Shown one piece after another: positions 1-64,000 of a stretch of 64,000 nt of DNA. The notes below the pieces were generated by a model. It was not told where the DNA came from and searched no databases. It saw only the letters and a program-made list of their open reading frames with translations. Position numbers and translations under genes: made by a program. The DNA lies in assembly GCA_015066935.1 (NCBI GenBank), contig SVNK01000001.1:1-64000 (forward strand), given 5' to 3'. The DNA is from Ruminococcus sp. (GTDB taxonomy: Bacteria; Bacillota; Clostridia; Oscillospirales; Ruminococcaceae). Each line of letters starts with the position of its first letter. Positions within the stretch are counted from its first letter, which is position 1.

Positions 1-1
1 G

Positions 2-88
2 AACAAAACAAAGATTAAGCTATATGTTCTCGGAATGTTTATAATTTATGTTCTGGGAGATGTTCTGTTGTTTGTTGAAGGCGTTTAA
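2..88 (+). CDS. C-terminal fragment of a membrane protein, truncated at the window edge
   Basis: Open frame from the window edge to TAA at 86-88; hydrophobic translation NKTKIKLYVLGMFIIYVLGDVLLFVEGV. Confidence 0.4.
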   Translation, partial: NKTKIKLYVLGMFIIYVLGDVLLFVEGV

Positions 89-100
89 TTCGTCACGTAT

Positions 101-338
101 TGACAGAAGACTTGTACATCTGTACAAATTTGAGATTGTCGATAAACATTGCTATTTGCGGACGACCAATGGTCGTCCCTACATTTATACACACAAAACA
201 GCCAATCTGTAGGGATGCCCAATGGGCATCCGCATATAATTGTATTTGTAAATCGGCTTTTTCTACAGCCAGAAGACTTGTACATCTGTACAAGTCTTTT
301 TTTGTTGCCAAAATCTGCGAAGTATGGTATAATATAGG
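101..338. repeat. Intergenic repeat, copy 1: terminator hairpin, palindromic core, terminator hairpin, promoter
   Basis: Nearly identical to 1069-1305. Contains AGAAGACTTGTACATCTGTACAA on both sides of the core 132-270 and the palindromes GGACGACCAATGGTCGTCC and GGATGCCCAATGGGCATCC. Confidence 0.9.
305..333 (+). promoter_or_regulatory. Sigma-A-like promoter TTGCCA-N17-TATAAT
   Basis: Hexamers at 305-310 and 328-333, upstream of the ORF at 390. Confidence 0.65.
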
Positions 339-389
339 AAATCATATTGTTTGATAATCACAATTCGAAGGAGATGCTGTGAAGGTATC

Positions 390-899
390 ATGAAAAAAAA
401 TAAGAGTTTGAAAACAAAAAATAATAAATCCAAATTCAGTACAGTTCAGGATGATCGAATTGTACGGATCTACTTGATCCTTTTTTGTCTTGGTTTTGCC
501 GGCGTTTTTCTCGTATACTATTTCATTAAGCATGATTTGCCAGCAAGTGAATTTGTTGTAGTCATGACGACTTTCGATGAGTATACGTTTTTCGTTTATT
601 TAATGATTGTGTTGCTTATATGGGAATTATTTCTCTTAAACCGTTATAAGAAAAAATGCAGCCGAATCATGCAGAACGGGACATCCTGTATTGGGAATGT
701 ATTAGAGGCAGTTCGTGTGCCGACTTCACTGAAGGGTCACGGTGTAGCCACAAACTGGTGGCAGTATAAGATAAAGCTCCCGGATGGTACGACCGTGACG
801 ACAGAACAGTATTCACATAATTTCATGAGAGAGCTAAACTGGCGTAGATGCACCGTTTATGAGTTGGACGGAGAGTATTACTTCACGGATTTTAAATAA
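390..899 (+). CDS. Hypothetical membrane protein (two predicted TM segments)
   Basis: ORF 351-899; ATG at 390 preceded by GAAGG; hydrophobic segments LILFCLGFAGVFLVYYF and FVYLMIVLLIWELFLL. Confidence 0.7.
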   Translation: MKKNKSLKTKNNKSKFSTVQDDRIVRIYLILFCLGFAGVFLVYYFIKHDLPASEFVVVMTTFDEYTFFVYLMIVLLIWELFLLNRYKKKCSRIMQNGTSCIGNVLEAVRVPTSLKGHGVATNWWQYKIKLPDGTTVTTEQYSHNFMRELNWRRCTVYELDGEYYFTDFK

Positions 900-1068
900 T
901 CAAATTGGAAATTCAATTGAAATCCAAGTCGCTTAGTTCAAAAAATATTCACTGACAGATTTCAATCACTTTTTCTATACCATTTAGTCTCACTTCTATT
1001 GTAACACTACATGAGTTTGTGGTATAATGAGTTTAGAAAATAAAAATGTCATCTATTCTGAGCAAGGG

Positions 1069-1305
1069 TGACAGAAGACTTGTACATCTGTACAAATTTG
1101 AGATTGTCGATAAACATTGCTATTTGCGGACGACCAATGGTCGTCCCTACATTTATACACGCAATACAGCCAATCTGTAGGGATGCCCATTGGGCATCCG
1201 CATATAATTGTATTTGTAAATCGGCTTTTTCTACAGCCAGAAGACTTGTACATCTGTACAGGTCTTTTTTGTTGCCAAAATCTGTGGTGTGTGGTATAAT
1301 ATAGG
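1069..1305. repeat. Intergenic repeat, copy 2
   Basis: Near-identical to 101-338, including both flanking hairpins and the promoter. Confidence 0.9.
1272..1300 (+). promoter_or_regulatory. Sigma-A-like promoter TTGCCA-N17-TATAAT
   Basis: Same promoter as copy 1, upstream of the ORF at 1347. Confidence 0.65.
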
Positions 1306-1346
1306 TGGTCGGACAGATTGATATATTAGAATTTGGAGGGAAAGAA

Positions 1347-2099
1347 ATGAAAAACAGATTATTTATTATTGAAGGTTTGCCTTGTTCAGGGAAAAGTACC
1401 ACATCATCATTTGTTGCCTCACTCTTGGAAGAAAAAGGTGATATTTGTTTGATTGATGAAGGTACGGGGAATCATCCTGCTGATTATGAATTTCATGCAC
1501 TTGCTCCCGCAGGCTTGGTTTCAGATAAAGAAGAGATTGTATCATTATCCAAATTCACAGGGGAGATGTTTGATAAACTTTTAAAATATAAAATATATGA
1601 TTTTCTGCCTTGGGAAATAGAGATGCCGATTATGCTTGATAAATGGCGACAGTTTGTTCAGACCAGTAATGAAAATACAACCTATATTTTCAATTGTGTA
1701 TTGTTGCAAAATCCCATGTGTGAAACGATGATGAGGTTTGGTTTTTCGGAAGATGAGTCTGAAAGCTACATCAGTAAAATTGTCGATATAATTCAGTCGA
1801 TGAAACCTGTTGTTATCTATTTGAAAAACACAGATATTGCTGATTCTATAAAACATACAGCAAAAGAACGTCCGAGCTGGCTTGATAGTGTCATCGATTA
1901 CCATGTGAATGGGAGTTACGGAAAACAAATTGGTGCAGAAGGGTTTGATGGGTACATTAAATGCTTAGAGGAAAGGCAAGCACGTGAATTGAGAATTCTG
2001 AACGGTTTACCTGTGGAAAAGCTTATAGTCGATAATCCTCAACGTGATTGGAATTCTGCTCAAGAAATAATAAAAAAATATTTAATGGCGATTTCATAA
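1347..2099 (+). CDS. P-loop nucleoside/nucleotide kinase-like NTPase
   Basis: Walker A at the N-terminus (MKNRLFIIEGLPCSGKSTTSS); RBS GGAGGG upstream of ATG 1347. Confidence 0.75.
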   Translation: MKNRLFIIEGLPCSGKSTTSSFVASLLEEKGDICLIDEGTGNHPADYEFHALAPAGLVSDKEEIVSLSKFTGEMFDKLLKYKIYDFLPWEIEMPIMLDKWRQFVQTSNENTTYIFNCVLLQNPMCETMMRFGFSEDESESYISKIVDIIQSMKPVVIYLKNTDIADSIKHTAKERPSWLDSVIDYHVNGSYGKQIGAEGFDGYIKCLEERQARELRILNGLPVEKLIVDNPQRDWNSAQEIIKKYLMAIS

Positions 2100-2218
2100 T
2101 ATTGTTTGATAAATTCCAATTTGCCGAACCCAACATATTACATATCTTTTTATGTTATATGTTCAGCATATCAGATTACAATTTCTTCAAAAACACAGAT
2201 TATCAAGGAGGTCAGAAT

Positions 2219-2767
2219 ATGACAACATCAGTCGCAAACAAAAAAATGTCTGTGAAATCACAGACAATCGGAGCTCTTGCAGCTCTTGTTTCTGCCGTAA
2301 TTCTCCCACAGATGATTCATGCTATCGGAGCTGCGGCAGGACTCGGCACTTCACTTGGCGAAATGCTTCTGCCTATGCATCTCCCGATTATCCTTGCGGG
2401 ACTTCTTGCAGGTCCGTTTGCCGCAGGAACAGCAGGCTTTTTATCTCCGCTGATCAGCTTTGCCCTTACAGGTATGCCAACGACTGCCATGCTTCCGTTT
2501 ATGGTGATCGAGCTTGCAATGTACGGCATTTGCTCAGGACTCCTGAAAAATACAGAATTCCCCGACATCTTAAAAGTTCTTGCAGTCCAGATTTCAGGCA
2601 GAGTTTTCCGTGCAGCAGCAATTCTCATAGGATTCTACGGTATGGGTTCTGTTGTAAAGCCTGAAATCATTCTTACAAGCGTCAGAGTCGGCATTATCGG
2701 AATCATATTACAGCTTGTGATAATCCCACTTTCAGTACACGCTCTTAAAAATGCAGACAATGAATAA
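2219..2767 (+). CDS. Putative ECF transporter S component-like membrane protein
   Basis: Internal ATG 2219 after AAGGAGG; repeated hydrophobic helices. The family call is from overall pattern only. Confidence 0.6.
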   Translation: MTTSVANKKMSVKSQTIGALAALVSAVILPQMIHAIGAAAGLGTSLGEMLLPMHLPIILAGLLAGPFAAGTAGFLSPLISFALTGMPTTAMLPFMVIELAMYGICSGLLKNTEFPDILKVLAVQISGRVFRAAAILIGFYGMGSVVKPEIILTSVRVGIIGIILQLVIIPLSVHALKNADNE

Positions 2768-3185
2768 TCTTCAGAATGCTGCAAAAATCCTTTCAGAAGG
2801 CGGATACACCTGCGTTATATGCAGCGATAACGATGTGCAGACCAGCAATCAGAGAGGTGTAGCTCCGCTTCTGAAATGGCTTGACGAAACGAAAAATCTG
2901 TCGGATTACTCTGCGGCTGACAAGGTTGTGGGGAAAGGTGCGGCGTATCTTTATATCCTCCTTGAAATAAAGGAGCTTTATGCACATGTTATCAGTCGTC
3001 CCGCATACGACCTTCTGCAAAAGTACGGTATTCCCGTTTCGTACACAACTATGACAGAACTTGTAAGGAATCGTGACAATACAGGCTTTTGTCCCATTGA
3101 ATCGGCGGTCATTACTATCGACAACCCTCACGAAGCATTGAATGCTATCAGAAAAAAACTCGAAAATATGAAAGTTTGCAGGTGA
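2751..3185 (+). CDS. DUF1893-type protein
   Basis: Overlaps the previous gene; AAKILSEGGYTCVICSDNDVQTSNQRGVAPLL pattern typical of DUF1893. Confidence 0.75.
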   Translation: MQTMNNLQNAAKILSEGGYTCVICSDNDVQTSNQRGVAPLLKWLDETKNLSDYSAADKVVGKGAAYLYILLEIKELYAHVISRPAYDLLQKYGIPVSYTTMTELVRNRDNTGFCPIESAVITIDNPHEALNAIRKKLENMKVCR

Positions 3186-3190
3186 TTATT

Positions 3191-4318
3191 ATGGAAAAAA
3201 ATGAAATCTTTGACGTGTCAAAACTCGGCTTCGGCCTTATGAGACTCCCCGAAAAAGACGGTGAAATCGACTACGACCATGTCTGTCGTATGGTTGATAA
3301 ATACATGGAGGCAGGTCTGAATTACTTTGATACGGCTTATGTATACCACAGCGGAAAATCCGAAGTTGCCGCAAGAGAATGTCTTGTAAAAAGATATCCC
3401 AGAGAAAGCTTTAAAATCGCCACAAAACTGCCGTCATGGTGTATGAAATCAAAAGACGACAGAGACAGAATCTTCAACGAACAACTCGAAAGAACAGGCG
3501 TCGATTATTTCGATTTCTACCTGCTTCACTCCCTTGAGGACGGCAATAACTATGATACTTACGAGCAGCTTGACTGCTTCAACTGGGGATTGCAGAAAAA
3601 ACGTGAAGGAAAAATAAAGCATTTCGGCTTTTCATATCACGGTACTCCCGAACTGCTCGAGGTCGTTCTCGACAGACATCCTGAAATTGAGTTCGTACAG
3701 ATTCAGCTGAATTATGCCGACTGGAAAAACCCTATCGTTCATTCCGGTGAGCTGTACGAAATCCTGAGCAGACGGAATGTTCCGATGATTATTATGGAGC
3801 CTGTCAAAGGCGGAACGCTTGCCTCGCTTATGCCTGAACTCGAAGCTAAACTCAAAGCTGCACGTCCCGATTCTTCAATCGCTTCATGGGCTATGAGATT
3901 TGTAGGCTCTCTTGACGGTATTATAACAATTCTTTCAGGAATGTCCAATGACGAACAGATGCAGGATAACCTCAATACCTTCACAAACTTTGAACCTCTT
4001 TCCGACAGCGAAAAAATGCTTATCGAAGAAGTAAACGAGGTTATGTTCAATTCGCCGCTTATCGGCTGTACATCTTGCCGTTACTGCTGCGACGGATGTC
4101 CGTCAGGGATAAATATTCCCGAAGTTTTCCGTGTGCTCAATACTATAAGACTCTACGGCGAGGAGTGGCGCTCGGGAAATGTCTACAAGGTTCTTACAGA
4201 AAAAAGCGGAAAGGCAAAGGATTGTATTGCCTGTGGTCAGTGTGAAAGTGTGTGTCCGCAGCATCTTTCAATAATCGAGCTGCTCGCTGAAGCTTCGGGA
4301 CACCTCGATAAAGAATAA
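3191..4318 (+). CDS. Aldo/keto reductase with C-terminal 4Fe-4S domain
   Basis: KLGFGLMRLPEKDGEIDYDHV, NYFDTAYVYHSGKSE, and Cys clusters CTSCRYCCDGCP and CIACGQCESVCP. Confidence 0.9.
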   Translation: MEKNEIFDVSKLGFGLMRLPEKDGEIDYDHVCRMVDKYMEAGLNYFDTAYVYHSGKSEVAARECLVKRYPRESFKIATKLPSWCMKSKDDRDRIFNEQLERTGVDYFDFYLLHSLEDGNNYDTYEQLDCFNWGLQKKREGKIKHFGFSYHGTPELLEVVLDRHPEIEFVQIQLNYADWKNPIVHSGELYEILSRRNVPMIIMEPVKGGTLASLMPELEAKLKAARPDSSIASWAMRFVGSLDGIITILSGMSNDEQMQDNLNTFTNFEPLSDSEKMLIEEVNEVMFNSPLIGCTSCRYCCDGCPSGINIPEVFRVLNTIRLYGEEWRSGNVYKVLTEKSGKAKDCIACGQCESVCPQHLSIIELLAEASGHLDKE

Positions 4319-4336
4319 TCGGTCAGCCATATATAA

Positions 4337-4369
4337 AACCGCAGTGATTTTTTACTAATCACTGCGGTT
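4337..4369. terminator. Terminator-like hairpin, left copy
   Basis: AACCGCAGTGATTTTTTACTAATCACTGCGGTT just downstream of the aldo/keto reductase. Confidence 0.75.
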
Positions 4370-4524
4370 GAGATTGTCGATAAACATCGTTGTTTGCGGG
4401 CGAACGCAGTTCGCCCCTACACTATAATACGAATAATAGGCATTTGTAGGGGACGGCGCACCCCAAGGGTACTTCCGTTGGGCGTCCACGACGTCCCGTT
4501 AATATACAGCTTTTTCTACAGACT
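4370..4524. repeat. Dispersed intergenic repeat core, diverged copy
   Basis: Begins GAGATTGTCGATAAAC, ends TTTTTCTACAG; internal palindrome GGGCGAACGCAGTTCGCCC. Confidence 0.85.
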
Positions 4525-4526
4525 GA

Positions 4527-4560
4527 AACGCAGTGATTTTTTACTAATCACTGCGGTTTT
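4527..4560. terminator. Terminator-like hairpin, right copy
   Basis: ACGCAGTGATTTTTTACTAATCACTGCGGTTTT, duplicates the left hairpin. Confidence 0.75.
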
Positions 4561-4565
4561 CTTTT

Positions 4566-4967
4566 TTATGAATGGGATTTGTTTCTATTAATTACTGCCA
4601 TTAAGAATATACATGCTGAGTTGACAATAAGCAATGAACCAAGAGCTAAAATTGCTCCGCTTGATATATCATACACCTTTCCGCTTCCGATATTATCACT
4701 GTTTACCAGCAGAATCGCTAAACCTGCAAAGCTTACTGCCGAAAGGACAAGACTTATCACGCCTGACCTGACTGACTTTTTTGTTTCTGCGTCCTTTGTA
4801 CGCTGATATGCCGATATTGCTATTCCAACCGGCGCAAGAACAAGCGCCGCTACTATTGTTGCAAATAGAACAGGATTCATTGTTTCGTTGCCGATATTCA
4901 CCCAGAATCCGATTACTCCATAAAGAGTCAAAGCCAAAGCCAATATAGTTACAGTTAATTTATTCAT
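4566..4967 (-). CDS. Hypothetical small membrane protein
   Basis: ATG 4967 with upstream GAGGGTG; several hydrophobic segments. Confidence 0.7.
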   Translation of the reverse strand: MNKLTVTILALALTLYGVIGFWVNIGNETMNPVLFATIVAALVLAPVGIAISAYQRTKDAETKKSVRSGVISLVLSAVSFAGLAILLVNSDNIGSGKVYDISSGAILALGSLLIVNSACIFLMAVINRNKSHS

Positions 4968-4978
4968 AGTCACCCTCG

Positions 4979-5065
4979 TTATTTAAATGAGATGGTCTTT
5001 GTATTATTGCTGTCTTTTATATCACCTGGAGTGATTGCTCCAAAATCGCCAACTTCTATTCTCAT
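4979..5065 (-). CDS. Candidate 28-aa small protein MRIEVGDFGAITPGDIKDSNNTKTISFK
   Basis: Reverse-strand ATG 5065 with AAGGTGA upstream; stop TAA 11 nt before the next gene's ATG. Confidence 0.45.
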   Translation of the reverse strand: MRIEVGDFGAITPGDIKDSNNTKTISFK

Positions 5066-5202
5066 GAATTATATCACCTTTTTTACCGTCGTTAAAAGCT
5101 TATATTTGGCTTTTGTTTGCACATTAGTACCTGTATTATAATAACATATTAGCATATAAAAGTCAACACTTTTTCAATAATTAGTTGCATTTTTTACATT
5201 GC

Positions 5203-5550
5203 TTACATTTCTCCGCCGCTTACGTCGATTTCACGCTCAAGAACGGAGGTCGTTCCCGTGAGTCCGCACCACGCACAGGTTATTCTTTCCTCGTTGTTCC
5301 AGCAGCTGAGCTTTCCGCAGCGTCCGCATTGCAGAAAACGTCTTGTTTTGCAGTAGGGACATCCGTTATACTCGTCTGCGGGGTAGAGGTTTCCCGTAAT
5401 CTTGCTTTTGTCGTACCCTTCACGGGCTGCCTTGATCTCACTGATAGGAAATGCCCATGTACGGTACCAGTCGCCCTCGTATTCCTCAACACGCACACCG
5501 TAGGTCTTTTTTACCTCAGGACACTTGAAAAGTATTACATTCGCTTTCAT
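5203..5550 (-). CDS. Zinc-ribbon protein, resembles the TerY C-terminal metal-binding domain
   Basis: Three CxxC pairs: CPYCKTRRFLQCGRCGKLSCWNNEERITCAWCG. Confidence 0.6.
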   Translation of the reverse strand: MKANVILFKCPEVKKTYGVRVEEYEGDWYRTWAFPISEIKAAREGYDKSKITGNLYPADEYNGCPYCKTRRFLQCGRCGKLSCWNNEERITCAWCGLTGTTSVLEREIDVSGGEM

Positions 5551-5615
5551 ATCCGTCTCCTTATATCATTGATATACAAGTACGGGCGACCTTGAATTGG
5601 GTCGCCCGATGTGTT

Positions 5616-9338
<3,723 letters not shown>

Positions 9339-9410
9339 ACTGATGCCTCCTTAGTAATAGTTAAAGGTGGATTATTGGCGAGCCGCATTTTGTCTGCGGC
9401 TCAACACGGA

Positions 9411-12400
9411 TCAATCCTCGTCGGAGGGATCGCCGAGATCGTCGTAATCGAAGTATCCGTCCTCGTCATTCAGACCGAGAGCGTTCTCATCATCCTCATC
9501 ATCAAAGGAAAATTCATCGCCGTCGTCCATGAGTCCGAGACCGTCCTCGTCATCGCCGTCGAGCGAGAAGCCGGCATCGCCCATATCATCATCCGAATAG
9601 GATGAGAGGTCGCCTGTCTCCTCATCGGCAAAGGAATCGCCGGAAACAACAGGCTCATCATCGTCAAAGCTCTGCTTGAGGTCGATTTCCTGCTGATTTT
9701 CGTCAAGAACACGTACATCGAGACAGAGTGACTGCATTTCCTTGATAAGAACCTTGAATGACTCAGGAATACCGGGAGTAGGAACATTCTGTCCCTTTAC
9801 AATAGCCTCATAGGTATTTACTCTTCCGATTGTATCGTCGGACTTGACTGTAAGAATCTCCTGAAGTGTATAAGCTGCACCGTAAGCTTCAAGAGCCCAG
9901 ACTTCCATTTCTCCGAAACGCTGTCCGCCGAACTGAGCCTTACCGCCCAGAGGCTGCTGTGTTACGAGAGCGTAAGGACCTACGGAACGTGCGTGAATCT
10001 TATCGTCAACAAGGTGGTGGAGCTTGAGGTAGTACATATAACCTACTGTTACACGGTTATCGAACTTTTCACCTGTACGTCCGTCGTAGAGTGTGAACTT
10101 ACCGTCCTCGTTGAATGTGAGGGCATTGGGGTTGATAACCTTATCCATGGAGTTAAGCTCGAAGCTGTCGTCCTTGTGAGCCTTGCTCTTTTCATCTGCC
10201 TGACGGAAGCATGCTCTGATGTCATCCTCGTGAGCGCCGTCGAATACAGGAGTCATGATATGCCAGCCGAGTGCCTTACAAGCCATACCGAGATGTACTT
10301 CAAGCACCTGACCGATATTCATTCGTGAAGGTACGCCGAGAGGGTTAAGAACGATGTCAAGCGGTGTACCGTCGGGAAGGAAAGGCATATCCTCCTCGGG
10401 GAGAATTCTCGAAACTACACCCTTGTTACCGTGACGTCCTGCCATCTTATCGCCGACAGTAATCTTACGCTTCTGTGCGATATAGCAGATAACTCTCATG
10501 TTTACGCCTGCGCTGAGCTCATCGCAGTTCTCTCTTGTGAATACCTTTACATCAACGATAACACCCGATTCACCGTGGGGAACCTTAAGGGAGTTATCAC
10601 GTACCTCTCGTGCCTTCTCACCGAAGATTGCACGGAGGAGTCTTTCCTCTGCGGTAAGCTCTGTTTCACCCTTCGGTGTAACCTTACCTACGAGGATATC
10701 GCCTGAGTTAACCTCAGAACCTATGCGGATAATACCGTTTTCGTCAAGATTTGCAAGTGCGTCGTCACCGACATTGGGAATATCACGTGTAATTTCCTCG
10801 GGTCCGAGCTTTGTATCACGGCACTCGATTTCGTATTCCTCGATATGAACGGAAGTGAATACATCCTCACGGACAAGTCTCTCGTTAAGGAGAACAGCGT
10901 CCTCGTAGTTGTAACCTTCCCATGTCATGAAGCCGATGAGAGCATTCTTACCGAGAGAGATTTCTCCGTCTGCGGTAGCGGGACCGTCTGCAAGCACCTG
11001 TCCCTTCTTTACTTCGTCGCCTACAGCAACGATAGGTCTCTGGTTTACGCAGGTACCCTGGTTGGAGCGCTTGAACTTGATGAGGTCATATTTACGCTCG
11101 ATACCTGTTGAATCTATAAGGTGAATCTTGTCTGCGTCAACGTAAGTAACCTTTCCGTCGTAATCGGAAACGATACATACGCCTGAATCTGCTGCTGCCT
11201 TGTACTCCATACCTGTGCCGACAAACGGACGCTCTGTCTTGAGAAGCGGAACTGCCTGTCTCTGCATGTTCGAACCCATGAGCGCACGGTTAGCGTCATC
11301 GTTTTCAAGGAACGGAATCATTGATGTAGCAACAGATACTACCATCTTAGGTGAAACGTCCATGTAGTCTACCTTTTCACGCTCGCACTCAAGAATCTGT
11401 TCACGGTAACGTGCATTTACACGGGGACGTGCAAGTCTGCCGTCCTCACCGATAGGCTCGTTAGCCTGAGCAACAATGAAGTTGTCCTCAACATCGGCGG
11501 TCATGTAGACAACCTCGTTTGTTACGACGCCTGTTGCCTTGTCCACCTTTCTGTAAGGAGCCTCGATGAAGCCGTATTCATTGATACGTGCGAATGTAGC
11601 AAGATAGGAGATAAGTCCGATGTTGGGTCCTTCGGGAGTCTCGATAGGACACATTCTTCCGTAGTGGCTGTAGTGAACGTCACGAACCTCGAATCCGGCA
11701 CGGTCTCTTGAAAGACCTCCGGGACCGAGAGCTGAAAGACGTCTCTTATGTGTAAGCTCGGCAAGGGGATTGTTCTGGTCCATGAACTGTGAAAGAGGTG
11801 AGGAGCAGAAGAATTCCTTCATAGCCGAAGAAATAGGTCTGATGTTGATGAGACTCTGGGGAGTGAGTGTATTCACGTCCTGAGTCTGGATGTTCATTCT
11901 CTCACGGATACCACGCTCCATACGTGCATAGCCGATACGGAACTGGTTCTGGAGAAGTTCGCCTACGCTGCGGATACGTCTGTTTCCGAGGTGGTCGATG
12001 TCGTCAACAGTTCCGACGCCCTCGCAGAGGTTGAGGAAGTAGCTTACTGTTGCGAAAATATCGTCAAGGATGATGTGCTTGGGAACGAGTTCGTCTGCAC
12101 GCTTCTTGATATTTTCTTCAAGCTCGTCAGCGTCAGCGGAACTTTCCATGATTTCCTTGAGAACCTTGTAGGAAACCTTCTCATTGATTCCGTACTTTTC
12201 AGTATTGAAATCAACGTAGCCCTTGATGTCTACCATGCCGTTTCCGATAATCTTGGCGATCTTTTCAACCATACGGATTGCATTCTCGCCGCGGTCGTCA
12301 ACGTAGTATTCCTTTGCCTCGACCTTTACGAATGCACAGTAAACGCCTGCCTGCTCGATTTCGCAAGCCTTGTCGTAGGAGATGATTTCTCCCTCATCAG

Positions 12401-13316
12401 CCATAATTTCGCCTGTATTGGGGTTGACGATAGGCTCTGCGAGGAGATGTCCCGAAAGACGTGAAGCGATACCAAGCTTCTTGTTGTATTTATATCTTCC
12501 GAAGCGGCAGAGGTCATATCTCTTTGCGTCGAAGAAGAGGTTATTGAGGTGTGTGAGAGCACTCTCAACCGTGGGAGGCTCGCCCGGACGGAGCTTCTTA
12601 TATACGTCGATAAGAGCGTCGGAAGTATTCTTTGTCTGATCCTTCTGGAGGATAGTCTGCTTCAGACGGTCGTCAACGCCGAAAAGCTCGTATATTTCCT
12701 CATCGGAGCCGATTCCGAGTGCTCTGATGAAAGTTGTGATCGGGATTTTTCTGTTCTTGTCGATGCGGACGTAAACGACGTCGTTGGAGTCCATTTCGTA
12801 CTCAAGCCACGCACCACGGTTAGGAATAACTGTTGTGCTGAACAGGTCCTTACCTGTCTTATCCTTCTCGAAAGCGTAGTAAACGCCGGGAGAACGTACA
12901 AGCTGTGATACGATAACACGCTCTGCACCGTTGATAACGAAAGTTCCGCTGTCTGTCATAAGCGGGAAATCACCCATGTAGATTTCGCTTTCGCTTACGG
13001 CACCCGTCTCCTTGTTGTAGAGAGCTGCTGTTGCCCTCATAGCAACCTGATACGTAGCACCTCTGGACTTGCACTCTGCAAGCGTATACTTGGGAGTGTC
13101 ATCAAAGCGGTAATCCTTGAAGTTGAGAACGAGATTTCCGTTATAGTCCGTAATTGCGGTCATATCACGGAATACCTCTCTGAGACCTTCCTCACGGAAC
13201 CACTTATACGAAGTCTTCTGCACCTCGATAAGGTTAGGCATCTCAAGAGGCTCGGTAATTTTTCCGAAGCTCATTCTGACATTTTTTCCCATCTGCTTTG
13301 GCGTTACATTCACCAT
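9411..13316 (-). CDS. rpoB: DNA-directed RNA polymerase subunit beta
   Basis: [22 protein letters not shown] start after AGGAGG; conserved beta motifs throughout; start moved from the ORF-track value of 13421. Confidence 0.98.
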
Positions 13317-13414
13317 AGGCGGAACCTCCTTGTATTTTTTCACAGCAGGCGGCTTTTGTGCCGAGACCCCAATCTCCGACAAGTGTCTGCCGTGATATTT
13401 TTTTGAAAAAGCTA

Positions 13415-13443
13415 TTGACAATTTGTTTTGCTTATGCTATAAT
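13415..13443 (+). promoter_or_regulatory. Consensus sigma-A promoter TTGACA-N17-TATAAT, plus strand, pointing away from rpoB
   Basis: TTGACA 13415-13420, TATAAT 13438-13443. Confidence 0.65.
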
Positions 13444-13486
13444 AACTTGATAATAGGGACAGAATCCCATACTGATGCATTATATT

Positions 13487-13515
13487 ATTATAATGCATTA
13501 AAAAAGCCCTGTCAA
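13487..13515 (-). promoter_or_regulatory. Consensus sigma-A promoter TTGACA-N17-TATAAT, likely rpoBC promoter
   Basis: Reverse complement: -35 at 13510-13515, -10 at 13487-13492; oriented toward rpoB. Confidence 0.7.
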
Positions 13516-13522
13516 GGGCTTT
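13499..13522 (-). terminator. Intrinsic terminator-like hairpin containing the -35 of the rpoB promoter
   Basis: Reverse strand AAAGCCCTTGACAGGGCTTTTTT. Confidence 0.6.
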
Positions 13523-13535
13523 CGGAACGATTTAT

Positions 13536-13576
13536 AAAAACTGCCGATTTCATATTTGAAATACGGCAGTTTTTTG
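13536..13576. terminator. Bidirectional intrinsic terminator
   Basis: AAAACTGCCGATTTCATATTTGAAATACGGCAGTTTTTT. Confidence 0.8.
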
Positions 13577-13620
13577 GTTATTATTGGTTTGTATACGTGG
13601 TTTTCACGTTATGTGTTTTC

Positions 13621-14895
13621 TCAGCAGAGTCCGCTTTCAATCATCTCCTGTGCGGCAAGCATTACACCAAGCTTTCCGCTTGTATATGTAATTCCTCCCT
13701 GCATCCATACCGCATACGGTTCACGTATCGGAGCGTCGGCGGAAAGTTCTATGGAAGCTCCGTTTGTAAAGGCTCCCGCCGCCATGATAACCTTGCTCGA
13801 ATATCCCGGCATGTCCCACGGCTCGGGCGTTACAAATGAATCAACAGGTGCTCCCTTCTGGATTCCACGGCAGAATGCACAGAGATTCTCCTCGTTTCCA
13901 AGCTCTATAGCAGTGATTATGTCGCCTCTCGGGTCGTCCTTGCGTGGAGTGCATCTGAAACCAAGCTGCGTGAACAGCTCACTCGCAAAGGCAGACGTCT
14001 TCTGTGCCGCAGCAACAACGTCGGGAGCAAAGAAAAGTCCCAGAAGCATCTCACGGTTCATTCCGAGAGTGCAGCCTACCTCCTTGCCCATTCCCACACA
14101 GGTAAGACGGTACGAACAAAGCTCCACAAGGTCTGCTCTGCCTGCGATATATCCGCCTGTACGGGCAATTCCGCCGCCTGCATTCTTGATAAGCGAACCG
14201 ATTATAAGGTCTGCTCCGACTTCGGTAGGCTCACGTGTCTCGATGAACTCTCCGTAGCAGTTGTCCACCATGACAATCGCATCGGGATTGCCCTTCTTCA
14301 CCGCCTGAATCATCTTTTCAATGTCATCAATCGTGAACGCCGGACGGAGCGAATATCCTCTCGAACGCTGGATATACGCAACCTTTGCTCCCTTTACAGC
14401 TTCGGTAATTGCGTCATAATCGGGAGTCCCGTCGGGAAGGAGGTCTGCCTGTCCGTACTCAACTCCGTAGTCCATGAGAGAGCCGTTTCCCTTGTCTCCT
14501 GCAATTCCGATGACCTCCTCAAGCGTATCGTAAGGCTTTCCCGTAATCGAAACAATTCTGTCGCCCATTCTCAGAACGCCGAAAAGTGCCGTCGAAAGAG
14601 CGTGTGTTCCCGATACGAAATTGAATCTCACGAGAGCGTCCTCACAGCCGAAAACCTGTGCAAAAACCTTGTCAATGACCTCACGTCCCATGTCTCCGTA
14701 ACCGTAGCCCGTCGAACCATAGAAGCACGGCTCGCTCACCTTGTTGTCCGAGAACGCTTTAAGCACCTTCGCTCCGTTATATTCGGCAATTCCGTCGAGC
14801 ACAGCCATTGCGTCCGTGCAGCTTTTCTCGGACTTCTCCGCAAGTTCAAGAAGTCTCTTGTCAAAATTATATATCTCCATTATTTTACTGTTCAT
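13621..14895 (-). CDS. PLP-dependent methionine gamma-lyase family protein (YnbB/aluminium-resistance type)
   Basis: Translation resembles the YnbB family: YGYGDMGREVIDKVFAQVFGCEDALVR, IIGSLIKNAGGGIARTGGYIAG. Confidence 0.85.
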   Translation of the reverse strand: MNSKIMEIYNFDKRLLELAEKSEKSCTDAMAVLDGIAEYNGAKVLKAFSDNKVSEPCFYGSTGYGYGDMGREVIDKVFAQVFGCEDALVRFNFVSGTHALSTALFGVLRMGDRIVSITGKPYDTLEEVIGIAGDKGNGSLMDYGVEYGQADLLPDGTPDYDAITEAVKGAKVAYIQRSRGYSLRPAFTIDDIEKMIQAVKKGNPDAIVMVDNCYGEFIETREPTEVGADLIIGSLIKNAGGGIARTGGYIAGRADLVELCSYRLTCVGMGKEVGCTLGMNREMLLGLFFAPDVVAAAQKTSAFASELFTQLGFRCTPRKDDPRGDIITAIELGNEENLCAFCRGIQKGAPVDSFVTPEPWDMPGYSSKVIMAAGAFTNGASIELSADAPIREPYAVWMQGGITYTSGKLGVMLAAQEMIESGLC

Positions 14896-15685
14896 CAGCA
14901 AGTCTTCCTTTCTTAGTGCTTTCCTTTTCAACGTCAATACGCTCAAGGACTATCTCCGTCTCAACCTCACGGAAGCCTATTTCACGGTAAAAACTCACTC
15001 TTACGTCAAGAGCAAGCAGGTACGCTCTCTTACCGAGATTGTTGAAGAACCTCGCAAGCCAGCGGAGAAATTCTCTTGCATAGCCTCTGCCTCTTGCAGC
15101 AGTATCCGTCGCAACCTGTCCGATGAGGACTACGTTTTCAATGTCAAAAACCGCCGAAGCCGTCGTCGAATCACGGTAGGTAAACACTCTGCTTATCCCG
15201 TGACGGCAGCGGTGCGACGTATCCGTATACCACAGCGAAAAGTCCGAAATATTGGGGAATCCCTCGCTCAGTATGCGGTACACTTCAGGCAGATTCGGGT
15301 CAAGATTCACATGAGCTTCAGTTGCTTTCAGGGGTCCGCAGTCTGCCACAAGCTCGAAAACTGTGCGGTTAAGCTCCTGATAGCGTTCCGGAAGCTTTAT
15401 TCCTTTCAGGATTTTCTGGTCACCCTCTATACGGAACGGCAGATTCATACTCACAAACAGGTCTATTTCCTCTGTTGCTCCGAGATTTCCGTCTCCGCAG
15501 ATAATAAGGGTCGAATTGATAATGAACATGAAACCGACTCCCGTTTCGTCGGTTATTTTATAGAATCGGCAGAATTCATAGCCTGCACCGTAAGCTTTCA
15601 TATATGCAAGCATTTTTCTGCCCGAAAGCGTTTTCAGAAGCAGCTCACGGTCAAGCTCTCTTTCCTGTTCAATCAGCTTTATCAT
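14885..15685 (-). CDS. GNAT family N-acetyltransferase
   Basis: VVLIGQVATDTAARGRGYAREFLRWL resembles a GNAT acetyl-CoA-binding motif. Confidence 0.75.
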   Translation of the reverse strand: MIKLIEQERELDRELLLKTLSGRKMLAYMKAYGAGYEFCRFYKITDETGVGFMFIINSTLIICGDGNLGATEEIDLFVSMNLPFRIEGDQKILKGIKLPERYQELNRTVFELVADCGPLKATEAHVNLDPNLPEVYRILSEGFPNISDFSLWYTDTSHRCRHGISRVFTYRDSTTASAVFDIENVVLIGQVATDTAARGRGYAREFLRWLARFFNNLGKRAYLLALDVRVSFYREIGFREVETEIVLERIDVEKESTKKGRLADEQ

Positions 15686-16707
15686 AATTCCTGTATCCTC
15701 TCGGCAAGCTCTTTCACGAGACTGTGCATATTATCAAGATCCGCCGTATCTATCACGCACGACGCCGAATGAAGATACCTGCACGGCACCGATACCGCTA
15801 TTGTACGTACTCCCCTGCCGCTTATATGGATGGCTCCCGAATCGTTTCCGCCTGCAATCATCGTCTTTGTCTGGCACGGAATTCCCTTCTCCTCCGCAAT
15901 TTCAAATGCAAGATGATAAAGCTCCTTGTCATAAACAGTGCTTCTGTCCATGAACGACACAACAGGTCCTCCGCCGAGTGCGCAGACCCTTTTTGCACCC
16001 GAAACTCCGTCAATATCGGCAGCTGTGGTCGCTTCAAGCACTACGGCATAGTCGGGTGCAACAGAAAACGCCGAAGCTCCCGCACCTCTCAGTCCGATTT
16101 CCTCCTGAACATTGAACACAAAATATGTGTCGTATTCAGGCTCGTCCTGCATGAGCTTAATCATCATCGCACAGCCTGCACGGTCGTCAATCGCCTTGCA
16201 CTTCACACGATTTCCGCCGAATTCCGCAAACTCCGAATCAAAGTACACGCAGTCACCGGGACGCACCATCTTTTCGGCTTCTGCTTTATCGGATGCTCCG
16301 ATGTCGATGTACAGTCCATCCATTGACGGAGCCTTTTCTCTGGCTTCCTTTGAAAGATTGTGTACCGCAGTTGAGCCGATAACTCCGCTGATTCCGTCCT
16401 TTCCCACACGCACCTGACGTCCGATCGCAACGGCAGGGTCAACTCCTCCGACCTCTCCGAAAGCGAGTGTTCCGTCGCTCTTTATTGCTGTCACAATGAA
16501 ACCGACCTCGTCCATGTGAGCACATATCATCAGCTTCTTCGCAGGAGTTTTTCTGCCTTTTCTGAAGCAGATAAGGTTTCCGAGAGGGTCGATGCGGTAT
16601 TCGCATACGTCCTTGATTTTTCCGATTATATATTCCCTGACAGCCGATTCGTCACCCGAAACACCGTCAATCAGGCAAAGTTCCCTGAGTAATTCCTTCA
16701 TGTTCAC
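15682..16707 (-). CDS. M42 family metallopeptidase
   Basis: ICAHMDEVGFIV, CKAIDDRAGCA, FNVQEEIGLRGA motifs. Confidence 0.9.
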   Translation of the reverse strand: MNMKELLRELCLIDGVSGDESAVREYIIGKIKDVCEYRIDPLGNLICFRKGRKTPAKKLMICAHMDEVGFIVTAIKSDGTLAFGEVGGVDPAVAIGRQVRVGKDGISGVIGSTAVHNLSKEAREKAPSMDGLYIDIGASDKAEAEKMVRPGDCVYFDSEFAEFGGNRVKCKAIDDRAGCAMMIKLMQDEPEYDTYFVFNVQEEIGLRGAGASAFSVAPDYAVVLEATTAADIDGVSGAKRVCALGGGPVVSFMDRSTVYDKELYHLAFEIAEEKGIPCQTKTMIAGGNDSGAIHISGRGVRTIAVSVPCRYLHSASCVIDTADLDNMHSLVKELAERIQEL

Positions 16708-17714
16708 GCCTCCCTGATAAATTCCGCAAGAAGTCTGCCTGTAAGCTCCACGTCGGCAAGGTCGATGACCTCAACGGGAGTGTGCATATTCCTCAGCGGT
16801 ATTGATACGGTACATGCCTCCGAACCGCCTCTGCTCACAGAATAGCGGTCGGCATTCGTTGATGTGAGACCGTTCATGACCTCTGTCTGATACGGAAGCT
16901 TCGCATTCTCAGCCGCCTCTGTAAGACCGTCCGAAATTCTTCTTGAAAGGCTCGGAGAAATGCCTATCATAGCACCTTTTCCGAGGTCTCCGCATTTGAG
17001 TCTGTCCTCGCCCTCGGCATAGGCAAAGCTCACGTCAACGGCAATGGCAATATCGGGGTCAAGCTCGAATGCGCCGATTTTTGCACCACGCTCCCCAAGC
17101 TCCTCCTGAGCCGAGAAAATCACGGTCACGTTGTACTTCAGCGGACTGTCCTTCAGAAGCTCCAGAGCGTAAAGAATCGCCGCAACACCGCATCTGTCGT
17201 CAAGTGCACCGCCCGTAATGCGGCTTCCCGCAAGCTTTCTGCACTTAACGTCAAACGTCACTGTATCACCAAGGGATACGATTCTTTTCAGCTCGTCGGC
17301 ACTCATTTCTGTATCTATTGCGACATCCTCAAAGCTCAGGACCTTGCCCTCGCCCTTCGAAAGATGCGGCGGAACAGAGCATACCACGCCCTTTATATCC
17401 TTTTTTCCGTGAACGACAACAGGCTGTGCAGGCAGCAGACGGCGGTCGATTCCTCCGAGATTTCCTACCTTTATGAAGCCGTCATCGGTAATATATGTTA
17501 CGATCATTCCGATCTGGTCAATGTGTGCGTCAAGGACGAGATGCGGTCTGCCGTCGGCAAAAGCACCGTATCTTCCGATGACGTTGCCGTTTCTGATTTC
17601 CGCATCGGGACAATACTCACGAAGCATTCCGAGAGCAAGCTCCGCAGCAGCCGTTTCGCTGCCCGAAGCTCCGCAGGCTTCGGAAAGTGCAATTACTGTA
17701 TCTTGTATATTCAT
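16704..17714 (-). CDS. M42 family metallopeptidase
   Basis: LDAHIDQIGMIV, GALDDRCGVA, FSAQEELGERGA; ATG 17714 with AAAGGAAA upstream; 4-bp overlap with the next M42 gene. Confidence 0.9.
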   Translation of the reverse strand: MNIQDTVIALSEACGASGSETAAAELALGMLREYCPDAEIRNGNVIGRYGAFADGRPHLVLDAHIDQIGMIVTYITDDGFIKVGNLGGIDRRLLPAQPVVVHGKKDIKGVVCSVPPHLSKGEGKVLSFEDVAIDTEMSADELKRIVSLGDTVTFDVKCRKLAGSRITGGALDDRCGVAAILYALELLKDSPLKYNVTVIFSAQEELGERGAKIGAFELDPDIAIAVDVSFAYAEGEDRLKCGDLGKGAMIGISPSLSRRISDGLTEAAENAKLPYQTEVMNGLTSTNADRYSVSRGGSEACTVSIPLRNMHTPVEVIDLADVELTGRLLAEFIREA

Positions 17715-17843
17715 AACGATTTTCCTTTCGGTTGCGCATAATTCTTCATTATACATTATATCATATATTGCAAAAGCTTGTCAATTGTGCGTTATGTGCA
17801 GAAACTCCGTCAAAATTTATTGATTTACAGTGTTAAATCACTA

Positions 17844-17873
17844 TTGACAAATGCGGCTTTACAGTGCTATAAT
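17844..17873 (+). promoter_or_regulatory. Sigma-A promoter TTGACA-N18-TATAAT upstream of the hairpin array and aroC
   Basis: TTGACA 17844-17849, TATAAT 17868-17873. Confidence 0.65.
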
Positions 17874-17884
17874 TAATGTGTCCT

Positions 17885-18106
17885 CAATAACCGCCGTCAG
17901 GCGGTTATTGCCCCGAACTTCGTTCGGGGAGCGCAAATCCTTTACAATATTAGGAATTTGCGCATCACATTCATTGATGTCAAGCTCATTTTGCCCTATA
18001 GGGCAAAACAAAGTGCAAGAAAAAATATCGATTCCATTATTTTTTCTTGCACTTTATCAACTTAAAATTGGCTTTAAAAAGCTATATTAAGCCAATTTTA
18101 AGTTAT
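17885..18106. repeat. Array of consecutive near-perfect inverted repeats
   Basis: CAATAACCGCC/GGCGGTTATTG; CCCCGAAC/GTTCGGGG; GCGCAAATCC/AGGAATTTGCGC; TTTTGCCC/GGGCAAAA; AAAGTGCAAGAAAAAATA/TATTTTTTCTTGCACTTT; AACTTAAAATTGGCTT/AAGCCAATTTTAAGTT. Confidence 0.9.
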
Positions 18107-18146
18107 TGAGCAGACATTAATTAATACAAATTATTCCTTTCGGGAG

Positions 18147-19244
18147 ATGAATAAATTGAAAAACACGTTAGGCTCAAGCGTTTCCGTTACTATCTTCGGC
18201 GAAAGTCACGGAAAAATGATAGGAGCCATTCTCGACGGACTTGCCCCCGGAATCCATGTTGACGAGGAATTTATTGCGTCGCAGATGAACCTCCGCAAAG
18301 CAGCAGGCTCTATCTCCACCGCACGCCATGAGGCTGACGCTGTAAAAATAGTCAGCGGAGTCTTCAACGGAAAAACTACGGGAACTCCGATTACGTTTAT
18401 TATCGAAAATCAGGACCAGCACAGCCGTGATTACGGCGAGCTTGCATATAAAGCACGTCCCGGCCATGCCGATTTTACCGCCTCCGTGAAGTATCACGGC
18501 TTTCAGGACTTCCGTGGCGGCGGTCACTTCTCCGGACGTATCACCGCAGGTCTTGTCGCAGCAGGTGCAGTCGCAATTTCCGCACTGAAAACTAAAAATA
18601 TCCGCATTGGTACTCACATTCTCAGCTGCGGCGGCGTTTTCGACAGAAACTTCGGCGACCTCGGCTCAGACATCGCTTCACTTTCGGACAAGACCTTCGC
18701 CGTTCTCGACGATAACGCAGGCGAAAAAATGATTGCCGCTATCGAAGCTGCACGTAACGACGGCGACAGCGTCGGCGGCAGACTCGAAACTGCTGTTGCG
18801 GGACTCCCCGCAGGCGTCGGAGAACCATGGTTCGATACAATTGAGAGCGTTCTCTCCCATGCATTGTTCAGTATCCCTGCCGTAAAGGGCGTGGAATTCG
18901 GCGACGGCTTCGCTCTCTGCGACATGAGAGGAAGTCAGGCTAACGACTCCTTCCGCAGTATTGACGGAAAAATCGTCACAGATACAAACCGCTGCGGCGG
19001 TATACTCGGCGGAATCACAAACGGCATGCCCGTTGTTTTCCGTACCGCTGTAAAACCCACTCCCTCCATTTACAAAGAACAGCAGACTATCAATACCGAA
19101 ACCTCCGAGAACACATCTCTTGTGATTCAGGGTCGTCACGACCCCGCTATAATCCACCGTGCAAGAGTCGTTGTGGACAGCGTTACGGCACTCGTACTCT
19201 GCGACCAGCTCGCACTACGTTTCGGTACGGATTACCTCGCATAA
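18147..19244 (+). CDS. aroC: Chorismate synthase
   Basis: GSSVSVTIFGESHGKMIGAILDG, RPGHADFTASVKYHGFQDFRGGGHFSGR. Confidence 0.97.
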   Translation: MNKLKNTLGSSVSVTIFGESHGKMIGAILDGLAPGIHVDEEFIASQMNLRKAAGSISTARHEADAVKIVSGVFNGKTTGTPITFIIENQDQHSRDYGELAYKARPGHADFTASVKYHGFQDFRGGGHFSGRITAGLVAAGAVAISALKTKNIRIGTHILSCGGVFDRNFGDLGSDIASLSDKTFAVLDDNAGEKMIAAIEAARNDGDSVGGRLETAVAGLPAGVGEPWFDTIESVLSHALFSIPAVKGVEFGDGFALCDMRGSQANDSFRSIDGKIVTDTNRCGGILGGITNGMPVVFRTAVKPTPSIYKEQQTINTETSENTSLVIQGRHDPAIIHRARVVVDSVTALVLCDQLALRFGTDYLA

Positions 19245-19271
19245 AATTTACCTACGAAAGGACATTATATC

Positions 19272-20300
19272 ATGGCTATGAATATTATAAGAGAACTCCC
19301 CCACCCAAGCGAAATCAAAGCGGCTCATCCGCTTACTCCCGATCTTGCAAAAATCAAGAACGACCGTGACGCTGAAATAAAGAAGGTTTTCAGCGGTGAA
19401 TCCGATAAGTTCCTGCTTATCATCGGTCCCTGCTCGGCTGACAACGAGGACAGCGTTCTCGATTATATCCACCGTCTGCGCAGAATTCAGGACGAGGTCA
19501 AGGACAAGATCATCATTATCCCCAGAATCTATACAGGTAAGCCCAGAACTACGGGCGACGGCTACAAGGGTATGCTCCACCAGCCCAATCCAACCGAAAT
19601 GCCCGACCTTAAAAGCGGTATCATTGCTGTAAGAAACCTCCATATGCGTGCTCTTGCAGAGACAGGCTTCGGTGCAGCGGACGAGATGCTCTATCCTGAA
19701 AACTACAGCTACCTCGACGACCTCCTCGCTTACATCGCTATCGGAGCACGTTCCGTTGAAAACCAGCAGCACCGTCTCGTTTCAAGCGGTGTAAATATCC
19801 CCGTAGGTATGAAGAACCCCACAGGCGGCGATATTTCTGTTATGATGAACTCAATTACCGCTGCACAGCACGCTCACGCCTTCATCTACAGAGGATGTGA
19901 GGTCAGAAGCGACGGAAATCCCTACGCTCACGCAATCCTCAGAGGTTACGTTGACGAAAGAGGCAACTCCTACCCCAACTACCACTTCGAGGACCTCTAC
20001 CGTCTTGCGGAAACATACTCAAAGAAAGAACTTCTCAACCCTGCCCTCATCGTCGATACAAACCACTCAAATTCAGGAAAGAAGTACCTTGAACAGGTGA
20101 GAATTTCAAACGAAATTCTCCACAGTATGCGTCACAGCAACGAAATACGCAAGCTCGTGAAGGGTCTCATGATCGAGAGCTATATTGAGGACGGTGCACA
20201 GGCTATCGGTGAAAACATCTACGGAAAGTCGATTACCGACCCCTGTCTCGGCTGGGAAAAATCAGAGAAGCTCATTCTCGGCATCGCCGATCAGCTTTAA
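19272..20300 (+). CDS. 3-deoxy-7-phosphoheptulonate synthase (class I)
   Basis: LLIIGPCSADNEDSVLDYIHRL, IPRIYTGKPRTTGDGYKGM, IVDTNHSNSGKKY. Confidence 0.95.
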   Translation: MAMNIIRELPHPSEIKAAHPLTPDLAKIKNDRDAEIKKVFSGESDKFLLIIGPCSADNEDSVLDYIHRLRRIQDEVKDKIIIIPRIYTGKPRTTGDGYKGMLHQPNPTEMPDLKSGIIAVRNLHMRALAETGFGAADEMLYPENYSYLDDLLAYIAIGARSVENQQHRLVSSGVNIPVGMKNPTGGDISVMMNSITAAQHAHAFIYRGCEVRSDGNPYAHAILRGYVDERGNSYPNYHFEDLYRLAETYSKKELLNPALIVDTNHSNSGKKYLEQVRISNEILHSMRHSNEIRKLVKGLMIESYIEDGAQAIGENIYGKSITDPCLGWEKSEKLILGIADQL

Positions 20301-20304
20301 AACC

Positions 20305-20376
20305 AAACCGCACTGTGCTTGTGCAGTGCTGCCTTGTTAACGTGCAGGATTCTGCGTTTGCAGTGTTCTGCACGTC
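20305..20376. repeat. Tandem hairpins between the DAHP synthase and the AraC gene
   Basis: GCACTG..CAGTGC followed by CGTGCAG..CTGCACG. Confidence 0.7.
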
Positions 20377-20401
20377 TTAATATATTCAGGAGGCGATAAT
20401 T

Positions 20402-21178
20402 ATGGAAATCGTCAACATCATTTCCGGCTGTACAGGAATCCCTCAGCCACTGTATCCCGACTCGCACTACACGTTCATCCTCTTCAGATCACCTGTTATC
20501 ATCACCCTCGACGGCAGCGAATTCCGTATGACGAAAAGTTCTGCCGTACTTATTTCGCCGGGAACAAAATGGCTCCTCCGTTCCATGCGGAAATCCTCTC
20601 CCAAATCCGACTTTGTGGAGCTTCTGCTCACTCCATCAGATAAACAGGAACTTTTATCCGTCGGACTTTCCCCCGATACTCCCATTGAAATATGCGGCGA
20701 TTTCGTTATTTCAAGTCTTATCGGCTGCATGAGACTTCACGCCGTCCGCATTGATTCTTTAAACGGAGATTTCTTCACTATGACAATGAATGCCGTTTTT
20801 GAAGCTGTCAGGACAGAAGTTTCTGCCTGCGGACAAGCTCACCGCAAGCGCCGTATCGCTCACCTCTCAGACCTTAAACGTCTGCGTGAAAATATCTATG
20901 AAAATCCCGTCAGACAATGGTCTGCATCGGAATGTGCCGACGAAATCGGTATCAGCCGTGAATACTTCCACAGACTTTACCTCGCCGCATTCGGAGTGAC
21001 TTTCCTCCACGACACAATCGAAAGCCGTCTTATGTACGCTTCCGAACTTCTCGAAACAACAAATCTTTCCATCTCCGCCATTGCGGAAAAATGCGGCTAC
21101 GACAGCGATTCTTACTTCATGAGACAGTTCAAGAAGCATCGTGGGTGTACTCCGACGGAATTTCGTGCTTCGAAATAA
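20402..21178 (+). CDS. AraC family transcriptional regulator
   Basis: C-terminal double HTH: ISREYFHRLYLAAFGVTFLHDTIESRLMYASELLETTNLSISAIAEKCGYDSDSYFMRQFKKHRGCTPTEFR. Confidence 0.92.
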   Translation: MEIVNIISGCTGIPQPLYPDSHYTFILFRSPVIITLDGSEFRMTKSSAVLISPGTKWLLRSMRKSSPKSDFVELLLTPSDKQELLSVGLSPDTPIEICGDFVISSLIGCMRLHAVRIDSLNGDFFTMTMNAVFEAVRTEVSACGQAHRKRRIAHLSDLKRLRENIYENPVRQWSASECADEIGISREYFHRLYLAAFGVTFLHDTIESRLMYASELLETTNLSISAIAEKCGYDSDSYFMRQFKKHRGCTPTEFRASK

Positions 21179-21303
21179 ACTTTTAGTATATTTTGTTACG
21201 AAATTTATTAAAATTCGCCAAAAAACCTCTTTACATCTGCTTCGTTTTGTGGTAAAATAAAGAATATATTTACAAAACTCATATTTCCGGATGGAGAATA
21301 ATA

Positions 21304-23223
21304 ATGAATCAGATTAAACTTATCGGCATATGCCTTTCAACAGCGCACGAAGAGGACCGCTTTAACTTTATAAAAGAATTGAACAAACACGCTGTCAAAA
21401 AAGGCTACAGGCTTGTCATTTTCAATTCGTGTGCCGACCTCTATGAACAAAACACTGCCGTGAATGAAGAGTCTTCCGCTGTATTCCGCCTCGTCCCATA
21501 TGAGAGACTCTCGGCACTTATTCTTTTCCCTAATATCATGTACAACGACGCCGCTGTTGCGGAGGCTGTCAAGAATTGCCATAGATATAATATCCCTGTT
21601 ATATCTATGGATAAAGCTATCGACGGATGCATTCTCTTCACTTTTTCAAATGCCGAAATCTTCGGTCAGCTCTGCCGCCACGTTATCTGCGACCACGGTG
21701 CCAGAAACGTCTTTATGATGGCTGGTTTCAAGGACAATGTATACTCCGAAGAACGTATCCGTGTATTCAAAAAAGTCCTTGAGGAGAACGGTCTCCCCAT
21801 TATCGAGGAGAATATCGGTTACGGATGCTTCTGGGAACTCCCCACTATTGACGTCCTTGACAAGTGGTTCGTTGAGGAGAAACGTGATGTCCCCGACGCA
21901 ATCATCTGTGCCAACGATTTCATGGCAATTACCGTAAGCAGCTATTTGCAGTCGCTCGGATACAAAGTCCCCGAAGACTGTATCATTACAGGATTCGACG
22001 GCATCAAACAGGCTGAATACCTGCCGCCCAACATCACAACCTGTAAGCAGGACTTCGATGAAATGGGCAGACTTATCATCGATACCATTATCAGAATTGA
22101 ACAGGGTGAACAGATTCAGGGTCCTTTCTACATCGATTTCAACATAATCTACTCGCAGTCATGCGGCTGCAAGCCTTTATCCTATGAAAAAGTGACCTCC
22201 TCTATCACCGACCTCATTTCATCTCTCCGTTTGACCGAGGAACGTCAGAAAATGATTCTGAGTACGCAGAATGTAATCCCCAAAATCACGTTCTTTGACC
22301 ACCTCCCCAGACTCCTGATGAAACGCTATAAAATAAATACCTGCATCTTTGCCATTAACGAAGGTATTTTCAGTCCGCCTGATTTCGCTACAAAATATAC
22401 TGCCAACAACTGCTTCGGTCAGAATGTCGATATTCTTTTCCACTGCTACGGCAAAACAGAACTCGAACACTGTACAATCCCTGTAAAACGTCTTTTCCCA
22501 AGATACGATATACTCTTCGAAAACGAAAACCCCGTTATTGTATGCTGCAGCGTCTTTTCGGATATGATTCTCGGATACTGTGCTTTCCAGCCTGATATCA
22601 ACATTAATGAGTACGAGAAAATCGACGTTTTTATGAACGCTACCGGTACTGCTCTCGGCGACTTCCATAACCGTATGCAGATTAAAAGCATGAACCGCAA
22701 ACTGCTCGAAATCAACGACGACCTCCAGAAAATCTCCCAGCGTGACTTCATGACAGGTCTTTTCAACAGACGTGGATTCTTCGATAAACTCGATGCCCTG
22801 ACCGAACTCCCCGAAAATTACGGCAGACAACTGATGTTCATCTCTGCCGACCTCGACGGTCTCAAAGTCATCAACGATAACTTCGGCCACGCTGAAGGCG
22901 ATAATGCTATTATCACCGTCGGAAGAGCTTTGCTGAGCAGCTCGCTCCAGAGCGAAATCTGTGCTCGCTTCGGCGGCGACGAGTTCGGCGTTGCGGTAAT
23001 CTGCCCCGATAACGATACCGATGTGTTCTTTGAGGACTTCAAAAAGCGTTTCCTCGATTTTCTCTGGGACTACAACCGTAAATCGGGTAAGCCCTATCAG
23101 GTCAGAGCAAGTATCGGATACTGTGCGGCACACATAAATAATAAACTCAATATCGAAAAAATGATCGAGCTCGCCGACGAGAAAATGTACGAATATAAAG
23201 CCAAGAATAAAAGAATATCTTAA
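21304..23223 (+). CDS. GGDEF diguanylate cyclase with N-terminal LacI/GalR-type ligand-binding domain, no HTH
   Basis: PDAIICANDFMAITVSSYLQSLGYKVPEDCIITGFDG (periplasmic-binding-like fold) and RDFMTGLFNRRGF...ARFGGDEFGVAV. Confidence 0.9.
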   Translation: MNQIKLIGICLSTAHEEDRFNFIKELNKHAVKKGYRLVIFNSCADLYEQNTAVNEESSAVFRLVPYERLSALILFPNIMYNDAAVAEAVKNCHRYNIPVISMDKAIDGCILFTFSNAEIFGQLCRHVICDHGARNVFMMAGFKDNVYSEERIRVFKKVLEENGLPIIEENIGYGCFWELPTIDVLDKWFVEEKRDVPDAIICANDFMAITVSSYLQSLGYKVPEDCIITGFDGIKQAEYLPPNITTCKQDFDEMGRLIIDTIIRIEQGEQIQGPFYIDFNIIYSQSCGCKPLSYEKVTSSITDLISSLRLTEERQKMILSTQNVIPKITFFDHLPRLLMKRYKINTCIFAINEGIFSPPDFATKYTANNCFGQNVDILFHCYGKTELEHCTIPVKRLFPRYDILFENENPVIVCCSVFSDMILGYCAFQPDININEYEKIDVFMNATGTALGDFHNRMQIKSMNRKLLEINDDLQKISQRDFMTGLFNRRGFFDKLDALTELPENYGRQLMFISADLDGLKVINDNFGHAEGDNAIITVGRALLSSSLQSEICARFGGDEFGVAVICPDNDTDVFFEDFKKRFLDFLWDYNRKSGKPYQVRASIGYCAAHINNKLNIEKMIELADEKMYEYKAKNKRIS

Positions 23224-23227
23224 TAAT

Positions 23228-23267
23228 AGCAAAAGCTCTCCGATTACGGAGAGCTTTTGCTATTTTT
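23228..23267. terminator. Intrinsic terminator
   Basis: AGCAAAAGCTCTCCGATTACGGAGAGCTTTTGCTATTTTT. Confidence 0.85.
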
Positions 23268-23285
23268 AGCGGTCAAAAGTCATAT

Positions 23286-23588
23286 TCATTTAAACTTGTA
23301 TTCAACTGTTGTATAAAGTACATATCCACACTTTGAACAACGTGTGTATACATATCTTTCGTACACAGGAAATGAAATTATATTCTGCTCAACTCCTCCT
23401 ATATACCACCAAGCCGAATAGGTTTTGTAAGTTGAACCGGAATGTTTACAAGTAGGTGCATATGAAGCAGCACTTGCAACGATAGAATTGTTTGTCTTAG
23501 GTGCAATTGTTTCTGTGATTGCTGTTCCTGTGCCGAGCATTGTAAATGCCATAGCAACAGCTGCAATTTTTTTAATTACGTTTTTCAT
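23286..23588 (-). CDS. Small secreted Cys-containing protein
   Basis: Signal peptide MKNVIKKIAAVAMAFTMLGTGTAI...VASAAS; mature part has CKH and CSKC. Confidence 0.6.
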   Translation of the reverse strand: MKNVIKKIAAVAMAFTMLGTGTAITETIAPKTNNSIVASAASYAPTCKHSGSTYKTYSAWWYIGGVEQNIISFPVYERYVYTRCSKCGYVLYTTVEYKFK

Positions 23589-23648
23589 TTTTTCAAATCC
23601 TTTTCTATAAATTGAATTTAGAGATAATAAATTAACCCTATATGTTAT

Positions 23649-23677
23649 ATTATATATCAATAAAGAGATTGTGTCAA
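23649..23677 (-). promoter_or_regulatory. Consensus sigma-A promoter TTGACA-N17-TATAAT for the small secreted protein
   Basis: Reverse complement of ATTATA 23649-23654 and TGTCAA 23672-23677. Confidence 0.65.
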
Positions 23678-23776
23678 GTGTTTTAGCAATTATTGGTTAA
23701 ACAATAACAAATATAGCAAGAATTAAAAAATACCTCTTCATGGTATTATTCGCAATAGAAAAAGGATTGTATCAAT

Positions 23777-23900
23777 GGGTCGTCGGGACGCCGTCCCCTA
23801 CGGATGACTATTCTTCGTATAAATGCGTATGGACGACCATTGGTCGTCCACCGTTATTGTAATCAATGCGTTGCGGACACGGTACGCCGTGTCCCCGCAA
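23777..23900. repeat. Dispersed palindromic intergenic repeat, diverged copy
   Basis: GGGACGCCGTCCC, GGACGACCATTGGTCGTCC, GGACACGGTACGCCGTGTCC. Confidence 0.75.
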
Positions 23901-23907
23901 ACTTCTT

Positions 23908-24537
23908 TTACATTTTTGACCTTACTACGAGTGCAAGACCGTCTGTAATATCCAGAACGGCATCTGCGTCCGTAATTTCGTTGCTCACGCCAATCGGGAA
24001 GCTTCCCGTCATAACATAGTCGGCAAGCGGATACTTTACACCTGTCATGACCTTTATATAAAGCTCGTCGGTCATGGCAAAAACCGAAAAATAGTACCCC
24101 TCCATGAACGGAAAACGATGCACACCCTTACCGCATACAGTTATGATATTGTCGTCGTCCACGATAGTACCTGTGCAGCCTCTGCCATGTATGTAGGAAA
24201 GACTCTGGATATTTGCAACGGTATGGTCGAAACGTCCGCCCATCGCTCCGTATATCACAATCTCCCCGACCCCGCGTTCTAAGGCGGTCTTTATGGCAAG
24301 GAGAGTATCCGTGTCGTCCTTTTCGGGGACGCTTCTGAGAATCTCCGTATCTTCAGGGAGCTCGCCTTCATACGAATCAAAGTCTCCCACTATAATATGC
24401 GGTGCTACACCGAGTTTTTTCGCCGAAGCATATCCTCTGTCCGCACAGATTACGAGGTCGTCCTCATTTACTTTCACGCATTGCAGACCTGTATCACCGC
24501 CTGCAAAAATCCTGCAAACTCTCATTTCAGTTCCCAT
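23908..24537 (-). CDS. thiN: Thiamine pyrophosphokinase
   Basis: CADRGYASAKKLGVAPHIIVGDFDSYEG, GAMGGRFDHTVANIQSL. Confidence 0.92.
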   Translation of the reverse strand: MGTEMRVCRIFAGGDTGLQCVKVNEDDLVICADRGYASAKKLGVAPHIIVGDFDSYEGELPEDTEILRSVPEKDDTDTLLAIKTALERGVGEIVIYGAMGGRFDHTVANIQSLSYIHGRGCTGTIVDDDNIITVCGKGVHRFPFMEGYYFSVFAMTDELYIKVMTGVKYPLADYVMTGSFPIGVSNEITDADAVLDITDGLALVVRSKM

Positions 24538-25400
24538 TCCTTCAACTGTCTTGCTTCCTCATACATCGTGCGATAGCTCTCATGACGGCTCTGTGCGATT
24601 TCACCCTCAGAAAGCGCTTCAAGAACACGGCAGCCCTTCTCACAGATATGTGCACAGTCCTTAAAACGACACTCCTCCGTGAAGTCTGTAAACTCACGGA
24701 AACACGATGCAAGCTCCTCCTTGCGGATTATATCATAGCGATTTGTCTCGAAGGTTGAGAAGCCCGGAGTATCGGCAATATATCCGCCGCCGGAAAGCTT
24801 ATAAAGCTCCGCATGGCGTGTTGTATGTCTGCCTCTGCCGAGTTTTTTGCTTATTTCGGCAGTCGGGATATTCAGAGTCGGGTCAACTGCGTTGAGAAGC
24901 GTTGATTTTCCCGCACCCGAATTGCCTGCAAACGCACTTATCTTCCCTGAAATAAGCTCTCTTACAGCGTCCACCGTAGAGGAATCGTCATAGTCCACCG
25001 AGAGCGTCTTTATGCCTATTCTGCTGTATATTTCACGAATCACGCTGCCGTCGCCGAGGTCATTCTTCGTGACTGCGACCACGGGAGTTATCCCTTTATA
25101 CTCCGCAATGGCAATAAATTTGTCCAGAAGCAGATAATTCGGCACGGGACTGCACGTTGATACTACAAAAATAAGCTGGTCAAGATTTGCAAGAGGAGGT
25201 CTGATTATACTGTTTTTACGCTCGGCGATTTCTGTTATCACTCCGTCACAAAGCTTCACTCTGTCGCCTGCATAGGGCGTTATTCCCCTGTTGCGGAAAA
25301 CTCCTCTTGCTGTACATTCATATATACCGTCAGGGGACTCTACTGTGTAGAGTCCCCCTAAGCATTTTGTTATTATTCCGCTGTTTACGGTTCCGTTCAT
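24522..25400 (-). CDS. rsgA: Ribosome small subunit-dependent GTPase A
   Basis: GNSGAGKSTLLNAVDP, GRGRHTTRHAELY, DTPGFSTFE; circularly permuted G-motif order. Confidence 0.96.
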   Translation of the reverse strand: MNGTVNSGIITKCLGGLYTVESPDGIYECTARGVFRNRGITPYAGDRVKLCDGVITEIAERKNSIIRPPLANLDQLIFVVSTCSPVPNYLLLDKFIAIAEYKGITPVVAVTKNDLGDGSVIREIYSRIGIKTLSVDYDDSSTVDAVRELISGKISAFAGNSGAGKSTLLNAVDPTLNIPTAEISKKLGRGRHTTRHAELYKLSGGGYIADTPGFSTFETNRYDIIRKEELASCFREFTDFTEECRFKDCAHICEKGCRVLEALSEGEIAQSRHESYRTMYEEARQLKEWELK

Positions 25401-27739
25401 TACTGACCGCCCCACTGGTTATCGCCCCAGCCGCCGTTATTGTCTCCGCCGCCGATGGGATTTCCCCATTCATCGGTGGGAACTTCTGTAGGCTCCGTCG
25501 GAGGTTCCGTAGTAGGCTCTGTCGGAGGTTCTGTGGTGGTAGTTGTAGTTGTAGTGCTTTGTGTTTCTCCCGGATTAGGCTCTGGCGGCTCGGGAATTGC
25601 ACCGATTGCCTTCATTGCAGCCTCAATATTCTCCTCAAGAGGAGTTACAGGTCTGGCAGCGTCCTCTGCAAAGTTGAACTTATATCTTCCGAGAACCTGT
25701 CTCTGACCATTGCTTGTATTTGTGATGATTACTGTAACCTCAACGTCCTCGCCCGAACCCTTGATTTTTTCGGTTACATCATTCATTTCGGGAAGAACGA
25801 TGTTCTTGGATGTTACGATATTCTTCTGACCGTCCTCACCTGCAAGAACGAAGTCAACTACAAATCTGCCCGAAGCCTCATCGGGGAATATCATTCTGTA
25901 TGCAACCTCTCCGTCGGGAGTAATACCGTCGCTGTAATAGAGAATGATTTCAGTATCCTTTTCAACCATTGACTTGGGTTCGATACTCTGTTCAACTACA
26001 GTACCCTCATCCTCATAGGAGTGCTTAGGCTCTGCAATGACCTTTAATTTTCTGTAGCCTGCCATCTTGGTGGCGTCCTCGATGTCCATGCCGACATAAT
26101 TGTCAACCTCGATGTCGCCCTCTGAACCCATACTTACTGTAAGAACAACATATGAGCCCTTCTTTACGACTGTTCCCTCAGGCGGATCGGATTCCATGAC
26201 ATAGCCCTTTTCGTATTCATCGCTGGGCTTCTGATTTATAGTAAACTCAAGGTTTCGCTGTCTGAGCTGATCCTTGGCAAGCTCGGCATTGACACCGACA
26301 AGCTTCGGCACCTCGACTTCTTCGTTGCCCTTACTGATTTTAACTTCAAGAGTAACACCCTTGTCAAAAGGCTCGCCGGGCTCGATACTCTGCCAGATAA
26401 TCTCATTCTCATCGTACTCTTCGCTGTGAACGGAGTCTACTACTTCAAAGCGGATATTATTGCTGTACTGACTGTACGCCTCATTGTAGTCCATACCGAC
26501 GAAATCCTTCATCTCGAAATCGCCCTTTTTGTCGCTTCCTGTAAGGAGGTCCTTGAGCAGAACAGCTGCAAAAATTACTCCCACAATGATCACAACAACG
26601 ATAATTGCTGTGAGAACGGGAACGATGAGCGAAGAACGCTCCTCTTCCTCTTCTTCCTCTTCGGGATAGTAGCCGCCGTTGTACGGTGGAGGAGGCTGCG
26701 GATAACGCTGCTGGGGGTTATTTCCGCCCTGATACATTGCAGCAGCAGCCGCACCTGCAGGAGCGTATGCGGGAGCTTTCGGAGCATATATCTTTTCAGG
26801 CTCTTCCGTAGTTTCTGTTCTCACTTCGCCGCCCGAAGCCGATGGTGCATTGAAGAATCTTGTATCCTCACTGTCGTCGCCTTCCTCACGGTAATAACCG
26901 AAGGTGATGGAGGGAGTCGCCTTGAACGCTTCAATATCACTGATCATATCGGCAGTTGTTGCATATCTGTCCTCAGGTGCCTTTTCCATTGCACGCAGAA
27001 CAATTTCCTCAAGACCGTCGGGAATATCGGAATTGATTGCTCTCGGACGCTCGGGAATGTCGTGCATATGCATCACTGCAATGGCTACGGGATTATCGCT
27101 GTCAAACGGCTTTCTTCCCGTAAGCATCTCATACATCATTGCTCCGACAGAGTAAATATCGCTCTTGGCATCGGTAACATTTCCGCTTGCCTGTTCGGGA
27201 CTGATGTAATGTACGCTTCCTATAGCCTGATCGGTAGCTGTTTTGCCGTCCTCACGGGCAAACTTTGCGATACCGAAGTCCATGACCTTTATAGTGCCGT
27301 CGGTGAACATCATGATGTTCTGAGGCTTTATGTCACGGTGAACGATACCCTTGTCGTGGGCATGCTGGAGTGCACGGAGAATCTGGATAACAAAGTGAAC
27401 CGTATCCTTCCATGTGAGAACACGCTCCTCCTCGATATACTCCTTGAGAGTTATACCGTCAATGTACTCCATAACGATATACTGGATTTTTTCAGAGAAT
27501 CCCACATCATAAATCTTCACGATGTTGGGGTGTGAGAGAACCGCTATTGCCTTTGATTCGTTTCTGAAACGACGCAGGAACTCCTCATTTTCGGCATATT
27601 CCTTTTTAAGGATTTTGATGGCAACAGCCTTGTTGTCGATGACATCAACGCCCTTATAGACCTCTGCCATTCCGCCGACGCCGATAAGCTCTGTAATTTC
27701 ATATCTGCCGTCGAGCTTTTTGCCAATGTTCTTGTCCAT
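25400..27739 (-). CDS. prkC: PASTA-domain Ser/Thr protein kinase
   Basis: Intact VAIKILKKEY, HRDIKPQNIM, DFGIAKF; one TM; PASTA repeats; Thr/Pro-rich tail. Confidence 0.95.
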   Translation of the reverse strand: MDKNIGKKLDGRYEITELIGVGGMAEVYKGVDVIDNKAVAIKILKKEYAENEEFLRRFRNESKAIAVLSHPNIVKIYDVGFSEKIQYIVMEYIDGITLKEYIEEERVLTWKDTVHFVIQILRALQHAHDKGIVHRDIKPQNIMMFTDGTIKVMDFGIAKFAREDGKTATDQAIGSVHYISPEQASGNVTDAKSDIYSVGAMMYEMLTGRKPFDSDNPVAIAVMHMHDIPERPRAINSDIPDGLEEIVLRAMEKAPEDRYATTADMISDIEAFKATPSITFGYYREEGDDSEDTRFFNAPSASGGEVRTETTEEPEKIYAPKAPAYAPAGAAAAAMYQGGNNPQQRYPQPPPPYNGGYYPEEEEEEEERSSLIVPVLTAIIVVVIIVGVIFAAVLLKDLLTGSDKKGDFEMKDFVGMDYNEAYSQYSNNIRFEVVDSVHSEEYDENEIIWQSIEPGEPFDKGVTLEVKISKGNEEVEVPKLVGVNAELAKDQLRQRNLEFTINQKPSDEYEKGYVMESDPPEGTVVKKGSYVVLTVSMGSEGDIEVDNYVGMDIEDATKMAGYRKLKVIAEPKHSYEDEGTVVEQSIEPKSMVEKDTEIILYYSDGITPDGEVAYRMIFPDEASGRFVVDFVLAGEDGQKNIVTSKNIVLPEMNDVTEKIKGSGEDVEVTVIITNTSNGQRQVLGRYKFNFAEDAARPVTPLEENIEAAMKAIGAIPEPPEPNPGETQSTTTTTTTTEPPTEPTTEPPTEPTEVPTDEWGNPIGGGDNNGGWGDNQWGGQ

Positions 27740-27894
27740 TCTGTTTCCTCCTGAGTTGATACCCCGATTCATACGGGGCTGCTTCTTATTCGGGTCACAC
27801 ACTACTCCGCAGCAGTCTTCCGGACTTTTCAGTTCGGGGGGAATCCGGATAATTTGCTGCCGGACGCTGTGTTTCCCTATTTGAAATGCAATGG

Positions 27895-28620
27895 TTAATC
27901 GGAGATAACCGCAACAGTTATGTTGTCACGGCCGCCCTTACTGAGAGCGAGGTTGATAAGCTCCTCCGAAACGCTGTCGAAGGGAGCATTGACGATGACG
28001 TCATATACTTCATCGTCGCTGCAATATCCCGATATTCCGTCGGAACAAAGCAGCAGACTGATCTTGTCTTCATAGTCGAGTATAAATGTATCGGCAAGGA
28101 CCGTCTTTTCAACGCCGACTGCTCTTACAAGCATATGTCTCTGGGGGTGGGTTTCTATTTCCGCCTCACTTATCTTGCCCTGTTCAAAGAGCAGAGTTGA
28201 AACATTGTGGTCGGTAGTAATCTGTGAAAGTCCGTTGTCGGAAATCAGGTATGCACGGCTGTCACCGACGTTTATGATAAACGCTGTATTCTTCTTCACG
28301 AAAGCCGCAACGCACGTTGTACCCATACCGAAATTCTTGAAATCGAGTCTTGCTCTTGTATAAATCACGGAGTTTGCTGCGGAAACCGAAGCTATAAGAA
28401 GCTTGCGGATTTCCTCGTCTCCGAGGCTCTCCGTATAGCCTGCGGAAAAGCGCTGAAAGAACTCGTTTATGGCAATTTCACTTGCTTCTTTTCCGGCTCT
28501 TTCTCCGCCCATGCCGTCACATACGACAGCAAGGACGTTATGTCCGAAATATTCACATCTTACGGCATCCTGATTCTCCTCACGCCTTAAACCGATATCC
28601 GTTCCAAATCTGAATCTCAT
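27895..28620 (-). CDS. PP2C-family Ser/Thr phosphatase (Stp/PrpC type)
   Basis: VVCDGMGGERAGKEASE, INVGDSRAYLI, LLLCSDGISGY; adjacent to prkC. Confidence 0.93.
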   Translation of the reverse strand: MRFRFGTDIGLRREENQDAVRCEYFGHNVLAVVCDGMGGERAGKEASEIAINEFFQRFSAGYTESLGDEEIRKLLIASVSAANSVIYTRARLDFKNFGMGTTCVAAFVKKNTAFIINVGDSRAYLISDNGLSQITTDHNVSTLLFEQGKISEAEIETHPQRHMLVRAVGVEKTVLADTFILDYEDKISLLLCSDGISGYCSDDEVYDVIVNAPFDSVSEELINLALSKGGRDNITVAVISD

Positions 28621-29675
28621 TTTTCCGCACCTCCTTCTGTTTTTCCGTGCTGTGCGGCGTCACGTCTGAGCTGACCGCATGCAGCTTCTATATCGCTTCC
28701 GAGAGTTCTTCTCACGGTTGCATTTATTCCCCGTCTGCCGAGTCTCTTTGCAAATTCTGCAACACCCGACCGTGCGGTTCTGTAATTTCTTTCCTTTACC
28801 TTATTCACGGGAATAAGGTTCACGTGACAATTCATTCCTCTCAGAAGTGCCGCAAGCTTATCCGCATCGGCTTCAGAGGAGTTCACGTTGTCGATAACAG
28901 CGTATTCAAACGTGACACGCCGTCCCGTTTTTTCAATGTAGCAGCGGCAGGCTTCAAGGAGCCTGTCAATATTATATGTTCTGTTCACGGGCATTATTTC
29001 GCTTCTTTTGTCGTTATCGGCACAGTGAAGCGATACCGAAAGCGTAAGTCCCAGATGAAGCTCTGCGAGATCGTAGATTCTCGGGACGATTCCGCAGGTT
29101 GACAGCGAAACGTGTCTCAGACTGAGGTTATTGCCTTCCTTTGCCGAGAGAAGTCCCAAAAATTTCAGAACATTATCGTAGTTGTCAAGCGGCTCACCGA
29201 TACCCATGAGAACAACGCCCGATACTCTTATTCCCCTGTCCGCCTCAGCCTCATAAATCTGCATGAGAATTTCGGATGGTTCAAGATTTCTTACGTAGCC
29301 TGCAATGGCTGATGCACAGAATCGGCACCCCATTTTGCAGCCTACCTGCGTTGATACACATATACTGTAGCCGTAGTTGTATTCCATCAGGACGGTCTCT
29401 ACATAATTGCCGTCGCTGAGCCTATACAGATATTTTACCGTATTATCTATGTTGGATTCAAGCCTTTTATGCACAAATAGTCTATTTATACAAAAATTTT
29501 CACTTAATACGTGTCGGAGTTGGACAGAAATGTCAGTCATTTTATCAAAATCAAAGACTCTTTTAACATGAAGCCACTGAAAAATCTGCTTTGCCCTGAA
29601 TTTCTTCTCGCCAAGCGCCACAAGTTTTTCCTCAAGCTCCTTAAGACTGAGACTGAGTATGTCCGTTCTGTTCAA
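28617..29675 (-). CDS. rlmN: 23S rRNA (adenine(2503)-C(2))-methyltransferase
   Basis: STQVGCKMGCRFCAS radical-SAM motif; probable TTG start at 29675 after GGGAGG. Confidence 0.95.
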   Translation of the reverse strand: MNRTDILSLSLKELEEKLVALGEKKFRAKQIFQWLHVKRVFDFDKMTDISVQLRHVLSENFCINRLFVHKRLESNIDNTVKYLYRLSDGNYVETVLMEYNYGYSICVSTQVGCKMGCRFCASAIAGYVRNLEPSEILMQIYEAEADRGIRVSGVVLMGIGEPLDNYDNVLKFLGLLSAKEGNNLSLRHVSLSTCGIVPRIYDLAELHLGLTLSVSLHCADNDKRSEIMPVNRTYNIDRLLEACRCYIEKTGRRVTFEYAVIDNVNSSEADADKLAALLRGMNCHVNLIPVNKVKERNYRTARSGVAEFAKRLGRRGINATVRRTLGSDIEAACGQLRRDAAQHGKTEGGAEK

Positions 29676-29698
29676 CTTTCCGACCTCCCTTGTAAAGA

Positions 29699-31003
29699 TT
29701 ATTTCCTTCTGAATTTTGCAATGAAGAATCCGTCGCTGCCGAAATGACACGGGAAAATGCTTGCCCTTGTGCCGAATCTCTCTCCGAGAACCGACGGAAG
29801 CTTCACAGGCTCGATAATATCACCGTGCTCGGCAAGCAGTCTGTCGCAGACCTCGTCGTTCTCCGCTTTTCTGAGAGTGCAGGTTGAGTAGACAAGCTCG
29901 CCGCCCTCCGCAAGGTAGTTGAGGGCATTTTCGGCTATTCTGTACTGAATATCGGGAAGTCCCGAAAAATCAGCTGAATTCTTGTATTTTATTTCGGGTT
30001 TGCGGCGTATCGCTCCAAGTCCCGAACACGGAACATCACAGAGAATCTTCGTGAACACGGGGAGCTTCGGGTTGAAGACTGATGCGTCCCCGACAGCCGC
30101 CTTTATATTGGTCAGGTGCAGTCTGTCAGCACCTTTTTTTATCAGTCCGACACGCTTTTCATGGAGGTCGAAGGCATATATTTCACCCTTGCCGTCCATA
30201 AGCTCTGCCATTGTGAAGGTCTTTCCGCCGGGTGCCGCACACAAATCAAGTACGGTATCATTCTCCGTCGGGGCAACAGCCATGCAGCAGAGCTGCGATG
30301 CAATGTCCTGAACGTGGAAAAAGCCTTTGCGGAATGCTTCGGCAGAGGTAACGTCTCCGCCGCCGAGTCTGTACGCATTTTCGGGGAAATCAAGCTTTTC
30401 AGCCGTTATTCCTCCGAGAGCCGCAATCAGCTCGCTCTCGCCGCACAGAAGCGGATTTCTGCGGATTATCACAGGTGGAGCAGTAAGTGCATCCTCAAGG
30501 AGATTCTCCGCAAGCTCCCTGCCGTAGTCGTCCGTAAGAGACTTTATAAGCCCCACGGGAGCCGAATATTTTACCGAAGCCGCATCCTGTAGATTCTTCG
30601 GGAGCTTGTACTCCTTACCGCTTCGGATGAAGTTTCTGAGAATTGCGTTTATCATTCCCGCTGCACTTGTCTTCGAAAACTTCCTTGCAAGTGCAACGCT
30701 CTCATTTACAGCGGCACTGTCGGGAATATTCTCCATATAGAGAATCTGGTAGATTCCGCACCTGAGAATGTTCAGCACCGCACTGTCAAGCTTTGCAACG
30801 GGACGGCTTGAAAGTCCGCATATGATATGGTCAAGGGTGATTCTTCGCTCGATGACACCGTAATAAAGTGCGGAGCAGAGCTTTCTGTCCCTTTCCTCCA
30901 TATCGGAATTGTCAAGACCGCCGCTGAGCTGAAGATTCGAATAGCCGCTGCCGCTGAAAGTCTTATTCAGCAGCTTTACGGCAAGATAGCGTGGATCTGT
31001 CAT
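29699..31003 (-). CDS. rsmB: 16S rRNA (cytosine(967)-C(5))-methyltransferase
   Basis: VLDLCAAPGGKTFTMAELM, CDVPCSGLGAIRRKPEIK; NusB-like N-terminus. Confidence 0.93.
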   Translation of the reverse strand: MTDPRYLAVKLLNKTFSGSGYSNLQLSGGLDNSDMEERDRKLCSALYYGVIERRITLDHIICGLSSRPVAKLDSAVLNILRCGIYQILYMENIPDSAAVNESVALARKFSKTSAAGMINAILRNFIRSGKEYKLPKNLQDAASVKYSAPVGLIKSLTDDYGRELAENLLEDALTAPPVIIRRNPLLCGESELIAALGGITAEKLDFPENAYRLGGGDVTSAEAFRKGFFHVQDIASQLCCMAVAPTENDTVLDLCAAPGGKTFTMAELMDGKGEIYAFDLHEKRVGLIKKGADRLHLTNIKAAVGDASVFNPKLPVFTKILCDVPCSGLGAIRRKPEIKYKNSADFSGLPDIQYRIAENALNYLAEGGELVYSTCTLRKAENDEVCDRLLAEHGDIIEPVKLPSVLGERFGTRASIFPCHFGSDGFFIAKFRRK

Positions 31004-31004
31004 C

Positions 31005-31673
31005 TTATCTTCTCTTTGCAGCTGCAAGGAGTCTGAGAAGCTGCATGATTGATGTGATCAGAGCAGCAACATATGTGAAAGCAGCAGCTGTGAGAACCTT
31101 CTTAGCATGAGGAACCTCGGCTGCTTCAAGGATACCGTCGTTCTCAAGCGTTTTCAGTGCTCTGCCGCTTGCGTCAAGCTCTACAGGGAGAGTTACAAGC
31201 TGGAAAAGTACAACAGCCGCAAACATGATGATTCCGACATAAATAAGCGAGGGCATTGTCTCAAAAAGAAGAACACCGATGATAAATGCAAGATACCAGA
31301 ATCTTGAGCAGATATTCACAACGGGTACAATTGCGGTTCTTATCTGAATGGGAGCATACTCCTCAGCATGCTGACAGGCATGACCGCACTCGTGAGCAGC
31401 TACGCCGATTGCCGCAACGGATGTCTGACCGTAAACTGAATCGGAAAGCCTGACAACATTTGCTGTAGGGTCGAAGTGGTCGGTAAGATTTCCCGAAACG
31501 TGCTCAACACGGATGTAGAAAAGACCGTTGCTGTCAAGAATCTGACGTGCAACCTGATCTGCGGTAAGTCCACGTGAATTTCTTACCTTTTTGTACTTGT
31601 TGAATGTTGATGTTACATTAACCTGTGCCACAATCGGCAGAATAAGCATTACAAGCAGAAATACGAGTTCCAT
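31005..31673 (-). CDS. Zinc metallopeptidase, YugP type
   Basis: GVAAHECGHACQHAEEYAP HExxH site with TM helices. Confidence 0.88.
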   Translation of the reverse strand: MELVFLLVMLILPIVAQVNVTSTFNKYKKVRNSRGLTADQVARQILDSNGLFYIRVEHVSGNLTDHFDPTANVVRLSDSVYGQTSVAAIGVAAHECGHACQHAEEYAPIQIRTAIVPVVNICSRFWYLAFIIGVLLFETMPSLIYVGIIMFAAVVLFQLVTLPVELDASGRALKTLENDGILEAAEVPHAKKVLTAAAFTYVAALITSIMQLLRLLAAAKRR

Positions 31674-31693
31674 AAAATTTACCTCCTGTATGG

Positions 31694-32623
31694 TCAGTTG
31701 AATTTTGTTCCCTTTGCGGGCTTATTGCCTCTGAGGAAATCCTCAGTACGCATACGTTTTTTGCCTTCGGGCTGCACCTCACGGAAGACGATGATTCCGC
31801 CTCCGCCGCACTTCACCGCAAGAATATCGGGGTCAACAATCTCGCCGTTTTCCGCATCGGGAGCCGTTTTGTCGGAAAGCTCCGACGAAAACACCTTGAA
31901 TCTTTTTCCGTCAAGCATCGCAAAACCCGTAACGCCTCTGATTGTGTTGTGTATCTCCTGTGCGGACTTCGAAAAGTCAAGCGCACTCATCTCCTTGCGT
32001 ATCATCGGAGAATAGCAGCTCTGTGAATCGTCCTGAACCTCGGGATGAAGCTCACCCTTTTCAATTGCTTCGAGAGTTTCCGCAAGAACCTCTCCTCCCA
32101 TTGCCGCAAGACGGCTGTAAAGCTGTTCATAATTCTCGTTTTCACCGATTCCGGTTGCTCTCTTTATGAGCATATCACCTGTATCGAGTCCCTCGCTCAT
32201 CTGCATTGAGGTCACGCCCGTTTCCTTTTCGCCGTTCAGAAGAACGTGGTTTATCGGAGCAGCTCCCCTGTATTTCGGCAGAAGCGATGCATGGATGTTG
32301 ATACAGCCGTACTTCGGAAGCTCCAGTATCTCCTTGGGGAGAATCTGTCCGTAAGCCGTTACGACTATAAGGTCGGGAGCAGTTTCCGTGAGAATCCTCA
32401 TTGCCTCGTCAGCGTCCTCGCCCTTTCTCAGCGAAAGCGGCTGATAGACTGCAAAACCGTACTCCTGAGCCGCTGCCTTTACAGGCGTCGGAATCATCTT
32501 GTAGCCTCTGCCCTTCGGCTTATCGGGCTGTGTGAATACAGCCGCAACCTCGTGGGAGCTTTCCGCAAGAGTCCTCAGACACGGAACGGCAAATTCGGGA
32601 GTTCCCATAAATACTATCTTCAT
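31694..32623 (-). CDS. fmt: Methionyl-tRNA formyltransferase
   Basis: MKIVFMGTPEFAVPCL, GCINIHASLLPKYRGAAPI. Confidence 0.97.
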   Translation of the reverse strand: MKIVFMGTPEFAVPCLRTLAESSHEVAAVFTQPDKPKGRGYKMIPTPVKAAAQEYGFAVYQPLSLRKGEDADEAMRILTETAPDLIVVTAYGQILPKEILELPKYGCINIHASLLPKYRGAAPINHVLLNGEKETGVTSMQMSEGLDTGDMLIKRATGIGENENYEQLYSRLAAMGGEVLAETLEAIEKGELHPEVQDDSQSCYSPMIRKEMSALDFSKSAQEIHNTIRGVTGFAMLDGKRFKVFSSELSDKTAPDAENGEIVDPDILAVKCGGGGIIVFREVQPEGKKRMRTEDFLRGNKPAKGTKFN

Positions 32624-32626
32624 ATA

Positions 32627-33088
32627 TCATTCCTCCTCGGGAACGAAAAATTCCTCTACGATCTCAGTAAAAACGTGACCGTCAAGATGGTCGTTCTCAT
32701 GACAGGTACACTGTGCACCAAGCTCTGTGAAATCACGTTCAAACCAGTTTCCGTGTCTGTCCTGTGCTTTCAGACGGCACTTCATCGGACGTGTCACATA
32801 TCCCCAGATATTCGGACAGGAAAGACATCCCTCCTGTACTCTCTGGCTGCCCTCACGGCTGATTATTTCGGGGTTTATTGCTTCAACAACGCCCTCGTCG
32901 AGGTGCATGATGAAGATTCTTCTGCATATTCCTATCTGCGGAGCCGCAAGTCCGACTCCCTGAGCCTTGTTGAGTGTCTCGTGCATATCGTCGAGGAGCA
33001 TTGCAAGCTTTTCGTCGAACTTTTCAACAGGTCTGCAAACCTTGTGGAGACTCTCGTCCTTATCTGTTAAAATTCTTCTGAGTGCCAT
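32627..33088 (-). CDS. def: Peptide deformylase
   Basis: GVGLAAPQIG, EGCLSCP, CHENDHLDG. Confidence 0.95.
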   Translation of the reverse strand: MALRRILTDKDESLHKVCRPVEKFDEKLAMLLDDMHETLNKAQGVGLAAPQIGICRRIFIMHLDEGVVEAINPEIISREGSQRVQEGCLSCPNIWGYVTRPMKCRLKAQDRHGNWFERDFTELGAQCTCHENDHLDGHVFTEIVEEFFVPEEE

Positions 33089-33120
33089 TTTTTTACCTTC
33101 CTTTTGTTAAGCTCAAAAGC

Positions 33121-35568
33121 TTAGATAATATCCCCGTTTATATCGGCATAAAGCGATACTTCACGCATTTCCCTCAGTTTTGGGGAGAGCGTAAGGATAC
33201 TGCTTATAAAGCCTCTCATTTCGGGATTGTTCTTGAATTTCATTATTATTCTGCTGCGGAATTTTCCGCCCATCCTGCCGTAAGCCGCCTTCACGGGTCC
33301 GAGGACTCTTACGGGAGTTTTCGGCTGAAGCCGTTTAAGCTCACCGTTCATCAGTGCGAGAACAGCGTCCGCCGCTGCCGTCACAGACTCCTCCCTGACC
33401 GCCGAAAAACAGAATACGCACATATCGCACAGCGGCGGAAATATCATCGCACGGCGTATGGCAATTTCCTCACGGTAGAAACCGTTGTAGTCCTGCATTG
33501 CGGCAAGATTCATGATGTAGTGGTCGGGCATGAAGGTCTGCAGAACCGCACGTCCCCGGCGGCTTCCACGTCCTCCTCGTCCCACGACCTGAGTTATCAG
33601 AGAGAATGTACGCTCATAGCTGCGGAAGTCTCCCGCATAGAGTGCCTTGTCAACCGAGAGGACTCCCACAAGCGTAACATTCGGGAAATCGAGTCCCTTG
33701 CCTATCATCTGGGTACCTATCATTATGTCGTATTTACCGTCTCTGAAATCGGCAAAGTTCTTCTCATAGGAATAGCGTGAGAAGGTCGTATCAGCGTCCA
33801 TACGCAGTATTTTCGCATCGGGGAAGAACATTTCAAGTTCCTCCTCAAGCTTCTGTGTGCCGAACCCCATGCTTTTCAGTCTTTGCGAGCCGCAGGATGG
33901 ACAGCTTTTCACCATTTCTCCCGCATATCCGCAGTAATGACACATAAGTCTGCCGTTCTTCTTGTGATAGGTAAGCGGAACGGAGCAGTTCGGACAATAC
34001 ACGGGCTGCCGACAGTCGCAGCAGCTTATGATTGTATGGTAGCCTCGTCTGTTCAGGAGCAGAATGGTCTGCTCGCCGTTTCCGAGGTTCTGTGTTATCT
34101 CATCGGTGAGACAGCGGCTGAACTCTGAAGCGTTGCCGTCCTCTCTCTCGATGGTCATATCTATGATGCTGACCTGCGGAAGCGGCGAATTACTGTAGCG
34201 TTTCTTCATTTCAAGAAGCCTGTACGCACCTTTTTCCGCAAGGTAATAGCTTTCTATTGAAGGTGTTGCCGACGCAAGAAGCAGTACGGCTCCGTGATAT
34301 GCACAGCGTTTTTTTGCAGCGTCGCTTGCTGTGTATCTCGGAGAGCTGTCCGATTTGTAGGAGCGTTCGCCCTCCTCGTCCATGATTATCAGACCGATAT
34401 TGTCCAGAGGAGCAAAAACTGCACTTCTTGTACCTATTACTATGTCGGCTCTTCCCTGTTTTATGCGTTTGTATTCGTCAAGACGCTGTCCCTGAGAGAG
34501 TCCGCTGTGGATAACGGCTACCCTTTCACCGAAAAGCGACCTGAAACGACGTAATATCTGCGGAGTTAGTCCTATTTCGGGAATCAGCAGCATTGCCTGA
34601 CGTCCCATTTTCACCGTATCGGAAATGAGCTTTTCAAATACCGAAGTCTTGCCGCTTCCCGTAACTCCGTGAAGAAGAAACACCGACGGCTTCCTCTCGA
34701 AAAGCTGCGCAAGGACTGCGTCGTGAGCCTTCTGCTGTTCTTCGGAAAGAACAATTTCATCGGGATTTGCCCGTTCATCGCAGTCACACTCAACCTCTCT
34801 GAAGGCTTCCGCTTCGTACTCCTCTGCGGCACCGTTTGCGGCAAGCCGCTTCACCACGTCAACAGTTACTCCGCACATATATGCGGTCTCCCTGACAGAG
34901 GATTCACCGCACTCCGCAAGGAAATCGGCTGTCTTTTTCTGCTTCGGAGTAAGTCTGAAGCTTTCGGGAGAATCGAGATATTTCTCCGTAAGTCTCACCA
35001 TTTTCACGGAAGCATCCCCTACGCTCTGTCGGAAAACATTGTTTGTTTCAATGGCTCCGCAGTCGCACAGCTCATCTATGAGCAGTCTGCCGTTATCGGT
35101 GATATATGAAGAAATCAGCTCATTAAGCTCGCTGCTGTTCTCTGCACATTCAAGGCTTTCAAGCAGCTCTGACGCTTCGGGGGAAAGAGCGTCCCCTGCC
35201 GCAAAGCTTCTGACAAGCGAGAATTTCTCGGCTGCCGACACGCTCATTGCAGGCGGAAGCATGGCTCTTACCGCATCGAAATACGTGCAGAAGGTCTGCT
35301 CACGAAGCCACAGTGCAAGCTCAAGAAGCTCATCTGACAGCACGGGAGCGTCGTCAACAACGGACAATACAGGCTTAAGCTGTCTGCCGTCATTTTCCGA
35401 AAGTCCCATTACAACGCCTATCCTGCGGCTGTTTCCACGTCCGAAGCCCACAAGCACACGGCATCCCCGCTTTATCCTTTCCCTGAATTTTTCGGGAACG
35501 GAGTAGCTGAACAGCATATCAAACGAATATACCGTTCCGCTTACGGCAATTTCCGCAGAAAGCGACAT
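33121..35568 (-). CDS. priA: Primosomal protein N' (helicase PriA)
   Basis: LLHGVTGSGKTSVFEKLI, MDEEGERSYKSDSSPRY, paired Cys zinc motifs. Confidence 0.96.
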   Translation of the reverse strand: MSLSAEIAVSGTVYSFDMLFSYSVPEKFRERIKRGCRVLVGFGRGNSRRIGVVMGLSENDGRQLKPVLSVVDDAPVLSDELLELALWLREQTFCTYFDAVRAMLPPAMSVSAAEKFSLVRSFAAGDALSPEASELLESLECAENSSELNELISSYITDNGRLLIDELCDCGAIETNNVFRQSVGDASVKMVRLTEKYLDSPESFRLTPKQKKTADFLAECGESSVRETAYMCGVTVDVVKRLAANGAAEEYEAEAFREVECDCDERANPDEIVLSEEQQKAHDAVLAQLFERKPSVFLLHGVTGSGKTSVFEKLISDTVKMGRQAMLLIPEIGLTPQILRRFRSLFGERVAVIHSGLSQGQRLDEYKRIKQGRADIVIGTRSAVFAPLDNIGLIIMDEEGERSYKSDSSPRYTASDAAKKRCAYHGAVLLLASATPSIESYYLAEKGAYRLLEMKKRYSNSPLPQVSIIDMTIEREDGNASEFSRCLTDEITQNLGNGEQTILLLNRRGYHTIISCCDCRQPVYCPNCSVPLTYHKKNGRLMCHYCGYAGEMVKSCPSCGSQRLKSMGFGTQKLEEELEMFFPDAKILRMDADTTFSRYSYEKNFADFRDGKYDIMIGTQMIGKGLDFPNVTLVGVLSVDKALYAGDFRSYERTFSLITQVVGRGGRGSRRGRAVLQTFMPDHYIMNLAAMQDYNGFYREEIAIRRAMIFPPLCDMCVFCFSAVREESVTAAADAVLALMNGELKRLQPKTPVRVLGPVKAAYGRMGGKFRSRIIMKFKNNPEMRGFISSILTLSPKLREMREVSLYADINGDII

Positions 35569-35777
35569 TATTCAGCTGAAACGTGTGCGGTGCTGACTAT
35601 CTTGCACTTGCCGCCTGCAAGCTCCTCTACAGCGGTTCTTACAGGGTTTTCCTCAAGCACCTGATTGTTATCGTAAATCTCCTGTGCAACCTCTCTTGCA
35701 CGCTTTGCAACTGCAATAACGAGAGAATAACAGCTCTCATTCTTTGTGATTATCTGATTTACTGCGGGTCTAAGCAT
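35568..35777 (-). CDS. rpoZ: RNA polymerase subunit omega
   Basis: ESCYSLVIAVAKRAREVA; adjacent to gmk. Confidence 0.88.
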   Translation of the reverse strand: MLRPAVNQIITKNESCYSLVIAVAKRAREVAQEIYDNNQVLEENPVRTAVEELAGGKCKIVSTAHVSAE

Positions 35778-36375
35778 TTTTTAACACCTCATTTATTAAT
35801 TCGCCCGAAAGACTGCCTTTGAATTTTTCCGCTTCCACAACGGTAAAGAAATCCTTTACGGCGTCCTCAAGAGCATCGTTGACTATAACGTAATCGTATT
35901 TGCCTGCCTGTGCGATTTCTCCGGCAGCCTCGGCAACTCGTTTTGCGATGACTTCCTCTGCCTCTGTGCCTCTTTTTTCAAGACGGCGTCTGAGTTCTCC
36001 GACAGAGGGCGGTATCACGAATATAAACAGTGCCTCCGGACGCTTTTCCCTTATTTTCATTGCGCCCTGAACTTCTATCTCAAGGATGACATTCTGTCCC
36101 TTTTCAAGGTAAACGTCAACCTCGCTTGCAAGTGTTCCGTAGCAGTTTCCGCAATACTCGGCGTTCTCAAGGAACTCTCCCGCTGCGACTCTGCTTTCAA
36201 AATCCTCCCTTGTAAGGAAGTGGTAATTCACCCCGTCAACCTCTCCGGGTCGGGGAGCACGTGTTGTTGCCGATACGGAACAGCGGAAACGCTCGTCCTT
36301 CAGTATCTCGGCAAGCATTGTACCCTTACCGCAGCCCGACGGTGCGGAAAAAACAATAAGTCTGCCCTTATTCAT
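35770..36375 (-). CDS. gmk: Guanylate kinase
   Basis: [40 protein letters not shown]. Confidence 0.97.
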
Positions 36376-36625
36376 CTTCTTCGTTGCCTCCCATACCGTT
36401 TATTCTTGCGGCAAGAGTCTCCGTTATCAGCGATGACAGGATTATATGACCGCTGTCCATAACGATTACGGCTCTTGTCTTGCGTCCGTAGGTAGCGTCG
36501 ATGGCTCTGCCGTCGTCACGTGCCTCCTGGACGAGTCTCTTTATCGGTGCCGATTCGGGACTAACAACCGTAACGATTCTTGCTGCCGAAACCATATTTC
36601 CGTAGCCGATATTTATAAGTCTCAT
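36368..36625 (-). CDS. remA: RemA/DUF370 family regulator
   Basis: [62 protein letters not shown]. Confidence 0.93.
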
Positions 36626-36632
36626 ACTTCAC

Positions 36633-37511
36633 CTACTCGATATTCTGAATCTGCTCACGGATTTTTTCTATTTCAGCCTTCATATTCACAACAAGCTTCG
36701 TGATGTCGAGATCCTGTGCCTTTGAGCCGATTGTGTTGACCTCACGGTTCATTTCCTGAACAATGAAATCCAGCTTTCTGCCGACCGCTTCCTGCGATTC
36801 AAGCATTGCTCCGAGCTGGGAGATGTGGCTCCTCAGACGGACAGTTTCCTCGTCCACAGCAATTTTCTCGGCAAAAACGGCAGCTTCCGTAAGGATTCTC
36901 TGCTCGTCTATATTTTTATTTTCAAGAACCTCCGCAAGCTTCTGGCTGAGACGGTTCCTGTAGGCTTCAACGGTTCCGGGAGAAAGCTCCTCGACTTTTG
37001 CAACGTCTGCAAGTATCGTCTCTGTCTTTGCAATGACGTCAGCCTTGAGACGAATTCCCTCAGCCTCACGCATTTCCACGAAGCGTCCGAGCGCCTCTGA
37101 TGCTGTATGACGCACATCCTCCCATATCTGCTCCTCGTCATCGGGAGCCTTCTGAACACTGAATATATCAGGGATTCTTATAAGATTTGAAAGGGAAATA
37201 TCGTCGGTAAGACCAAGCTCTGCCCCTACCTCACGCAATGCACTGACATAACCCTCGGCTATGCTCTTGTTCACGGCAATTACCGTATCTTTTCCCTCTA
37301 TATTGTTTATTGTAACCGAAATCTCGATTTTTCCTCTTGAAACGGAGGATTTCAGCAGTGATTTGAGTTTTTCGTCAAGATACGCATAAGTTCTCGGGAT
37401 TCTCGAAGAATACTCGTAATATCTATGGTTTACAGAGCGTATCTCCACAAGGATGTCACGTCCGTTAAGTATATTCTGTGCTCTGCCGTAGCCTGTCATG
37501 CTTCTTAGCAC
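36633..37511 (-). CDS. YicC family endoribonuclease
   Basis: LRSMTGYGRAQ, SVNHRYYEYSSRIPR; GTG start 37511 likely. Confidence 0.92.
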   Translation of the reverse strand: MLRSMTGYGRAQNILNGRDILVEIRSVNHRYYEYSSRIPRTYAYLDEKLKSLLKSSVSRGKIEISVTINNIEGKDTVIAVNKSIAEGYVSALREVGAELGLTDDISLSNLIRIPDIFSVQKAPDDEEQIWEDVRHTASEALGRFVEMREAEGIRLKADVIAKTETILADVAKVEELSPGTVEAYRNRLSQKLAEVLENKNIDEQRILTEAAVFAEKIAVDEETVRLRSHISQLGAMLESQEAVGRKLDFIVQEMNREVNTIGSKAQDLDITKLVVNMKAEIEKIREQIQNIE

Positions 37512-37707
37512 TTTATCGCCTTCCTTTCCGTTTTTCCGCATAATTATGCTATTTTATTATTATAACACCATACGCTTAAAATTGCAAGCTTTTTAACATA
37601 AAATTCCGCACAAAAAATCACTCGCTATCTCCACCGAAATATCCGATTTATCCATATTTTCAGCATAAAAATAGCAGCTGATCATCTCAGCCGCCGTAAT
37701 TCTTATT

Positions 37708-37826
37708 CCGATTGCAGGGACGCCCGAAGGGCGTAGGGCGGCGTTCGCAGTTCCGAAGAAACGTCAGTCCCTGTTTTACGGGCGAACGCCTTTGGGCTGA
37801 TGCTCGCATCAGCCCCCTGCAATCGG
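37708..37826. repeat. Fold-back intergenic element with 12-bp perfect terminal inverted repeats
   Basis: CCGATTGCAGGG (37708-37719) and CCCTGCAATCGG (37815-37826), with further internal inverted repeats. Confidence 0.8.
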
Positions 37827-37843
37827 CCATAGTATGGTGCGTT

Positions 37844-38317
37844 TCAATTGAGAACGACTACCCCGATGTTCAGATACGCCGCAAATATCACCCACAGCAG
37901 ATACGATATATTCAGATACGCTGCCGCAGGACTGATTTTACGAAACTTCAGTATCATTACCGCTACAAGCACGGCAAGCAGAATTATAACAACTGCCGCT
38001 GCTTCCGGCTTTTCAAAACGGAAGAACACAATGCTCCACATGAAATTCACGAAAAGCTGAGCCGCATAGATGCCCAGTGCCTCAGACCTTTCTCCCGATA
38101 TATCCTCGGAATCATAAATCAGGTATGCCGATATTCCCATGAGTGCATAGAGAATCGTCCACACAATCGGGAAAACGATTCCCGGAGGTGCAAGCGGAGG
38201 CTGATTGAGTCCGCTGTAAAACGACGAGAAGTCTCCTGCAAACAATGCAGAAAGTGCTCCTACAAGTTCCGTTCCGATGACAAAAATCAGCAGCTCGGTC
38301 CACTTTATTCCTTTCAC
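37844..38317 (-). CDS. tspO: TspO/MBR family protein
   Basis: QPPLAPPGIVFPIVWTILYALMGISAYLIY; five TM pattern. Confidence 0.9.
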   Translation of the reverse strand: MKGIKWTELLIFVIGTELVGALSALFAGDFSSFYSGLNQPPLAPPGIVFPIVWTILYALMGISAYLIYDSEDISGERSEALGIYAAQLFVNFMWSIVFFRFEKPEAAAVVIILLAVLVAVMILKFRKISPAAAYLNISYLLWVIFAAYLNIGVVVLN

Positions 38318-38439
38318 ATAAACACCGCCTTTCTGTATTTTCTGTAACGATTATATGCACGACTCATGACGGTAATTCCCGAAAGCTGTCGAAGTTGAAA
38401 CAATTCCTGCGTTTCTATGTATTTTGTATCAATTTTTCC

Positions 38440-38468
38440 TTGACTAATAGCGAATTTTGGTATATAAT
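38440..38468 (+). promoter_or_regulatory. Sigma-A promoter TTGACT-N17-TATAAT for glgA
   Basis: Hexamers at 38440-38445 and 38463-38468. Confidence 0.65.
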
Positions 38469-38522
38469 ATAAAGTGATGGAGTGTAATTCTCCGCATTTC
38501 AACATAGTAAGGAGTTATTGCC

Positions 38523-39977
38523 ATGAAAAATATTATATTTGCAGCATCCGAATGTGTACCTTTCATAAAAACAGGCGGTCTTGCCGATGTTGTGGGTGCT
38601 CTTCCGCAGTATATAAACAAGGACGAGTTCGACGTGAGAGTCATTATGCCCTACTACACCTGCATCCCCGAAAAATTCAGAAACAATTTTAAGTACGTTA
38701 CCCATTTCTATATGGATTACGGCATGAGACAGGAGAATATGCACGTCGGTATTATGGAGTACGAACACAACGGCATTAAGTTCTATTTCGTAGATAACGA
38801 GTATTACTTCAAGTGCGACAGTCCCTACTCCCCCAACATCAAATGGGACATAGAACGCTTTACTTTCTTCTCAAAGGCAGTTCTCGCAATCCTTCCCGTT
38901 ATCGGCTTCCGTCCTGACATTATCCACTGTCACGACTGGCAGGCTTCTCTCATCCCCGTATTCCTCCACACCGCCTTCGCCACAAACCCCTTCTACAGTT
39001 CCACAAAAACCATCATGACCATCCATAACCTGAAATTCCAGGGCGTTTGGGACATCGAAACTTTCAAATATAACACCGCTCTCCCCGAGTATATGTTTAC
39101 TCCCGACAAGCTTGAATTCCACAAGAATGCTAATATGCTCAAGGGCGGTCTCGTGTATGCCGACTACATCACTACCGTTTCCGAAACTTATGCCGAGGAA
39201 ATCAAGTACCCCTTCTACGGCGAACAGCTCGACGGACTCCTCAGAGCACGCTCCGCTTCACTCAGAGGCATCGTCAACGGCATCGACTACAAGGTCTTCG
39301 ACCCTTCAAACGATAAACAGATTTTCGCCGAGTTCAACGCCGATAACGTCAAGAAACAGAAGGCTGTCAACAAGGAAAAGCTTCAGGCAGAGCTTGGTCT
39401 GCCGGTTGATAAGAACAAGTATATGATCGCTATTATCTCACGCCTTACCGACCAGAAGGGTCTCGACCTCATCAACTACGCTATGGAACGTATCTGCGAC
39501 GAATTCACACAGTTCGTCATCATCGGTACCGGCGACCCCAGATATGAGAATATGTTCAAGCATTACCAGTGGAAATACCCCGAGCGTGTTTCCGCAAATA
39601 TCCTCTATTCCGACGAACTCGCCCACAAACTCTATGCCGCAGCTGATACAATGCTCATGCCTTCTCTCTTTGAACCATGCGGTCTTACTCAGCTCATCGC
39701 TCTCCGCTACGGTACTATCCCGATTGTACGTGAAACAGGCGGTCTGAAAGATACCGTCCAGCCCTACAACGAATTCGACGGCACAGGTACAGGCTTCTCC
39801 TTCGCAAACTACAACGGCGACGAAATGCTCGGCGCTATCAACTACTCCAAGAACGTCTACTACGACCACCGCAAAGAATGGGATAAAATGGTCAAGCGCT
39901 GCATGAAGACCGATTTCTCCTGGAACAGCTCCGCCAGACAGTACGAAGGTATGTACGACTGGATGATCAACTGGTAA
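38523..39977 (+). CDS. glgA: Glycogen synthase
   Basis: SECVPFIKTGGLADVVGALP, MPSLFEPCGLTQLIALRYGTIPIVRETGGLKDTV. Confidence 0.97.
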   Translation: MKNIIFAASECVPFIKTGGLADVVGALPQYINKDEFDVRVIMPYYTCIPEKFRNNFKYVTHFYMDYGMRQENMHVGIMEYEHNGIKFYFVDNEYYFKCDSPYSPNIKWDIERFTFFSKAVLAILPVIGFRPDIIHCHDWQASLIPVFLHTAFATNPFYSSTKTIMTIHNLKFQGVWDIETFKYNTALPEYMFTPDKLEFHKNANMLKGGLVYADYITTVSETYAEEIKYPFYGEQLDGLLRARSASLRGIVNGIDYKVFDPSNDKQIFAEFNADNVKKQKAVNKEKLQAELGLPVDKNKYMIAIISRLTDQKGLDLINYAMERICDEFTQFVIIGTGDPRYENMFKHYQWKYPERVSANILYSDELAHKLYAAADTMLMPSLFEPCGLTQLIALRYGTIPIVRETGGLKDTVQPYNEFDGTGTGFSFANYNGDEMLGAINYSKNVYYDHRKEWDKMVKRCMKTDFSWNSSARQYEGMYDWMINW

Positions 39978-39981
39978 GACT

Positions 39982-40647
39982 ATGAGCAGAATCAAAGGCG
40001 CTATTTTTGATATGGACGGTACCCTCATTGATACCGAAAAACTCTATATCCGCTTCTGGAAACAGTCGGCTGCCGATTTCGGCTACACTATGACCGACGA
40101 AATAGTCTTCGGTATCAGGAGTCTTGCACGTAAATTCGCCGAAAAAAAGCTCAAGGGTATTCTCGGCGAGGATTTCCCATATGTCGATGTGCGTGAACAC
40201 CGCACCGAACTTCTCGACGCTTATATCAAAGAACACGGCATCGAACTAAAAAGCGGTGCCCGTGAGCTTCTTGAATTTCTCCGCAGAAAGGGCGTCCGCA
40301 TTGCCGTAGCAACGGCTACCGCAAGAGCCAAAACCGAAAAGTATCTCGAACAGATTGGCATCGCAGACTACTTCGACGCCATTGCCTGCGGCGATATGGT
40401 CGAAAATGGCAAGCCCGAACCCGATATCTATCTCCTTGCGGCAGAAAAACTCGGACTCGCTCCGAATGAATGTGCCGCTTTCGAGGACTCTCCGAACGGT
40501 CTGAAATCGGCTTACAGGGCAGGCTGCGTGACCGTAATGATTCCCGACCTATCCCAGCCCGATGAGGAACTGCTCCCCATTTTAAGCGGAGTTTACAACA
40601 GCCTCTCCGATGCGGCTGTATTATTCGAAAGCGAGGACATCCAATGA
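39982..40647 (+). CDS. HAD family hydrolase (beta-phosphoglucomutase-like)
   Basis: IFDMDGTLIDTEKLY, VATATARAKTEKYL, AFEDSPNGLKSAYRAG. Confidence 0.9.
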   Translation: MSRIKGAIFDMDGTLIDTEKLYIRFWKQSAADFGYTMTDEIVFGIRSLARKFAEKKLKGILGEDFPYVDVREHRTELLDAYIKEHGIELKSGARELLEFLRRKGVRIAVATATARAKTEKYLEQIGIADYFDAIACGDMVENGKPEPDIYLLAAEKLGLAPNECAAFEDSPNGLKSAYRAGCVTVMIPDLSQPDEELLPILSGVYNSLSDAAVLFESEDIQ

Positions 40648-40889
40648 GCGTTTCCGAAATCTTTGAAATCCCCAAATTTTATTACTTCAACTGCGGCAAC
40701 GACTTCTCAGGCAGTAAGGACAGCTTTTCCTATAAAATCATTACAGGCGAAAAACTCAAATGTATGACGTGGCACGGCAGACTCTGCTCAATGAAGGCTC
40801 AGATTGAAAATGAAGCCGAATTCGACAGAACTCAGGAAGGCTTCGATACCATGATAAAATGGCTCGAAGAACGATATATGGATAAATAA
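40644..40889 (+). CDS. Hypothetical protein
   Basis: 4-bp overlap with the preceding HAD gene, 81 aa. Confidence 0.6.
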   Translation: MSVSEIFEIPKFYYFNCGNDFSGSKDSFSYKIITGEKLKCMTWHGRLCSMKAQIENEAEFDRTQEGFDTMIKWLEERYMDK

Positions 40890-40935
40890 AAACTCATAAG
40901 GATATTGACCGTACAGATGTATATACGCAGTTATT

Positions 40936-41132
40936 GAGGAAAACCCTTTTGAAAAAGGGTTCTTCCTCAAACTCCTTTCCTAAAACTTTCAGTATGAAAT
41001 TTCAGCCCCATAGGGTGCATCCAAAAAATATTGAACATCGAGTTCATTTGGATATGCACCCTATGGGGCTGAAATTTGTATTAAAAGTCTTTGGAAGGGG
41101 GGTTCGGGGGAGAACCTTTCCTCAGAAAGGTT
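40936..41132. repeat. Long fold-back intergenic element with a 24-bp perfect central stem
   Basis: AAATTTCAGCCCCATAGGGTGCAT (40997-41020) and its exact reverse complement ending at 41077; imperfect inverted homology continues outward. Confidence 0.85.
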
Positions 41133-41190
41133 TCACCCGATAAATACATATACTTCTATATAGTCATTACCCTTACGAGTCTATTTGTTT

Positions 41191-43200
41191 TTACCAACCA
41201 TACTCGGGCGGATCGTCCGGAGGAGGTACAACAGGGATAGTTGTTGTAACGATAGGCGGTTCTGTTTGCTGAGGAACGGTTGTAGTAACCTCAGGTATTG
41301 TTGTTGTAATTTCGGGCATAGTTGTTGTTATAACTTCTTCCGTAGTTGTAGCAACTGTTGTGACTTCTGTTACGGTTGTTGACGTAACGCCGTTTTTCGG
41401 GATATAGTAAACTGTAAGACGCTTGCTTTCCTTTTTACTGAACGATGCACCGGGAACGGCAGTCTTCGAATCCACCTCTATAGCAACAACGCTTTCGGGA
41501 GTTCCGTAGTAATAATTCTTTGATTCCACAAACTGGAAATACGCTTCTGTAAATCCTGCCTGTTTAAGACGAATCTTGTACTGTTCAACGGTACATCCGC
41601 TGAAATCAGGGATTATCGCAGTTTCCTTACCCTTGCTGACAGTTACTGTTATGACACTTCCCTTTGCTGCCATTTCACCCTTTTCAACAGACTGCGCGAT
41701 AATCATATCAATATCGTATTCGTCGCTGAAATCATACTTCGGGTCGAGAGTAAAGTACTCCTTCCACTTCTCCTTTGTGGGAGTATAGAACTTGCCCACA
41801 AGGTCGGGAACCTGCGTATCCTTGGGAAGAGTCTCTTCCGTAGCAGAGTCCGACGTTCCCGAAACTATATTGTTCGTTGACGAAGTGTATCCCGAATCAG
41901 TACTGGAAATGGTTTTGGGGTCTTTCAGGATATTCATGATGACAACAAATATTATCATGAATACTGCAAGAAGCAGGATTCCGATAATTACAGGTATCTT
42001 GATTCTGTCAACAGTATTGACCTTTTCGTATCTGTAATGTTCTTCTCTGTTGTCGTAGTAGGGCTGATTGCCGTAGCCGTAATTCTGCGGAGGCGGATAG
42101 TCCTGCGGAGCATATTGCTGCTGTACAGGCTGCTGATATGCAGGTTCATAAGGCGGAGTCTCACGGTAATCAGCTGCATAATTATCGGCTGCTGATACGG
42201 CTGCAGCTGCCGGAGCTGTACTTCTGACTGCTGCAACAGGCTGTTCAAAGAGCTTTGTGACAAGCTCGGTAATAGTCTGTATACGGTCTCTGCCTGAAAG
42301 ATTCATACCTTCCATAATGACACGTGAAACGTGCTGAGGGATATTTGTATTGAGCATTGCAGGTTCACACAGGTCATCGTGCTTAAGACGGCTCATGGAG
42401 TCTACAGGCATACAGCCTGTAAGCGCACGGTAAAGAAGTGCACACACTCCGTATACATCCGTCCACGAACCCTGACGGCTGCTGCTGCTTGCCGAATACT
42501 GCTCGGGAGCCGCATATCCCTTGAAAAGCTCATACTCAAGACCTGCATTAGCCGTTCTAACGGCAGAAACGCAGAATCCCGAAAGTCTCAGGTCGCCCTT
42601 ATCGGTGATATAAACGGTATCGGGACTGATTGCACGGTGAATAATTCCTGCATTATGGAGTCTTCCGATAGTTGTGAAAAGCGGAGGGAAAAGCTTTGAA
42701 ACCTGTTCCCAGCTGAGTTCACCGGCATTCTCCTTGAGATAATCGAGAATCTTTTCGCCCTCAATGTACTCAAAAACCGTGTATGTTGTATTGTTTTCCG
42801 CAAACATATCAAGAACGGGATTGATATTTGAATCGTTCCTGAGTCTTGCGATAGACTTGTTAAGCTCTGTATACTCAGCCATAAAAGCCTTGTATTTTGC
42901 GAGATTGTTGTAATTTACACTTATCGTTGCCTTGCCCTTGATTCTTGTACAAAGATTCACAGGCATATACTCTCTCAGGAGGACTCTGCATCCTGTAGAA
43001 ATGTCATGACCGACATAGGTTGCACCCTCACCATTGAATTCAAGAAGAATACCTACAAGGTATCTGTCATGAAGAACAGTTCCCGGTGTAATGTACATGG
43101 GGTTATGAGGAGTTGTATCGTCGTAGCTGCAGTTCGGACAGACATGAAGCTGGCTGTCATATTTTTCCATACATCTGTAACAGTATTTACGTTCTCCCAA
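41191..43200 (-). CDS. Zinc-ribbon, kinase-fold (predicted pseudokinase), TM and PASTA protein
   Basis: TTG start 43200 after AAGGAGG; YCYRC...CPNC ribbon; HRAISPDTV instead of HRDxKPxN; SGF instead of DFG; one TM; two PASTA-like segments; Thr/Pro tail. Confidence 0.85.
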   Translation of the reverse strand: MGERKYCYRCMEKYDSQLHVCPNCSYDDTTPHNPMYITPGTVLHDRYLVGILLEFNGEGATYVGHDISTGCRVLLREYMPVNLCTRIKGKATISVNYNNLAKYKAFMAEYTELNKSIARLRNDSNINPVLDMFAENNTTYTVFEYIEGEKILDYLKENAGELSWEQVSKLFPPLFTTIGRLHNAGIIHRAISPDTVYITDKGDLRLSGFCVSAVRTANAGLEYELFKGYAAPEQYSASSSSRQGSWTDVYGVCALLYRALTGCMPVDSMSRLKHDDLCEPAMLNTNIPQHVSRVIMEGMNLSGRDRIQTITELVTKLFEQPVAAVRSTAPAAAAVSAADNYAADYRETPPYEPAYQQPVQQQYAPQDYPPPQNYGYGNQPYYDNREEHYRYEKVNTVDRIKIPVIIGILLLAVFMIIFVVIMNILKDPKTISSTDSGYTSSTNNIVSGTSDSATEETLPKDTQVPDLVGKFYTPTKEKWKEYFTLDPKYDFSDEYDIDMIIAQSVEKGEMAAKGSVITVTVSKGKETAIIPDFSGCTVEQYKIRLKQAGFTEAYFQFVESKNYYYGTPESVVAIEVDSKTAVPGASFSKKESKRLTVYYIPKNGVTSTTVTEVTTVATTTEEVITTTMPEITTTIPEVTTTVPQQTEPPIVTTTIPVVPPPDDPPEYGW

Positions 43201-43417
43201 AGCTGCTCCTCCTTTTCGCATTATATTTTTCGAATGCAGACACATTCGGGGTATCATACATATTGTATCAGCAAAAGCCCGAAAAGTCAACCTTTTCGGG
43301 AATCTTATTATCGAATCGTCTGAATTTGTATCTTTTTTGTAACATTTCTATGGCACAATTAAAACATTTTGTAATAAATCATCCCGAAAATTGCGGTTTT
43401 ATGATTTGTATTGCGGT

Positions 43418-43452
43418 CCGTATAAAAACGCATGGACGACCATTGGTCGTCC
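43418..43452. repeat. Dispersed palindrome copy
   Basis: CGTATAAAAACGCATGGACGACCATTGGTCGTCC, closely matching the copy ending at 23849. Confidence 0.75.
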
Positions 43453-43570
43453 GCAAGATACAAAAATGAAAAATATTGATTCAACGGGACGTCCGTACAA
43501 CACATGATTACAGTACGGCAATGCCGCAGATAATCATGTTTATCAACAGGATACGTCCATGATTAATATG

Positions 43571-44995
43571 TTATTTTCCGATTTTTTCAACCTTCATGAG
43601 ATTTGTCGTACCCGATACGCCAAGGGGTACGCCTGCTGTAATCGTTACAAGGTCGCCGTCACGGACAAGCTGGTGCTGCTCGGCAGCTTCAACAGCTGCG
43701 GCAAAGAGTTCGTCCGTACTGGTTTTCTCGTCGATGATGAACGGAACAACGCCCCAGCTCATATTCATCTGACGGCACACGGCTTCGTTCATTGTACAGC
43801 CGATTATGGGACAGGCAGGACGATATTTCGAAATAAGTCTTGCTGTCTGACCGCCGAGCGATACGGTGATTATAGCCTTTGCATCAAGGTCATGTGCAGT
43901 CGTAACGGTTGCATGAGCAATAGCCTCAGCGATATTCCTGTCGGACTCAATCTGTCTTGACGAGAAGCGTGCCTTGTAATTGATATTCTCCTCAGTTGTC
44001 TCCGCAATGAGAGCCATTGTCTTGACTGCATCAACGGGATACGCACCTGCTGCAGTCTCTCCCGAAAGCATGATTGCACTTGTGCCGTCGTAGATAGCGT
44101 TTGCAACGTCGGTAATCTCGGCACGGGTAGGTCTTGGATTGGCAATCATTGATTCAAGCATCTGGGTTGCGGTTACAACCTGTTTTCCTGCGTTGTAGCC
44201 CTTTCGGATTATGGCTTTCTGAATGGCGGGAATCTGCTCGAAAGGAATCTCAACGCCCATATCGCCTCTTGCAATCATGATTCCGTCGGCTGCTTCAAGG
44301 ATTTCGTCGATATTCTCAACGCCGTCGGTGTTCTCGATTTTGGCGATTATGCGTACATCGTACCAGCCGAGACTGTGTGTGAACTTTCTGAGATAATTTA
44401 TATCTGCGGCAGAACGTACAAAGCTTGCCGCAATGAAATCAAAGCCCATTTTTGAACCGAATTCAAGGTCGTCCATATCTCTCTCGCTGAGATACGGCAT
44501 GGAGAGCTTTACTCCCGGAACGTTGATTCCCTTGTTGTTGGAGAGCGTTCCTCCGTGAATTACACGGCAGACAATCTCGGTACTGCTGACCTTCTCCGCA
44601 ACAAGTTCGATAACGCCGTCGTTGATGAGGATACGTGTTCCGATGCTGACATCACGGGGAAGCTTCTTGAAGCTGACGCTGCCTGTTTTATTGTCGCAAG
44701 GGACGTCCTCCGTTGTGAGCGTATATGTGTCGCCGTCGAAAATTTCGACAGGCTTGTTGTCAACAAATTTTCCCAGACGTATTTCAGGACCTTTGGTATC
44801 AAGGAGGGTTGCAATGGGGAGGTCAAGTTCCTTCCTGAGTCTCTCGATTACACGCAGACGCTTCTCATGGGTTTCGTAGTCGCCGTGAGAGAAGTTGAAG
44901 CGTGCGACGTTCATGCCTGCAAGCATAAGCTCACGCATGATATTCTCGTCGTCAGTAGCAGGTCCGATGGTACATACAATCTTGGTTTTTCTCAT
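43571..44995 (-). CDS. pyk: Pyruvate kinase
   Basis: RKTKIVCTIGPATDDE, IIAKIENTDGVENIDEI, IARGDMGVEIPFEQIPAIQK. Confidence 0.98.
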   Translation of the reverse strand: MRKTKIVCTIGPATDDENIMRELMLAGMNVARFNFSHGDYETHEKRLRVIERLRKELDLPIATLLDTKGPEIRLGKFVDNKPVEIFDGDTYTLTTEDVPCDNKTGSVSFKKLPRDVSIGTRILINDGVIELVAEKVSSTEIVCRVIHGGTLSNNKGINVPGVKLSMPYLSERDMDDLEFGSKMGFDFIAASFVRSAADINYLRKFTHSLGWYDVRIIAKIENTDGVENIDEILEAADGIMIARGDMGVEIPFEQIPAIQKAIIRKGYNAGKQVVTATQMLESMIANPRPTRAEITDVANAIYDGTSAIMLSGETAAGAYPVDAVKTMALIAETTEENINYKARFSSRQIESDRNIAEAIAHATVTTAHDLDAKAIITVSLGGQTARLISKYRPACPIIGCTMNEAVCRQMNMSWGVVPFIIDEKTSTDELFAAAVEAAEQHQLVRDGDLVTITAGVPLGVSGTTNLMKVEKIGK

Positions 44996-45025
44996 AATTT
45001 ACTCCATTTCGTCAAACGGGTTTGA

Positions 45026-47383
45026 TTAAAGTTTTTTCAGTTTTGCGTAATTTGCCATGATTTTCTTCGTTCCTACCTTTTCGAAGGCGATTTCAAGCAT
45101 GGTATCGTTTGCCATTTTCTTTGCGGAGATTATTGTTCCCTCGCCGAAGATATTATGCGAAACACGCTCACCCGCCTCGTAGGAAGCACTCTCCTTCGGA
45201 GCTGCACCTGCAAGCATTTTGTTTCGTGCAAGCTGCTGCTGAAGCGTTGAGGAGTGAACCTCTGTAACGTGCTTGTCGGAATCGGAAGAACTTCTCATAG
45301 CGGCAGCGTTGTCGTGCTTTTCCATGTTCTCGCTTCCGATTTCACGCAGGAAACGTGAAGTTACATTTCTCTGTGTCTGACCGAAAAGCATTCTCTGGCT
45401 CGCATTCGCAAGATACAGACGCTTCTTCGCACGTGTTACCGCAACATACGCAAGACGGCGTTCCTCTTCAAGGTCCTCCTCGCTGTCGAGGGAGCGTGAG
45501 CTCGGGAAGATTCCGTCGTCCATTCCGACTACGAATACATTTGTATATTCAAGACCCTTTGCAGAGTGAATTGTCATGAGAGTAACCTTATCCTCGTCCT
45601 CGTTATCACGGTCGGCTTCGGTATAGAGTGCGACTTCCTCAAGGAATCCGCCGAGAGTCGGCTCATCAGCCTCGTTCATGTACTGGACGATTGAAGAACG
45701 CAGCTCCTCAACATTTTCGATTTTGGTCTCGCCGTTTTCAAGAGCCTTCAGCGATTCAAGATAACCCGTTTTGTCAATGAGAAGGTCAAGGAACTCGTCA
45801 AGCGGAAGCTCCTCAGCCTTTTCGGTGAGCATACTGAAAAGATTGTAGGCATTCTTCAGAGCCGTCGTCTTTTTCGAAAGCGGAGCATACTCCTCACACG
45901 TTCTCAGGACTTCGTACGGGGAAATTTTAAGGTCACGGCTTATATCCTCGATAAGAGCAAGCGTCGAATCACCGATTCCACGCTTCGGCTCGTTGATTAT
46001 GCGTCTGAAACGGAGCATATCGTTGTGATTGTTTATGAAGCTGAGGTAGGAGGTCACATCCTTGATTTCCTTGCGGTCGTAGAAACGCATTCCGCCGTAT
46101 ACTCTGTACGGAATACCGCTTCTCACGAGGGCACGTTCAATGGCATTTGACTGTGCGTTCATACGGTAAAGCACGGCATTGTCGGAATATTTTCCCGTTT
46201 CCTTGTAATGACTGAGAATAGTATCGGCAACAAATTTTGCCTCGTCGTTCTCGTCCACAGCCTTATACCAGTAAATCTTGTCGCCCTTGTCGCCCTGAGT
46301 CCAGAGGGACTTGGGTTTGCGTCCGTTATTGTGGGAGATTACGGAATTTGCGGCGTTGAGGATTGTCTGTGTTGAACGGTAATTCTGTTCAAGACGGATA
46401 ACCTTTGCCTCCTCGAAAACATTCTCAAAGCCGAGAATGTTTCCTATGTCGGCACCTCTGAATTTATAGATACTCTGGTCGTCGTCGCCGACAACACAGA
46501 GGTTTCTGTGACCTGCCGAGAGCTGCGAAACGAGAGTGAACTGAACATGGTTTGTATCCTGATATTCGTCCACCATTATGTACTTATAGCGGTTGCGGTA
46601 CTTTTCGAGAACGTCGGGGAAGCGGTTGAAAAGTTCTGCCGTGAGACAGAGGATGTCGTCGAAGTCAAGAGCGTTTGCAGACTTCATACGCTCCTGATAC
46701 GCACCGTAGATACGTGCTGTAATCTTTTTGCGGTAGTCCATTCCCGCATTTTCAAGCATCTCCGCAGGCGTAATCATCTTATCCTTTGCAAAGCTTATCT
46801 CGCTGAGTGCCGCACGTGGAGCAAGCTGCTTTTCGGGAATATCAAGGTCTGCCATTATATTCTTTATCATACGCTGGCTGTCGTCGGAATCGTAGATAGT
46901 GAAATCACGTCCGTAGCCGAGAAGCTCTATTTCGCTTCTGAGAATCCTCACGCAGGCTGAATGGAAGGTGGACGCATTTATGTTCATGCCGTCCTCTCCG
47001 AGCATTGCCGTCAGACGTTCACGAAGCTCTCCCGCAGCCTTGTTGGTAAAGGTTATGGCGAGGATATTCCATGGCTTTATCGGGTCAACGGCAATTATGT
47101 CACGCAGAGTCTCAAAATCGTCTGTTCTGCCCTCCGCATAGTCAATGAGGAAAGCTGTGTCTTCGGGAGTTCCCTGACGTGAATCGTCCTCTGACGCTCT
47201 GCCGAAATTAATCATGTTGGCGATGCGGTTTACGATTACGGTAGTCTTGCCGCTTCCCGCACCTGCAAGAACAAGCAGCGGTCCGCTGACGGAAAATACC
47301 GCCTGCTGCTGCATATCGTTCATACGGCTGAAATATCTTTTTAATGCAGCCTTTTTTGCTTCGTTGAAAGAAAGATTACTCAT
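45026..47383 (-). CDS. pcrA: UvrD/PcrA superfamily 1 DNA helicase
   Basis: LVLAGAGSGKTTVIVNRI, VDEYQDTNHVQ, MTIHSAKGLEYTNVFVVG. Confidence 0.95.
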   Translation of the reverse strand: MSNLSFNEAKKAALKRYFSRMNDMQQQAVFSVSGPLLVLAGAGSGKTTVIVNRIANMINFGRASEDDSRQGTPEDTAFLIDYAEGRTDDFETLRDIIAVDPIKPWNILAITFTNKAAGELRERLTAMLGEDGMNINASTFHSACVRILRSEIELLGYGRDFTIYDSDDSQRMIKNIMADLDIPEKQLAPRAALSEISFAKDKMITPAEMLENAGMDYRKKITARIYGAYQERMKSANALDFDDILCLTAELFNRFPDVLEKYRNRYKYIMVDEYQDTNHVQFTLVSQLSAGHRNLCVVGDDDQSIYKFRGADIGNILGFENVFEEAKVIRLEQNYRSTQTILNAANSVISHNNGRKPKSLWTQGDKGDKIYWYKAVDENDEAKFVADTILSHYKETGKYSDNAVLYRMNAQSNAIERALVRSGIPYRVYGGMRFYDRKEIKDVTSYLSFINNHNDMLRFRRIINEPKRGIGDSTLALIEDISRDLKISPYEVLRTCEEYAPLSKKTTALKNAYNLFSMLTEKAEELPLDEFLDLLIDKTGYLESLKALENGETKIENVEELRSSIVQYMNEADEPTLGGFLEEVALYTEADRDNEDEDKVTLMTIHSAKGLEYTNVFVVGMDDGIFPSSRSLDSEEDLEEERRLAYVAVTRAKKRLYLANASQRMLFGQTQRNVTSRFLREIGSENMEKHDNAAAMRSSSDSDKHVTEVHSSTLQQQLARNKMLAGAAPKESASYEAGERVSHNIFGEGTIISAKKMANDTMLEIAFEKVGTKKIMANYAKLKKL

Positions 47384-47699
47384 AAAAATTCTCCGTTGTA
47401 TCATGTAGTGAAACCGCACTCCGAAACCTTACTGTTAACAGCAGTGCGGCAAAAATAAGCATACACATATTCATTCTTACTGCTATTATAACATAAACCC
47501 GACAGCTTTTGCAATACATTAAATCCTGTTTTTTATTTTAATAAATCTTATATCCAAGCTTAACAATCGTCGGTTCCATGCGGTTTAACGATGTTTCAGA
47601 CCTCTTTCCCACACAGAAACAATAAATCTGTCTTTGTATCCTTGAAAATTGTGCAGAATTTACGAATCGGGATTTTTTCGGAAAAATTTGCGAAAACCC

Positions 47700-47728
47700 T
47701 TGATTTTTTGTGCAAACGGTGATATAAT
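47700..47728 (+). promoter_or_regulatory. Sigma-A promoter TTGATT-N17-TATAAT for the rimP-nusA-infB operon
   Basis: Hexamers at 47700-47705 and 47723-47728. Confidence 0.65.
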
Positions 47729-47748
47729 ATGTATGTTAATAGTTAAAG

Positions 47749-47776
47749 CGAAAGACCGGAACCTTCCGGTCTTTCG
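47749..47776. terminator. Promoter-proximal hairpin, possible attenuator
   Basis: CGAAAGACCGGAACCTTCCGGTCTTTCG about 25 nt after the -10 box. Confidence 0.5.
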
Positions 47777-47860
47777 TTTATATACAGGCTATTTATACTA
47801 AGGCAATACCGCACAGAGCTTGTGCGGTGCTGCCTTAAGACAAAAGAAAGGAATCTGCGT

Positions 47861-48337
47861 ATGAAGCTGAAAAAATTCGGCGGAACAGAGCAAAAGGTCT
47901 ATGACCTCATCAAGCCCATTACCGATGAGCTTGAGTATTTTCTCTGGGACGTCAGCTATGTCAAGGAAGGCGCTCTGTGGTACCTCAGAATCTTCATCGA
48001 CCGTGATGAGGGTATCACCATTGAGGACTGTGAACGTGCTACTGCTCCCATAAGCGACATTCTGGATAAAACCGACCCCATTTCCCAGAGCTATATGCTC
48101 GAGGTCGGCTCGGCAGGTCTGGAACGTGAGCTCCTTAAAGAAGAACACTTCGAGGTCTGCATCGGAGACAGAGTGCGTATCCGCTTTATCAGAGGCATCG
48201 ACGGCGAAAAGGAAATCTGTGCCGAACTTAAAGACGCCGACAAGGAATCTGTTACCGTTGTTCTCGACAGCGGCGAGGAAAAGGTGTATTCCTTCGGGGA
48301 CATCGCCTTTGTAAAGCTTTATCTGGATTTTGAATAA
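47861..48337 (+). CDS. rimP: Ribosome maturation factor RimP
   Basis: Position before nusA; LWYLRIFIDRDEGITIEDCERATAPISDILD, YMLEVGSAGLERELLKEEHF. Confidence 0.93.
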   Translation: MKLKKFGGTEQKVYDLIKPITDELEYFLWDVSYVKEGALWYLRIFIDRDEGITIEDCERATAPISDILDKTDPISQSYMLEVGSAGLERELLKEEHFEVCIGDRVRIRFIRGIDGEKEICAELKDADKESVTVVLDSGEEKVYSFGDIAFVKLYLDFE

Positions 48338-48403
48338 AATGAATCTTCCCTGCAATATCCGTAAGGAGGATTCAGTATAATTATACTGGAGGAATATACG
48401 ACA

Positions 48404-49630
48404 ATGAACAAGAATAACGACTTCTTCAAGGCTCTTGCACTTCTTGGAGAAGAAAACAGCGTAGAAACAGAGCTTCTTATCGAAAAAATCAAGTCCGCTA
48501 TGCTCAAGGCGGCAAGAAAAGCTTATCCCCACAGCGAGGAGAATATCCGTGTGGAAATCGACCCCGCCAATAAAAGATTCGAAATGTACATCGAACAGGA
48601 AGTCATCGACGATTACCCCATCGACGAAAATGAGGTGAATATCGACGTCGCAAAAACTATCGACCCCAACGCTTATGTGGGCGGAAAAATTCTCAAGGAA
48701 ATTGATATTTCCAAGCTCGGAAGAATGGCTGCCCTCTCCGCAAAGCAGTCCATCAAGGGCGATCTCAGAGAAATCAACCGTGAGCAGATGCTCAGCCGCT
48801 TTGAATCAAAGGAGCATGAGTGCCTCACCGTTACCGTTTCACAGGTTGAGCCCGGCAGAGGTACCGTTACCGTCGATTATCAGGGTACAGAGCTTTACCT
48901 CTTCCGCAACGAGCAGATTCCCGGTGAAACTCTTGAAGAAGGCAAGTCCGTGAAGGTCTACGTTACAGGCATCATCGGAAAAACAAAAAAGCCCGTTGTC
49001 AAGATTTCCCGTGCCCACAAGGACCTCGTAAAGCGTCTGTTTGAACTTGAAATCCCCGAAATCTACGACGGCACCGTTGAAGTGAAGTCAATCTCACGTG
49101 AGGCAGGTTCAAGAACAAAAATCGCTGTATGGTCAAAGGACCCCAATGTTGACGCTGTCGGCGCCTGCATCGGTGCAAAGCGTTCAAGAATCACCGCTAT
49201 CGTGAACGAGCTCAGCGGCGAAAAAATAGACATCATCCCATGGAGTGAGGTTCCGGAAGAATTCATCGCAAAGGCTCTCGCTCCCGCAGAGGTTCTCAAG
49301 ACGGTTATCACCTCAGCCGCCGAAAAAACCTGTACCGTAATCGTCCCCAACAATCAGCTCTCACTCGCAATCGGCAACAAGGGTCAGAACGCAAAGCTCG
49401 CTGCTAAGCTCACAGGCTTCAAGATCGACATCAAGCCGCAGTTCGATACAGTTACAGGCGACGAGGCTCCCGAAATGAGTCCCGATTTCGTTATCCCCGA
49501 AGCTCCTTCTGCCGAGGAAATCGCTGAGGAGACTGCTCCCGATGCAATCGTGACTCCCGAAGCTGCTGAGGAAATCCCCGCAGCCGATGAGACTCCTGCT
49601 GAGGAAGCTGCTGCCGATAACGAGGAATAA
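48404..49630 (+). CDS. nusA: Transcription termination/antitermination factor NusA
   Basis: S1 and KH domains: VEVKSISREAGSRTKIAVWSKDPNVDAVGACIGAKRSRI. Confidence 0.97.
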   Translation: MNKNNDFFKALALLGEENSVETELLIEKIKSAMLKAARKAYPHSEENIRVEIDPANKRFEMYIEQEVIDDYPIDENEVNIDVAKTIDPNAYVGGKILKEIDISKLGRMAALSAKQSIKGDLREINREQMLSRFESKEHECLTVTVSQVEPGRGTVTVDYQGTELYLFRNEQIPGETLEEGKSVKVYVTGIIGKTKKPVVKISRAHKDLVKRLFELEIPEIYDGTVEVKSISREAGSRTKIAVWSKDPNVDAVGACIGAKRSRITAIVNELSGEKIDIIPWSEVPEEFIAKALAPAEVLKTVITSAAEKTCTVIVPNNQLSLAIGNKGQNAKLAAKLTGFKIDIKPQFDTVTGDEAPEMSPDFVIPEAPSAEEIAEETAPDAIVTPEAAEEIPAADETPAEEAAADNEE

Positions 49631-49633
49631 TAT

Positions 49634-49912
49634 ATGAAACCGAAAAAAATACCCATGAGAATGTGTCTCGGATGCGGTGAAATGATGCCCAAAAAAGAGC
49701 TTATCCGTGCCGTGAAGTCTCCCGAAGGCGACATAAGTCTCGATTTCACAGGAAAGAAGTCGGGCAGAGGCGCTTACATCTGCAAAAGTACCGAGTGTCT
49801 CGAAAAAGCCCGCAAAGGCAGACGCTTCGAAAAATCATTCTCGTGCAGGGTAGACGACAGCGTTTATGAGGTGATGATGAATGAGCTTCGATCCGATGAA
49901 GAAAACGGCTGA
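49634..49912 (+). CDS. ylxR: YlxR family RNA-binding protein
   Basis: MRMCLGCGEMMPKKELIRAV, GRGAYIC. Confidence 0.93.
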   Translation: MKPKKIPMRMCLGCGEMMPKKELIRAVKSPEGDISLDFTGKKSGRGAYICKSTECLEKARKGRRFEKSFSCRVDDSVYEVMMNELRSDEENG

Positions 49913-50198
49913 CCTGCTTTCAATCTGCATTAAGGCAGGAAAAACCGTCAGAGGATTCGACAGCGTGTGCGGTGCAATCGAAAACGGTACCGCAGCCTGT
50001 GTACTTACGGCTTCCGACGCTTCGGAAAAAACCGTCAAGGAAGCTGCTTTCCGCTGCGGAAAATACAGCGTCCCACTTATTAAAACCGCCCTTTCAAAGG
50101 ACGATATGGCAAGGCTCTTCGGTAAATCAACGGCTGTTATCGCAGTCGCTGACAAAGGCTTTGCGGAGGGATTCGCTAAAATTGTGCAGGCAGAATAA
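49881..50198 (+). CDS. ylxQ: L7Ae/L30e-like ribosome-associated protein
   Basis: Position between ylxR and infB; LLSICIKAGKTVRGFDSVCGAI. Confidence 0.88.
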   Translation: MSFDPMKKTADLLSICIKAGKTVRGFDSVCGAIENGTAACVLTASDASEKTVKEAAFRCGKYSVPLIKTALSKDDMARLFGKSTAVIAVADKGFAEGFAKIVQAE

Positions 50199-50289
50199 TC
50201 ACAGCTTGCTGTGTTGACATATACCACATACAATTGAATATTATATGCCGTGAAAATGTCACGGTACTGCAATGGAGGTAATTCAGCCT

Positions 50290-52953
50290 ATGGCAAAAAA
50301 AATAAAATTAAGCGACGCTGCGAAGGACCTTAATATCCCTTCTCAGGAATTGATCAACTACTTCGCTGATAACGGCGATACAAAGAAAAAAGCAGGTTCT
50401 GCACTCTCGGAAGATGAAATGAACCTCGTTCTGGAACATTATTCCAAGCTTCACGAGGTAAGCTCCTTCGACGAGTACTTCGCTTCAAGAAACGAACCCA
50501 AGCCCGTTAAGAAGGAAGCTCCCAAGTCTGAGGAGAAGCCTGCCGCTAAGAAAACAGCTGCTCCCAAGGCAGAGAAAAAAACAGACGAACCCAAAAAGCA
50601 GACAGAAAAGAAGTCTGCTGAGAAAAAGTCTGCTCCCAAAACTGCCGAGAAGCCCGTTCAGGTTCAGGAGAAAAAAGAAGAACCCAAGCCCGTTAAGAAG
50701 GATGCTCCCAAGTCTGAGGAGAAGCCTGTGCAGACTCAGGTGAAGTCCGACGAAAAGCCTGTTCAGGCTCCCGTAAAGGCAGAGGAAAAGCCTGCCGAGA
50801 AGCCTGCTGAAAAGACAGCTCCCGCACCTGCTCCAAAGACAGAGCAGAAGCCTGCTGCAAACAATAAAAACAAGAAAAATGATAAGAAGGAAAAGGCTAA
50901 GGCTCAGGACAGAGGCGAGCGTACAAAGTTCAATGCAAGCTTCTCATCCGATACTCCCTCAGCTTCTTCCTCACAGCAGTTCCGTACTGTTGATACAAGA
51001 GGCAGCTACATTGACCTCGATAAGTACAACGAGCGCTACGACCAGATGGCTACCTCAAATAAGCACGGCGGCGAGAACTACTCGTCCAAGAAGCAGAAAA
51101 TCAATCAGAAGTCTGCCCAGAGAAACCGTCAGCAGTTCTCCAAGAAGGAGTCAGAAGCCGAAAAGCTCAAGAGACTTGAGCTTGAGCGTGCAAGAAAACA
51201 GCAGCTCAAGGTTCTTATCCCCGACTCGATTACTGTCGGCGAACTCGCTTCACGTCTCAAGGTGACTGCTACCGACGTTATCAAGAAGCTTATGGGTCTC
51301 GGCGTTATGGCTTCAATCAACCAGGAAGTTGACTTCGATACAGCTTCACTCGTTGCAGAGGAGCTCGGCGCTAAGGTTGAAAAGGAAGTTATCATCACTA
51401 TCGAGGAGCGTCTTATCGACGACAGCGACGATGATGACAAGAACCTTGAACCAAGATGTCCCGTTGTTGTTGTAATGGGTCACGTTGACCACGGTAAGAC
51501 TTCTATCCTCGACAGAATCAGAAACGCTCACGTAGCTTCCGGTGAGGCAGGCGGTATCACTCAGCATATCGGTGCTTATCAGGTTAACGTGAACGGACAG
51601 AAAATCACTTTCCTCGATACTCCCGGACATGAGGCGTTCACTTCCATGCGTGCAAGAGGTGCAAATATCACCGATATCGCTATCCTCGTTGTTGCCGCTG
51701 ACGACGGTATCATGCCTCAGACCGTTGAGTCCATCAACCACGCTAAATCAGCAGGACTCCAGATAATCGTTGCCATCAACAAGATGGATAAGGAAGGTGC
51801 TAACCCCGACCGTATCAAGGAAGAACTTACTAAATATGACCTCGTTTGTGAGGACTGGGGCGGCGACGTTATCTGCGTTCCCGTTTCCGCAAAAACAGGC
51901 TTCGGCTTCGATGAGCTTCTCGAAAACGTACTCCTCGTTGCTGAGGTTCAGGACCTTAAGGCTAACCCCGACAGACTTGCTAAGGGTACTGTTATCGAAG
52001 CTCGTCTCGACAAGGGCAGAGGTCCTATCGCAACACTCCTCGTTCAGAACGGTACTCTCAAGCAGGGCGACGTTCTCATCGCAGGAACTGCTGTCGGCAG
52101 AGTACGTGTAATGACCAACGACAAGGGCAGAACCGTAAAGAGTGCAGGTCCTTCCGTTCCCGTTGAAATCACAGGTCTTGCCGAAGTCCCCAGCGCAGGC
52201 GATATCTTCAATGCCGTTGAGGACGAAAGACTCGCAAGAGAACTCGTTGAGCAGAGAAAGCATGAGGCTAAGCAGGAACAGTTCAACGCTTACAAGAAGG
52301 TTACTCTCGATAACCTCTTCAGCCAGATCGCTGACGGCGAAATCAAGGAGCTTCCCATTATCGTCAAGGCTGACGTTCAGGGCTCTGTTGAGGCTGTAAA
52401 GCAGTCGCTCGAAAAGCTCTCAAACAACGAGGTAAGAGTAAGAGTTATTCACGGTGCGGTTGGTGCTGTCAAGGAGAGCGACGTTATGCTCGCAAATGCA
52501 TCAAACGCTATCATCGTAGGCTTCAACGTGCGTCCCGACCCTGTTGCTGCCGAAAGTGCCGCAAGAGACGGCGTTGACATCCGTCTCTACAGAATCATCT
52601 ACGACGCTATCGAGGAAATCTCCACTGCTATGAAGGGTATGCTCGCTCCCAAGTACAGAGACGTTGAGCTCGGACGTGTTGAGGTTCGTCAGGTTTACAG
52701 AATCTCCAACGTCGGAATGGTTGCGGGAAGCTACATCCTCAGCGGTAAGGCTCAGAGAGGCTGTCAGGTGCGTGTTGTGCGTGACGGTATCATTATCGCC
52801 GACGACAAGATTTCAGGTCTCAAGCGCTTCAAGGACGACGTTAAGGAAGTTGCTGAGGGCTACGAGTGCGGTATCAGCCTTGAAAAGTTCAGCGATGTCA
52901 AGGAAGGCGATATCTTCGAAACTTACTTCGTTGAAGAATACAGAGAAGACTAA
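50290..52953 (+). CDS. infB: Translation initiation factor IF-2
   Basis: [45 protein letters not shown]; long Lys/Pro/Glu N-terminal region. Confidence 0.98.
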
Positions 52954-53028
52954 TATCAACCCTGCTGTCTGTGACGGCTATCTCTTCTTGCCACGGACAG
53001 CAGACTATAAATATAAGGGGGTTACATT

Positions 53029-53478
53029 ATGGACAATAACAGAATGAGTACGGCAGATATGCTTCAGTACTGCAATGAAGCTCTTGCATGGGAGGACTTC
53101 GGTCCAATAGACATCTACTTCTTCGAATCCGTAAAAAGAATACTGCTGGGACAGTGCAGTGCCCTTGAAGAACCTGAGGAATCAACAGACGACCTCATGG
53201 GTATCGAAAGACCTGTCCGTGACGTCGAGCTTGAACCCGAATACGGTATGTATGCCGACATCTATTACGGCGAGGAAGGCGACGAGGATATTCCCGATTA
53301 CAGCCGTACTCCCGAAGAAGAGGCTTTCGGTGACGAAATGTTCGGCGACGGCTTCTTCACAGAAGCAGATTCCGCAGCTTCACAGCAGACAGCTGAGGAA
53401 ACCGGCGAGGATTCTTCCGAAGCCGACAGCAGAAATCACGAGGAAGCTCAGGAAACAAGCTTTACGGTAAACATCTGA
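53029..53478 (+). CDS. Hypothetical acidic protein
   Basis: 149-aa ORF between infB and rbfA; ATG preceded by AAGGGGG. Confidence 0.65.
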   Translation: MDNNRMSTADMLQYCNEALAWEDFGPIDIYFFESVKRILLGQCSALEEPEESTDDLMGIERPVRDVELEPEYGMYADIYYGEEGDEDIPDYSRTPEEEAFGDEMFGDGFFTEADSAASQQTAEETGEDSSEADSRNHEEAQETSFTVNI

Positions 53479-53509
53479 CAAGGGATTCTTTTCCCGAAGA
53501 AAGGATAAT

Positions 53510-53848
53510 ATGCCTAATTTTAAAAACAACAGAACTGCAGAGGATATAAAACGTGAAATGACTGCGATTCTCAGAGAACTCAAAGACCCCAGAATCGACA
53601 AGATGCTTTCAATCGTACGTACCGAACTTTCGGGAGATATGTCCGTCTGCAAAATATACGTTTCAAGCTTCATGGGAATCGAAAAGGCTAAGGAATCGGT
53701 TATGGGACTTAAAAGTGCTGAGGGCTTTATAAAGCGTGAGCTTTTCCACCGCCTCAAGCTGAGAAAGTCGCCTTCACTCACCTTCATCGCCGACGATTCT
53801 ATCGCAAGAAGCGCAGAAATCAGCAAAAAACTCAACGACCTGCTCTAA
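53510..53848 (+). CDS. rbfA: Ribosome-binding factor A
   Basis: IKREMTAILRELKDPRIDKMLSIVRTELSGDMSVCKIYVS. Confidence 0.92.
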   Translation: MPNFKNNRTAEDIKREMTAILRELKDPRIDKMLSIVRTELSGDMSVCKIYVSSFMGIEKAKESVMGLKSAEGFIKRELFHRLKLRKSPSLTFIADDSIARSAEISKKLNDLL

Positions 53849-53862
53849 AGGAGGAAAGCCTA

Positions 53863-54819
53863 ATGCTTACAGACTTCAGCGGTGCGGCGGAATTTCTCCG
53901 CAATTGCAGGGACGCTGTTATCATCACTCACCGCAATCCCGACGGCGACTGTATCGGTGCAGGCTTCGCCATGAAGGATATTCTCGCCTCTCTCGGAATA
54001 AGAAGCAGGGTTGTCTGCCACGACGATTTTCCGCATCGTTTCGACTTTATTACAGGAATCGGTGCGGGTGAGGACTTTGAGCCTCAGTCGGTCATTGCCG
54101 TTGACCTTGCCGATGTTCAGCTTATGGGAAGTCTCGGCGAAATCTACGGGGACAAGGTTCAGCTTTGTATCGACCACCACGTCTCCAACAAGGACTACGC
54201 TCAGCTTACGCTCCTCAGAGCCGATGCTGCCGCTGCGTGCGAGGTCATCTACGAGCTTGCAGGGTACATGGGAATTGAACTCACAGAACACTGCGCTGCC
54301 TGTCTTTATACGGGAATCGCTACCGATTCGGGCTGTTTCAAGTACAGCTGCACAACACCGAAAACTCATCTCATCGCCGCTGAACTTATGACCAATTTCA
54401 GCAGCATCAACTTCGCCCGCATTAACAGATATATGTTCGACGTGAAATCAAAGGGCAGAATGATACTCGAAAGCAGAGTGAACGAGCTTCTCGAATTCCA
54501 CTGTGACGACAAAATCGCTGTGATTGCGGTCACAAACGATATGATGAGAGAAATGGGAATCGGTATGGAGGAGCTTGAAGGCTTCGCTCCCGCAACTATC
54601 CAGCTTGAAGATACAGAAGTCGGAATCCTCATGCGTGAACGTGAACCCAATGAGTACAAATGCTCGCTGCGTTCCGCAAACGAGGTCAATGTTGCGGAAA
54701 TCTGTCAGACTCTCGGCGGAGGCGGTCATGCAAAAGCGGCAGGCTGTACGGTCTGCGGAACTCCCGAAGAAGCAAAACAACAAATCGTTGAGGCTGTGGA
54801 AAGGGCACTCTGCAAATGA
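53863..54819 (+). CDS. nrnA: DHH-family bifunctional oligoribonuclease/PAP phosphatase
   Basis: VIITHRNPDGDCIGAG, CIDHHVSNKDY, GGGGHAKAAGCTV. Confidence 0.94.
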   Translation: MLTDFSGAAEFLRNCRDAVIITHRNPDGDCIGAGFAMKDILASLGIRSRVVCHDDFPHRFDFITGIGAGEDFEPQSVIAVDLADVQLMGSLGEIYGDKVQLCIDHHVSNKDYAQLTLLRADAAAACEVIYELAGYMGIELTEHCAACLYTGIATDSGCFKYSCTTPKTHLIAAELMTNFSSINFARINRYMFDVKSKGRMILESRVNELLEFHCDDKIAVIAVTNDMMREMGIGMEELEGFAPATIQLEDTEVGILMREREPNEYKCSLRSANEVNVAEICQTLGGGGHAKAAGCTVCGTPEEAKQQIVEAVERALCK

Positions 54820-55709
54820 ATGGTATTATATGCGTGAACAAACCACAGGACTTCACCTCTTTTGACGTTATTGCAAAGCTCAGAGGTATCCTGCGTATAA
54901 AACGTCTCGGTCACGGCGGAACTCTCGACCCTATGGCTACGGGAGTCCTTCCCGTATTCGTCGGAACCGCCACAAAAGCCTGCGACATCATGCCCGATAA
55001 CTCAAAAAGCTATCTTGCTTCGTTCCGTCTCGGACAAACCTCAGATACTCAGGATATTACGGGAGAAATCCTCTCCTCATCCGATATGACTGTAGGTTAC
55101 GATATGCTGAATGACGTTCTCCCCTGCTTCAGAGGAAAAATCATGCAGCTTCCGCCTATGTATTCGGCGGTTCAGGTAAACGGTCAGCGTCTTTACGACC
55201 TCGCAAGACAGGGCATTGAGGTTGAACGTACTCCACGTGAAATAGAAATTTCATCTCTCAGTCTCGTTGATTACGACGAGGAAAAACGTGAGGGAGTCCT
55301 TGAAATAGGCTGCTCAAAGGGTACGTACATCCGCACAATCATCAACGACATCGGTGAAAAGCTCGGCTGCGGCGGTATCATGACTTCACTCGTGAGAACT
55401 TCTTCAGGCGGCTTCACTCTCAACGACTGCTTCACCTTCGACGAAATCCAGAACGCAAGGGACGAGGAGCGTCTTGAGGAACTTATCCTGCCCATCGAAA
55501 GAGTCTTTGAAAAGCTTCCGAAAATCAGACTCGGCGAGGCTCAGTCAAGAATGTACAGAAACGGCGTAAAGCTCGACCTTGAACGTGTCCGTGATGTGCG
55601 TGACGGAGCCGATACTTATGCCGTTTACGCTCACGAGGCAGGATTCATCGGAACGGCTGTTGCAGACAGGGAAAACGGTGTTCTGCGCATAGGAAAGAAT
55701 CTCGTGTGA
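54816..55709 (+). CDS. truB: tRNA pseudouridine(55) synthase
   Basis: GIICVNKPQDFTSFDVIAKLR, RLGHGGTLDPMATGVLPV. Confidence 0.97.
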   Translation: MNGIICVNKPQDFTSFDVIAKLRGILRIKRLGHGGTLDPMATGVLPVFVGTATKACDIMPDNSKSYLASFRLGQTSDTQDITGEILSSSDMTVGYDMLNDVLPCFRGKIMQLPPMYSAVQVNGQRLYDLARQGIEVERTPREIEISSLSLVDYDEEKREGVLEIGCSKGTYIRTIINDIGEKLGCGGIMTSLVRTSSGGFTLNDCFTFDEIQNARDEERLEELILPIERVFEKLPKIRLGEAQSRMYRNGVKLDLERVRDVRDGADTYAVYAHEAGFIGTAVADRENGVLRIGKNLV

Positions 55710-55718
55710 GGTGAGAGT

Positions 55719-56603
55719 GTGACATATAACGGAAAAAGAGCCGTCGCTCTCGGAATCTTCGACGGAGTCCATCTCGGACACCGCCGTGTTATGGAAATTA
55801 CTGCCGGTACTGCGGAAAACGGTTTTGCACCGTCTGCTTTTACGTTCAGAAGCAATACAATCCGTCGGAAGCAGGGACGCAGTCTTGAATATATCTACAC
55901 CGACAAAAACAAAGAACGTATTATCAATGCTCTCGATATAAAAGACGTGTTCAGCGAGGATTTCGGCAGTCTCAAAGGTCTGTCGGGCGAGGAATTTGTC
56001 CGTGAAATCCTTGTAAAAAGACTGAATACGGGTATTGCTGTGTGCGGAGATGACTTCCGCTTCGGTCACAATGCAATGTGCGGTGCCGACGACCTTGTAC
56101 GCTTCGGCAAAGAGTACGGCTTCGATGCGATTATCGTCCCCGAAGAACGCATGAACGGCGAAAAAGTCTCATCACGGCGTATACGTGAGCTTCTTCTCGA
56201 CGGCAATATGAAAGATGCATCGGTGCTTCTCGGAGACCGCTACAGTATCTTCACTGAGGTCGTGAAGGGCGCTCAGCTCGGACGGACCATCGGTTTCCCG
56301 ACAATCAACCAGCTTTTCGCAGAGGGACAGCTTGTGCCTGCATGCGGAGTCTACGCTTCAACGGCTCTCATAGACGGAAAACGCTTCCCCGCTATGACCA
56401 ATATCGGCGTAAAGCCTACGGTCTGCTACGGCGGTGCACCTCTTGCTGAGACTTATATTCACGGCTTTTCGGGCAGCCTCTACGGAAAATGCTTCCCCGT
56501 TGAGCTGTGGGAATTTATCCGTCCCGAACGGAAATTCGGCTCCCTTGACGAGCTGAAGAATCAGATAAATACGGATGTTGAGCATTGTCTCAATATCCTG
56601 TAA
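55719..56603 (+). CDS. ribF: Bifunctional riboflavin kinase/FAD synthetase
   Basis: GTG start; ALGIFDGVHLGHRRV, GRTIGFPTINQ. Confidence 0.95.
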   Translation: MTYNGKRAVALGIFDGVHLGHRRVMEITAGTAENGFAPSAFTFRSNTIRRKQGRSLEYIYTDKNKERIINALDIKDVFSEDFGSLKGLSGEEFVREILVKRLNTGIAVCGDDFRFGHNAMCGADDLVRFGKEYGFDAIIVPEERMNGEKVSSRRIRELLLDGNMKDASVLLGDRYSIFTEVVKGAQLGRTIGFPTINQLFAEGQLVPACGVYASTALIDGKRFPAMTNIGVKPTVCYGGAPLAETYIHGFSGSLYGKCFPVELWEFIRPERKFGSLDELKNQINTDVEHCLNIL

Positions 56604-56775
56604 ATATTCGCCGTGCTTTCACGGCACTATCACACTAATGGTCTATTATGCTATTGTGTACTGTGTCCCGCTTCGGACACATATCCTATACGTGCGGACA
56701 GAATGTGTTCCGTGCATTTTGCTTGTTTGAAATAGGCTGAGCAATATAAAATCTTCTCGATAAGGAGGAAATCCA

Positions 56776-57903
56776 ATGGTAGAAGTAAAAAATCTATCAA
56801 AGAATTACGGCGACAAGCACGCTGTAAACAATATCAGCTTCAAGGTTGAAAAAGGCGAGATTCTCGGCTTTCTCGGACCTAACGGCGCAGGAAAATCAAC
56901 TACGATGAATATGCTTACGGGCTATATCTCATCAACATCAGGTCAGATTCTCATCAACGGCGTCGATATTCTTGAGGAACCCAAAAAGGCTAAGCAGTAT
57001 ATCGGCTATCTCCCCGAAATACCCCCGCTTTACACCGACATGACCGTTGACGCTTACCTCAACTTCATGTATGACCTCAAAAAATGTAAGCTCCCCAGAA
57101 AGGCTCATCTCAACGATGTCTGCACTCTCTGTAAAATCTCCGACGTCAGAAAGCGTGTTATCAAGAACCTTTCAAAGGGTTATCGTCAGAGAGTCGGTCT
57201 TGCACAGGCTCTTATAAACAACCCTCCCGTACTCATCCTCGATGAGCCTACGGTTGGTCTTGACCCGAATCAGATTATCGAAATCAGAACGCTTATCAAG
57301 AAGCTCGGAAAGCGTCACACAGTCATCCTTTCTTCGCACATCCTCCCCGAAATTCAGGCTGTGTGCGACAGAATCATTATCATAAACAAGGGCGTTGTCG
57401 CCGCTGACGGTACTGCCGACGAAATCGCCAAGAGCATCACTAATGAACATAAGATGACTCTCAGAATCGAGGGTCCAACTCATACTGCTGCCGATAAGGC
57501 TGAAATCACTGAGGCTCTCCGCAAAATCGACGGTGTCAAGTACGTCCGTGCCGATATGGAGCGTGAAAAAGGTATCTACGATTACGACGTTGAAACAGAC
57601 GGCAAAACCGATGTCCGCCGCCGTATAAATGCACTCTGCTCGGAAAACGGCTGGAATATCCTCATGCTCCAGCTCTCGGACCTCACACTTGAGGACATCT
57701 TCCTCAAGATTACTATGGGCGAAAATCTCGGTGCAGATGCGTCCGCACAGCCCGAAAAACCACGTATCAATATCGTGATTGACAACGGAGACGCTCCCGA
57801 TGCCGACGATGAAACCGATTCCGATGCACCGGATGCAGAATCTGCTGCTGACGAGGATACATCCGCTGAAAATGCAGAGAAAAACAACGGAGGTGACGAA
57901 TAA
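56776..57903 (+). CDS. ABC transporter ATP-binding protein (GldA type)
   Basis: GFLGPNGAGKSTTMNMLTG, LSKGYRQRVGLAQALINNPPVLILDEPT; acidic C-terminal tail. Confidence 0.94.
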   Translation: MVEVKNLSKNYGDKHAVNNISFKVEKGEILGFLGPNGAGKSTTMNMLTGYISSTSGQILINGVDILEEPKKAKQYIGYLPEIPPLYTDMTVDAYLNFMYDLKKCKLPRKAHLNDVCTLCKISDVRKRVIKNLSKGYRQRVGLAQALINNPPVLILDEPTVGLDPNQIIEIRTLIKKLGKRHTVILSSHILPEIQAVCDRIIIINKGVVAADGTADEIAKSITNEHKMTLRIEGPTHTAADKAEITEALRKIDGVKYVRADMEREKGIYDYDVETDGKTDVRRRINALCSENGWNILMLQLSDLTLEDIFLKITMGENLGADASAQPEKPRINIVIDNGDAPDADDETDSDAPDAESAADEDTSAENAEKNNGGDE

Positions 57904-58607
57904 TGGGTGCTATCTACAGACGTGAGCTCGGTGCATTCTTCACATCGGGCGTTGCATACGTTTTTCTTGCAGTATTTTACCTTTTCTCAGGCTATTACTT
58001 CTATAACAGCGTAATCAGCTCAGGCTATACCGATACTTCACCTATGTTCAGAAGTATGTTTATTATCGTACTCTTCCTTATCCCCATCCTCACCATGAGA
58101 CTCATCAGTGAGGATAAAAAGAATAAGACCGATCAGGGTCTTCTTACGGCTCCCGTAGGACTCTGGGAAATCGTTCTGGGTAAGTATTTCGCTGCTCTTA
58201 CAATCTTTATCATCGCAGAAAGCATCATCTTCGTTTACTCATTCATTCTCGGAATGCTCGGAGATGTTGTATGGGCATCACTTCTCGGCAACTACTTCGC
58301 AATGCTTCTTCTCGGAGCTGCATTCATCGCTGTAGGCGTTTTCGTTTCATCTCTTACAGAAAACCAGATGACTGCTGCCGTTGCTTCAATGGTAACGCTC
58401 TACTTCCTCTACCTCTTCGATTCCTTTGCCGATAAACTGTCATGGGAATGGCTCAGAAAGGCTGTTGTAAGTCTTTCATTCTACACCCGCTACACCGAGT
58501 TCACACAGGGAATATTCAACCTGACAAGTGTACTGTTCTACGTAAGCACAGCTTTCCTCTTCAACTTCTTCACTGTAAGAGTTCTTGAGAAGAAACGCTG
58601 GAGCTGA
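57903..58607 (+). CDS. ABC transporter permease (GldF type)
   Basis: Six TM pattern, MRLISEDKKNKTDQGLLTAPVGLWEIVLGKY; adjacent to the ATPase gene. Confidence 0.88.
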   Translation: MGAIYRRELGAFFTSGVAYVFLAVFYLFSGYYFYNSVISSGYTDTSPMFRSMFIIVLFLIPILTMRLISEDKKNKTDQGLLTAPVGLWEIVLGKYFAALTIFIIAESIIFVYSFILGMLGDVVWASLLGNYFAMLLLGAAFIAVGVFVSSLTENQMTAAVASMVTLYFLYLFDSFADKLSWEWLRKAVVSLSFYTRYTEFTQGIFNLTSVLFYVSTAFLFNFFTVRVLEKKRWS

Positions 58608-58636
58608 GTATCACTAAGAAAGGAAGGTATTTTCAG

Positions 58637-60226
58637 ATGAATAATCCCGAAACTCAGACTAAAACTGAAACAGCTAAAAAGCCGAAAAATTTCAAGAAGG
58701 TTAAGTATGGCTCGATGTCGATTGCTGTTATGGTGCTTGTAATAGTTCTGGTCGTTATACTGAATCTTATCGCAGGCTATGCTTCAAAGAGAGCTCCCCT
58801 CAAAATCGACCTCACCGCTGACAACAGATACGAGCTCAGCGACGAATCCATTGACTTCCTCAGAAACAAACTCGACAAGGACGTTGAAGTTATCATTACA
58901 TGTCCCAAAGCAGAATTCGAAGAGCTTTCGGCTTCCGCAGAATTCTTCTATCTCTATAATTACGGCATTAAACTCGACTGTCCCTACGATATGATCCCCG
59001 TTCTCCTTGAAAAGTACGAAATGTACGCTAATCAGGGAAAAGGTAAGCTCAGCGTAAGATACGTTGACCTCGACAAGGACCCCAAGGCTGTCCAGAAATA
59101 CAAGGAAAGCTTCGGCGGAGAAATCGAAGCTCAGAGCATCATCCTCAGCTGCGGCGACAGAGTACGTGTTATTGATACTGCCGCTGTAAGCAATATGATC
59201 GCTCCCGATACTTCCAACCAGACAAATATCAACCTCATCTTCGCCGGCGAAAGTACTATCACTTCCGAAATAATGAATGTTACTGACGCTAACCCTGTAA
59301 GAGTTGCTTTTGCGTCTGCGTTCAACGGTCAGGCTATCTACACCCAGAACTACTCCGACGCTGCTCCTGCTCTCAGAGACAGACTCCTCGTAAAGAACGG
59401 CTACATCTGCACAGATATAGACATCGCTAAGGACGAACTCAGTGTCGATAAATACGATATGGTCGTAATCCCCATGCCGTCAAACGATTTCGACGAGACT
59501 ACTATCAAAAAGCTCTCCGATTTCCTCTATAACGGCGGAAATTACGGAAAGAATATGCTTTTCATTGCAGATACTCTCGCTTCCGATTTCCCCAATATCA
59601 GCGAATTCCTCGCTGAATGGAACCTCGCTGTCTCAACAGGCACCGTTCTTCAGGATGAGGAAAGCTATATGGGCAACAACACATTCGCTCTTCAGGCTAA
59701 GGTTCCTGAAAACGATTTCACCGCAAATGTTCCCAAAAATTCACTCTACCTCGTAGCTCCCACAGCTCAGGAGGTCCAGATTCTTTCAAGAAACGTCGAT
59801 GGTTTCACAGAACCCGTTATCCAGACAAGCGGAAGTGCTGTAAACTTCGACATGAAAACAGAAAAGGCTGTCGGCGAAAAGGGCGTAAAGAACATCGCTG
59901 CAATCGCTACAAAGCGTACCCAGATAAGCAACTTTGAGTACAGCGACAGTAATGTTATGGTGCTTGGATGCGGTCTTATGACAAGAAGCGACGTTATCGT
60001 ACAGAGCAACCTTTACAGCAATGCCTCTACACTTCTCAGCATCCTCAATACAATGACAGGCAGAGAAACAGATTCCGTTATTATCCCCGAAAAGACTCTT
60101 CAGGCTGCTACCATTGCTCCCACAGCAAATCAGGATAAAACAATCAAGATTGTTGTAATCTTCGTGATTCCCGCTGTTATTGCCGTTATTGGACTCGCTG
60201 TTCTGTTAAGGAGAAGAAACCGATGA
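58637..60226 (+). CDS. GldG-type ABC-associated membrane protein
   Basis: N-terminal TM, C-terminal TM, RAPLKIDLTADNRYELSDESIDFLRNKLDKDVEVIITCPK. Confidence 0.88.
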   Translation: MNNPETQTKTETAKKPKNFKKVKYGSMSIAVMVLVIVLVVILNLIAGYASKRAPLKIDLTADNRYELSDESIDFLRNKLDKDVEVIITCPKAEFEELSASAEFFYLYNYGIKLDCPYDMIPVLLEKYEMYANQGKGKLSVRYVDLDKDPKAVQKYKESFGGEIEAQSIILSCGDRVRVIDTAAVSNMIAPDTSNQTNINLIFAGESTITSEIMNVTDANPVRVAFASAFNGQAIYTQNYSDAAPALRDRLLVKNGYICTDIDIAKDELSVDKYDMVVIPMPSNDFDETTIKKLSDFLYNGGNYGKNMLFIADTLASDFPNISEFLAEWNLAVSTGTVLQDEESYMGNNTFALQAKVPENDFTANVPKNSLYLVAPTAQEVQILSRNVDGFTEPVIQTSGSAVNFDMKTEKAVGEKGVKNIAAIATKRTQISNFEYSDSNVMVLGCGLMTRSDVIVQSNLYSNASTLLSILNTMTGRETDSVIIPEKTLQAATIAPTANQDKTIKIVVIFVIPAVIAVIGLAVLLRRRNR

Positions 60227-61767
60227 AAAAACAGATGTATGGCATTATCGGACTCAGTGCAGCCGTTGTTGTACTCGGCGGAGGTCTTATCGCACTCAAT
60301 GTTGCCGATAAATCAGTTAATGAAGACAAAAATCCCGTCGTTGAGCAGACTACCGAAAATACCGGCAGAGGCTTCATAATCGTTGACGACAGCAGTGCTC
60401 CGTATATCCCCGACGCAGGCGTTACTGCCAAAGGAAAAGTAAAAAGCGTCAAGGTTACAAACGGTGACATCGTTCTCGACGCCATAATCTCAAAGGAAGC
60501 TTCCGAAGGCTCATATTCGGAATATACTCTCAGAGGCTATGAGGACCTTTCTGTTGACAGTCTGCTCGTCAGCACTCTCTTCAACAACGCTTTCGGACTC
60601 ACCTCTGAATCAATCATTGAAGAAAACTGCACCGATTTCGATAAGTTCGGTCTTGCCGACACAGCTGTTTCCGTTGAGGTAACTTTTGAATCAGGCAATA
60701 CGAAAAAACTGCTCGTCGGAGACAGCTCTCCCGTTACGTCAAACGTATATGTAAGACTTGACGGCTCTGATACGGTCTACGACGTCATCAGCTCGAAAAT
60801 GGCAAACTATAAGGAACCTGTCAGCCATTTCATTGATAAAACCGTCGTTGCTAAGCTCGACGAAACCGCAGACATCAAAATCAACAGTCTCGAAATCGTC
60901 CGCAAAGACCTCAAGGATGAATTCCTTATCGAATTCAACCCCGATAAGGAAAAAGACGATTACAGAGGTTCTTCCTCTGAATACCTTATGAAAAAACCTG
61001 TGGAGACTTTCATAGAGGTTGAAGCCGGAGACGCTGCTATGAAAGGTCTGTTCGGTCTTACCGCAAACGATATAAGCGTTCTCCACTGCACAGATGCTGA
61101 TATCGCAAAGGCAGGTCTTGACGACGCTTTCTGCAAAGCTTCCGTAAAAGCTTCAAACGGCGACGCTCACACCCTCCTCCTCAGCGAAACCTTCAAGGAC
61201 GAGGACGGTACAGAACTTTGCTATGGTATGATTGAGGGCGGAAAGGTGATTTATACCTTCGTGCCCGCAAGCGTCACATGGCTCACACTTACTCCTCAGA
61301 GTATCGCTTCACAGAATACTATCGTCTCATTTGTATGGAATATCAGCAACCTTGAAGTGAACTGCGGCGATACAACTGAAGTCTTCACAATCGAACCCAA
61401 GGAAAGCGGTGCTGACCGTACAAAAGCAAAAAAAGAAAATATGAACGTTACACGTAACGGAAAAAGCTTCGATGCAGAGCGTTACCGCCAGTTCTATGCA
61501 TTTCTTACTGCTGCTCCTGCGGAAGAACTCGCTTATGAAGAACCTGTTCCATCAGGAAAACCTGTGGTTACTCTGAAATATTCCGACGCTGTATCCGGCG
61601 ACTCCTTCACATATGAGTTCTATGACCACTCTGCAATGAAGTCGCTTATCGTCATTAACGGAAAAAGTATGTTTACATGCAGTAAATCTTACGTAAATAC
61701 TCTCGCTGATAATATCGGCAGAATAAAGTCCGGAATGGCATTTGAAACAAAATGGTCGGGACAGTAA
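60223..61767 (+). CDS. DUF4340-type membrane-anchored protein
   Basis: Follows GldG with 4-bp overlap; single N-terminal TM and repetitive beta-rich extracellular region. Confidence 0.78.
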   Translation: MKKQMYGIIGLSAAVVVLGGGLIALNVADKSVNEDKNPVVEQTTENTGRGFIIVDDSSAPYIPDAGVTAKGKVKSVKVTNGDIVLDAIISKEASEGSYSEYTLRGYEDLSVDSLLVSTLFNNAFGLTSESIIEENCTDFDKFGLADTAVSVEVTFESGNTKKLLVGDSSPVTSNVYVRLDGSDTVYDVISSKMANYKEPVSHFIDKTVVAKLDETADIKINSLEIVRKDLKDEFLIEFNPDKEKDDYRGSSSEYLMKKPVETFIEVEAGDAAMKGLFGLTANDISVLHCTDADIAKAGLDDAFCKASVKASNGDAHTLLLSETFKDEDGTELCYGMIEGGKVIYTFVPASVTWLTLTPQSIASQNTIVSFVWNISNLEVNCGDTTEVFTIEPKESGADRTKAKKENMNVTRNGKSFDAERYRQFYAFLTAAPAEELAYEEPVPSGKPVVTLKYSDAVSGDSFTYEFYDHSAMKSLIVINGKSMFTCSKSYVNTLADNIGRIKSGMAFETKWSGQ

Positions 61768-61825
61768 TCCACCCTCACTCAATGCCCTATGCGGCAGACG
61801 CAAATCAAATGAACGGAGGTTTATA

Positions 61826-62110
61826 ATGAACGAAAAATTCCATACCTATAAAGGTTACCCTCTCGTAAGAAGCGGCAGAACCATTTACTACGGCTATATG
61901 TCTGACCCATATGTTATTATGATTCAGATTATGTCAGTGAAAAAGTCTGATGATAAGGACATTACAGAAAAAGTAAGAGTTATTCAGATGTCAACTGACC
62001 CGAATCTCAATCCTCTTGAAGCCTGCGTGAAAAATGCAGAGCGTGAATGTGGTCTCTATGAGGCTCTCGACATCGCTAACGTATGGCTCGAAAAAGCCCT
62101 TGCTCAGTAA
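61826..62110 (+). CDS. Hypothetical protein
   Basis: ATG 61826 after GGAGG, 94 aa. Confidence 0.65.
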   Translation: MNEKFHTYKGYPLVRSGRTIYYGYMSDPYVIMIQIMSVKKSDDKDITEKVRVIQMSTDPNLNPLEACVKNAERECGLYEALDIANVWLEKALAQ

Positions 62111-62126
62111 GGTAGTATAATAATCA

Positions 62127-62155
62127 CGGGGAGCTTTTCAGAAGCTCCCCGTTTC
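62127..62155. terminator. Intrinsic terminator
   Basis: ACGGGGAGCTTTTCAGAAGCTCCCCGTTT. Confidence 0.8.
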
Positions 62156-62162
62156 ATTTACG

Positions 62163-62255
62163 GTAAACATCGTTTCAAATCAAATGTCAAGCGGACGACC
62201 ATTGGTCGTCCGCAGATACATTATACCGCAAATCGGATTTTTGCAGTCTACAGGA
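62163..62255. repeat. Dispersed intergenic repeat, degenerate copy
   Basis: GTAAACATCGTT left end, GGACGACCATTGGTCGTCC palindrome, AAATCGGATTTTTGCAGTCTACAG right end. Confidence 0.7.
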
Positions 62256-62326
62256 CGCTCTATAACCAAATATTTCACACCATATAAATATTCAGAAATT
62301 TTTTCGGATTTTTTTCAAAAAACCCC

Positions 62327-62355
62327 TTGACAAATCCTTTTAAATCTGATATAAT
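62327..62355 (+). promoter_or_regulatory. Consensus sigma-A promoter TTGACA-N17-TATAAT for tRNA-Leu
   Basis: TTGACA 62327-62332, TATAAT 62350-62355. Confidence 0.8.
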
Positions 62356-62381
62356 ATTAAAGCAGTCAGGTTACTGGCTAT

Positions 62382-62466
62382 GCGAGTGTGCTGGAATAGG
62401 CAGACAGGCACGTTTGAGGGGCGTGTGTCGAAGGACGTATGGGTTCAAGTCCCATTACTCGCACCA
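62382..62466 (+). tRNA. tRNA-Leu (anticodon GAG), CCA encoded
   Basis: GCGAGTG/TACTCGC acceptor stem, anticodon loop TTGAGGG, long variable arm, GGGTTCAAGTCCC T-arm, CCA end. Confidence 0.95.
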
Positions 62467-62500
62467 AATCCGCAATTTATATTGCGGATTTTTTCTTTTT
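62467..62500 (+). terminator. tRNA-Leu terminator
   Basis: AATCCGCAATTTATATTGCGGATTTTTTC. Confidence 0.8.
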
Positions 62501-62533
62501 ATAAGCAAAACAGCTCCTCATAACAGGAGCTTT

Positions 62534-62675
62534 GAGATTGTCGATAAACCACATTGCAATCAGAATCCAAGCGGACGACCAATGGTCGTCCCTACATTTA
62601 TACACGCAAAATTGTCAATCTGTAGGGATGCCCATTGGGCATCCGCATTTACATTGTGTACCTTATATAAAGACT
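62534..62675. repeat. Dispersed intergenic repeat core, GAGATTGTCGATAAAC family
   Basis: Same left end as 132 and 1100, GGACGACCAATGGTCGTCC and GGATGCCCATTGGGCATCC. Confidence 0.85.
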
Positions 62676-62818
62676 AACGGCAGAGAATTTTCCCTGCCGT
62701 TTTGTTATTATTAGTTTTGTGAAAGCCGTCAGCCGCACTTTGTAACATTGATGCTATTGAAAACGGCGGCAATGTGTGGTATAATATAAAAAATTACCGT
62801 TAAATAAGGGAGAAAATC

Positions 62819-63379
62819 ATGAAAAGCGATACAGATAAAAGAAAAGCTGCATCCAAGAATATCTCATTTGCGCTTGTCTGGGCGGTTTTAGCACTGCTTA
62901 ACGGCATATTCTCCGCATATGTTTTGAATTACGAGCCGAAAATCGGCAGGTATCATATTCGTATATGCTCAATATTGGGTGTATTATTGACATTGTTTAC
63001 TATCTGGGGAGCTGCATTGTGCATAAGATATATCAAAATGAAGAAACAAGCAAAAAGTGCAGCCGTAATGATGATAATTTTTATTTTAATGTGTTTGATG
63101 TGGACTCATACGGTATTGCCCTATTATAAGGATTTAGCAGGCAGCAGTAAAACAGTAACTACAAACAGCTATCTTGTGGTACATGATAATCTGTATTTTC
63201 TTGATGATGAAGGAAACGAAGTGAAGTTGAAAATACCTGATGATACAGCCGACGAACTGAGGTCAAAGGAAAATTATGAATACGACTCTGAAAACAATCT
63301 GCTGAAATATTATAGTGAAATGACCGTAACATATTATCCTGAAAGCAAGGTGATAATAAGCATATCTGCCGAAGAATAA
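62819..63379 (+). CDS. Hypothetical membrane protein
   Basis: ATG after GGGAG; three hydrophobic segments; promoter TTGAAA-N17-TATAAT upstream. Confidence 0.7.
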   Translation: MKSDTDKRKAASKNISFALVWAVLALLNGIFSAYVLNYEPKIGRYHIRICSILGVLLTLFTIWGAALCIRYIKMKKQAKSAAVMMIIFILMCLMWTHTVLPYYKDLAGSSKTVTTNSYLVVHDNLYFLDDEGNEVKLKIPDDTADELRSKENYEYDSENNLLKYYSEMTVTYYPESKVIISISAEE

Positions 63380-63522
63380 ACCGAGGAACGATACATATCC
63401 GCCCGTGAATGAGTCATGGGCGGATTTTTATAAATTCAAGAAAATAAATATGCGAAAAAAGAGCTTCTGCGGAGTCTAATAAATGAAAGCAAATTTGCGG
63501 AATAAGGAAGGGAGGGAATCAA

Positions 63523-64000
63523 ATGGGCAACGATGCGGATCGCTACCGCCGTTTCCTGAATGGTGATGACGATGAGCTTATTGTGATTATTGATACATAT
63601 TATCAGGGACTCTCGCTTTATCTTAACAGTATATTGAATAACATCTGTGAAGCAGAAGAAATAATGCAGCAGACCTTTGTGAAGCTTGCGGTCAGGAAGC
63701 CGAAATTCAACGGAAAAAGCAGCTTCAAAACGTGGCTTTACGCTATTGCACGAAATCAGGCTTTGAATCGTCTCAGGGAGCGTTCACGTTATGCCGACTT
63801 CACTATAGACGAAGCATTCAGTCTGTCGGACGAAACCGATATTGAGCGTCAGTATCTTGCCGAAGAAAGGAAAGTTCAGCTACACACAGCCATGAAACGG
63901 CTTAATTCCGAGTATGCTCAGATCTTATATCTGAAATATTTCGAGGATTTTGATACGGAAGCCATTGCAAGAATTATGAAAAAATCTAAGCGACAGATAG
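63523..64000 (+). CDS. Sigma-70 family (ECF-like) RNA polymerase sigma factor, truncated at window end
   Basis: RBS GGGAGGG; region 2 EAEEIMQQTFVKLAVRKPKFNGKSSFKTWLYAIARNQALNRLRE, region 4 SEYAQILYLKYFEDFDTEAIARIMKKSKRQ. Confidence 0.85.
   Translation, partial: MGNDADRYRRFLNGDDDELIVIIDTYYQGLSLYLNSILNNICEAEEIMQQTFVKLAVRKPKFNGKSSFKTWLYAIARNQALNRLRERSRYADFTIDEAFSLSDETDIERQYLAEERKVQLHTAMKRLNSEYAQILYLKYFEDFDTEAIARIMKKSKRQI

Follow-up and report, generated by a model that had tools for sequence, protein, structure and literature searches.

A probable IS1182-type MITE in Ruminococcus sp. and the proposed duplication of its terminator hairpin target

The repeat at 4337-4558 and related copies in the window

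The analyzed window is a stretch of 64,000 nucleotides located on contig 7 of the 2.1-Mb genome of Ruminococcus sp. (hereafter G000). A short repeat bordered by two copies of one hairpin was found in this window between two convergent genes. The locus includes the following features:

3185..4318, plus strand: aldo/keto reductase gene with a C-terminal 4Fe-4S domain; the stop lies 18 bp upstream of the left hairpin
4337..4369, no strand: left hairpin copy, AACCGCAGTGATTTTTTACTAATCACTGCGGTT, with a 13-bp stem; a minus-strand terminator score is retained
4370..4525, plus strand: MITE of 156 bp, containing no ORF, with the ends GAGATTGTCGATAAA and TTTTTCTACAGACTG
4370..4384, plus strand: left terminal inverted repeat, GAGATTGTCGATAAA
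4398..4416, no strand: internal REP-like palindrome, GGGCGAACGCAGTTCGCCC, read from the sequence
4511..4525, minus strand: right terminal inverted repeat, which reads CAGTCTGTAGAAAAA on the minus strand
4526..4558, no strand: right hairpin copy with one mismatch (AAACGCAG...); together with a T-rich tract it gives a plus-strand terminator score
4566..4973, minus strand: 135-aa convergent ORF, beyond the element

Of the 33 positions in the hairpins at 4337-4369 and 4526-4558, 32 are the same in both, which bears out the duplicate reported around this core in a preliminary description of the locus, with the right copy at 4526-4558. When folded, the segment 4337-4369 forms a single stem-loop from end to end. 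A terminator scan gave a minus-strand call for the left copy and a plus-strand call for the right one. The pair at 4340/4529 was the only one found when the whole window was scanned for duplicated palindromes located no more than 2.6 kb apart. The two inverted repeats of the MITE match each other at only 10 of 15 positions. No RNA family was found in an Rfam search of the window.

Exact matches to the core GAGATTGTCGATAAAC were found at positions 132, 1100, 4370, and 62534, and the number of near-matches to this core was equalled by no shuffle. The additional copies and their hairpins are as follows:

107..131, no strand: degenerate left copy of the hairpin, bordering the MITE at 132
132..272, plus strand: MITE copy of 141 bp
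273..298, no strand: right hairpin copy, AAGACTTGTACATCTGTACAAGTCTT, with a T-tract after it
1075..1099, no strand: degenerate left copy of the hairpin, bordering the MITE at 1100, within a 202-bp duplicated block
1100..1240, plus strand: MITE copy, a segmental duplicate of the insertion at 132
1241..1266, no strand: right hairpin copy of the MITE at 1100
62163..62265, plus strand: degenerate MITE fragment lacking the GAGATTGTCGATAAAC end; borders approximate
62508..62533, no strand: hairpin adjoining a truncated MITE on the left
62534..62650, plus strand: MITE copy that keeps the left end and has lost the right inverted repeat; approximate 3' border

Around the MITEs at 132 and 1100, the flanking hairpin is AAGACTTGTACATCTGTACAAGTCTT and not the one at 4337; their left hairpin copies match AAGACTTGTACATCTGTACAAGTCTT at 23/25 and 22/25 positions, respectively. 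Thus, the different duplicated hairpin previously noted at these two positions is confirmed. Both copies lie within a single 202-bp block (hairpin, MITE, and hairpin) that is duplicated at 101-302 and 1069-1270 with 98% identity, and were therefore counted as one insertion. Each of these blocks is followed by a promoter-like TTGCCA-17-TATAAT. The copies at 62534 and 62163 had both been described as directly following terminators; the former has a hairpin on its left only, its right end being lost, and the latter is a degenerate fragment. A tRNA-Leu (GAG) gene is located at 62382-62466, with the two MITE remnants on either side.

Distribution of the MITE and candidate transposases in the genus

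The left end of the MITE was also found on contigs 5, 12, and 17 of G000, and 14 times in the genome of one sister species (G011). In agreement with the MITE class, the element is short (130-190 bp), non-coding, bounded by inverted repeats, and present in many copies in both genomes. A weak match on contig 10 of G000 (L025) proved to be unrelated. No copy of the MITE was found in the phage records searched.

Both ends could be read in 25 MITE copies from the genomes of the genus. By our own reading of the tabulated copies, matching hairpins are present on the two sides in 19 of these copies, the flanking hairpins are clearly different in two (L020 and L022), and a hairpin is present on one side or on none in the remaining four. 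A lack of flanking duplication at most copies, which had been named as a possible objection, was thus not observed. At L001, L006, L013, L014, L018, L019, and L023, the hairpin varies between sites and matches on both sides within each site; L014 and L019 have a hairpin type in common. The copy L020, from G011, has the left context and the right hairpin of the 202-bp block described above, together with another left hairpin.

Another insertion sequence, starting about TGTATAATGTAGTAAGATAGTATACAG and with an ORF beginning MPWRNKT..., was found at the contig ends L015, L016, L021, L024, L026, L029, L030, and L031 of G011. It targets the centre of REP-like palindromes, including those inside MITE copies, and its interior is absent from the assembly. 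The ORF that follows the MITE left end at L015, L016, and L021 (ATGCCATGGAGGAAT...) was first read as a partner transposase. This candidate was rejected, being part of a different insertion sequence that enters the centre of REP-like palindromes.

Transposases matching DDE_Tnp_1_6 were found in genomes of the genus, several of them enclosed by TCAGNCTGTCNAAAAA-type ends and by long hairpin direct repeats (38 bp at L037, 28 bp at L046). These proteins score 382-403 bits against the IS1182 model NF033551, above its curated cut-off of 270, and their Pfam matches are DDE_Tnp_1_6, DUF772, and DDE_Tnp_1. As is characteristic of the IS1182 family, the autonomous elements carry a single DDE transposase ORF enclosed by terminal inverted repeats, and those with these ends are found at palindromic targets. 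The MITE ends fit the consensus of these insertion sequences, CAGNNTGTNNANAAA, apart from an initial G at the left end. No PF13751 or IS1182 protein match was found in G000 or G011; we therefore infer the partner from relatives, other genomes of the genus having such matches. In G000 and G011, either the MITE is orphaned or the assemblies lack the transposase. In the full-length insertion sequences, subterminal hairpins were observed directly inside the inverted repeats (L037: 1377-1420 and 2850-2888; L046: 1358-1400); in this position, the A5/T5 of the repeat could act as the T-tract of an outward terminator.

Hairpins as duplicated targets

In total, 80 loci were obtained by scanning genome contigs. 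In about half of them, the inverted repeats are adjoined by exact direct repeats, which are nearly always palindromes of highly varied sequence and length, for example 20 bp at L071, 39 bp at L111, and 64 bp at L121, the last being one hairpin with a 30-bp stem. Duplicated hairpins were found at about 40 IS1182 loci in many Bacillota, and additionally in Enterococcus plasmids, Streptococcus phages, and Providencia. A hairpin adjoins 133 of 135 IS ends versus 32 of 645 random positions (5%). T- or A-tracts, as in intrinsic terminators, accompany 47 of 56 targets, compared with 18% of random positions.

Among 59 IS and MITE sites surveyed together, the duplicated target is palindromic in 55, versus a mean of 1.5 and a maximum of 6 in shuffles. 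For one of these sites (L202), the automatic choice of repeat was wrong, the true repeat being a 26-bp hairpin. The centres of the duplication and of the palindrome lie no more than 1 bp apart in 54/58 sites, and the two lengths are correlated (Pearson 0.72). This correlation is loosened by A-T pairs at the stem base, which are counted in the palindrome and not always duplicated. Some duplications end within a longer, A/T-extended palindrome (23 of 35 bp at L179), so that the term "whole hairpin" is approximate at the A-T base pairs. At the level of sequence, these sites show that palindromes of almost any sequence are recognized as targets and that duplication length follows hairpin length.

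The length of the duplication ranges from 18 to 64 bp (median, 26 bp) and coincides with the hairpin; the value of roughly 30 bp proposed earlier was therefore not retained. IS1202 elements reportedly generate duplications of roughly fixed length, about 24-30 bp. A similar fixed-length duplication, combined with a mere preference for terminators and with the hairpin match as a by-product, would agree with the observed median. However, the length spread, the nearly coincident centres, and the occurrence of both the 64-bp (L121) and the 20-bp (L071) duplication within one transposase family speak against it. Given this range of lengths, a long duplication of fixed size, as in IS1202, was discarded, and this explanation is considered very improbable.

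The same hairpin is present on both flanks of 42 of the 55 full-length elements as classified by the script, and of a 43rd, L108, which was misassigned as "different" and carries a 37-bp hairpin repeat. The two hairpins differ in 12-13 of the 55. Recombination between copies, misassembly, and joining of two targets are indistinguishable as sources of such differing ends; if the hairpin is duplicated on insertion, the mixed elements (these insertion sequences and the MITEs L020 and L022) require recombination between copies or misassembly. A hairpin at one end unlike that at the other was observed in the IS1182 elements L075, L079, L081, L083, L091, L100, L103, and L104.

Agreement of hairpins within copies, their difference between copies, and the few mixed copies would also be expected if the flanking hairpins were carried by the element itself, or had been made alike through gene conversion of its two ends, with no target duplication. 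This was analyzed using empty-site queries in which the flanks were joined with one hairpin. ISEfa7-type elements of Enterococcus plasmids have duplicated hairpins, and two exact uninterrupted sites with a single hairpin were found for them, one matching at 465/465 bases (AP026606.1, NZ_AP026602.1) and the other at 463/463 bases (NZ_LR134109.1 and many other records). Because both are 100% identical to the flanks, the ancestor had one hairpin, insertion made two, and nothing was lost. Thus, sites already carrying two hairpins before insertion, which would have spoken against target duplication, were not met where they could be looked for, and the gene conversion of ends suggested in the preliminary description is unneeded. 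Moreover, the hairpins of different copies are unrelated in sequence and have local T-tracts. Membership of the hairpins in the mobile unit, or their equalisation, is accordingly considered very improbable.

A search of as many as 125 genomes of the genus yielded no strict empty site for the copy at 4337, L001, or L006, the relatives being too diverged; for the window's own copies, only diverged relatives are available. At the orthologous sites, several diverged relatives have one terminator and no MITE; at the site corresponding to the window copy, the orthologous gene is followed by a single terminator hairpin of other sequence. This arrangement is compatible with target duplication by the MITE and is not decisive.

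Duplication of a whole palindromic repeat resembles, by general analogy, the integration of CRISPR spacers, but a single-strand or Cas1/casposase-like integrase is very improbable, since IS1182 DDE transposases are encoded by the elements that share these ends and duplications, and a Cas1-type gene was seen in none of them.

Proposed mechanism and relation to known elements

The repeat at 4370-4525 is most probably an IS1182-family MITE that was inserted at an intrinsic-terminator hairpin by an IS1182-type DDE transposase supplied in trans, with duplication of the hairpin (probability of about 0.87, as judged from sequence comparisons). The earlier suggestion of terminator-targeted insertion with target duplication is thereby supported. 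In the proposed mechanism, the target hairpin would be extruded as a cruciform, and the transposase would join the transposon ends to it at its two 5' feet, leading to duplication of the stem-loop. The T-tracts remain outside the duplicated hairpins, so that each copy at 4337-4558 still scores as a terminator for transcription from the far side. With the terminator score kept on both sides, the insertion would be nearly neutral for both convergent genes, and this may account for the spread of such elements with little harm. Additionally, the duplicated hairpin could be used as an insertion signature in genome annotation.

The length of target duplication is usually taken as constant for a transposase and set by the spacing of active sites. 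A spread of 18-64 bp that tracks the hairpin is possible with a cruciform junction and impossible with a rigid double-strand stagger. The possible in vivo use of extruded cruciforms as integration targets by some transposases thereby becomes directly open to plasmid-target tests. It is somewhat probable that IS1182-family transposases read DNA shape, attacking extruded hairpins at a point that differs by subgroup: attack at the 5' feet would duplicate the stem-loop, attack in the loop would duplicate the loop, and attack at the 3' feet would lose the stem-loop, as in IS1272. If so, duplication length is a property of the target, not of the enzyme. In ISfinder, IS1182 duplications are given as 0-60 bp; the variable length may therefore already be on record, with no hairpin explanation attached.

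The staphylococcal elements IS1272 and TnSha1 (PMC5678879; PMC4923244) belong to the IS1182 family by annotation, have inverted repeats starting with TCAGGCTGGGACA, and, like the elements described here, target hairpins, often terminators, that share no primary-sequence consensus. IS1272 replaces its target hairpin (Wan et al., PMC5678879), and TnSha1 deletes it (Furi et al., PMC4923244). In contrast to the deletion by IS1272, which leaves no duplication, the hairpin is kept and duplicated in the present elements, which thus do not show stem-loop replacement of the IS1272 type. The outcome of attack at both 5' feet was drawn by Wan et al. as a hypothetical "pathway b," and no report of this pathway was found in the literature searched. 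Over 48% of its length, the IS1272 transposase is only about 27% identical to that of the genus. At L248 and L249, relatives of IS1272 from Enterococcus and Cytobacillus plasmids, A-/T-tract remnants with no hairpin were observed outside the ends, as expected from a replaced terminator hairpin.

ISEfa7, an IS1182-family element of Enterococcus, has the ends CAGACTGTAGACAAA, a transposase about 49% identical, and duplications of whole hairpins; unlike the window element, it is full-length and autonomous rather than a MITE. ISPpu9 and IS1397 are likewise inserted into palindromic intergenic repeats, but these REP-targeting elements recognize a particular REP sequence, whereas for the present elements any hairpin serves and is duplicated.

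A further IS1182 subgroup of the genus, with GGWGCTGTTGACAAA-type ends (NF033551, 381 bits), also has hairpin targets. Unlike the MITE group, it appears to enter the loop, splitting the arms and duplicating only 3-5 loop bases, a pattern present at five or six sites, one of which reads CTGTCC-ATATC-GGACAG. In this small sample, the insertion resembles pathway c of the published model (PMC5678879). In the transposase tree, the IS1272 relatives and the loop subgroup are placed apart from the duplicating group, with the deep order unsure because of long branches. Loci of the loop subgroup observed in the genus include L251, L252, L253, L256, L266, and L268.
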